The position numbers and the translations under genes are program-made. DNA of 37,537 bases from the NCBI GenBank assembly GCA_030426845.1, contig JAUHXR010000053.1, positions 1 through 37,537 on the forward strand, given 5' to 3'. Positions 1 to 37,537 of this stretch are shown here, piece after piece. The DNA is from Polyangia bacterium. Lineage in GTDB: Bacteria; Myxococcota_A; Polyangia; Polyangiales; Sandaracinaceae. Positions within the stretch are counted from its first letter, which is position 1. Each line of letters opens with the position of its first letter. Below the pieces are notes generated by a model. The model did no database searches. It had not been told where the DNA came from and worked only from the letters and a program-made list of their open reading frames with translations.

Positions 1-1135
1 GCGCGAGCCCGTAACCGCCCTCGGACACGAGGTACTGCTGGCGCGTGGTCCCCTCGTCCACCGTGATCCTCCACGCCCGCGTGAGCCGCGCCGGGTCCTC
101 CGCGAGGTCGAGCTCGGCCACGTAAAAGGCGTCGCGCGCGGCCCGCGTGAACGCCACGCCGAGCTGGCCGTCGTCCGTCAACCAGGCGCGGTCGAGCCGG
201 ATCCACTCCGCGGGGACGATCGCGTCCACGGCCAGCGCCCGGACCTCCCCCGTGCGCAGGTCCGCGGCGTGGAGGCCGTCCGCGTCGAAGACGAGCCGCG
301 CGTCGTCCATCGCGATCAGCGCCGGGTCGCGCAGGCCGCCCAGGGCCAGGTCGACGTCGCACCGGCCGCTGGCGCGGCAGGGACCGCACCGGATGGCGAC
401 CGAGCCAGGAGCGGCGGGGTCGGCGGCGGTCCAGCACATCGGGTGACGGTCCCCGGCCGCTGGCGTCGCGGCGGCGATCGCGACGGACGTGGGCCCGAGG
501 CTCTCGAAGTCCATGACCCCGACGCACCACGCGAGGCTCTCGTCCTCGCAGGGCGCGTCGTCGGCCGCGCCGAAGGGGCTGTCGCGCCGAGCCACGAAGT
601 AGGTCGCGTCGCCCGCCTCCACGAGGGCCACCCCTTCGAAGCGCGGCGGAGGGAGCGGCTCGAGGAGCGCGACGCCGGCCGCGCTCGTGTCGCGCGGGAC
701 GGGCAGCGCCGCACGGACGAGAGGAGCGCGGCCGCCCGGCCGCGACTCGAGGAGGCGGTCCTCGGTCGGACCGAACGCGCCGATCAGCGCGCGGTCGTCG
801 TCGACCAGCCAGGGAACGGCCACGCCGAAGCCGGGGAGCGCCACCTCGCCTCCCGCGCCGGTCGCGTCGAACACCGCGACGCCCTCCTCGGTGGTGAGCA
901 GCAGCAGCCCCCCCTGCTCGAGGGCCCAGCCCACGCCGTCGGTCGCCGGGCAGTCGGCCAGCGCGAGGGACGCGGCCGGGGTGGCGAGGGGCGCGACGTC
1001 CGGCGCACAGCCGCCGATCGACAGGACGAACGCCAGGCCGACCGCCGCCACCAACCCGAGCCGGATGCCGGGGGCGCGCTCCCCGCGCCGCGAGCGCGGA
1101 CCCCGAGCCCACGAGGGTTGCTTCCTCGAGCGCAT
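1..1135 (-). CDS. Putative lipoprotein, C-terminus cut by window edge
   Basis: An open frame runs from an ATG at 1135 to the left edge without a stop, giving about 378 residues. The N-terminus has a basic n-region (residues 1-25), a hydrophobic stretch around LGLVAAVGLAFVLSIGGC and a lipobox-like GGC, so the protein is probably an exported lipoprotein. The rest is rich in short beta-type segments with clustered cysteines near residues 205-270 and phrases such as LLLLTTEEGVAVFDA, suggesting a beta-propeller-like secreted protein, although I recognise no family. A TAGGCT box lies 8 nt upstream of the ATG and there is no Shine-Dalgarno sequence. It is divergent from the gene at 1233. The frame is convincing because it shows lipoprotein architecture and consistent codon use; function is unknown. 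Confidence 0.72.
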   Translation of the reverse strand, partial: MRSRKQPSWARGPRSRRGERAPGIRLGLVAAVGLAFVLSIGGCAPDVAPLATPAASLALADCPATDGVGWALEQGGLLLLTTEEGVAVFDATGAGGEVALPGFGVAVPWLVDDDRALIGAFGPTEDRLLESRPGGRAPLVRAALPVPRDTSAAGVALLEPLPPPRFEGVALVEAGDATYFVARRDSPFGAADDAPCEDESLAWCVGVMDFESLGPTSVAIAAATPAAGDRHPMCWTAADPAAPGSVAIRCGPCRASGRCDVDLALGGLRDPALIAMDDARLVFDADGLHAADLRTGEVRALAVDAIVPAEWIRLDRAWLTDDGQLGVAFTRAARDAFYVAELDLAEDPARLTRAWRITVDEGTTRQQYLVSEGGYGLA

Positions 1136-1143
1136 CCCGCCCA

Positions 1144-1149
1144 AGCCTA
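1144..1149 (-). promoter_or_regulatory. Leaderless -10 candidate (TAGGCT)
   Basis: TAGGCT sits 8 nt before the ATG at 1135. No Shine-Dalgarno sequence and no clear -35 hexamer are visible. It is one of the TANNNT boxes that recur just upstream of start codons in this window. Confidence 0.4.
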
Positions 1150-1232
1150 CGGTACTCCCCGGGCTCGTGCTCCTCGGGAGGGTGTCAGATCCATGGTCGC
1201 GGCGGCGAAGCATGTGCTCGGGGAGGGCCGCG

Positions 1233-1658
1233 ATGGAGACCAAGGTGTGTGCAGGGTGCGGGGCCAGCGTGGCCGTTGCGTCGATGTCCTGGACCTCGGA
1301 CGGCGAGCGCTGCGAGGACTGCGCGGGCGGACACGCCGACGTCGTGGGGCAGGGATCGTCGTCGGCGACGCGGGTCGCGGTGGGCGCGCTGGTCGCGGCC
1401 GCGCTGCCGCTCGTCTTCAGCTACCGGACATCGTCGACCACGACGGTGACGATGACCGACGCGGCCGGCGTCGAGCACGTGGCGTCGAGCGGCTCGGCCT
1501 ACGACTACGTCGCGATCGGCGGCGGCGGCATCGCGCTGGTCCTCGCGACGGTGGCGCTGCTCCTCAACCTCAAGGAGAAGCGCAAGGCGGCCTTCGTGAT
1601 GCTGGGCCTCGCGTTCGTGGTGGGCGCCTACCAGCTCGCCCGCGGCTTCGTGTTCTGA
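1233..1658 (+). CDS. Small zinc-ribbon membrane protein
   Basis: A 141-residue protein. It starts with a four-cysteine zinc ribbon (CAGC near residues 6-9, CEDC near residues 26-29) followed by three hydrophobic segments: VAVGALVAAALPLVF, YVAIGGGGIALVLATVALLL and FVMLGLAFVVGAYQL. This suggests a cytoplasmic zinc knuckle joined to a small membrane domain, an arrangement seen in many uncharacterised bacterial proteins. The ATG at 1233 is chosen because GGGAGG precedes it at 1221-1226; an in-frame ATG at 1212 lacks such a site. It is therefore a conventional leadered gene, unlike many neighbours. No function can be assigned. Confidence 0.75.
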   Translation: METKVCAGCGASVAVASMSWTSDGERCEDCAGGHADVVGQGSSSATRVAVGALVAAALPLVFSYRTSSTTTVTMTDAAGVEHVASSGSAYDYVAIGGGGIALVLATVALLLNLKEKRKAAFVMLGLAFVVGAYQLARGFVF

Positions 1659-1675
1659 GCGCGGAGGGCGCGGCG

Positions 1676-2632
1676 CTACTCGCAGCGCGCGCGGGCGCGG
1701 AGCGGGCTGTCGGGGTGGGCGCGGTGGAAGGCGGCGGCGGCGGCGCGGGCGTCGTCCGTCCGGCCCGCCGCGCAGAGCGCCACGACCTGGGCCGCCTCGC
1801 GCTCCTCACCCATCACGCCCGCCGGGAAGCGCCGCGCGTGCTCGGAGAGGGCGCTCAACGCCTCCGCCGGCCGATCCGCGTGGAGCGCCCGCGTGGCGCG
1901 GCGCAGGAGCGCCACCTCGGCCGCGAGGGTCGAGGGCGTCGTCGGCTCGGCTGAGGGCTGGGTCGAGGGTTGGGTCGAGGGCTGGGTCGAGGGTTGGGGC
2001 GTCGCCTCGGGCTCGTTCACCTCGGAGGCCGGCGTCGCGGCTCGACGCCCGGCAACGCGCGCGGTCGCCCGCGCGGGCGCGGCGGCCTCGGAGGCCGCGG
2101 GGCTGGGGTTCGCCGCGTCGTCCGTCCTCGCGTCGTCGGCGACCGCACGCGCCGACGGCGCCTCGATCGGCGCCTCGATCGGCGCCTCGATCGGCACCTC
2201 GATCGGCGCCTCGATCGGCGCCACCTCGGCCGCCGCGCGGTCGATCGGACGGCTCTCGGTGCGTCCGGCGGACGGCGCGGTCGGGGCGGTCGGGGCCGCC
2301 GCGCGCGCCGGTGCGGTGTCGACGACGTCGTCCTCGGCCGGGCCCCCGAGCTGGGGAGCGGCCACCGCGACCGCGCCCAGGGCGCCGAGGGCGACCAGCG
2401 CGAGGGTGACCTTCGCCGAGGTCGACAGGCCGATCACCGCGGCCGCGCCGGTCGCGCTCGCCGACGCGCTCGAGGCCGCGGTCGACGCGGCCAGGCCGGC
2501 GCCGCCCGCGAGGGTCGCCATCATGGCGCGCTTCACCCGCGCGCGATCCGCGGCCGACGGATCGTCCGCGCCGCGCACTTCCGCGATCAGGTCGCGGGCC
2601 TCGGGCGAGAGCTCTGAGCGTCCGTCGGTCAT
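1676..2632 (-). CDS. Membrane-anchored TPR-like partner of the ECF sigma factor
   Basis: A 318-residue protein whose ATG overlaps the stop of the upstream sigma factor gene as ATGA (2629-2632), implying translational coupling. The N-terminal 70 residues are soluble and charged (LSPEARDLIAEVRGADDPSAADRARVKRAMM in two halves), followed by one or two hydrophobic segments, with VTLALVALGALGAVAVAA the clearest. A long Ala/Pro/Glu linker follows, containing runs of PIEA and PSTQ. The C-terminus reads as tetratricopeptide-like helices (LLRRATRALHADRPAEALSALSEHARRFP, then GEEREAAQVVALCAAGRTDDARAAAAAFHRAHPDSPL). In myxobacteria such proteins often follow ECF sigma genes and may act as membrane anti-sigma factors. 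No zinc anti-sigma HxxxCxxC motif is present, so the anti-sigma role is inference from position. Confidence 0.8.
   Translation of the reverse strand: MTDGRSELSPEARDLIAEVRGADDPSAADRARVKRAMMATLAGGAGLAASTAASSASASATGAAAVIGLSTSAKVTLALVALGALGAVAVAAPQLGGPAEDDVVDTAPARAAAPTAPTAPSAGRTESRPIDRAAAEVAPIEAPIEVPIEAPIEAPIEAPSARAVADDARTDDAANPSPAASEAAAPARATARVAGRRAATPASEVNEPEATPQPSTQPSTQPSTQPSAEPTTPSTLAAEVALLRRATRALHADRPAEALSALSEHARRFPAGVMGEEREAAQVVALCAAGRTDDARAAAAAFHRAHPDSPLRARARCE
1955..1999 (+). repeat. 12-bp tandem repeat in the linker coding region
   Basis: About 3.75 copies of the 12-bp unit GGGCTGGGTCGA, alternating C and T at position 4. On the coding strand this encodes the PSTQ tetrapeptide repeat of the sigma-linked membrane protein. 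The 12-bp length keeps the frame when copies are gained or lost. Confidence 0.85.
2160..2219 (+). repeat. Second 12-bp tandem repeat (five copies)
   Basis: Five head-to-tail copies of GCCTCGATCGGC, with one G-to-A change at 2196. They encode the alternating APIE/VPIE linker repeats of the same membrane protein. The frame is preserved, so copy number can vary without disrupting the gene. Confidence 0.88.
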
Positions 2633-3228
2633 CGCCGGGCCTCCCGCGCTCGGTGGCGAGCGAGCGCTTCCTCGAACTTCTGGCGGGCTCCGCGGAGCCG
2701 CGAGTACACGGTGTTGAGCTTGACCCCGAGGGCCTCGCTGATCTCGGGCGCGGTCATCTGCTCGAGCTCGGCCAGGATGAAGATGGCGCGGCGGTCCTCG
2801 TCGAGCGTCGCGAGCAGAGAGTGGAGCAGGGCCACCCGTTCGTTGCGCTCGGCGCGCTCGGCGGGCCCGCTCTCGCTCGGCGCCGAGAGGCCGTCGGGGA
2901 GCGGGTCGAGGCCCCCCTTGCGGCGCAGCGTGCGGCGGTGGTCGGAGACCACTCGCACGAGGATCCCGAACAGCCACGTGCGCGCGCTCGAGCGTCCCTC
3001 GAAGTCCGCGCGCCGCCGGTGGGCGACGAGGAAGACCTCCTGCACGACGTCGTCGACCGCCGCGTGGGCCACCCCCATGCGCCGCGCGCTCCGCCACACG
3101 AAGTCGAAGTGCGCGTCGTAGAGCGCCTCGACGTCGATCACGGCGTGCGTACCGCTGACGGACCGAGGGTCCCGCGTGGGCGCGTCGAGGGCGGCGGCCA
3201 GGGCCATGTCGGTTGGGTGGCCGCTCAC
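2629..3228 (-). CDS. ECF-type RNA polymerase sigma factor
   Basis: A 199-residue protein with the two-domain plan of ECF sigma factors. Region 2 covers about residues 35-100 (LYDAHFDFVWRSARRMG, then DDVVQEVFLVAHRR and the -10-reading RTWLFGILVRVVSDHRR). Region 4 covers about residues 135-190 (LLATLDEDRRAIFILAELE, then the helix-turn-helix APEISEALGVKLNTVYSRL). It redirects RNA polymerase to a regulon not visible here. The likely start is GTG at 3228; an ATG at 3207 (MALAAALDAP) is an alternative, and neither has a strong Shine-Dalgarno sequence. The gene lies 22 bp after the outer-membrane-like gene and overlaps the downstream membrane protein by 4 bp, suggesting one operon. The inducing signal is unknown. 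Confidence 0.93.
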   Translation of the reverse strand: MSGHPTDMALAAALDAPTRDPRSVSGTHAVIDVEALYDAHFDFVWRSARRMGVAHAAVDDVVQEVFLVAHRRRADFEGRSSARTWLFGILVRVVSDHRRTLRRKGGLDPLPDGLSAPSESGPAERAERNERVALLHSLLATLDEDRRAIFILAELEQMTAPEISEALGVKLNTVYSRLRGARQKFEEALARHRAREARR

Positions 3229-3250
3229 GCCCGGATCCGTCGAGGAAACT

Positions 3251-4300
3251 TCAAAAGTGCACGCTGACCCCGGCGCCGAAGCGCCCGCTCACCGGCTCCT
3301 GGCGGAGGAAGACCTCGTCGCCTCCCGCCGCCCGCACCGCGAACTCCAGTGGATTGAAGGGGATCACGAGGGTCGCGTCCAGGCCGAGGCCGACCGCGTC
3401 GACCGGGCGCCAGCGGGCCTCGATCCCCACCACCGCGCCGAAGAAGGTGCCGAGGCCGGTCTCGGTCGAGGCCAGCCCGAAGCCCTGGGCGACGCTGACG
3501 CCGAGGAGCAAGCCGCCGCACGCGGCGAGGCCGCGGGCGGCCTCGAACGGGTGCACGCACGCGCGGGCGTCGACGCTCACCGAGGTGATGTCTGCCCCCG
3601 CGCTCGAGCCGGCCGCCCGCAGGCCGGGCTGCGGGGTCACGACTCCCGCGCGCAGGCGGCCGTCGACGAGGGGGACGCCCCAGCCGGCCTCGACCCACAC
3701 CCACGCGCTGGGGGTGGGCACCGTGCCGACGTCGACTCCGGCCCCCGCGCCGACGAAGCCGGGGGAGGGCGGCGCAGCGGGATCCTCCGCGGGCGACGCC
3801 TGGGGCGCTCGCCGCGGGGCGCGCCAGCTCGGGGGGGCGGGCGCGTCCGGGCCGGCCAGCGAGGCGGCCGCGCGCGGCGCCGGATCGGGGGTCGGTCGGG
3901 TGGTCGCCTCGGGGGCCGGCTCGTCGTCGACGACCCGGGCCGGGTCGATCATCAGGGCGAGCACCAGGGCGGCTGCGTCGGCCAGGCCTTCGCACGCCGG
4001 CCCCTCGAGGGTCCGCTCGCCCTCCGCGTCGCCGGTGCGGGTCCGCAGTGTCAGTCGGAAGCCGTCCGCCATCGCCTCGGTGGACGCTTCGGCCTCGACC
4101 GGAGGGCCGTCGGGGATCGCGCCGCCGAGCAGGCGCGCGACCTCGGCCCGCATGGCGGTCGCGTCGGGGCACGCGTCGGGGGCGCGCGCGGTGAGGGTCA
4201 GGCGGTCCTGGGCGCGGACCGTCGCTGGGCCCACGAGCGTGGCCGTCCCCCACGCCAGCAGGGCGAGCGCGAGCGAGGTCGGGCGCGCGGCGCGGGGCAT
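3251..4300 (-). CDS. Exported outer-membrane-like protein upstream of ECF sigma
   Basis: A 349-residue protein with a clear signal peptide (MPRAARPTSLALALLAWGT, then AQ cleavage near residue 31). The N-terminal half has paired cysteines (ARAPDACPDATAMRAEVARL and LEGPACEGLADAAALVLALM), followed by an Ala/Pro-rich linker (residues about 130-185). The C-terminal half consists of alternating amphipathic strands ending in phenylalanine (FGAGVSVHF), typical of outer-membrane beta-barrels. The ATG at 4300 is preferred over an in-frame TTG at 4318 because it gives a normal signal peptide. It precedes the ECF sigma gene by 22 bp, so it is likely the first gene of the operon and could sense or be controlled by envelope state. 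Function is otherwise unknown. Confidence 0.8.
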   Translation of the reverse strand: MPRAARPTSLALALLAWGTATLVGPATVRAQDRLTLTARAPDACPDATAMRAEVARLLGGAIPDGPPVEAEASTEAMADGFRLTLRTRTGDAEGERTLEGPACEGLADAAALVLALMIDPARVVDDEPAPEATTRPTPDPAPRAAASLAGPDAPAPPSWRAPRRAPQASPAEDPAAPPSPGFVGAGAGVDVGTVPTPSAWVWVEAGWGVPLVDGRLRAGVVTPQPGLRAAGSSAGADITSVSVDARACVHPFEAARGLAACGGLLLGVSVAQGFGLASTETGLGTFFGAVVGIEARWRPVDAVGLGLDATLVIPFNPLEFAVRAAGGDEVFLRQEPVSGRFGAGVSVHF

Positions 4301-4369
4301 CCACCGACGGCATAGCAAACTGGCCAGGGGCGGAAAGGCGGGCTGACCGCGGCGGGCGGGATGCGCTCT

Positions 4370-5332
4370 TCAACCGGTCAGGGCCAGGTCCACGATCACG
4401 GGCTGGTGGTCCGACCCCGCGCCCACCCCCTCCCGGACCGCCACGGGCCGCAGCTCGGGGCTGACGAGCACGTGGTCGAGCCGGAGGGGGGGCAGGATGA
4501 AGAGGCCGTTGGGCCAGGTGGTCGCGAGGCCGCGGCCGAGGGCGTCGTGCGCGTCGGCGAGGCCGAGGGCGCGCAGGCGCAGGACGCCCGCCGCGTGGGT
4601 GGTCGCGTTCAGATCTCCGGCCACCACGAGCGGGCCGTCGATGCCCGCGACGTGGTCGGCGAGGCGGGCGAGCTGCGCGCGCCAGGTGGCGGCGTAGTCG
4701 GAGTCCACGGGCGGGAGCGTGTGCACGCCGATCACGCGGACGGATCGCTCACCGACGGTGACGGTCGCGTCGATCATCGGGACCCCCTCGAGGTCGACCA
4801 GCTCGGAGCGCGCGAGCGGGAGGCGCGACAGGATCGCGATGCCGAACGAGTCCGGGCGGACGAAGACGTCGCGGTGCGGGAACGCGGCGCGGGCGGCCGG
4901 CGACTCCAGGCGGTGGACCCACCGCGGCGAGACCTCCTCGAGCACGAGGACATCGGCGTCGAGGTCCATCAGCTCCGCGAGGAGCGCGTCCGGCTGGTCG
5001 TTCACCCCGAGGAGGTTGGCGGTGACGACGCGGACGGTGGGCGCCCCCTCGTCGGCCGACCCGATCGTGGGCACGAGGCTCGGGGCGACCCAGACCACGT
5101 GGCACGCGACCGCGAAGCCGGCTGCGATCGCGGTCCAGCGTCGGCGCCGGCGGATCGCGACCGCGAGAAGCAGGTACGCGGGGAGGAACCCCCACGGCGT
5201 GATCGAGCTGGCCCACACGAGCGGCAGCGCGGTGTCGTGCGCGACGAGGCGTGACAGCGCCCAGAGCGCGAAGGGAGCGACGAGGACGGGGAGCACCCAC
5301 GCGCGGCGAGGACGGTCGGTCATGCCCCTCAC
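4370..5332 (-). CDS. Membrane-anchored endonuclease/exonuclease/phosphatase family protein
   Basis: A 320-residue protein. Three N-terminal hydrophobic segments (about residues 11-29, 45-60 and 67-85) precede an EEP (DNase I-like) domain. Catalytic signatures are visible: N106 in VVTANLLG, E132/E133 in VLEEV, H204 in GVHTLPP, D240/N242 in GDLNAT, D286/H287 in LDHVLV and the terminal SDH at 307-309. The fold hydrolyses phosphodiesters in nucleic acids, phosphoinositides or sphingomyelin; the substrate cannot be told. By topology the catalytic domain is probably periplasmic, like other 3-TM EEP proteins. The GTG at 5332 is preferred because GGGGAGG lies 7 nt upstream; an ATG at 5323 is possible. 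No obvious functional link to neighbours. Confidence 0.88.
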   Translation of the reverse strand: MRGMTDRPRRAWVLPVLVAPFALWALSRLVAHDTALPLVWASSITPWGFLPAYLLLAVAIRRRRRWTAIAAGFAVACHVVWVAPSLVPTIGSADEGAPTVRVVTANLLGVNDQPDALLAELMDLDADVLVLEEVSPRWVHRLESPAARAAFPHRDVFVRPDSFGIAILSRLPLARSELVDLEGVPMIDATVTVGERSVRVIGVHTLPPVDSDYAATWRAQLARLADHVAGIDGPLVVAGDLNATTHAAGVLRLRALGLADAHDALGRGLATTWPNGLFILPPLRLDHVLVSPELRPVAVREGVGAGSDHQPVIVDLALTG

Positions 5333-5411
5333 GGTGGCGCCTCCCCGTGATCGAGCGGCCGCCGCGCCGAGGAGCTTGTCGGGCCGAGATGTGGCGGACC
5401 CGTGGCGAGCC

Positions 5412-6998
<1,587 letters not shown>

Positions 6999-7006
6999 CG
7001 GGCGCA

Positions 7007-7012
7007 ACGCTA
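7007..7012 (-). promoter_or_regulatory. Leaderless -10 candidate for rtcR (TAGCGT)
   Basis: TAGCGT lies 8 nt upstream of the rtcR ATG with no Shine-Dalgarno sequence between. It is only 2 bp from the opposing -10 candidate of the methyltransferase gene, so polymerase binding at the two sites should be mutually exclusive. Confidence 0.45.
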
Positions 7013-7014
7013 AC

Positions 7015-7020
7015 TAACCT
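7015..7020 (+). promoter_or_regulatory. Leaderless -10 candidate for the methyltransferase (TAACCT)
   Basis: TAACCT is followed by 7 nt (CCCCGCC) and the ATG at 7028. There is no purine-rich ribosome-binding site. A weak -35 candidate TTGGCC lies at 6991-6996, 18 bp upstream and inside rtcR. Confidence 0.5.
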
Positions 7021-7027
7021 CCCCGCC

Positions 7028-7762
7028 ATGTTCCACCCCGACGGCCCGAGCCTCCGCGAGCTGACCGAGCAGGCGCTCTCCGGCACCGACGCCGGCTACG
7101 ATCTGCTCGCCGCCAAGTTCGACGTCACGCCGTTCCGAACGCCGGACGCGATCCTCGAGCGCGCGGCCGAGATCACCCGCGCGGGCGGCACCGTCCGACG
7201 GGGGCTCGACCTCTGCTGCGGGACGGGCGCCGGGCTGCGCTGGTTCCGTCCGCTCTGCACCGAGCGTGCGCTCGGCCTCGACCGGAGCCGCGGCATGCTC
7301 GAGGAGGCGGCGCGACGCCTCGCCGACGCGCCCGGCGCCGCGCCGATCACCCTGATGCAGGGCGACGCCCTCGAGACGCCGTTCCGGGACGGGCAGCTCG
7401 GGCTCGTCACCTGCTTCGGCGCGTTCGGCCACATCCTCGAGACGGACGAGCCGCGCTTCGTACGCGAGATCTACCGGATCCTCGAGCCCGGCGGCCGCTT
7501 CGTCTTCGTGACGAGCGAGCGGCCGCCCGTCACCTCCCCCGGCCTCTGGATCGCCAAGGGCTTCAACGCGGTGATGCGGGTGCGCAACGCGCTGCTCAAG
7601 CCCGAGTTCATCATGTACTACCTCACCTTCATGCTCCCGGGGGCGCGCTGGCTCTGCGAGGCGGTCGGGTTCGACGTCGAGGTCAAGAGCGGCGTCTTCG
7701 ACAAGCCCTTCCACCGGGCGAAGCTCGTGATCGCGACCAAGCCGGCCGGCGCGAAGCGATGA
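7028..7762 (+). CDS. Class I SAM-dependent methyltransferase
   Basis: A 244-residue protein with a Rossmann-type methyltransferase core: motif I DLCCGTGAG (61-69), acidic residue of motif II in GLDRS (83-87), GDALETPF (112-119) and the post-core LEPGGRF (152-158). The C-terminal part (YYLTFMLPGARWLCEAVGF) matches the small-molecule methyltransferase branch (Methyltransf_11/25 type). It should transfer a methyl group from S-adenosylmethionine to an unknown acceptor. Its stop overlaps the next ATG as ATGA (7759-7762), so the two products are probably made together. It is divergent from rtcR, but no sigma-54 -24/-12 element is visible in the 29-bp gap, so control by RtcR is not supported by sequence. 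Confidence 0.88.
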   Translation: MFHPDGPSLRELTEQALSGTDAGYDLLAAKFDVTPFRTPDAILERAAEITRAGGTVRRGLDLCCGTGAGLRWFRPLCTERALGLDRSRGMLEEAARRLADAPGAAPITLMQGDALETPFRDGQLGLVTCFGAFGHILETDEPRFVREIYRILEPGGRFVFVTSERPPVTSPGLWIAKGFNAVMRVRNALLKPEFIMYYLTFMLPGARWLCEAVGFDVEVKSGVFDKPFHRAKLVIATKPAGAKR

Positions 7763-8526
7763 TCGTCGTCTGGGGGCTGGGGGAGATGGGCGGCGCGTTC
7801 GCGCACGCCTTCTTGCGCCTGGGGCGCCGGGTCGCGCCGGTGACGCGAGCGCTCGACCCGGTCGCGGTGGCGCGCGCGATCCCGGAGCCGGAGCTGGTGG
7901 TGGTCGCGGTCGGCGAACGCGATCTGCCGGTGGTCCTCGAGCAGGTCCCCGACGGCTGGCGCGACCGGCTCCTGCTGCTCCAGAACGAGCTGCTGCCGGT
8001 GGACTGGCAGGCGCACCGCATCGAGCGCCCCACCGTCGCGTCGGTGTGGTTCGAGAAGAAGCGCAGCAAGCCGCTCAACGTGGTCCTCCCGACGCCGGTC
8101 GCGGGGCCGGACGCGGCCGACGTGGTGCGGGCGCTCGACGCCCACGACCTGCCGGCCCACGAGGTCCCGGAGGAGCGGCTGCTCTTCGAGCTGGTGAAGA
8201 AGAACCTCTACATCCTCACCGCGAACCTCGCGGGCCTCGAGGTCGGCGGGACGGTCGAGGCGCTGTGGCGCGACCACCGACAGCTCGCGCGGGACGTCGC
8301 GGCCGAGGTGCTCGAGATCCAGGCCTGGCGGGCGGGCGAGGCGCTCCCGACGCGGGCGCTGATGGACGGGCTGGTAGCGGCCTTCGAGGGCGATCCGACG
8401 CACGGGTGCACCGGGCGGTCGGCGCCGGCCCGGCTCGCGCGCGCGCTCGACCACGCCGATCGGGCCGGCCTGCGCGTGCCGACCCTGCGCGCGATCGCGA
8501 GCCGTCACGGGGTCACCCCCGGATGA
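7759..8526 (+). CDS. NAD(P)-binding ketopantoate-reductase-like protein
   Basis: A 255-residue protein starting with a dinucleotide-binding fold ([16 protein letters not shown], glycines at about residues 6, 8 and 11). Downstream it resembles 6-phosphogluconate/ketopantoate reductase-type proteins: [11 protein letters not shown] is the end of the Rossmann half, and a helical second half contains [18 protein letters not shown] and RWP-less C-terminal helices. The lysine pair in [10 protein letters not shown] is where ketopantoate reductases carry their catalytic lysine. The substrate is unknown, and the protein is shorter than PanE (about 300). It is translationally coupled to the methyltransferase, so the pair may act on the same metabolite. 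The 3' end overlaps the converging GGDEF-EAL gene by 14 bp. Confidence 0.75.
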
Positions 8527-10321
8527 ACGCGGCCGCGTCCTGAGCCGGCAAGGGACGCGCGAACAGATACCCCTGCACCGCGTCGCAGCCGAGCTCCTCG
8601 AGCACCGCGAGCTGCGCCTCGGTCTCGACGCCCTCCGCGAGCACGCGCAGGCCGAGCGAGCGCCCGAGGCCGCAGATCGCCTCGGCGAGCGCGCGGGCCT
8701 GGTTGCGCTGGAGGTCCTCCTCGCGGTCGAGGTCCATCACGAAGGCGCGGTCGATCTTGAGCACGTCGACCGGGAGCCGCTGGAGGTAGGCGAGCGACGA
8801 GTAGCCGGTCCCGAAGTCGTCGACCGAGATGCGCACGCCGAGCGCGCGCAGCCGCGAGAGCGTCTGGACCGCCGCCTCCACGTCGTCCATGAGCGAGGTC
8901 TCGGTGACCTCGAGCTCGAGGTGCCCGGGGTGGAGGCCCGCGCTGGCGAGGACGCGCTCGACGCTCTCGACGAAGTCGGGCCGCGCGAACTGCAGCGCCG
9001 AGACGTTCACCGACACCGATTCGATGGGCAACCCCTCTTGCACCCACCCGCGCATCTGCCGCGCCGCCTCGAGGAGCACCCACGTGCCGATCGGGACGAT
9101 GAGGCCCGACTCCTCGGCGACGGGGAGGAAGTGGCCGGGGCTGACGAGCTCGCCGCGGTGTCGCCAGCGGAGCAGCGCCTCGACCGCGCGGGTGCGGCGC
9201 GACGCGAGGTCGACCTTGGGCTGGTAGTGGAGCAGCAGCTCGCCCGCGCCGAGCGCGCGCCGGAGCTGCCGCTCGGTGTCGCCGCGCCGCTCTACCGCCG
9301 CGCGTAGCTCGTCGCTGAACGCCTCGATGCGGCCCCGGGTGCGCGCGCTCTTCGCGCGGTGGAGGGCGATCTCCGCGTACCGGAGCAGGGTGTCGGTGTC
9401 CGGCGCGTCGTCGGGCGCGCGCGCGACCCCGAGGGACGCGCTCAGCGTCAGCTCGTAGCCCTGGACGTGGAACGGGGTGCGGAGCGCCTGGACGAGCCGA
9501 TGGGCGGTCGCCACCGCGGCCTCGCCGCGCGGCAGGCCCGGCAGGACGGCGAGGAACTCGTCGCCCGAGCCGCGGCCGATCAGGTCCTGGTCTCCCGTCG
9601 TCTCGAGCAGCCGCTCGGCGACCTGGCGCAGGAGCTCGTCGCCGACCTCGCGGCCGAGCCAGTCGTTGATCCGGGTGAACCGGTCGAGGGCGACGATCAC
9701 GAGCGCGACGCTGCTCCCGTCGAGCTCCGCCTCGGCCAGGGTGCGCGCGATCGGGCCGAGCAGCATGCGACGGTCGGGCAAGCCGGTGACCGGGTCGTGG
9801 CTGCCCTCGCTGATCGGCCACGCCGCCGCCTCGGCGGTGAGCTCGGGGACGGCGACGCCGAAGACCGGGGTGGGCTGACGGTAGGAGCCCTTGATCGTCG
9901 TGGCGATCTCGTCGCAGAGGAAGCGGAGCGCCTCCACGTCGATCGTGTCGACGTCGTCGCGGGGGACGGTGTCGGCCATCAGCACGGCCGCGATCTGGCC
10001 GGCGCCCCCGCTGACCGGCGCGCTCACGAGCGCGTTGATCCGGAGCGCGGCTGGGAAGATCGCGGTCTCGGGCGCGGCCGGGCCGCGGCCCACCATCCGG
10101 ACGAGGGTCACGTCGTCGCGAAGCGCGCGCCACGCGGGGACCCGGTCCGGCATCGCGTGCTCGCTGTCCTCCGCGTGGGCCGCGAGGAGCGTCGCCTGGG
10201 CGCCCTCGAAGCGGTAGAGCGCCGCGCGCGGGAAGCGGGCCAGCGCGCAGGCGACGCGGAGCTGCGCGGCGAGGCGCGCTTCGATCCGTGAGCTCGTGCC
10301 GCCCTGCACGTTCGAGGACAC
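8513..10321 (-). CDS. GAF-GGDEF-EAL cyclic-di-GMP turnover protein
   Basis: A 602-residue protein with an N-terminal GAF-like sensor (about 15-150), a GGDEF domain (about 170-335) and an EAL domain (about 350-600). The GGDEF signature reads SGDEF (252-256), so the first glycine is lost, and the allosteric RxxD site is GDQD. Cyclase activity is therefore doubtful. The EAL domain keeps EALLRW (381-386), N439 in VNVSALQF, E471/E474 in [18 protein letters not shown] (501-510), K522 in LKIDR, E563 in LAEGVET and Q583 in [11 protein letters not shown], so it should hydrolyse c-di-GMP. The GTG at 10321 is chosen because TACCCT lies 6 nt before it; the reading frame stays open far upstream but that part is out of frame with the real upstream gene. 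Confidence 0.93.
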
Positions 10322-10327
10322 CCGGGC

Positions 10328-10333
10328 AGGGTA
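10328..10333 (-). promoter_or_regulatory. Leaderless -10 candidate (TACCCT)
   Basis: TACCCT, 6-nt spacer, GTG at 10321. No Shine-Dalgarno sequence is visible and no convincing -35 is present. It decides the start of the GGDEF-EAL gene. Confidence 0.45.
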
Positions 10334-10365
10334 GCACCGGGCGCGACGAGACCCGGTCCGTCCCT

Positions 10366-12129
10366 TTACTCGATGAGCGCGACGAGGGGGCGGAGGGCGG
10401 CGCGGGTCGCGGCGCGTAGGGTCGGGCGCTCGCGGATCGCGTCGGCGAGGACGGGGCCGACGCGCTCGTAGAGGGCGACGAGGGCGCGGCCCGGCGCGTG
10501 GGTCTTGAGGTGCCGGTCGCGGAAGCGTCGCAGCGCGCCGATGTCGTCGGCGAGCGGGGTGCCGTAGGCGGCGGTGGCCACGAAGCACGGCGAGACGGTG
10601 GTGAACTCGATCTCGGGGGTGAGGTAGTCGATGCTGGCGATCGGGCTCGCGGAGTTGCAGCGGTCGATCGCGCGCACACCGACGTAGTAGCGGGCCTCCG
10701 GCGTGAGGCCGCCGAGGTCCACCTCGACGAGCTCGCCGGGCGTGCCCTCGGTCGGGACCTCGAGCTGCTCGATCTCGAGGGTCGCGGCCCGCGCGGGCAC
10801 CGCGCGCATGAACGACTCGAGGTCCACGATCGGCTCCCGCCCGACCCGCACCTCGTAGCGCGTCACCCCGACGTCGTCGCGCGGGGCAAGGAACGACAGG
10901 TGGGCGTAGCGGTGCGCGTCGCGGCGCTCCTCGTACTCCGTCAGCTCGAGGCCCTCGATCGCGGCCGGCGGCTGGTTGTCTTCGCAGAGCTCGGGCCCGA
11001 TGACGTTGACGCGCACGCGCGCGCCGTCGCGCACGAAGAGGCGGTCGGCCCCGCTCCCGGGCGCGGCCGAGGGGTCGTTGGCGATCGAGCCGTCCATCTC
11101 GGCCAGCTCGTCCGAGCCGTCGATCGAGCCGTAGCCCGTCGGGTCGAGCGCCTCGTGCACGACCTGGCTGCCGCCGAGCACGAAGGGCACCCGGAACGCG
11201 ACCGACGGCTGGCCGCGGAACGGGTAGCCGTAGTTCATCGCCCAGTAGTCCCAGGCGCCCGCGGGGTTCTCCGGGGTGGGGAAGCGCGCCGGGTCCCAGG
11301 CGTCGTTGTAGTCGCCCTCGGTGTTGACCTCGACCCACACCGCGTACTCGCCCGCCTCCCAGTCCTCGGGGACGGTGAAGGCGATCGTCTGGAGGGTGCC
11401 CTCGGCCGCGGTGGCCATGGTGATCGCGTCGATCTCGGGCATCACCCGGCGCGCGTCGTCCTGGAAGAGGTCGACGTCGGGGTGGTCCCAGCACGCCGCG
11501 CTCGTGCAGCGCGTGACGTCGCGCCGAGGCGGGTACAGCGAGGTCATCTCCATCGCCCGCATCTCGGCCTCGCCCGGCGCGGTCTGGAACGGCTCGGCGT
11601 AGCCGCCGTCGCTCTCGTGGAGGTAACGACCCTTGTCGCTGTTGAAGACGGACGCGCAGGTGACCGCGTCGAGGTTGTCGCGCGAGCTCGACTCGAGGTT
11701 GAACGAGAGGCAGAAGTAGTCGTCGCGCGAGAAGTCGCTCGTGCTGCGCGACGCGTGGCCCTCGCTCGTGCGGTCCTGGAAGATGACGCGGCGGAACGGC
11801 TCGGCCCCGGGCGCGGAGGCGCGCGCGTTCGCCCACACCGGGAGCACGCCCTCGCGGCGACCGTAGGGCCAGAGGAACCCGCTGTTCATCTGCGAGGCGC
11901 CCGGCCGGTTGCCGATGCCGCGGTAGGCGACCGCCTGGGTCAGGCCGAGGGTGCGGAGGAAGGTGCCGTCGCCGCGCTCGATCCAGACAGCGACCTGGGC
12001 GCGGCGGACCGGGGCGTACTGGATCTCGACGAGGCGGTCCTGCGCGGAGGCGCCCGGCGCGAAGGGGAGGGAGGCCAGCGAGATCGCGATCCCGAGCGAA
12101 GCGAAGGCGAGCGCGGCGCGCGTCGTCAT
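10366..12129 (-). CDS. Secreted protein with CFI-box C-terminal domain
   Basis: A 587-residue exported protein. A signal peptide ([20 protein letters not shown], then FAPGASAQD) precedes a region on surface-type protein features ([20 protein letters not shown] and an Asp-rich middle). A fibronectin-type-III-like stretch follows ([13 protein letters not shown]-like phrase [17 protein letters not shown], then [18 protein letters not shown]). The last 73 residues begin [20 protein letters not shown] and match the CFI-box C-terminal domain found on myxobacterial and other secreted proteins, which may serve in sorting or processing. The first 60 residues of the mature protein resemble DUF2271-type domains. 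The ATG at 12129 has TACCTT 7 nt upstream. It lies 45 bp before the YncE-like gene in transcription direction reversed; function is unknown. Confidence 0.85.
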
Positions 12130-12136
12130 GCGGGTC

Positions 12137-12142
12137 AAGGTA
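12137..12142 (-). promoter_or_regulatory. Leaderless -10 candidate (TACCTT)
   Basis: TACCTT, 7-nt spacer GACCCGC, then ATG at 12129; no Shine-Dalgarno sequence. If real, the CFI-box gene is transcribed separately from the upstream propeller gene. Confidence 0.45.
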
Positions 12143-12174
12143 CGTCCCGGGCTGGGGCCGGACAAGGCGAGGCC

Positions 12175-13200
12175 TCACGCGTCGGGGACGTCGCCGCGCA
12201 GGAGGATGACCTCGTTGGTGTCCCAGCTCGTCGCGTAGACCCGGATGCCCGGGCCCGGGTGCACCGCGAGGCCGACGATGCGCGAGGCGCCCGGCACGCG
12301 CACCCGCCGGTGGGTGTGCTCCTGGGTGTCGATGAGGGTCACGTCGCTGGAGGTGAAGTTGGCGACCCCGAGCCAGCGCCCGTCGCCGCTCAGCCCGATG
12401 CTCCGCGGGTTGCGGCCGGTGGAGGCGACGCCGAACGGGCGGCCACCGTCGCCGGGGCGGTAGAAGCCGATGTGCCCGAGCGAGCACGTCATGTAGAAGG
12501 CCCGGCCGTCGGGCGTCGGCAGGACGTCGCGCGGGTAGCGGCACACCTCGAGCGCCTCGCGCTCCTCGCTCGCGCCCGGCGCGAAGGCGTGGAGGGTGTC
12601 GCCGTGGAAGGCGGCGACGAGGAGGGTGCCGTCGTGCAGGACACCCATGCCGCGGGGCCGGCTCCCGGTGCGGAGGCGCCGCACCTCGCGCCCCGCCTCG
12701 ACGTCGACCACCGAGACCGACGAGTCGAAGTAGTTGGCGACGTAGAGGGTCGCGCCGTCCGCGCTCACCGCGATCGTCTTCGGGTTGGTCCCGACCTCGA
12801 TCTCGGCCCGCACCTCGCGCGCCGCGAAGTCGATGACCTCGACCACGTTGCGGCGGAAGTTCGACACGTAGAGGGTCGCGCCGTCCGGCGAGAACGCGCT
12901 CTCGACCGCGTTGCCCGGGAAGCTGACCCGGCCGGTCTGCTCGAGCGTCTCGCTGTCGTAGACGAAGACGTTGTCGACGTCCGGGCGGCCGAAGTTGCAG
13001 ACCACGACCGAGCGGCCGTCGGGGCTCAGGTTCACGCTCTTGGGCTGGACGCCGGTGGGGGCGCGGGCGGCGATCGTCAGCGTCGGGCCGCCCGTCTCGG
13101 TGCGGAAGATCGGCGTGCGCTGGGCCGCGGCCGGCGCGCTGGCGCCGATGACCAGGCCGCCGGCGAGGGCCGGCGCGAGGAGGAGGAGGACCCGCGTCAC
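12175..13200 (-). CDS. Exported YncE-like beta-propeller protein
   Basis: About 341 residues from the GTG at 13200, whose N-terminus [20 protein letters not shown] ending APAAAQ is a signal peptide. A GTG at 13230 gives ten more residues and is an alternative; a GGTGAGG lies too close (2 nt) to 13200 to decide. The mature protein is made of repeated blades with the motifs [55 protein letters not shown] and [14 protein letters not shown], the SPDG-xx-LYV signature of YncE/40-residue beta-propeller repeats. Such proteins are periplasmic or surface and often bind partners or DNA; no catalytic residues are recognisable. It lies upstream of the CFI-box protein on the same strand and is divergent from the diguanylate cyclase. 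Confidence 0.85.
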
Positions 13201-13252
13201 GGCCTCACCGTGCAAGCGACAAGCCGTCACGGCAAGTCTTCGGCGCGTCCGC

Positions 13253-13258
13253 TATCCT
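13253..13258 (+). promoter_or_regulatory. -10 candidate (TATCCT) with very short leader
   Basis: TATCCT lies 11 nt before the ATG at 13270, so the predicted transcript would have a leader of only a few bases. No Shine-Dalgarno sequence is present. Confidence 0.35.
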
Positions 13259-13269
13259 GCCCGCGTCCG

Positions 13270-14262
13270 ATGGCCGAGGCCCCCGATCGACTGGAGATCC
13301 TGCTCGAGCTGACCCGGCGCCTGACCGCCGACCGGCCGCTCGAGGAGCTCCTGCAGGAGACGACCGACGCGGCGCTCGAGCTGCTGCCGGCCGATCACTC
13401 CTCGGTCCGCCTCTTCGACGACGAGCGCCGGCTCCTGCTCGCGGGGGCGCGCTCCGGCGCGGGCCTCTCGGCCAAGCCGATCGCCTTCGAGCGAGGCGAG
13501 GGGATCCTCGGGACGGTGGCCGACACCGGGCGCCGCGCGATCGTCGCCGACGTCAAGACGGACGCTCGCTTCTCGCAGCGGCCGACCGGCTTCCCGATCG
13601 CCTCGGTGATGGCCGTCCCGATCCGCGCCGGCGGCACGGTGGTCGGCGTGCTGAGCGTCTCGGCCGCGGACGCGGACGCGTTCACCGAGCGCGACGGGGA
13701 CCTCGCGCAGCTCCTCGCCAACTGCACCGCGCCGGCGATCGAGACGGCCCGCCTCGCGCGCCTGTCGGTGACCGACGACCTCACGCGGGCGTACAACTAC
13801 CGCTACCACGTCAACCGCCTCGCCGAGGAGGTGGGCCGGGCGCGTCGCTACGACCAGCGCTTCTCGCTCCTGATGCTCGACCTCGACCACTTCAAGAAGG
13901 TCAACGACGGCTGGGGACACCTCGTGGGCGACTACGTCCTGCAGGGCTTCGTCGAGCGGGTGCGCCACGAGGTGCGCGAGTCAGACGTGCTGATCCGCCG
14001 CGGGGGTGAGGAGTTCGCGCTCCTGATGCCGGCCACCCTCGAGGAGGAGGCCCAGCTGGTGGCGGAGCGGATCCGGGCGCGGGTCGCCGACGGGCCGATC
14101 CTCGCGGACTGGGCCAGCGTGCCGCTGACCGTGTCCATCGGGGTGGCGACGTGGCAGCCGGACGAGACCCCGTCCGAGATCGAGGCGCGGGCCGACGCCG
14201 CGCTCTACCGCGCCAAGGAGCGGGGCCGGGACCGCGTCGAGGTCGCGCCGCCCCCGAGCTGA
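13270..14262 (+). CDS. GAF-GGDEF diguanylate cyclase
   Basis: A 330-residue protein. Residues 5-160 form a GAF domain (PLEELLQETTDAALELL, then RGEGILGTVADTGRRAIVAD and ASVMAVPIRAGGTVVGVL). Residues 165-325 form a GGDEF domain (SVTDDLTRAYNYRY, then LLMLDLDHFKKVNDGWGH, RRGGEEFALLMP and LTVSIGVAT). The active-site signature is an intact GGEEF (245-249), and an RxxD product-inhibition site, RESD (236-239), sits exactly five residues before it. It should therefore make c-di-GMP from two GTP and be feedback-inhibited. No membrane segment is seen, so it is cytosolic. The reading frame is open far upstream, but the ATG at 13270 is where domain homology begins. Confidence 0.95.
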   Translation: MAEAPDRLEILLELTRRLTADRPLEELLQETTDAALELLPADHSSVRLFDDERRLLLAGARSGAGLSAKPIAFERGEGILGTVADTGRRAIVADVKTDARFSQRPTGFPIASVMAVPIRAGGTVVGVLSVSAADADAFTERDGDLAQLLANCTAPAIETARLARLSVTDDLTRAYNYRYHVNRLAEEVGRARRYDQRFSLLMLDLDHFKKVNDGWGHLVGDYVLQGFVERVRHEVRESDVLIRRGGEEFALLMPATLEEEAQLVAERIRARVADGPILADWASVPLTVSIGVATWQPDETPSEIEARADAALYRAKERGRDRVEVAPPPS

Positions 14263-14281
14263 GGCCAGGGGCGCAGCCTGC

Positions 14282-14287
14282 TACGTT
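14282..14287 (+). promoter_or_regulatory. Leaderless -10 candidate (TACGTT)
   Basis: TACGTT, 6-nt spacer GAGCGC, then GTG at 14294. No Shine-Dalgarno sequence lies in the 31-bp gap after the cyclase gene. Confidence 0.45.
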
Positions 14288-14293
14288 GAGCGC

Positions 14294-16180
14294 GTGCGCC
14301 GCGCGATCCTCGGGATGCTGTGGGTGGCGGGCTCGTTCGGGCCCGCCCATCGCGCCTCGGCGCAGGAGCCGCTGCCTCACCTGCGCCCGGCGGAGCGCGC
14401 GCGCCTCGCCTCGGCCGGGGTCCCCGACGCGACCCGCTACGAGCTCGACCTCGAGCTCGCCCCCGACCTGCGCACCTTCACGCTCGACGAGCGCGTCGAG
14501 GTCGACAACCCGGGCTCCGCCCCGCTGCGAAGCGTGGTGCTGCGGGTCTTCGCCAACGCGACCTCATCGCGGCCCCTGGTCACCCTGGCGGAGACGCGCT
14601 CGCCCGGGTGCCGGCTCTCGCAGCCCACGGCGAGCGCGATCGTGGCCGAGCTCGACGCGCCGCTCGCGCCGGGCGAGCGCCGGACGATCGCGCTCCGGTT
14701 GAGGGGTCAGCTCCGCGCGCTCCGCCCCGACGAGACCTCGATGACGGGCGCGAGCCTCGGGTCGCTCGGCGGCCTCTTCTCGGGCCACGGCGGCGACTAC
14801 GGCCTGCTCTCGGAGAGCGAGGGCGTCGCGTCGATGTCCGGCTTCTTCGCGGTGCTCGCCCGGCGGCGCGCGGGCCGCTTCGAGCAGTCCGACGCGAGCA
14901 CCATGGGCGACCTCGTCACCGACGCGCTCGGCCACTACCGGGCCCGCGTCGTCGTGCCCGATGGAGTCGAGGTGGTGGCGACCGGCGAGGAGGGGCCCGT
15001 CCGGGTGCGCGGCGCGCGGACCGAGCGCACGATCGAGGGCGCGCTCCTGCGCGACTTCGCGCTCGTCGCCTCGCGCCGGCTCCACCACGTCGATCGCGAC
15101 GTCGGCGGGGTCGCGGTGCGCTCCTGGTACGTCGACGGCGACGAGGCCGCCGGTCGCGAGGCCCTCGAGGCGGCGGCGCGCGCCTTCGCGCTCTTCGAGC
15201 GCCGCTTCGGCCCCTACCCGTACACCCAGCTCGACGTGGTGGAGGCGCCGATCGTGGGCGGCGCGGGCGGGGTCGAGTTCAGCGGGATGGTCACGGTGGC
15301 GACCATGTTCTACCGGCCGATGGACCTCGGGCCGCTCGGCGCGCTCCTCGGCGGGGGCGCCGGCGGCGGGGTGGACCTCGAGGCGCGGCGCGGCGCGATG
15401 CTCGAGATGGTCACCGCCCACGAGGTCGCGCACCAGTGGTGGCACGGCCTGGTCGGGTCGGACTCGCGCCGCCACCCGTGGCAGGACGAGGCGCTCGCCC
15501 AGTACTCGGGCATCCTCTACTTCGAGGATCGCTACGGCGCGGCGCGCGCGCGGTCCGAGGCCGATCAGCAGGTCGCGGCCGGCTACCACATGATGCGGCT
15601 GATGGGGCAGCCCGACGGCCCCGCCGATCGGCCGGTCGCCGACTTCGGGGACGCGCTGCGCTACGCCGGGCTCGTCTATGGCAAGGCGCCTTACCTCTAC
15701 CCGGCGCTGCGCGAGGCGGTCGGCGACCGGCGCTTCTTCGGCGCGCTCGCCGGCTACGTCCGCGATCACCGCTTCGCGATCGCGCCGCCCCGCGCCCTCC
15801 TCGACCGGATGGCGCGCGGCCCGCGCCGCGCCCGGGTCCGGGCGCTCGAGCGGCGCTGGCTCGACGAGGCCCACGGCGACGAGGACCTCGGTGAGCCGGA
15901 CCTCGGACGGATGATCGGCGGAGGGGCCGGGAGCGACCCGCAGCTCCAGGGGCTGCTCCGCGGGCTCGGCGGCGCGCTCGGTGGCTCCGGCGACCAGGGC
16001 GACCTCCTGCGCGGCCTGCTGCGGACGCTGGGGGGCGGGGGCGGCCAGGGCGGGGTCGGCCAGGGCGGGGTCGGCCGAGGCGCGGGCCAGGGCGGGCCTG
16101 GCGGTCCGAGCGGCGACGACGCGGTCCGCGGCCTGCTCGAGCTGCTCGAGGGCGGCGCGCCGGCCCGCGGGCTCCCCTGA
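14294..16180 (+). CDS. Exported gluzincin (M1-like) metallopeptidase with glycine-rich tail
   Basis: A 628-residue protein with a signal peptide (VRRAILGMLWVAGSFGPA, cleavage near AQ24). The N-terminal part resembles the M1 beta-sandwich (RYELDLELAPDLRTFTLDER). The catalytic region has the zinc motif HEVAHQWWH (376-384) and the third ligand in WQDEALAQYS (E399). The typical GAMEN exopeptidase motif is replaced by VEFSGMV, so this is an M1-like peptidase but perhaps not an aminopeptidase of standard specificity. The C-terminal 100 residues are dominated by Gly/Gln with GQGGVGQGGVGRGAGQGG, a low-complexity tail uncommon in the family. The GTG at 14294 has TACGTT 6 nt upstream. It converges with the MbnH-type gene. 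Substrate is unknown. Confidence 0.88.
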   Translation: MRRAILGMLWVAGSFGPAHRASAQEPLPHLRPAERARLASAGVPDATRYELDLELAPDLRTFTLDERVEVDNPGSAPLRSVVLRVFANATSSRPLVTLAETRSPGCRLSQPTASAIVAELDAPLAPGERRTIALRLRGQLRALRPDETSMTGASLGSLGGLFSGHGGDYGLLSESEGVASMSGFFAVLARRRAGRFEQSDASTMGDLVTDALGHYRARVVVPDGVEVVATGEEGPVRVRGARTERTIEGALLRDFALVASRRLHHVDRDVGGVAVRSWYVDGDEAAGREALEAAARAFALFERRFGPYPYTQLDVVEAPIVGGAGGVEFSGMVTVATMFYRPMDLGPLGALLGGGAGGGVDLEARRGAMLEMVTAHEVAHQWWHGLVGSDSRRHPWQDEALAQYSGILYFEDRYGAARARSEADQQVAAGYHMMRLMGQPDGPADRPVADFGDALRYAGLVYGKAPYLYPALREAVGDRRFFGALAGYVRDHRFAIAPPRALLDRMARGPRRARVRALERRWLDEAHGDEDLGEPDLGRMIGGGAGSDPQLQGLLRGLGGALGGSGDQGDLLRGLLRTLGGGGGQGGVGQGGVGRGAGQGGPGGPSGDDAVRGLLELLEGGAPARGLP

Positions 16181-16209
16181 CGCGGGCTCCGCTGACGCGG
16201 GCTCCCCTG
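16166..16209 (+). repeat. 15-bp tandem repeat spanning the stop codon
   Basis: Units CGCGGGCTCCCCTGA (16166-16180), CGCGGGCTCCGCTGA (16181-16195) and CGCGGGCTCCCCTG (16196-16209). Each complete unit carries a TGA in the peptidase frame, so the stop is repeated in tandem. It occupies most of the gap before the converging MbnH-type gene. Confidence 0.85.
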
Positions 16210-16233
16210 CTGGCCCGACGCGGGCCCGAAGGC

Positions 16234-17343
16234 TCAGAACGGGTCGGCGAAGCGCGGGTCGGTGAGGAACGCCTCGTCGGTGAGCGCCCGCAGGAACGCG
16301 ATCAGGTCGGCCCGCTCCTGCTCGGTCGCGTCGAAGCCGTGGATGAAGATGTTCTTGAGCATGCTCTCGCTGCCGACCCCCGCGTTCGGGCCGTCCGCGA
16401 TCGTCCGCCCGCCGGCGGCGTAGTGATCGAGGACCTCCTCGAGCGTCGCGATCGAGCCGTCGTGCATGTAGGGGGCGGTCAGCGCGACGTTGCGCAGGCT
16501 GGGCGAGCGGAACCGGCCCATGTCGCGCGGCTCGCCCGTGAGCTCGTAGAGGCCGCGGTTCGGCGCGGGGTAGCTGCCGCGGCCGTCGATGTTGTAGAGG
16601 CCGGTGTTGTGGAAGCCGACCTCCTCGAGAACGGTGCCCGCGTGTGTCACGCCGTCGGTGAAATTGAAGCCGCCGTGACAGTGGAAGCACTCGAAGCGCT
16701 CGGAGTTGAACAGCTCGAGCCCGCGCCGCGCCGCCGCGTCGAGCGCGTCGTCGTCGCCCTCGTAGACGTAGCGATCGTAGGCCGAGCGGCCGCTGATCAT
16801 CGAGCGCTCGAAGCTCGCGATGGCGCGAACGACGTTGACGAGATTGATCGGCTCCTCGTCGTCGAATGCCGCGTCGAAGAGCACCGCGTACATCGGGTCC
16901 TCGCGCAGCCGCGCGAGCATCGCCTCGCGCTCCGTGCCGAGCTCGACCGGCTCTTCGGAGAACATCGGGACGAGCGCCTGGTCCTCGAGGGTCGCGATGA
17001 CGTTGTTCGCCCAGGTGAGCCGCGGGAGGTAGGCCACGTTCACGAGCGACATCGAGCTGCGCGGGGTGGAGTCGCCGGTCGAGCCGATCGCCACCGCGCG
17101 CGCATCGGTGAACGCGATCGCCTGCTCGTGGCACGACGCGCAGGACTGGGTCTGGTTCCCGCTCAGGCGCGCGTCGTAGAACAGGTAGCGCCCGAGCTCG
17201 ACCTTCGCCTCGCTCATCGGGTTGTCCTCGGGGACGCGCGGGGTGGGGAAGCCCGCCGGGAGGTCCCACGCGTAGTCGTCCCCGCTCGGCGGCTCGCAGC
17301 CGACGGAGAGGACGAGGAGCGCGAGCGTGGCGGCCTTTCGCAC
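16234..17343 (-). CDS. mbnH: MbnH-type di-heme c enzyme (MauG-like), lipoprotein
   Basis: A 369-residue lipoprotein (lipobox LSVGC, C16). Two c-heme sites are visible, CASCH (68-72) and CFHCH (219-223), and PYMHDGS (M293) may supply an axial ligand. Motifs such as GRYLFYDARLSGNQTQSCAS, SLVNVAYLPRLTWANNV, FNFTDGVTHAGT and SPSLRNVALTAPYMHDGS match the di-heme cytochrome c peroxidase/MauG group, closest to MbnH (the MXAN_0977 family, from memory). MbnH uses hydrogen peroxide to oxidise a tryptophan of its partner MbnP to kynurenine. The partner is at 20651-21460 here, 3.3 kb away, with unrelated genes between, whereas the pair is usually adjacent. The GTG at 17343 has TATGTT 6 nt upstream. Likely periplasmic, attached to a membrane. 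Confidence 0.87.
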   Translation of the reverse strand: MRKAATLALLVLSVGCEPPSGDDYAWDLPAGFPTPRVPEDNPMSEAKVELGRYLFYDARLSGNQTQSCASCHEQAIAFTDARAVAIGSTGDSTPRSSMSLVNVAYLPRLTWANNVIATLEDQALVPMFSEEPVELGTEREAMLARLREDPMYAVLFDAAFDDEEPINLVNVVRAIASFERSMISGRSAYDRYVYEGDDDALDAAARRGLELFNSERFECFHCHGGFNFTDGVTHAGTVLEEVGFHNTGLYNIDGRGSYPAPNRGLYELTGEPRDMGRFRSPSLRNVALTAPYMHDGSIATLEEVLDHYAAGGRTIADGPNAGVGSESMLKNIFIHGFDATEQERADLIAFLRALTDEAFLTDPRFADPF

Positions 17344-17349
17344 GTCGCC

Positions 17350-17355
17350 AACATA
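17350..17355 (-). promoter_or_regulatory. Leaderless -10 candidate for mbnH (TATGTT)
   Basis: TATGTT, 6-nt spacer GGCGAC, then GTG at 17343. No Shine-Dalgarno sequence is present. Confidence 0.45.
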
Positions 17356-17401
17356 GGACCACGGGGCCGCGGAGACGAACCGACGGCGTGCGCGCGGTGC
17401 G

Positions 17402-19264
17402 TTATCTCGCGTCGGTGATCGTGCGCCGGACCTCTTCGAAGGTGGTCTCGCCGCGGAGGGCGCGCGCGACGCCGGCCTCCCACAGGGTCCGCATGCCGTC
17501 TGCGCGCGCCTGGGCGACCAGCGCACGCGTCGGGGCCTCCTCGCGGATCATGTCGCGCAGCTCCGGCGTCACGCGCAGCAGCTCGTAGACGCCGAGCCGT
17601 CCCCGATAGCCCGACTCGTAGCAGACCGGGCAGCCGCGCCCCTTGCGCAGCGTCGCGCCCTCGAGGGTGGCGCGGTCGAGCCGCATCTCCTCGAGCTCCT
17701 CGTCGTCGGGGCGGTACGGCTCGGCGCAGTGGTCGCAGACCTTGCGGACGAGGCGTTGCGCGACGACCAGGGTGAGCGCGTTGGCGAGGAGGTACGACGG
17801 AACGCCCATATCGGCGAGCCGCGTGAGGGACTCCGCGGCGCTGTTGGTGTGCAGGGTCGACAGCACGAGGTGCCCGGTCAGGGCCGCCTTGACCGCGATC
17901 CGGCTGACCTCCGGGTCGCGCATCTCGCCGACGAAGACCACGTCCGGGTCCTGACGCAGGATCGAGCGCAGCCCCGCGCCGAAGCTCACCCCGCCGGTCT
18001 CGCGGATCTGCACGTGGTTGATCCCGGGGATGCTCGCCTCGACCGGATCCTCGAGCGTCACGATGTTCACGTCGGGCTCGTTGATGAACCCGAGGCCCGC
18101 GTGGAGGGTCGTCGTCTTCCCGGAGCCGGTCGGTCCGGTGACGAGCACGATGCCCTGGGGCGCGCCGAGCGCTCGCTTCATCGCCTTCAGCTCGGCCTCG
18201 TCGAAGCCGAGGCGGTCGATCGAGGTGAGGGACTTGTTCTTCTTGAGGAGGCGGATGACGCACTTCTCGCCGTAGACGGTCGGGAGCGTCGAGACGCGGT
18301 AGTGGCAGGTCTCGCCGTTGTAGACGATCGCGATGTGGCCGTCCTGCGCGACGCGTCGCTTGCTGATGTCCATCTCCGCCATGACCTTGAAGCGCGCGAC
18401 CATCGGGGCGTGGAGCCGCTGCGGCGGAGTCAGCAGCGTCTGTAGCCTGCCGTCGATCCGGAGGCGCACGCGCAGGTGCGTCTCGTAGGGCTCGACGTGG
18501 ATGTCGCTCGCGCCTCGCTGGATCGACTCGACGAGGAGGAAGTTGCACAGCGTGATGATCGGCGGCTGCGCGCCCGCGAGCCGGAGGTCGTGGACGACCT
18601 CCTCCTCGCCGTCGTCGAGCGCCTCGGGCTCGTCGTGGTGGACGCTCTGTACCGCCTCGTCGAAGAACGCGCCGCCCTCGAGGATCGCGTCCATCAGCGA
18701 CTGCGTCTCGAGGTGCTCCTCGACGAAGGCGCGAAAGTCGCTCTCGGTCGCGGTCACGACGACGAGCTTGCGCGCGCTGGTGCAGAAGCGGATGTCGTCG
18801 AGAGCGGTGAGGTTGTACGGGTCCATCATCGCGACGTAGAGGGTGTCCCCGTCCTTGCGGACCGGGATCGCCTCGTACTTGCGGATGAGCTCGCGCGGGA
18901 GCAGCTCGATGACCGCCTGGTCGGTGTGGAAGTCGCTGAGCTCGACGACCTCGACGCCCATCTGGGTGTGGAGCGCGGCCCGCATGTCCTCCTCGGTGCA
19001 GAGCTTGAGCCGCACGAGGATCGACCCGAGTCGGCCGCCGCCCATCTTCTGCACCGCGAGCGCGCGCTCGACGTCGGCGTCGGTCACGACCCCGGCCTCG
19101 ACCAGCAGCTCGCCCAGGCGCCGCCGCTTGCGCGGCTCGGCCGCGGGCGCCGGGGTGCGCAGGTGCGGAGGGATGGGTGGGGGGGTGGCCGCGGACCGCC
19201 GCGGCGCGGCGAGCGGCGCGGCGGCGAAGGGGCTGAGCTTGTGGGCGGGGGGAGACGCGGACAT
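17402..19264 (-). CDS. GspE/PilB-type secretion ATPase with tandem MshEN c-di-GMP motifs
   Basis: A 620-residue protein. After a Pro/Ala-rich leader (1-45) come two 24-residue repeats, R49-Q72 and R78-Q101, separated by five residues (KMGGG). Each begins RLG and ends with Q, matching the MshEN c-di-GMP-binding motif (RLGxxLxxxG...LxxxLxxQ); the second has K in place of its central glycine. The ATPase core has Walker A GPTGSGKT (377-384), LEDPVE (404-409) and GEMRD (446-450), plus the zinc four-cysteine motif CDHC (510-513) and CPVC (545-548). It powers assembly of type II secretion or type IV pilus systems, but no pilin, secretin or platform gene is adjacent, so it is an isolated copy. Starts at ATG 19264, 40 bp after an upstream lipoprotein gene. 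Confidence 0.95.
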   Translation of the reverse strand: MSASPPAHKLSPFAAAPLAAPRRSAATPPPIPPHLRTPAPAAEPRKRRRLGELLVEAGVVTDADVERALAVQKMGGGRLGSILVRLKLCTEEDMRAALHTQMGVEVVELSDFHTDQAVIELLPRELIRKYEAIPVRKDGDTLYVAMMDPYNLTALDDIRFCTSARKLVVVTATESDFRAFVEEHLETQSLMDAILEGGAFFDEAVQSVHHDEPEALDDGEEEVVHDLRLAGAQPPIITLCNFLLVESIQRGASDIHVEPYETHLRVRLRIDGRLQTLLTPPQRLHAPMVARFKVMAEMDISKRRVAQDGHIAIVYNGETCHYRVSTLPTVYGEKCVIRLLKKNKSLTSIDRLGFDEAELKAMKRALGAPQGIVLVTGPTGSGKTTTLHAGLGFINEPDVNIVTLEDPVEASIPGINHVQIRETGGVSFGAGLRSILRQDPDVVFVGEMRDPEVSRIAVKAALTGHLVLSTLHTNSAAESLTRLADMGVPSYLLANALTLVVAQRLVRKVCDHCAEPYRPDDEELEEMRLDRATLEGATLRKGRGCPVCYESGYRGRLGVYELLRVTPELRDMIREEAPTRALVAQARADGMRTLWEAGVARALRGETTFEEVRRTITDAR

Positions 19265-19304
19265 CGCACTCGGATCTCGGCCGGATCCGAGCGGAGCTTG
19301 AGGG

Positions 19305-19964
19305 TCACTCCATGGGGATGCAGATCCGGGCGGCCTGACCGTCTTGATCGGTGAAGTCCGCGCACACCCGGTCGGCGGCGCAGTCCGCCGGGATCGCGCA
19401 GCGGCGCATGCACACTCGGTTGGCGCCGTCGAAGTTGACGCAGGCCACCCCTCGGGGCGGCGAGAGCGGGCAGTCGCCTTCGCTCGCGCATGGGACCGAG
19501 CAGAGCGTGCCGGTGCTCGTGGAGGTGGTGACGTGGAGGCAGGTCTCGGGCGCGCGGCACCGCGCGGGGTCGTCCGCGCACGCCTGGTAGGTGGTGGGGA
19601 GTGCCTCGATCGTGATCTCGACGGTCACGTCGGGCGCGCCCTCGGCGCTCGCGACGAGCGAGAGCGCGCCCTCGCCGTCGAGCTCGACCACCGCGGTGAC
19701 GCCGCCGCGGCTGTCCGTCGTCGCGTCGAACGCGCGGAGCGTCGTGCTGGCTGGAGCGCCGACGAGGGCGAAGCTCACCGGCTCGCCGTCGAGCGCGCGC
19801 CCCGCCTCGTCGCGCAGGGTGAACGCGACCTGGAGCGCCTCCCCGCTCAGCCCGACGAGCGGGCCCGGGTCGACCGCGGTGAGCACGGTCGGCGGTGCGC
19901 CGCACGCGGTCCCGACGAGGGCGGCGGCGAGCGAGATCGAGACCACGGACGGGCGGAGGGTCAT
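19305..19964 (-). CDS. Cys-rich lipoprotein with Ig-like domain
   Basis: A 219-residue predicted lipoprotein (signal and lipobox VSISLAAALVGTAC, C21). The first half resembles a bacterial Ig-like domain (LSGEALQVAFTLRDEAGRAL, then DSRGGVTAVVELDGEGALSL). The second half holds about eleven cysteines arranged in small disulfide-rich units (YQACADDPARCRAPETC; CSVPCASEGDC; CVNFDGANRVCMRRCAIPADC). This design is frequent in myxobacterial surface proteins of unknown role. The ATG at 19964 is preceded by TACGTC 6 nt upstream and no Shine-Dalgarno sequence. It lies 40 bp upstream of the secretion ATPase gene on the same strand and is divergent from the DAG-repeat lipoprotein. Confidence 0.8.
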   Translation of the reverse strand: MTLRPSVVSISLAAALVGTACGAPPTVLTAVDPGPLVGLSGEALQVAFTLRDEAGRALDGEPVSFALVGAPASTTLRAFDATTDSRGGVTAVVELDGEGALSLVASAEGAPDVTVEITIEALPTTYQACADDPARCRAPETCLHVTTSTSTGTLCSVPCASEGDCPLSPPRGVACVNFDGANRVCMRRCAIPADCAADRVCADFTDQDGQAARICIPME

Positions 19965-20024
19965 GAGGAGGACGTACGCGTCCGGGCCCGCCTTGGCAAC
20001 GAGGCGGCCGCCATGCACCTGAGG

Positions 20025-20030
20025 TATCGT
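20025..20030 (+). promoter_or_regulatory. Leaderless -10 candidate (TATCGT)
   Basis: TATCGT, 7-nt spacer GGCCGGC, then GTG at 20038. It favours the second GTG as the start, since the first GTG (20029) lies inside the box. Confidence 0.5.
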
Positions 20031-20037
20031 GGCCGGC

Positions 20038-20634
20038 GTGAAACGACTTCGCTTGATCGGGAGCGGCGCGCTCCTCCTCCTTCTCCTCGCGGCCTGCTTC
20101 TGCGGCGGCCCGGACGAGCCGGCGCGCGCCGACTGCAACGACCCGGTGCCCGGCGCCACGGTCGATGGCCTCGAGCTCAACGCCTTCAGCATGGTCGGCG
20201 GGCAGGGCTCCGCGATGCTCATGCTCAACCTCACCTACCTCGGCGCGGACGTACCCGAGTGCGCCGAGATCCGCGTCCGCGTGCTGAGCCCGGAGGGCGT
20301 CCAGCTCCGCGACGTCAGCCAGGGCGTGGTCACCAACGAGGTGGTCGGCGGCCGGGCTCTCCGCGAAGCCTGGTGGACGTTCTGGGAGTTCGAGGAGCAG
20401 GTCGAGGTGATCGTCGAGGCCTACGGGCAGACCGCCTCGCAGCGCGTGTGTCGAGGCGCCTGTCAGGACGCGGGGCCCGAGACACCCGACGCCGGTGAGG
20501 TCGACGCGGGCGGTCTCGACGCCGGTGAGGTCGACGCGGGCGGTCTCGACGCCGGTGACGTCGACGCCGGTGAGGTCGACGCCGGTGAGGTCGATGCCGG
20601 TGAGGTCGACGCGGGCGAGGCCGACGCCGGCTGA
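20038..20634 (+). CDS. Lipoprotein with C-terminal DAG repeats
   Basis: About 198 residues. The N-terminus VKRLRLIGSGALLLLLLAAC has a lipobox, so it is likely a lipoprotein. The middle (GATVDGLELNAFSMVGGQGS, then MLNLTYLGADVPECAEIRVR and VIVEAYGQTAS) reads as a small beta-sandwich with two cysteine pairs. The last 50 residues are ten DAG units (DAGEV, DAGGL, DAGDV), an acidic low-complexity tail common on myxobacterial secreted proteins, possibly calcium-binding or a spacer. The start at GTG 20038 follows a TATCGT box; GTG 20029 would add three residues. It converges with mbnP, ending 16 bp from it. Function is unknown. Confidence 0.78.
   Translation: MKRLRLIGSGALLLLLLAACFCGGPDEPARADCNDPVPGATVDGLELNAFSMVGGQGSAMLMLNLTYLGADVPECAEIRVRVLSPEGVQLRDVSQGVVTNEVVGGRALREAWWTFWEFEEQVEVIVEAYGQTASQRVCRGACQDAGPETPDAGEVDAGGLDAGEVDAGGLDAGDVDAGEVDAGEVDAGEVDAGEADAG
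20488..20634 (+). repeat. 15-bp minisatellite encoding the DAG tail
   Basis: About 9.8 tandem copies of a 15-bp unit close to GACGCCGGTGAGGTC, with synonymous and a few non-synonymous changes. It encodes ten acidic DAG motifs and runs to the stop codon, so copy number can vary in frame. Confidence 0.9.
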
Positions 20635-20650
20635 GCGGCGTGCCTCGCCG

Positions 20651-21460
20651 TCAGTCCGCGAGCATCGGCGTGAACAGGCGCTGGGACGCGCCGCCGATCC
20701 CGAAGCCCTCGAAGATCGGGCCGCAGTCCGGGTCGTCCACGCCGCTCATGCAGCCGGGCGCGTCGCCCTGGTCGCTGTCCACGTCGCTGCCGCTGAGCAG
20801 GGCCGCGACGTCGACCCGGACGGCGCCGGTCGCGGGGTCGATCGGCACCTCGATCTCGGGCCGGTTCGGGTTGCCGCAGGTCGTGACGTTTCCGCGGTCG
20901 TCGCCGTCGCACGCGGTGCTGCCGAGGTGGATCCGGTAGCCCATCGGCTGCCCGGTGGTGCGCCCGTCGACCCGGAAGAACTTGTAGCCGCCGCGCCAGT
21001 TCCAGAACATCGCGGTCAGGTTGAGCGGGCTCGGGGCGGTCGCCGCGTCGGCGTGGTTGAGCTCGAACGGGACGCCGAGGCGGAAGCGCACCGCGCGGAA
21101 CGGGCCGCCGTCGGCCGCCGTCCCGGTGATCGACGTGTGGGTCTCCGCCGTGCCCGCTTCGCAGCCGTCGCCGTTCTCGAAGTCGAGGAGCGCGACGCCC
21201 TCGTGCTGCCACACGCCGTCCTGCTCGAGCGTCACCGGCACCTCGACGCCGTCCATCGTCACCACCCGCACGTCGTGCACGTAGAGGCGGAAGTCGGTCA
21301 GCGTCAGGTCGCTGCTGGTGGTGCCGATGCCCGCGTAGGTCTGGCCGCAGGCGGCCATCTCCGAGCCGACCATGCCGACGAACTCGACGTTGACGTCGGA
21401 GGAGTTGCTGCAGCCCGCGCCGAGGAGCGCGAGGACCAGGAGGAAGCCGAAGTTGCGCAT
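20651..21460 (-). CDS. mbnP: MbnP-type copper-binding lipoprotein (four-Cys motif family)
   Basis: A 269-residue lipoprotein (LLGAGC, C17). It carries the family signatures of MbnP, earlier called metallo-mystery-pair four-Cys proteins: LTDFRLYVHDV (53-64), GVWQHEGVALLDFENGDGC (82-100), FRAVRFRLGVPFELNH (121-136) and AMFWNWRGGYKFFRVDG (150-166). Cysteines follow at 184, 195, 237 and 246. Trp residues 84, 153 and 155 are candidates for conversion to kynurenine by MbnH, which in characterised members creates a copper site together with histidines; which Trp is used cannot be told here. It is likely periplasmic. The ATG at 21460 has TACATC 8 nt upstream. It is divergent from the outer-membrane/RegBA operon, and a RegR-box-like site lies between. 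Confidence 0.9.
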   Translation of the reverse strand: MRNFGFLLVLALLGAGCSNSSDVNVEFVGMVGSEMAACGQTYAGIGTTSSDLTLTDFRLYVHDVRVVTMDGVEVPVTLEQDGVWQHEGVALLDFENGDGCEAGTAETHTSITGTAADGGPFRAVRFRLGVPFELNHADAATAPSPLNLTAMFWNWRGGYKFFRVDGRTTGQPMGYRIHLGSTACDGDDRGNVTTCGNPNRPEIEVPIDPATGAVRVDVAALLSGSDVDSDQGDAPGCMSGVDDPDCGPIFEGFGIGGASQRLFTPMLAD

Positions 21461-21468
21461 CGCGGGTG

Positions 21469-21474
21469 GATGTA
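21469..21474 (-). promoter_or_regulatory. Weak -10 candidate for mbnP (TACATC)
   Basis: TACATC lies 8 nt before the mbnP ATG. The last base is C rather than T, so it fits the leaderless pattern only loosely. Confidence 0.3.
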
Positions 21475-21503
21475 CCCCCGAGTCCGGGCCGCGGCTAGCG
21501 TCT

Positions 21504-21518
21504 GCGACGATTTGCCGC
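21504..21518 (+). promoter_or_regulatory. RegR/RegA-box-like site between mbnP and the outer-membrane/regBA operon
   Basis: GCGACGATTTGCCGC agrees at 10 of 11 defined positions with the RegR-box consensus GNGRCRTTNNGNCGC (recalled from Bradyrhizobium work). It lies in the larger inverted repeat CTGCGACGATTTGCCGCAG (21502-21520). Its centre is about 44 bp before the start codon of the outer-membrane gene and 51 bp before that of mbnP, suitable for activation of both if transcripts are leaderless. A RegB/RegA pair ends the same operon. By rough estimate the chance of such a match in this 94-bp gap is about 2%. Confidence 0.45.
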
Positions 21519-21541
21519 AGTGCCCTCGGCCCCGACGCGCC

Positions 21542-21547
21542 TAAGTC
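21542..21547 (+). promoter_or_regulatory. Weak -10 candidate (TAAGTC)
   Basis: TAAGTC, 7-nt spacer, GTG at 21555. The last base is C rather than T. It lies 24 bp downstream of the RegR-like box. Confidence 0.3.
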
Positions 21548-21554
21548 TCCGGGC

Positions 21555-22439
21555 GTGCGGCTGCCCCTCGCCCTCGCGCTCCTCGCGCTCCTCTCCGCGC
21601 CCCGCGCCGCGCGCGCCTGCGCGACCTGCGGAAGCGGCGATCCGACCCTGACCACCATGGGGCTCGGGCAGCCGTTCGCGGGGCGGGCCCGCTTCGGCCT
21701 GCGCCTGCGCTACCGGTGGGACCGGGTGATCGACGGCGCCCGCGGCGTGGAGCTCCACGAGGGGCGCGCCGACGTCTCCGCCGCCTACTCTCCTTGGGAC
21801 CGCCTCACCCTCGCGGTGACCGTTCCGATGACTGTCCGCCGCGCGCGCTGGGCGAGCCTGCGCGCCTACACGACGGCGGGCCCCGGCGACCTCGACCTCC
21901 GCGCGCGGGTCGTCCTGCTGCGGGACCGCGCCTTCGCGCCCTCGCACCTCCTCGGCGCGGTGGCGGGGGTCGCGCTCCCGACCTCGGTCGACCAGGTCGA
22001 CGGTCAGGGCGCGCGCCTGCCGGTCGACGTCCAGAACGGCGCGGGCGCGATCGCCCCGAGCCTCGGCCTGACCTACGCGCACCTCGCCGATCCGCTCGCG
22101 GTCTTCGCCAGCGCGGTCGTGACGCTCCCCTTCGCGGGCCGCTTCGACGAGGCCCCCGGGCCGTCGCTGCGCGGCTCGGTCGCGGTGCAGTGGCGGCTCG
22201 CGCGCTGGATCACCCTGCGGGCCGGGCTCGACGCCCGCTGGGACGCCCCCGCGCGCGTCGGCGACGCCACGGACCCGCGCTCCGAGCACGCGACGCTCTT
22301 CCTGGCCCCCGACGTGCTCCTCGCGCCGGACCCCGACTGGGTCGTCGGGTTCGGCGTCCGGGCCCCGCTCGTCCAGGCGAGCGCGCAGGGGCGCGACGAG
22401 GGCTGGATGTTCCTCGCCTCGTTGACGGTGGACGCGTGA
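21555..22439 (+). CDS. Exported outer-membrane beta-barrel-like protein with CxxC N-terminus
   Basis: A 294-residue protein with signal peptide VRLPLALALLALLSAPRAARA. The mature protein begins ACATCGSGDPTLTTMG, so a CxxC motif sits right after the cleavage site, then RARFGLRLRYRWDRV and many alternating strands (DRLTLAVTVPMTVRRARW, ITLRAGLDARWDAP, DWVVGFGVRAPLVQAS). This fits an outer-membrane beta-barrel of the transporter-like PF13557 type. Its proximity to mbnP suggests a role in metal passage across the outer membrane, which is inference. The start is GTG 21555 with TAAGTC 7 nt upstream. Its stop overlaps the following GTG (22436-22439), indicating an operon with a lipoprotein and the RegB/RegA pair. 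Confidence 0.82.
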   Translation: MRLPLALALLALLSAPRAARACATCGSGDPTLTTMGLGQPFAGRARFGLRLRYRWDRVIDGARGVELHEGRADVSAAYSPWDRLTLAVTVPMTVRRARWASLRAYTTAGPGDLDLRARVVLLRDRAFAPSHLLGAVAGVALPTSVDQVDGQGARLPVDVQNGAGAIAPSLGLTYAHLADPLAVFASAVVTLPFAGRFDEAPGPSLRGSVAVQWRLARWITLRAGLDARWDAPARVGDATDPRSEHATLFLAPDVLLAPDPDWVVGFGVRAPLVQASAQGRDEGWMFLASLTVDA

Positions 22440-23062
22440 GGCGCGCGCTCGGGTGGAGCCTCGCGCTCCTCGCCGCCGCGGCGAGCACGCCGTCCTGCGT
22501 GCTCGAGGCGGTCGAGGGCGCGGTCGTCGACCTCGAGGTGGAGGGCACCCTCGCGGGCGCGGGTCCGGCCCAGGTCACGCGCGCCAGCCTCTACCTCGAG
22601 GACGCGTGGCTCGTCGCGTGCCCCGGCGCGACCGCGGCCCGCGCGCCCTCGTTCGCGCTCGGCCCGGGCGTCGCGAGGGCCCACCACGGCGCGCTCGGGA
22701 CCGGGCTCGACGGCCCGCGCGACGTCGCGCTGGGCCCGCCGGTCGCGGTCGGCGCCATGCGCCCGCCCGCCGGTCGCTACTGCGCGCTCGCGCTCGCGAT
22801 CGACATCCCCGAGGGCGCGCCGACCTTCGCGATCGAGGGGGCCGCGCCGGCGGGCGGCTTCGCCGACGAGGCCTACGCCCGGGCGCTCTGGGAGGTCCCG
22901 CTCGCCGAGCCGCTCGTGCTCGACCTCGCCCGGCCCACCGCGCGCGTGCGCCTCGACCTCGACGTCGGCGACGCGGTGGACCGGGCGGGCCCCGACGCGG
23001 TTCGTGCGCTTCAGCGGCTCGGCGCGGTCGCGCGCGCTACCGTCCTGTCTCGGGGTGAGTAG
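22436..23062 (+). CDS. Small exported lipoprotein of unknown function
   Basis: A 208-residue protein starting at a GTG that overlaps the previous stop (GTGA, 22436-22439). The N-terminus RRALGWSLALLAAAASTPSC has a lipobox-like end. The mature part has strand-rich segments (AVVDLEVEGTLAGAG, TRASLYLEDAWLVACPG, GRYCALALAIDIPEG) and a His pair in ARAHHGALGTG. The phrase SLYLEDAWLVACPG recalls the LTDFRLYVHDVRV phrase of MbnP, so a similar periplasmic fold is possible, but the similarity is too short to claim homology. It sits between the outer-membrane gene and the sensor kinase gene and may belong to the same metal module. No family recognised. Confidence 0.75.
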   Translation: MRRALGWSLALLAAAASTPSCVLEAVEGAVVDLEVEGTLAGAGPAQVTRASLYLEDAWLVACPGATAARAPSFALGPGVARAHHGALGTGLDGPRDVALGPPVAVGAMRPPAGRYCALALAIDIPEGAPTFAIEGAAPAGGFADEAYARALWEVPLAEPLVLDLARPTARVRLDLDVGDAVDRAGPDAVRALQRLGAVARATVLSRGE

Positions 23063-23090
23063 CTGGAGCCTCGGTGGAGTACGGCCTCAC

Positions 23091-24323
23091 GTGGACGACG
23101 AGACGCAGCGCGTGAGCCCCGAGGCGGGCGCGACGGTCGAGCCCGGCTGGCTGATCCAGCTCCGGTGGTGGACCCTCGCGGCGTGGCTGGTGGCGCTCGT
23201 CACGAGCGACGCGGGCGCGGTCGGCTACGCGCTGATCGGGGGCGCCGCGGCTTCGAACCTCGCCCTCCACGCGCTCCGCGGCCGCCTCGGCTCCGCCCGG
23301 CTCACGGGCGCGGTGCTCGTCCTGGACGCGCTCCTCTTGACCGGCCTCCTGCACGCGTCGGGCGGCCCGATGAACCCCTTCACCGCGCTCTACTTCGTGT
23401 ACATCACGATGGCCGCGGTCCTCCTGTCGCGCGTCTGGATCGTGGCCCTCTTGCTCGTCTCGCTCGCCGGCTACGGCGCGCTCTTTCTCCTCGCGGAGCC
23501 GTCGCACCACGCGGGGCACGGGATGGCCGCTCACCTGCGAGGCATGTGGATCGCCTTCGGGATCACCGCGTTCCTCGTCGCGCTCTTCGTCACCCGGCTA
23601 CGTGGCCTCGTGGCGCGCCGCGACGCCGCCCTCGCGGAGGCGCGCGATCGCGAGGCGCGGACCCGCCGGGTGGCCGCGCTGAGCGGGCTCGCGTCGGGCG
23701 CCGCCCACGAGCTGGGCACGCCGCTCGGGACGATCGCCCTCACCGCGGGCGAGCTCGAGCGCAGCCTCGCCGACGTGGACCTGCCCCACGCGGCCCGCGG
23801 CGATCTGCGGCTCATTCGCGAGGAGGTCGCGCGCTGCCGCTCGATCCTTGCGGGGCTCGCCCACGTGGCGGGCGACGTCCCGGGCGAGGCCCTCGCGGAG
23901 GTGGCGCTCGGAGAGCTCGTGGACGGCGCGCTCTCCCGCGTCGACGCGAGCCGTGTGTCCATGAACATTGCGAGCGATGAGGTCGCCCGGCTCCCGGCTG
24001 CTGCGGTCCAGGTCGCGCTCCGCAACCTCCTGCAGAACGCCCTCGACGCGGGCGACGGCGCGGTCGAGCTGCGGGGCGCGGTAGAGGGCGGGCAGGTCCG
24101 CCTGGAGGTGCGCGATCACGGGCGCGGGATGAGCGAGGAGGCCCTCCGCCGGGCGACCGAGCCGTTCTACAGCACCAAGGCCGAGCACGAGGGGACGGGC
24201 CTCGGCCTGTTCCTGGTCGACGCGGTGGCGGAGCAGCTCGGGGGCCGGCTCGAGCTCGACTCCAGCCCAGGCCGGGGGACGACCGCGCGCCTCGTCCTGC
24301 CGCAGGGGATAGTGGCGCGATGA
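23091..24323 (+). CDS. regB: RegB/PrrB-family redox sensor histidine kinase
   Basis: About 410 residues from the GTG at 23091 (GTG 23055 is an alternative; GGTGGAG lies 11 nt upstream of 23091). Six hydrophobic segments fill residues 25-170. The loop GGPMNPF (91-97) matches the quinone-binding GGxxNPF motif of RegB. The dimerisation domain has H206 in AAHELGTPLGTI, the phosphorylated histidine. C249 in EEVARCRSIL is placed like the redox-active cysteine of Rhodobacter RegB, about 40 residues after the histidine. The ATPase domain follows: NLLQNALDAG, DHGRGM, PFYSTK and GTGLGLFLV. It should sense the redox state of quinones and the cytoplasm and phosphorylate the adjacent RegA. The stop overlaps the regA ATG (24320-24323). 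Confidence 0.92.
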   Translation: MDDETQRVSPEAGATVEPGWLIQLRWWTLAAWLVALVTSDAGAVGYALIGGAAASNLALHALRGRLGSARLTGAVLVLDALLLTGLLHASGGPMNPFTALYFVYITMAAVLLSRVWIVALLLVSLAGYGALFLLAEPSHHAGHGMAAHLRGMWIAFGITAFLVALFVTRLRGLVARRDAALAEARDREARTRRVAALSGLASGAAHELGTPLGTIALTAGELERSLADVDLPHAARGDLRLIREEVARCRSILAGLAHVAGDVPGEALAEVALGELVDGALSRVDASRVSMNIASDEVARLPAAAVQVALRNLLQNALDAGDGAVELRGAVEGGQVRLEVRDHGRGMSEEALRRATEPFYSTKAEHEGTGLGLFLVDAVAEQLGGRLELDSSPGRGTTARLVLPQGIVAR

Positions 24324-24853
24324 GCGAGTCGGCGCCGAGCGTGCTCGTCGTGGACGACGACGACCGGTTCCGCGAGCGGCTGGCGCGAGCCCTCCGCGCG
24401 CGTGGGTGGGACGTGACGGAGGCCGACTCGGCGCGGTCCGCGGTCGCGCGCGCCGCCGAGGAGAGCCCCGAGCACGCGGTGGTCGACCTGCGGATGCCCG
24501 GCGAGGACGGGCTCTGGCTGGTGCGCCAGCTGCACGCGATCGACCCCGCGACCCGCGTGGTGGTCCTGACCGGCTACGGCTCCATCGCCACCACCGTGGC
24601 CGCGATGCGTCACGGCGCGGTCGACTACCTCACCAAGCCGGTCGAGCTCGACGAGCTCCTCCGCGCGCTGGTCGGAGACACCGACGAGGGCGACCCCGAG
24701 ATCGCCGTTCCGTCCCTCGCCCGCGCCGAGTGGGAGCACATCCAGCGCGTCCTCGCGGAGTGCGGCGGCAACATCTCCCAGGCGGCGCGGCTCCTCGGCA
24801 TCCACCGCCGCTCGCTCCAGCGCAAGCTCTCGAAGTACCCGGTCGCGCGCTGA
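24320..24853 (+). CDS. regA: RegA/ActR-family response regulator
   Basis: A 177-residue protein: a receiver domain (residues 5-125) with acidic pocket DDDD (12-15) and phospho-acceptor D56 in VVDLRMPGEDGL, plus LTGYGSIATTVAAMR and YLTKP. The C-terminal Fis-type helix-turn-helix (GGNISQAARLLGIHRRSLQRKLSK, in two parts here) has the HRRSLQRKL recognition helix typical of RegA/PrrA/ActR/RegR. In proteobacteria these regulators control photosynthesis, respiration, nitrogen and electron-transport genes by binding GCGNC-N5-GNCGC-like sites. A matching sequence lies at 21504-21518. Its ATG overlaps the kinase stop (ATGA), so the two are translated together. Confidence 0.95.
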   Translation: MSESAPSVLVVDDDDRFRERLARALRARGWDVTEADSARSAVARAAEESPEHAVVDLRMPGEDGLWLVRQLHAIDPATRVVVLTGYGSIATTVAAMRHGAVDYLTKPVELDELLRALVGDTDEGDPEIAVPSLARAEWEHIQRVLAECGGNISQAARLLGIHRRSLQRKLSKYPVAR

Positions 24854-24897
24854 CGTCGGTCGCCGCCGCGGGGGCCTGCGCGCGAGACTCGGAGCGA

Positions 24898-26253
24898 TCA
24901 GAACCGACCGGAGAGGCGCAGCCCCGACGGCCCGGCCGCGAACGACACGTCGCGCGCGTCCCCGGGGTCGCCGATCGCGAGGGCGACGCCGGCCCCGAGC
25001 GCGAGCGCGGTGGAGCCGAGGAACGCTCCGATCGTCACCATCTGCGCGCGGTCGCTGGACTCGCGCCGCTCGCAGACCGACGCGAGCCGCCCAGCGAGCC
25101 CCGGCTGCGCGCAGGGGTCGGCGCCCGCGGTCGGCAGGGCCTCGAGCTCCTGCGCGCTCGGCGCCGGGTAGGTCAGCGCCTCGAGGGCGACCGGGAGCTG
25201 GCCGAGCGCGAGCGCGACCGAAGTGATCAGCAGGCCGAGGCGCAGGTCGCCGCCCCGCTGGAGGCCGAGGCTGCCGAGCGCGCTCGCCGCGCCCCCGAGG
25301 AGGAAGCCGGAGGTGAAGCGCTGCTCGGAAGCGCCGAGCCCCGGGGTCGTCAGGGCCACGCCGAACGCGCCGCCGACCATGAGCATCGCCGCGCCGAGCT
25401 CGAGCGGGACGATCGCGTGTCCGCGGGTCGACTCCAGCAGTGGGAGCTGGAGCTGGCTGACGACCGCGAGGCCGAGCGAGACACCCAGCTCGTAGTGCGC
25501 CAGCGCGAGCTCGCGCTGCGCCCCGATCGCGCCCGGCGTCGCGCGCGTGGCCGCGTCGCGCGCCCAGGCCGCGGCGGCTCCCGCCCCGGCCAGGCCGGCC
25601 CCCGTCTGGATCAGGTGGCCCTCGAGCCACGGCGTCGTGTGATCGGTGTCGTCGCGTCGCCGCACGCCCTGCACCTCGTCCTCGCGGCCCGGCGTCAGGA
25701 GGAGGTGCACCTCGGCCGGGCGGTCCGCGCCCACGTAGACGTTCGTCCGGCGCGTCGTGTGGCCGGGCGCGCGCGCCTCGACCCGGTGCCAGCCGGCGCT
25801 CGCGAGCACCGTGCCCTGCCCGCGCTCCCACTCGACCGGCGCCTCGTCGAGGGTCACGCGCGCGTCGTGCGGGTGGACGCGGAGGCGCAGCACGCCGGTG
25901 TGCGCGTGGGCCCGCGTGATGCCGTCGGTGGCCGCCCGACGGACCCGCGGGTCGCCGCTCTCGAGAGCGCGCGCGAAGAGCCGCTGCGCGGGGATCGGCC
26001 GCTCGAGCCGGAGCAGCGCGCGACCCATCAGGACGAGCGCCTCCGGGGCGGCCTCGGGGTCGATCGCGCGCGCCATCCGGGCGAGCTCGAGCGCCCGCCC
26101 GGCGTCGCCCTCCGCGAGCGCCTCGGCCGCGACGGCGAGCACCGCGCGGCCGTCCTGCGCGTGGGCGAGCGGGGCGATGGCGACGGTAGAGGCCACCGCG
26201 GAGACGACCGCGAGGGTTACCGCGAAGGCGAGGGCGAGCGCGTGCCGAGGCAT
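24898..26253 (-). CDS. TPR and PEGA-domain membrane protein
   Basis: A 451-residue protein with a signal peptide (MPRHALALAFAVTLAVVSAV, then HAQD). The first 100 residues are TPR-like helices (AEALAEGDAGRALELARMAR, EALVLMGRALLRLE, RLFARALESGD). A PEGA-type beta domain follows (LRLRVHPHDARVTLDEAPV and TVLASAGWHRVEARAPGHTTR). The C-terminal half has four to five hydrophobic segments (such as GAAMLMVGGAFGVALTTPG, LGLLITSVALALGQLPVAL, TIGAFLGSTALALGAGVALA). This set is common in myxobacterial envelope proteins of unknown function. ATG 26253 follows AGGGTGG, a Shine-Dalgarno match; GTG 26304 is an alternative without signal. It converges with the RegA gene and is divergent from the E1 alpha gene across 131 bp. 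Confidence 0.85.
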   Translation of the reverse strand: MPRHALALAFAVTLAVVSAVASTVAIAPLAHAQDGRAVLAVAAEALAEGDAGRALELARMARAIDPEAAPEALVLMGRALLRLERPIPAQRLFARALESGDPRVRRAATDGITRAHAHTGVLRLRVHPHDARVTLDEAPVEWERGQGTVLASAGWHRVEARAPGHTTRRTNVYVGADRPAEVHLLLTPGREDEVQGVRRRDDTDHTTPWLEGHLIQTGAGLAGAGAAAAWARDAATRATPGAIGAQRELALAHYELGVSLGLAVVSQLQLPLLESTRGHAIVPLELGAAMLMVGGAFGVALTTPGLGASEQRFTSGFLLGGAASALGSLGLQRGGDLRLGLLITSVALALGQLPVALEALTYPAPSAQELEALPTAGADPCAQPGLAGRLASVCERRESSDRAQMVTIGAFLGSTALALGAGVALAIGDPGDARDVSFAAGPSGLRLSGRF

Positions 26254-26384
26254 GCGATCCACCCTGCGGTGGAGGCCGGTGCGGACCCACTTACAAAAGG
26301 TCACAATGCCCGCCGTCGAGGGCGCCCGGCGGGCCGTGAGGCATCGCGTCCCCGCCGGTCCGGGAGGTGTGCTACGGGACCCTC

Positions 26385-27455
26385 ATGAGCGAGTTGAGCG
26401 TCGAGATGGGGCGCGAGCCGAGCCCCGCGCCGCGGCAGCTGCCCAAGGAGCAGCTCCTGAAGATCCACGACCTGATGCTCGAGGGGCGGGTGCTCGAGGA
26501 GCGCCTCATCCGGATGCAGCGCCAGGGCGAGGGCTACTTCTGGATCGGCGGCCCCGGCGAGGAGGCGTTCAACGTCTGCCTCGGCCTCCTCATGAAGAAG
26601 GGGCGCGGCCTCGACCACGACTTCTTCCACGGCCACTACCGCTCGAGCGGCACCCTGCTCGCGATGGGCGCGCCGTCGATCGACGCGCTGCGTCAGATGG
26701 CCAACACGAAGACCGACCCGTACTCCGAGGGGCGCAACTTCGTCGGGCACTTCAGCAAGCGCGAGTGGAACGTCGTCCCGATCACCTCGCCGATCGAGGT
26801 GCAGTACTCGATCGCCATCGGGACGGGCATCGCGCAGGCGCGCCACGGCGGCGACGGCATCACGATCGTGACCGGCGGCGACGCGGGGAGCGCCGAGGGC
26901 GACTTCGCGAGCTGCCTCGTCTGGGCGTCGCGGCCGATGCTGCCGCTCCCGATGCTCATCGTCGTGACCAACAACGACTGGGGCATCAGCACCCCGGCCG
27001 AGTCGCAGCACGGCGAGGCCAACGTGTCCGATCGGGGCAAGCCGTTCGGCATGCCGACCGCGGTCTGCGACGGTAACGACCCCGAGGCGTCGTGGTTCGC
27101 GATCCAGGAGGCGATGGACTACGTGCGCCGCGAGCGGAAGCCGTTCGTCCTCGAGGCGCGCCTCTCACGCCTCTACGGCCACAGCAGCTCGTCCGGGTCG
27201 AACTACGTCTCGGAGGAGGTCGACTGCCTCGACGTGATCGCCGAGCGCCTCGAGCGTCGCGGCTGGCGCAGCAAGGACGAGACGGTGGCCAAGCGGACCG
27301 AGCTCGAGGCGTCGATGCAGGGCTGGTACAAGCAGGTCCTCACCGAGCCGAAGCCGCGCCCGGAGGAGATCTGGGACTACGTCTTCGCGACCGAGAACGT
27401 CGTCGCCCAGGATGCGGCGGTCCAGAGCACCGAGAAGACGGCGGGAGATCTCTGA
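26385..27455 (+). CDS. 2-oxoacid dehydrogenase E1 component, alpha subunit
   Basis: A 356-residue protein of the thiamine-diphosphate E1 alpha family. The thiamine motif runs from GGDAGSAEGD (164-173) to TNN (195-197), matching GDGxxxEG...NN with A167 in place of the second G. RVLEERLIRMQRQGEGYF (about residues 35-52), GRNFVGHFSKREWNV and PITSPIEVQYSIAIGTGIA are family phrases. With the next gene it should decarboxylate a 2-oxoacid and load the acyl group on lipoyl-E2; pyruvate, acetoin or branched-chain acids are possible and cannot be separated. The stop overlaps the beta-subunit ATG (TGATG, 27453-27457). No E2 or E3 gene follows in this window. Start ATG 26385 has a loose TACGGG box 6 nt upstream. 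Confidence 0.93.
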   Translation: MSELSVEMGREPSPAPRQLPKEQLLKIHDLMLEGRVLEERLIRMQRQGEGYFWIGGPGEEAFNVCLGLLMKKGRGLDHDFFHGHYRSSGTLLAMGAPSIDALRQMANTKTDPYSEGRNFVGHFSKREWNVVPITSPIEVQYSIAIGTGIAQARHGGDGITIVTGGDAGSAEGDFASCLVWASRPMLPLPMLIVVTNNDWGISTPAESQHGEANVSDRGKPFGMPTAVCDGNDPEASWFAIQEAMDYVRRERKPFVLEARLSRLYGHSSSSGSNYVSEEVDCLDVIAERLERRGWRSKDETVAKRTELEASMQGWYKQVLTEPKPRPEEIWDYVFATENVVAQDAAVQSTEKTAGDL

Positions 27456-28651
27456 TGGCGACGGTGGTGCAGGCGGTCCGCATGGCCCTCCACATGGGCG
27501 AGGCGCACCTCGGGGTGACCGACATCTTCGGCGAGGACGTGGGGCCGCCGCTCGGCGGCGTGTTCACCGCGACCCAGGGCCTCGAGACGGCGTGGAACTC
27601 GCCGCTCGACGAGCGCGGCATCGTGGGCGCGGCGATGGGCCTCGCGCTCGCCGGTCAGAAGCCGGTCGCGGAGATCCAGTTCTGCGACTACGCGTTCAAC
27701 ACGATCGATCTGCTCAAGCTCGCGGGCAACACCTACTGGGCCTGCGCGGGCGACTGGAACGTGCCGATGACCCTGATGACGCCGGTCGGCGCGGGGATCC
27801 ACGGCAGCATCTACCACTCGCACTCGTTCGACGCGCAGGCGACGCGGCTGCCCGGCTGGAAGATCGTGATGCCGAGCAACCCGCGCGACGCCTACGGCTC
27901 GCTCATCGCCGCGATCGAGGATCCGAACCCGGTGATGGTGCTCCTGCCCAAGGCGCTGATGCGCGCGCGGGCCGAGGGCCCCGACGAGCTGATCGGCGGC
28001 GAGCCCGACGCCAAGGAGCTGCGCGCGCGGATCGACGCGCCGATCGGCGACCGCAGCGGCTGGGTCCCGGACTGGCCCGACCTCGCGCTCGAGCGCGTCC
28101 CCGAGGGCACGTCGGCCACCCTGCGCCGCGGCGATCAGGTCTCGGTGGTGACCTTCGGCCGCCTCGCGCGGGTCGCGAAGAAGGCGGCCGAGGAGCTGGC
28201 GGGCGAGGGGATCGACGCGGAGGTCATCGACCTTCGCTGGCTGCACCCCTACGACTGGGCCGCGATCCGCGACTCGGTGAAGAAGACCGGCCGCGCGCTC
28301 TTCCTCAACGAGGACACCGAGATCACCAACTTCGGCGAGCACCTCATCCGGCGGTGCTGCGAGGACCTCTTCGGCGACCTGCGGATCGCGCCGCGGCTCC
28401 ACGCCGGCGCGCACGTCCCGGGGGTCGGCCTCTCCGAGCACCTCGAGGACGCGTCGGTGCCGACCCACGACTCGGTGCTCCGCGCGATCCGCGAGGCCGC
28501 GCTGGCGCCGGAGGTCGGCCGCTCGATGCGCGACGTCCCGCGGGTGGAGCGCCGCGCCCCCACCGTCGACTTCTCGCTCGACCGCGAGGCGCTCGAGGGC
28601 CGCGTGATCACCCACGAGGTCTTCGGCCGCTCGAGCCGCTACCGCGCCTGA
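27455..28651 (+). CDS. 2-oxoacid dehydrogenase E1 component, beta subunit
   Basis: A 398-residue protein of the transketolase-like E1 beta family. Visible signatures: FGEDVG (25-30), TQGLETAW, SPLDERGIVGAAMGLALAG, PVAEIQFCDYAFNTIDLL, PVGAGIHGSIYHSHSFDA, and the C-terminal domain DAEVIDLRWLHPYDW and LFLNEDTEITNFGEH. It pairs with the alpha subunit encoded immediately upstream (overlap of 1 bp). It is longer than usual for this family (about 325-340) because of an extra segment near residues 165-215 (between LPKALMRARAEGP and GDQVSVVTF) and a C-terminal extension after VLRAIREAAL. The chemistry is oxidative decarboxylation of a 2-oxoacid. It ends 2 bp before a perfect inverted repeat. Confidence 0.93.
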   Translation: MATVVQAVRMALHMGEAHLGVTDIFGEDVGPPLGGVFTATQGLETAWNSPLDERGIVGAAMGLALAGQKPVAEIQFCDYAFNTIDLLKLAGNTYWACAGDWNVPMTLMTPVGAGIHGSIYHSHSFDAQATRLPGWKIVMPSNPRDAYGSLIAAIEDPNPVMVLLPKALMRARAEGPDELIGGEPDAKELRARIDAPIGDRSGWVPDWPDLALERVPEGTSATLRRGDQVSVVTFGRLARVAKKAAEELAGEGIDAEVIDLRWLHPYDWAAIRDSVKKTGRALFLNEDTEITNFGEHLIRRCCEDLFGDLRIAPRLHAGAHVPGVGLSEHLEDASVPTHDSVLRAIREAALAPEVGRSMRDVPRVERRAPTVDFSLDREALEGRVITHEVFGRSSRYRA

Positions 28652-28652
28652 G

Positions 28653-28672
28653 CCTACCGAAGGTTCGGTAGG
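28653..28672. promoter_or_regulatory. 20-bp perfect inverted repeat, candidate operator
   Basis: CCTACCGAAGGTTCGGTAGG has 9-bp perfect arms and a 2-bp centre. It lies 12 bp upstream of a -35 candidate and 48 bp before the GbsR/MarR-like ATG. The size and symmetry fit a dimeric MarR-type operator for autoregulation. It could also fold as a hairpin terminating the E1 beta transcript, but no T-run follows. Confidence 0.5.
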
Positions 28673-28684
28673 TTCAGTATCGAC

Positions 28685-28713
28685 TGGACAAACTGGCTCG
28701 GCGCCCCTAGCGT
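28685..28713 (+). promoter_or_regulatory. Promoter candidate TGGACA-17-TAGCGT, leaderless
   Basis: TGGACA (28685-28690), 17-bp spacer, TAGCGT (28708-28713), then CCAGGGC and the ATG at 28721. Both hexamers are reasonable sigma-70-type elements, the only clear -35 in the window. The predicted start of transcription coincides with the start codon. Confidence 0.55.
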
Positions 28714-28720
28714 CCAGGGC

Positions 28721-29215
28721 ATGAGCGTCGAGGACATGAGCGACGACGCCCTCGCGCGGTGGGTCGAAGAGGTCGCCCTGCACTTCGAGGCGGGCGGCTT
28801 GCCGCGCATCGCGGGACGGATCCTCGGGCACCTGCTGGTGTGCGATCCGCCGCATCGCTCGGGGGCGGAGCTCGTCCAGGAGTTGGGCGCGAGCAAGGCG
28901 TCGGTGAGCGCGATGGCGCGCATGCTCTTGACCGCCGGTCTCATCGAGCGCGCGGGGGTGCCCGGCGAGCGCGCGACCTACTACCGCCTGCGCAGCGACG
29001 GCTTCGAGGCCCGCTTCGCGGCCGTGATGAGCTCGATCGTGGCGTTCCGCCCGGTGGCGGACCGCGGCCTCGCCCTGCTCGACCGCGAGGAGCCCGCGCG
29101 CTCCGCCAGGCTCCGCGAGCTGCGCGCGCTGTATCGCTTCTTCGAGCGTGAGATGCCCGTGCTCTTCGCGCGCTATCGCGAGGAGCGGGAGCGCCTGATC
29201 GAGGAGGAGTCGTGA
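28721..29215 (+). CDS. GbsR/MarR-family transcriptional regulator
   Basis: A 164-residue protein with a winged helix-turn-helix. The fold reads LPRIAGRILGHLLVCDPPHR (helix 1), AELVQELGASKASVSAMARM (helix-turn-helix core), LIERAGVPGERATYYRLRSDG (wing). This matches the GbsR subgroup of MarR-like regulators. The C-terminal helices (ARLRELRALYRFFEREMP) should make the dimer. It is the first gene of an operon, and its stop overlaps the ABC ATPase GTG (29212-29215), so it probably controls the exporter and itself through the inverted repeat upstream. The inducing ligand is unknown. The ATG at 28721 is preceded by TAGCGT (7 nt); an ATG at 28736 is possible. Confidence 0.88.
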   Translation: MSVEDMSDDALARWVEEVALHFEAGGLPRIAGRILGHLLVCDPPHRSGAELVQELGASKASVSAMARMLLTAGLIERAGVPGERATYYRLRSDGFEARFAAVMSSIVAFRPVADRGLALLDREEPARSARLRELRALYRFFEREMPVLFARYREERERLIEEES

Positions 29216-30069
29216 TCGAGGTCGCCGGGCTCGAGCTGACCTACCCGCGCGCCGACGCGCCCACCGTCAGGGGGATCGACTTCGAGGTCGCCCAAGGCGA
29301 GATCTTCGGGTTCCTCGGGCCCTCCGGCGCCGGAAAGTCCACGACCCAGAAGGTCCTCATCGGGCTCCTCGCCGGGTACCGCGGGCGAGCGCGCGTGATG
29401 GGGCGCGAGGTGCGCGACTGGGGCCCCGGCTACTACGAGCACATCGGGGTGAGCTTCGAGCTGCCCAACCACTTCGCGCGGCTGACCGCTCGGGAGAATC
29501 TCCAGCACTTCGCGTCGCTGTACGCGGGCGACGTGCTCGACCCGCTGGAGGTCCTCGGCTGGGTTGGCCTCGCGGAGCACGCGGACAAGCGCGTCTCGGA
29601 CTTCAGCAAAGGCATGAAGGTGCGGCTCGGAGTCGCCCGCGCCGTCCAGCATCGCCCCTCGCTGCTGTTCCTCGACGAGCCGACGAGCGGCCTCGACCCG
29701 GTCAACGCGCGGATCGTCAAGGACCTGGCGCTGCGCCTGCGCGACGAGGGCGCGACCATCTTCCTGACCACCCACGACATGACGGTCGCGGACCAGCTCT
29801 GCGACCGGGTCGCGTTCATCACCGACGGCTCGTTGGACGTGGTCGACGCCCCGGCTTCGCTCAAGCGCGCTCACGGGCGCAGGGTGGTGCGGCTCACGGT
29901 CGCCGACGACGGCGGACCGAAGGAGCTCGAGTTCCCACTCGACGGGCTGGCCGACGACGCGGGGTTCCTCGAGACGCTGCGGACGGACCGGGTCGAGGCG
30001 ATCCACTCGCAGGAGACCACGCTCGAGAACGTCTTCATCGAGGTCACGGGCCAGGAGCTGCAGGGGTGA
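29212..30069 (+). CDS. ABC exporter ATP-binding protein
   Basis: A 285-residue ATPase: Walker A GPSGAGKS (36-43), signature FSKGMKVRL (131-139, a variant of LSGGQ), Walker B LLFLDE (151-156) with DEPTSGLDP, and the H-loop TTHD near 188. Its C-terminal extension (residues 220-285) ends VEAIHSQETTLENVFIEVTGQEL, the usual tail of type-7-like multidrug/antibiotic exporter ATPases. It is expected to drive the two permeases that follow. The GTG start overlaps the regulator stop and follows GGAGGAG; its own stop overlaps the next GTG (30066-30069). Substrate cannot be told, but the MarR-type partner suggests a toxic compound or a lipid. Confidence 0.94.
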   Translation: MIEVAGLELTYPRADAPTVRGIDFEVAQGEIFGFLGPSGAGKSTTQKVLIGLLAGYRGRARVMGREVRDWGPGYYEHIGVSFELPNHFARLTARENLQHFASLYAGDVLDPLEVLGWVGLAEHADKRVSDFSKGMKVRLGVARAVQHRPSLLFLDEPTSGLDPVNARIVKDLALRLRDEGATIFLTTHDMTVADQLCDRVAFITDGSLDVVDAPASLKRAHGRRVVRLTVADDGGPKELEFPLDGLADDAGFLETLRTDRVEAIHSQETTLENVFIEVTGQELQG

Positions 30070-30782
30070 GGTTCCTCGGTGCGCTGCGGCTCGACGCGCG
30101 CCTGCAGGCTCGCAACCAGCTCTACCCGATCTCGATCGCGGTGGCCGCGGTCGTCGCGGGCCCGCTCGCGTGGCTCTCTACGCCGGAGGCGCTCGCCCGC
30201 ACCGTGCCGATGGCGCTCCTCGCCTTCGTCGGCGGCAGCACGCTCCTCTACGTCGTCGCGATGGTCGTCCTCGAGCGTGACGACAACACCCTCGGGGCGC
30301 TGCGGGTCTCGCCGCTCCGGCCATGGGAGTACCTCGCGTCCAAGGTCGTCACCCTGACCGCGCTCGCGACGCTCGAGGGTGCGCTGATCGCGGGAGTCAC
30401 CCTCGCCGTGCTGGCGCGCGAGGCCGACGTCCGGCTCCCGAGCCCGCTGCTCCTGGTGGGCCTCGTGCTGCTCGGCGTGATGCACGTCCTCGTCGGGCTC
30501 GTCCTCGTCGCGCGCTACGCGCGGCTCATGGAGGTGTTGCTCCCGATGAGCGCGATCGCCGTCGTCATGCAGCTCCCCGCCCTCTACTTCGTCGGCGCGC
30601 TCGACGTGCCCGCGCTGCTCCTGATCCCCACGGGGGGGCCGACGATGCTCGTGCGCGGCGCCTTCGTGCCGTTGACTGCGTGGCAGTGGGTCTACGCGGT
30701 CGTCGGCTCCGCGGCGTCGATCGGCCTGCTCGCTCACGTCGCGCTGCGGTCGTTCGCGCGCGGCGGGAGGGTGGACCGATGA
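30066..30782 (+). CDS. ABC exporter permease, first subunit
   Basis: A 238-residue membrane protein with six hydrophobic segments (for example YPISIAVAAVVAGPLAWL, VPMALLAFVGGSTLLYVVAM, LLLVGLVLLGVMHVLVGLVL, VVMQLPALYFVGALDVPALL). The motif ERDDNTLGALRVSPLRPWEY matches ABC-2-type permeases, where it lies in the cytoplasmic loop that contacts the ATPase. It is translationally coupled to both neighbours (GTGA at 30066-30069, ATGA at 30779-30782). With the next gene it should form the heterodimeric membrane channel. Drug-exporter permeases of this size are often annotated as fluoroquinolone-type, but no substrate evidence exists here. Confidence 0.88.
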   Translation: MRFLGALRLDARLQARNQLYPISIAVAAVVAGPLAWLSTPEALARTVPMALLAFVGGSTLLYVVAMVVLERDDNTLGALRVSPLRPWEYLASKVVTLTALATLEGALIAGVTLAVLAREADVRLPSPLLLVGLVLLGVMHVLVGLVLVARYARLMEVLLPMSAIAVVMQLPALYFVGALDVPALLLIPTGGPTMLVRGAFVPLTAWQWVYAVVGSAASIGLLAHVALRSFARGGRVDR

Positions 30783-31534
30783 TCTCGATCGTCGCGCGCC
30801 TCGCCCGCAACGACGCCCGGCTGATCCTCCGCGATCGGATGCTCGTCACGCTCCTCGCGATGGTGATCGCGATCGGCCTCGGCGCGCGCTTCGCGCTGCC
30901 GGCGATCGACGCCACGCTGGCCGCGAACGCGGTGCTCCCGAGCGAGAGCGCGCCGTTCCGGTTCGCCGACACCTTCCCCATGTTCGTGACCTTCATCGCG
31001 CTCTGGCAGGGCGCGCTCATGCCGGGCACCGTCTTCGGATTCCTCCTCCTCGACGAGAAGGAGGACGACACGCTGACCGCGACGCGGGTCTGCCCGGTGC
31101 GGCTCGAGCTCTACCTCGCCTACCGGGTCGCGCTGCCGGCCGCGCTCGGCTTCGCCTTCGCGCTCGTCCTCGTCCCGCTCATGGGCCTGCACCCGCTCCC
31201 GCTCTGGCAGCACGTCGCGGTCGCGCTCGGCGCGTCGCTCGTCGCGCCGCTGACCACGCTCAGCCTCGCCGCCTTCGCGGAGAACAAGGTGCAGGGTCTG
31301 GCGCTCACCAAGTTCGGCGGGGTCGCTGGCCTGACGATCCTGGTCGGGTGGTTCGTGCCCGAGCCGCTCCAGTGGCTCCTCGGCCTGTTCCCGCCGTTCC
31401 TCATCTGCAAGGCGTACTGGATGGCCCTCGAGGGTCGTCACCTCTGGTGGCTCGCCCTCGCGGTCGGGACGACGGCGGAGCTCGGCCTGCTCGCGCTCCT
31501 CGTGCGCCGCTTCCGCGCGGTCGCGTTTCGTTGA
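30779..31534 (+). CDS. ABC exporter permease, second subunit
   Basis: A 251-residue membrane protein with about six hydrophobic segments and the ABC-2-like phrase LLLDEKEDDTLTATRVCPVRLELYL, equivalent to the coupling loop of the previous permease. The N-terminus ISIVARLARNDARLILRDRM is typical of this family. The ATG at 30779 overlaps the previous stop as ATGA. It closes the regulator-ATPase-permease-permease operon. The two permeases differ clearly, so the transporter is probably a heterodimer. Confidence 0.88.
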   Translation: MISIVARLARNDARLILRDRMLVTLLAMVIAIGLGARFALPAIDATLAANAVLPSESAPFRFADTFPMFVTFIALWQGALMPGTVFGFLLLDEKEDDTLTATRVCPVRLELYLAYRVALPAALGFAFALVLVPLMGLHPLPLWQHVAVALGASLVAPLTTLSLAAFAENKVQGLALTKFGGVAGLTILVGWFVPEPLQWLLGLFPPFLICKAYWMALEGRHLWWLALAVGTTAELGLLALLVRRFRAVAFR

Positions 31535-31583
31535 GGGCGCGGCTGCGGCTGGTGCGATTCGGGCCACGTGTTATGCCCGGCGC

Positions 31584-34340
31584 ATGAAGCGCGCCTGGCT
31601 CCTGTGTGCCGTCCTCCTCGTCGCCTCCGGCGGCACCGTCCTGCTCACCGCCTGCGGCGGCAGCTCGGACACCGAGGGCACCGGCCCCCGGCCGACCTCC
31701 ACGCGCCGGCCGTCGAGCGGCGGCGAAGACGTGGGCCCGCCCGAGGGGAGGCTCGCCCGCGACGTCATCCCGCGGCGCTACTCGCTCAGCCTCGCGGTCG
31801 ACCCGCGCGCCGCGCGCTTCACCGGCGTGGCCGAGATCGACGTCGAGCTGCCGCACCGGATGCGCGACATCTACCTCCACGGGCGCGGCCTCGACGTGGC
31901 CGAGGTCTCGGTCTCCGAGGTCGGCCGCGACGCGACCGACGCCGAGTGGTCGCTCGTCGAGGGCCGCGAGGACGAGGGCCTCGCGCACATCCGGACCGCG
32001 CGCCCCGTGGGGCCGGGCAGCGTCCGCGTCCGCGTCACCTACGGCGCGGCGTTCGATCAGGCCCTCACCGGCCTCTACCGCCTCGAGCACGAGGGCCAGC
32101 GCTACGCCTACACCCAGATGGAGCCGCTCGGCGCGCGGCGCGCGTTCCCCTGCTTCGACGACCCGTCGTTCAAGACGCCCTACGACTTGACCCTCGTGAT
32201 CCACGAGGACGACCGCGCGGTCGCGAACGCGCGGGAGCGCTCCAACGACGCGATGAACGGCCAGCTCCGCCGCGTCCGCTTCGCGACCACCGAGCCGATC
32301 CCGACCTACCTCGTGGCCTTCGCGGTCGGCCCGTTCGACATCGTCGAGGGGCCGCCGGTGCCGGCGAACGACGTGCGCCGTGAGCCGCTCCCGCTCCGTG
32401 GGGTCGCGCCACGCGGGGAGGGCGCCCAGCTCGCGCACGCGCTCGAGCACACCGGGGCGATCCTCACCCAGCTCGAGGGCTACTTCGGCGTCGCCTACCC
32501 GTTCGACAAGCTCGACCTGATCGCGGTGCCGGACTTCGCGGCGGGCGCGATGGAGAACCCGGGCGCGGTGACGTTCCGCAGCCGGCTGCTCCTGCTCTCG
32601 GAGGACGCGCCGCTCTCGCAGCAGCGCGGCTTCGCCTACGTGACGGCCCACGAGCTGGCGCACATGTGGTTCGGCAACCTCGTGACCACCGCGTGGTGGA
32701 ACGACCTCTGGCTCAACGAGGCCTTCGCGACCTGGATGGAGACCCAGACCATCGAGGCGACGTTCCCCGAGATGCAGCCGCAGATCGCGGAGATGGAGGT
32801 CGCGCTCTCGGCGATGGGGGCGGACAGCCTCGCGAGCGCGCGGCGGATCCGCCAGCCGATCGAGAGCGAGCACGACATCCACAACGCCTTCGACTCGATC
32901 ACGTACAGCAAGGGCAACGCGATGCTGGCGATGTTCGAGAGCTACCTGACGCCGGAGGTCTTCCAGCGCGGGGTGCGCGCCTACGTCCGCGCCCACGCGG
33001 AGGGCAACGCGACGGCGAGCGACCTGATCGGCGCGATCTCGGAGGCGGCGGGTCGTGACCTGAGCGGGCCGTTCGAGAGCTTCCTCAACCAGCCGGGCGT
33101 GCCGCTCGTCGAGGTCACGCCGACCTGCGAGGGCGAGACCGGCTCGCTCGCGCTGCGCCAGTCGCGCTACCTCCCGCTCGGCTCACGCGCGGAGCGGCAG
33201 GCGACGTGGCAGATCCCGTTCTGCGCGCGCTACCGCGCGGGCGGCGAGGTCCGGCGCACCTGCACGCTGCTCACCGAGGCGGAGGGCACGATGCCGCTCG
33301 AGGGCGGCTGCGCGGACTGGGTCATGCCCAACGCGGGCGGCGTCGGCTACTACCGCTGGACGCTCCCGGCGTCGGACCTCGAGACGCTCCGGCGGCGCGG
33401 GCTCTCCGAGCTCGGGGTGCGCGAGGCGATGAGCTACGCGGACAGCATCCGGGCGAGCTTCGCGGCCGGCAACACGACCTACGCGGACGCGATGAGCGCG
33501 CTCCGCCCGCTCATCCAGCGCGACGAGCGCGCCCTCGCCACCGCGCCGATGGGGCTCGTGAGCTTCGGGGTCGAGCGCGCGCTCAGCGAGCCGGCGCGGG
33601 TCGAGGCGGCGCGCCGCGCGGCCGGCCGGCTCTACCGCAACCCGACCCGCGCGCTCGGCTGGCGCGCCCGGCGCGGCGAGGACCCGGAGCGGACGCTCTA
33701 CCGGGTGGAGCTGCTCACGTTCCTTGCGCGCGTCGCGCAGGATCGCAGCGTGCGTCGCGACGGCGGAGAGCTCGGCCGCGCCTACCTCGGGCTGCGGAGC
33801 GACAACGAGCTGCACCCCGACGCGGTCGACCCGGATCTCGTGCCCCTCGTCGTGGAGCTCGCGGTGCAGCAGGGCGGCGAGCGCGTGCTCGACCACGTGC
33901 TGGCGAAGATGCGCGAGGCGTCCGACCCGGCGACGCGCTACGCGCTCCTCCAGGGCGCGGCCTCCATCACCGAGCCGGCGCTCCGCGAGCGCGTCCTCGC
34001 GATGACCCTCGAGGATCGCTTCCCGGTCAGCCTGGTCTTCCGCGTCTACATGAGCGCGATGCGCCAGCCCGAGAACATCGAGCCGACCTTCGCGTGGATC
34101 ACCGAGCACTACGACGCGATCGTGGCGCGGATCGGCCCGGCGATGGCCGGCTACCTGCCGTACTCCGGCTCGATGCTCTGCAGCGCGGACGGCGCGGCCC
34201 GGGTGCGGGCGTTCTTCGGCGAGCGGGTGGCCCAGACCGTCGGCGGCCCGCGCAACCTCGAGGCGTCGGTCGAAGAGGTCGAGCTCTGCGCGGCCCGGGT
34301 CGAGCACGCCCGCGAGAGCGTGCAAGCCTACTTCCGCTGA
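31584..34340 (+). CDS. M1-family aminopeptidase lipoprotein
   Basis: A 918-residue M1 zinc aminopeptidase. A lipoprotein signal (MKRAWLLCAVLLVASGGTVL then LTAC, C24) puts it in the envelope, unlike cytosolic PepN. Domain I contains PRRYSLSLAVDPRAARFTG and YTQMEPLGARRAFPCFDDPSFK. The catalytic domain has GAMEN (321-325), HELAH (356-360) and E379 in WLNEAFATW, all intact. The C-terminal 350 residues carry the helical ERAP1-type domain. It should remove N-terminal residues from peptides outside the cytosol, perhaps for predation or scavenging. It is 50 bp after the ABC operon; a TATGCC box 6 nt before the ATG suggests separate expression. Confidence 0.95.
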   Translation: MKRAWLLCAVLLVASGGTVLLTACGGSSDTEGTGPRPTSTRRPSSGGEDVGPPEGRLARDVIPRRYSLSLAVDPRAARFTGVAEIDVELPHRMRDIYLHGRGLDVAEVSVSEVGRDATDAEWSLVEGREDEGLAHIRTARPVGPGSVRVRVTYGAAFDQALTGLYRLEHEGQRYAYTQMEPLGARRAFPCFDDPSFKTPYDLTLVIHEDDRAVANARERSNDAMNGQLRRVRFATTEPIPTYLVAFAVGPFDIVEGPPVPANDVRREPLPLRGVAPRGEGAQLAHALEHTGAILTQLEGYFGVAYPFDKLDLIAVPDFAAGAMENPGAVTFRSRLLLLSEDAPLSQQRGFAYVTAHELAHMWFGNLVTTAWWNDLWLNEAFATWMETQTIEATFPEMQPQIAEMEVALSAMGADSLASARRIRQPIESEHDIHNAFDSITYSKGNAMLAMFESYLTPEVFQRGVRAYVRAHAEGNATASDLIGAISEAAGRDLSGPFESFLNQPGVPLVEVTPTCEGETGSLALRQSRYLPLGSRAERQATWQIPFCARYRAGGEVRRTCTLLTEAEGTMPLEGGCADWVMPNAGGVGYYRWTLPASDLETLRRRGLSELGVREAMSYADSIRASFAAGNTTYADAMSALRPLIQRDERALATAPMGLVSFGVERALSEPARVEAARRAAGRLYRNPTRALGWRARRGEDPERTLYRVELLTFLARVAQDRSVRRDGGELGRAYLGLRSDNELHPDAVDPDLVPLVVELAVQQGGERVLDHVLAKMREASDPATRYALLQGAASITEPALRERVLAMTLEDRFPVSLVFRVYMSAMRQPENIEPTFAWITEHYDAIVARIGPAMAGYLPYSGSMLCSADGAARVRAFFGERVAQTVGGPRNLEASVEEVELCAARVEHARESVQAYFR

Positions 34341-34379
34341 GTCGGAGCGGGCTCGCGCCGCGTCGTCGCTGGTGCGACG

Positions 34380-34673
34380 TCAGTCGTGCGACGAGCGCTC
34401 GAAGGCGGCCCGCTGCTCGGGGGTCGCCTCGGTCTGGTGCTTCGCCTTCCACTCGTCGTACGGCATGCCGTAGACGATCGTGCGCGCCGCCTCCTTGTCG
34501 AGCGGGTGGCCCCGCTCGGCCGCGGCCTCCGCGTACCAGCGCGACAGGCAATTGCGGCAGAAGCCGGCGAGGTTCATCAGGTCGATGTTCTGCACGTCGG
34601 GGCGCGCGCGCAGGTGCTCGACCAGGCGGCGGAACGCGGCGGCCTCGACCTCGGTCCGGGTGGCGTCGTCCAT
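34380..34673 (-). CDS. DUF1244 family protein
   Basis: A 97-residue protein matching DUF1244 across its length: RPDVQNIDLMNLAGFCRNCLSRWY in the centre (shown here by its two halves VQNIDLMNLAGF and CRNCLSRWY) and ARTIVYGMPYDEWKAKHQ at the end. The pair C-x2-C may bind metal. The family is widespread in proteobacteria and has no established function. It is the last gene of the kinase/PYP-like cluster on this strand, 31 bp after the small repeat-bearing ORF, but may be separately expressed. No clear Shine-Dalgarno sequence or TANNNT box precedes the ATG. Confidence 0.9.
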   Translation of the reverse strand: MDDATRTEVEAAAFRRLVEHLRARPDVQNIDLMNLAGFCRNCLSRWYAEAAAERGHPLDKEAARTIVYGMPYDEWKAKHQTEATPEQRAAFERSSHD

Positions 34674-34704
34674 CCGCCGAGCGTCGGGCCGGCCGCGGGC
34701 GCGG

Positions 34705-34950
34705 TCAACCCGGCAGCACGCTCAAGAACTGCTCGGCGGTCATCCGCTCCGGGTCCGGGCGGCGTCGCTCCCACGGCACCCGCGCGAGCAGCTCACCCGC
34801 CGGCCGGCGCGCGTCGCGGTCGCTGCACCCCTTCAGCGCCGGGGCCGCCAGCGCGGGACCCGCCACCGCAGGACCCCGGAGCGCAGGACCCCGGAGCGCA
34901 GGACCCCGGAGCGCAGGGCGCGCGGGCGGCTCAGGAGGTCGGCCGTCCAT
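34705..34950 (-). CDS. Small ORF with pentapeptide repeats, uncertain gene
   Basis: An 81-residue frame whose ATG at 34950 overlaps the end of the PYP-V4R gene by 20 bp. The N-terminal third is repeated ALRGP pentapeptide, encoded by a 15-bp tandem repeat. The C-terminal part (DRDARRPAGELLARVPWERR and MTAEQFLSVLPG) looks like ordinary protein sequence. It could be a real small basic protein in the operon or a fortuitous frame in GC-rich DNA. No homology is recognised. Confidence 0.45.
   Translation of the reverse strand: MDGRPPEPPARPALRGPALRGPALRGPAVAGPALAAPALKGCSDRDARRPAGELLARVPWERRRPDPERMTAEQFLSVLPG
34868..34917 (+). repeat. 15-bp tandem repeat (3.3 copies)
   Basis: Three identical copies of GCAGGACCCCGGAGC at 34868-34882, 34883-34897 and 34898-34912, plus a partial copy to 34917. 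On the minus strand it encodes the ALRGP repeats of the small ORF at 34705-34950. Confidence 0.9.
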
Positions 34951-36001
34951 CGGGGGGTCCTGCGAGCCGATCCAGGATGGTGGGGATGTCGGTGCCCTCG
35001 CGCGCGAGGGCGCCCACGGTGTCGCGGCGCGTCATCCCGACGACCAGCATCTCGCAGCGCGCGTGACCCGTCCCCGCGCAGCAGACCTCCTCCACGTGGA
35101 GCCGGCGGGCCGCGAGGTGGGAGAAGACCGCGGCCAGCATCCCCGCGAGGAGGTGGCAGCGGCGCTGGTCGCTCCGCCGCGTGGCGGCCACCAGCGCGCT
35201 CCGCTCGAGCTCGAGCACGATGCCGCCCGCGTCGGCCGAGGCCAGGTCGACGGTGAGGCCGCCCCAGCCCTGCTCCTCGAGGTAGGCCACGAGGCGCTCG
35301 ACCACCTCGCGCATCGGCCGCTCGCGGAGCGACTCCCCCGTCCGCTCGAGGCACTCCGCCTCGAGGTCGACCACCGCGCGCCGGCCCCACTGCAGGCCCC
35401 ACTCGCGACAGAACACCTCCCAGGTCTTGGGGGCGACGCGGTCGCAGGTGCGGAGCAGCGCCTCGAAGAGCTGGAGCGGCGCGCGCACGATCCGTTGCTC
35501 CCGCGAGTCGCGGAGCGCGCCGACGTCCTGCTCCGCCGGGACGAGCTCGCGCTGTCGCGGCGCGGGGAAGCCGGGGTCGAGCCCCTCGCGCGGTGGCCGG
35601 AAGGCGCGCCGGTTGATCAGCAGGTAGTAGCGGCCCTCGCCGAGGCCGAGGAGCTCGACCTCCACGTCCTGGGCGCCGAACTTGAAGTCGAACAGGTACG
35701 CGAAGCGCAGCACCGGCGCGTCGACCCGGCCAGCGACGTAGTCGTCGAAGCGCCCCCGGAACTCCGGCGTGTCGGCGCAGGGGGCGACCTCGCCGAAGAA
35801 CGACCGCCCGATCACGTCGGCCCGGTCGAGCCGGGCCATCCGCGCCTCGGCCGCGTTGTAGCGGAGGATCGTCCCCTCGGCGTCGAGGCAGATGACGCCG
35901 AAGGGCAGCTCGTCCAGCTCCTCGTCGTCCGTCCGGTCGAGCCGGTAGGGATCGATCGTGCGCGAGGCGATCGCCCCCACCTCGGCCGCGGTCACGCTCA
36001 T
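34931..36001 (-). CDS. Photoactive-yellow-protein-like PAS domain fused to a V4R domain
   Basis: A 356-residue protein. Residues 30-132 match photoactive yellow protein (PYP): LPFGVICLDAEGTILRYNAA, then VIGRSFFGEVAPCADTPEFR and FKFGAQDVEVELLG. Y48, E52 and C75 correspond in spacing to PYP Tyr42, Glu46 and the chromophore-binding Cys69; PYP Thr50 and Arg52 are Ala56 and Leu58 here. Residues about 175-325 match a V4R sensor domain with EEVCCAGTGHARCEMLV near the end. It may bind p-coumarate and sense blue light, or have kept the cysteine for another ligand; the sequence alone cannot decide. ATG 36001 overlaps the kinase stop (ATGA, 35998-36001), so the two are coupled. No chromophore-biosynthesis gene is in view. 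Confidence 0.85.
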   Translation of the reverse strand: MSVTAAEVGAIASRTIDPYRLDRTDDEELDELPFGVICLDAEGTILRYNAAEARMARLDRADVIGRSFFGEVAPCADTPEFRGRFDDYVAGRVDAPVLRFAYLFDFKFGAQDVEVELLGLGEGRYYLLINRRAFRPPREGLDPGFPAPRQRELVPAEQDVGALRDSREQRIVRAPLQLFEALLRTCDRVAPKTWEVFCREWGLQWGRRAVVDLEAECLERTGESLRERPMREVVERLVAYLEEQGWGGLTVDLASADAGGIVLELERSALVAATRRSDQRRCHLLAGMLAAVFSHLAARRLHVEEVCCAGTGHARCEMLVVGMTRRDTVGALAREGTDIPTILDRLAGPPDGRPTS

Positions 36002-37014
36002 CGCTCCTCCCCGAAGGCTCGCGCGAACTCGTCGTCGAGCGAGGGGCTGACCGCCTCGGCGGGCCCCGGCTCGGCGGAGGCCGGCGTCGACGCGGCTTGC
36101 GCGGTCGCGATCGGCCGCACCGCGGTGGTCCGAGGGCCGCCGCTCGCCCAGGCCTCGAGCTCCGAGAGCAGCGCCTCGATCGACGGATAGCGCTCCTCGG
36201 GCCGCTTGCGCGTGCCGCGCGCGAGGACCCGGAAGAGCCCGCCGTCCAGCGCGGGCGAGTAGGGCAGCGGCGCGGACTGGATCGCGGCGAAGAGCTCGGA
36301 GAGCGCGCCCCTCGAGAACGGCGCGCGGCCGGTGGCCGCCTCGTAGAGCAGGACGCTGAACGCCCACTGGTCGGCGGCGGGCCCGACCTCTCGCCCGAGG
36401 TCGAGCTGCTCGGGCGCCATGAAATCGGGCGTCCCGACCCAGCCCGCGGTCAGGCGGGGATCGCCCGCGATCCGACGAGCCACGCCGAAGTCGAGCAGCT
36501 TCGCGGCCACCGCGCCCTCCGCCTCGGCCGCGAGGAACACGTTGGCGGGCTTGAGGTCGCGATGCACGACGCCTTGCGCATGCGCGTAGCCGAGCGCGCG
36601 CCCGATGGGCAGCAGCGTGTCCACCGCGGTCGCCGCGCCGAGCCCGTCGCCGATGACGTCGGAGAGCGGCTGCCCCTCGAGCAGCTCCATCACGAGGTAG
36701 GGCCGGTCCTCTGCGTCGTAGCCGAAGTCGTGGATCGCCACGATCGACGGATGCCGCAGGCCGGCCACGGTGGTCGCCTCCGCCTCAAGCCGTCGGGCGA
36801 AGCCCGCGTCCGGGCTGGCGGCGGGGAGCAGCTTCACGGCCACCGGCCGGCGCAGGCGCTCGTCGCGCGCGCGCCAGACCTCGCTCATCCCGCCGCGCCC
36901 GATCGGCGCCTCGAGCCGGTAGCGACCGCCGACCACCTCGCCGACCGCGCGCCGTCCCGAACCGCTCGGCGCCGGCAGCGTCGCGCTCGCCCAGCGGCTG
37001 TCCCCTTCGCGCAC
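35998..37014 (-). CDS. Soluble Ser/Thr protein kinase
   Basis: A 338-residue protein with a Hanks-type kinase domain (about residues 32-295). The signatures are the glycine loop IGRGGMSEV (38-46), ATP lysine K61 in VAVKLL, HRDLKPANV (151-159), DFG (175-177) and GTPDFMAPEQ. All catalytic residues are present. The C-terminal tail (300-338) is short and Ala/Pro-rich with no membrane segment, so unlike many bacterial PknB-like kinases it is soluble. It is the first gene of the cluster; the GTG at 37014 has AGGCGGGG directly before it and TAGAGG 6 nt upstream. Coupling to the PYP-V4R gene suggests that the sensor modulates the kinase or is its substrate. Confidence 0.94.
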   Translation of the reverse strand: MREGDSRWASATLPAPSGSGRRAVGEVVGGRYRLEAPIGRGGMSEVWRARDERLRRPVAVKLLPAASPDAGFARRLEAEATTVAGLRHPSIVAIHDFGYDAEDRPYLVMELLEGQPLSDVIGDGLGAATAVDTLLPIGRALGYAHAQGVVHRDLKPANVFLAAEAEGAVAAKLLDFGVARRIAGDPRLTAGWVGTPDFMAPEQLDLGREVGPAADQWAFSVLLYEAATGRAPFSRGALSELFAAIQSAPLPYSPALDGGLFRVLARGTRKRPEERYPSIEALLSELEAWASGGPRTTAVRPIATAQAASTPASAEPGPAEAVSPSLDDEFARAFGEER

Positions 37015-37055
37015 CCCCCGCCTCTAGCGCCCGAGGCCCTGGGCGGCAACGGGGA

Positions 37056-37537
37056 TCAGTCGGGGTCGCAGATCCCGTCGCAGGTGTGGATGATCTCGCC
37101 CGTCTGGAAGAAGTGGACGGCCTGGGCGTTCGCGGCCGGGTTGTCGCGCACGTCGCCGTGCGGGTCCTCGCCCTCGCGCAGCGGGTTGTTGATGAGCGGC
37201 TCCGGCGGCAGGCCGAAGTCCCACTCCACGATCGCGCTGCCCATGTGCGGCGGCGCCACCTCCGCGATGCCCCAGACCGGGCGGGTCTGCGGCATGATCA
37301 TCTGCGCGCCGATCGCGCGCGCCATCAGGTGGGCGCCGAGGGTGGTGACCTGATGGTCGCCGATCGCGACCTGGAGGATCACCTCGTGCGATGGCGTCCC
37401 CGGGAGCACATCCTCGCGGATGTGGCGCGTGTAGGAGCCCGGCTCCGCGCGGTCCCAGAGGAGCTGCATCGCCGCGATCCCGATCTGGATGTTCACCCCG
37501 TCGTCGAACGAGTTGCGCATCAGGGTCAGGTAGGGGT
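37056..37537 (-). CDS. C-terminus of a secreted protein, start beyond right edge
   Basis: The frame enters from the right edge and ends at a TGA at 37056, so about 159 C-terminal residues are seen. Phrases such as NSFDDGVNIQIGIAAMQLLW, GTPSHEVILQVAIGDHQVTTLGAH and MIMPQTRPVWGIAEV occur in large secreted hydrolase-like proteins of myxobacteria. The GDHQV histidine could be the catalytic histidine of an alpha/beta-hydrolase, but the nucleophile is outside the window. The last residues carry a cysteine pair (HTCDGICDPD). The gene lies 41 bp upstream of the kinase start on the same strand. Confidence 0.75.
   Translation of the reverse strand, partial: PYLTLMRNSFDDGVNIQIGIAAMQLLWDRAEPGSYTRHIREDVLPGTPSHEVILQVAIGDHQVTTLGAHLMARAIGAQMIMPQTRPVWGIAEVAPPHMGSAIVEWDFGLPPEPLINNPLREGEDPHGDVRDNPAANAQAVHFFQTGEIIHTCDGICDPD

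Follow-up and report, generated by a model that had tools for sequence, protein, structure and literature searches.

How photoactive yellow proteins (PYPs), which rank among the most thoroughly studied photoreceptors, relay their signal is called an open question in a 2025 PYP survey (PMC12826048), and the locus analysed here puts that question in a concrete form: is the Ser/Thr kinase gene that lies directly upstream of a PYP-type sensor gene its signalling partner? The window, by which we mean the whole stretch of 37,537 nucleotides that was analysed, comes from a Polyangia bacterium of the Sandaracinaceae (GenBank assembly GCA_030426845.1, contig JAUHXR010000053.1). An initial annotation had proposed that the kinase is translationally coupled to a fusion of PYP and V4R domains, that both proteins form a stoichiometric sensor-kinase pair, and that such a linkage is undescribed.

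Layout of the locus and domains of the receptor

Both reading frames were found on the minus strand, with the kinase (35998–37014, 338 aa, GTG start) followed by the PYP-V4R receptor (34931–36001, 356 aa). The stop of the first gene and the start of the second share the ATGA at 35998–36001, so the proposed coupling is real, and similar junctions occur in relatives. The picture of a two-protein unit is incomplete, as a third gene that had gone unnoticed directly follows PYP-V4R (34705–34950, minus strand, 81 aa, core RRPAGELLARVPWERRRPDPERMTAEQFLSVLPG) and overlaps its stop by 20 bases; the unit is therefore kinase, PYP-V4R and small protein. A DUF1244 gene downstream (34380–34673, minus strand) and a convergent gene for an M1-family aminopeptidase (31584–34340, plus strand) are not regarded as parts of the module.

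Searches for the receptor elsewhere yielded five further PYP-V4R proteins, with 40–46% overall identity, in a set of 57 genomes comprising the window's own and its relatives. In a scan of 84,980 species genomes we found 27 loci, mainly from Myxococcota plus two from Acidobacteriota; these include the five loci just mentioned and, with the window, make up the 28 referred to below.

The PYP domain, a PAS domain, spans residues 21–132 (35606–35941, minus strand). NCBIfam model TIGR02373 matched this region with an E value of 4e-27 and 94.6 bits, short of the curated cut-off of 143.05 bits; because of this shortfall we speak of a PYP-family domain and not of a proven holo-PYP. The model is of the equivalog type and was designed for PYPs of a single domain, and according to PMC9664959 further PYP homologues call for a better profile. 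Alignment by phmmer to solved PYP chains (E 2.5e-21) showed that residue numbers around the pocket are shifted by a constant 6 and agrees with the initial assignment of the pocket residues, Y48, E52 and C75 corresponding to Tyr42, Glu46 and the chromophore-binding Cys69 of PYP. The three residues by which a PYP-type PAS domain is recognised as a PYP are thus all present. The equivalents of Tyr42, Glu46, Ala67 and Cys69 do not vary among the 28 PYP-V4R proteins; in the published PYP family, Glu46 is conserved in 97% and Tyr42 in 91%. The position of Pro68 is occupied by Arg or Lys in ten of the 28, the protein of the window not being one of them. In genomes with PYP-V4R, one or two additional PYPs that lack V4R are often present, and in genomes G032, G037 and G052 (loci L022–L024, L030 and L031) these extra copies keep APC at the site of the chromophore whereas the PYP-V4R copies have ARC. 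An AlphaFold2 model of PYP-V4R, built from 24 homologues, reached a mean pLDDT of 89.7, and its N-terminal half resembles solved PYPs with a Z score of about 17.

The fusion to a V4R domain, also part of the initial proposal, is borne out by a PF02830 match at residues 262–320 (E 1.7e-13, 50.8 bits against a Pfam gathering cut-off of 31). The V4R region as a whole covers approximately residues 170–331 (35009–35494, minus strand), and the C-terminal half of the model superposes on the domains by which MopR, PoxR and DmpR sense phenol, with Z scores of about 17–18. In MopR-type phenol sensors zinc is held by three Cys and one Glu. Residues C282, E305, C308 and C316 align with MopR C155, E178, C181 and C189 and are invariant in 23 aligned V4R sequences, so that the full Cys-Glu-Cys-Cys set of putative zinc ligands is present at the level of sequence. 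The hydroxyl of phenol is anchored in these sensors by a pair of His and Trp. In the sequence alignment, as opposed to a residue-level structural one, no conserved Trp was evident near the expected position, and the ligand may therefore well differ from phenol. The V4R domains of MopR, PoxR and DmpR are moreover fused to AAA+ transcription activators, unlike that of PYP-V4R.

Genes for chromophore synthesis, encoding a tyrosine ammonia-lyase (TAL) and a coumarate-CoA ligase (pCL), have so far not come to light, an outcome that the initial annotation had counted against its own reading. No TAL-type lyase was detected in ten PYP-V4R draft genomes, eight of which are at least 90% complete. Each contains a single PF00221 lyase with the motifs RSHA and KEDHVSMG, and the HL pair of TALs is absent from all ten enzymes; we take the SH selectivity pair with KEDHVSMG to denote a histidase and HL to denote a TAL, and the sole aromatic lyase was rejected as a TAL on these grounds. 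Likewise, no gene scored above the cut-off of TIGR02372, the model for the PYP-activation CoA ligase, and the best-matching pCL candidates, in G000 (C143) and G333, were discarded as they look like ligases of aryl-polyene clusters. By eye, the CoA-ligase matches G000:C143 (L179) and L188 appear to lie in aryl-polyene pigment clusters, with genes for a carrier protein, an acyltransferase and a thioesterase as neighbours. In general, however, few pyp genes have a TAL gene nearby, membership of the published families does not depend on one, and proposed alternative sources of the chromophore include uptake and other lyases. Given these proposals, that rarity and the draft state of the genomes, photoactivity of PYP-V4R is plausible, albeit unproven with no TAL in the ten genomes.

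The kinase and its linkage to the receptor

The kinase matched PF00069 with an E value of 3e-40, and on reading its sequence the motifs GxGGMxEV, VAVK, HRDLKPAN, DFG and APE were all found intact. It thus has the Pkinase domain, catalytic Lys, HRD Asp and DFG of a Hanks-type Ser/Thr kinase. No membrane segment is evident in its sequence and the protein is apparently cytosolic, in line with its initial description as an intact soluble kinase. The genome of the window has at least 151 protein-kinase matches, so the choice among paralogues matters.

The pairing of sensor and kinase proved to be conserved in relatives. All five PYP-V4R genes from the 57 genomes have a Ser/Thr kinase gene immediately upstream on the same strand, and over the whole scan a kinase lies directly upstream in 16 of the 27 loci (17 of 28 once the window is counted). 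In most cases the two genes overlap by 4 bases or are separated by a few, with gaps of up to 50. As a control, loci of the same phylum with a V4R-less PYP were inspected, and a kinase was present within 1.5 kb in only one of 29, a few of these 29 being repeats. When presence or absence of the kinase was mapped on the PYP-V4R tree, three changes were required, compared to 8.3 for shuffled labels. The remaining 11 of the 28 loci have no adjacent kinase, which indicates that the kinase is not obligatory.

A tree that also included the most similar unlinked kinases from the searched genomes placed 13 of 14 linked kinases in one clade (support 95/90), separate from these unlinked kinases and with subclades that match the PYP-V4R tree. 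The exception is the kinase of locus L045, which falls outside the clade and is unrelated to the other linked kinases; its neighbourhood with the receptor is an independent pairing. Three further linked kinases (L046, L048 and L063) are missing from the tree because HGD replaces HRD in their catalytic loop, so that they failed the motif filter; their other motifs are present.

Many linked kinases end, after a variable linker, in a segment SLDALIRxRL. Of 17 linked kinases, 11 fit a pattern made for this segment, as against 0 of 33 background kinases. The window's own kinase has a tail (SLDDEFARAFGEER, 36001–36042, minus strand) that diverges from the segment and does not fit the strict pattern. 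The tail is a candidate docking peptide.

The small third gene

Translation downstream of PYP-V4R in all loci revealed a small protein of 43–81 aa, encoded by an ORF that is often in a shifted frame. As a rule this ORF begins before the PYP-V4R stop, with an overlap that in most cases measures 4 to 20 bases; its exact starts are predicted. The proteins share a terminal motif of approximately PAxxLLxxxxWxGxxxDPxxLxAxxFLxxL and matched no family in Pfam or NCBIfam. With leave-clade-out profiles, the small gene was the top match downstream of, or fused to, V4R in about 24–25 of the 28 loci, and was recovered in L038, L039, L041, L042 and L063, all outside the profile training set. The match in L039 is weak (E 0.005) and that in L061 not significant (E 0.6); L040, L051 and L059 gave no profile match, the last owing to a contig end within the gene. 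Among the 57 genomes, strong matches to the small-protein profile (E < 1e-13) occurred only in the six with PYP-V4R, the next best (E 1e-3) being unconvincing. As the profile includes the members from these six genomes, the informative part of the result is the absence from the others. In six pairs dN was lower than dS. A role of the small protein as a substrate of the kinase is not favoured, as it has no invariant Ser or Thr. In the window, a 15-base tandem repeat of about five copies (34834–34917) lies inside the gene and encodes PALRG-like repeats in the variable N-terminal half of the protein.

The small gene is kept also in loci without a kinase and is a more constant partner of PYP-V4R than the kinase is. 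At the Holophagaceae locus L052, a gene for a putative adenylate/guanylate cyclase (6166–7230 of that locus) begins just a few bases beyond the small gene, on the downstream side, whereas the kinase of the Myxococcota loci sits upstream. The retention of the small gene without a kinase, together with this cyclase, suggests a constant core of receptor and small protein with a changeable output enzyme. In Corallococcus sicarius (L041:4965–5993) the V4R domain lacks its last part and the core of the small protein is fused to it in frame, which would fit either a natural fusion or a gene in decay; in a model of this fusion the small-protein part was placed with too little confidence to name a docking site. 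Both the kinase and the small protein are co-inherited with the receptor, and this co-inheritance can be read from the sequences in the same way as the domains, their intact residues and the coupling of the genes.

A possible signalling module and its relation to known systems

We consider it an even call that the three genes encode a cytosolic module in which PYP-V4R, as a sensor of light and/or phenolics, controls a dedicated kinase. The chain that we infer involves chromophore loading, dimerisation, complex formation, a direction of regulation and a target. The PYP domain would most likely carry p-coumaroyl on Cys75 and detect blue light, and the V4R domain, with its MopR-type zinc site, would probably dimerise and bind a small, possibly phenolic, molecule. 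Having no output domain of its own, PYP-V4R would pass its state by direct contact to the co-translated Ser/Thr kinase, probably through the C-terminal tail of the kinase and/or the small protein, and the response of the kinase would alter the phosphorylation of some target. In its fullest form, which we hold tentatively and rate at a little under an even chance, this is a three-component phototransduction module of Myxococcota, with PYP-V4R integrating blue light and a small molecule, a Ser/Thr kinase dedicated to it and a small, previously unseen protein that couples them.

Its chief competitor is a sensor of chemicals alone, whose V4R domain binds a phenolic or other hydrophobic compound and whose PYP domain, devoid of chromophore in vivo, controls the kinase as a dimerisation domain or, through Cys75, as a redox domain. 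The lack of a TAL in the ten genomes, the likeness of the V4R fold and zinc site to phenol sensors and the Arg or Lys at the Pro68 position in ten members all fit such a sensor; nevertheless, the invariance of Tyr42, Glu46 and Cys69 at 40–60% overall identity would be hard to explain without a chromophore, and a missing TAL loses weight in view of its rarity beside pyp genes and the other sources proposed. On balance we regard this alternative as somewhat unlikely. Quite improbable, in our estimate, is that the small protein is the main target or partner of the receptor, the kinase being one of several interchangeable output enzymes in some lineages. The presence of the small gene with and without a kinase, the putative cyclase of Holophagaceae, the Corallococcus fusion and the unrelated kinase of L045 point in that direction, against which stand the age of the kinase in the group, its single clade with matching topology and the fact that the cyclase is known from one locus. 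This explanation is compatible with the light-sensing module and places the emphasis elsewhere. That the two genes ended up side by side by accident would be conceivable in so kinase-rich a genome, and the kinase of L045 is unrelated to the others, but the frequency of linkage (17 of 28, compared to 1 of 29 where the PYP lacks V4R), the single orthologous clade with a topology matching the receptor tree and the recurrence of 4-base overlaps largely refute it and leave it hardly credible.

The proposed module has partial parallels in known systems. Dohmen et al. 2025 (PMC12826048) report 20 PYP-V4R fusions of the same architecture, an N-terminal PYP with a conserved pocket followed by V4R, and some of their accessions may overlap the loci studied here. 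These fusions are presented there without an apparent relay domain, and no output partner is named in that text, in contrast to the dedicated Ser/Thr kinase and small third gene described here. The PYP neighbours given in the parts of two surveys at hand are histidine kinases, chemoreceptors, GGDEF/EAL proteins, pCL and TAL, with no report there of a Ser/Thr kinase partner or of the small protein, and no further report of a PYP combined with a Ser/Thr kinase was found in the open-access literature. Within that literature, the kinase partner and the third gene are new, as the initial annotation had supposed for the kinase, whereas the PYP-V4R fusion had already been published (PMC12826048).

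A PYP also controls a kinase in Ppr of Rhodospirillum centenum (PMC12826048, PMC9664959). Ppr unites PYP, phytochrome and histidine kinase in one chain with two-component signalling, as opposed to the separate Ser/Thr kinase and the V4R domain, in place of phytochrome, found here. A loose parallel, by description and not by sequence, is the Synechocystis cluster slr0144–slr0152, whose Ser/Thr kinase we take to be slr0152, SpkG. The cluster combines V4R proteins with that kinase and, in contrast to our locus, has no PYP; it also encodes a globin and an Fe-S protein and has been linked to the assembly of photosystem II (PMC13174344, PMC10151467).

The co-inherited Ser/Thr kinase and the constant small partner offer a candidate answer to how PYP relays its signal. 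If it is correct, a PYP would here for the first time be connected to a Ser/Thr phosphorylation pathway, and the small protein would be a dedicated PYP partner that was previously undescribed. All three proteins are small and apparently soluble, which would allow the chain to be reconstituted in vitro, and under control by light it would make a compact optogenetic Ser/Thr kinase. As Myxococcota have been suggested as the origin of PYP (PMC9664959), the module may bear on the beginnings of PYP signalling.
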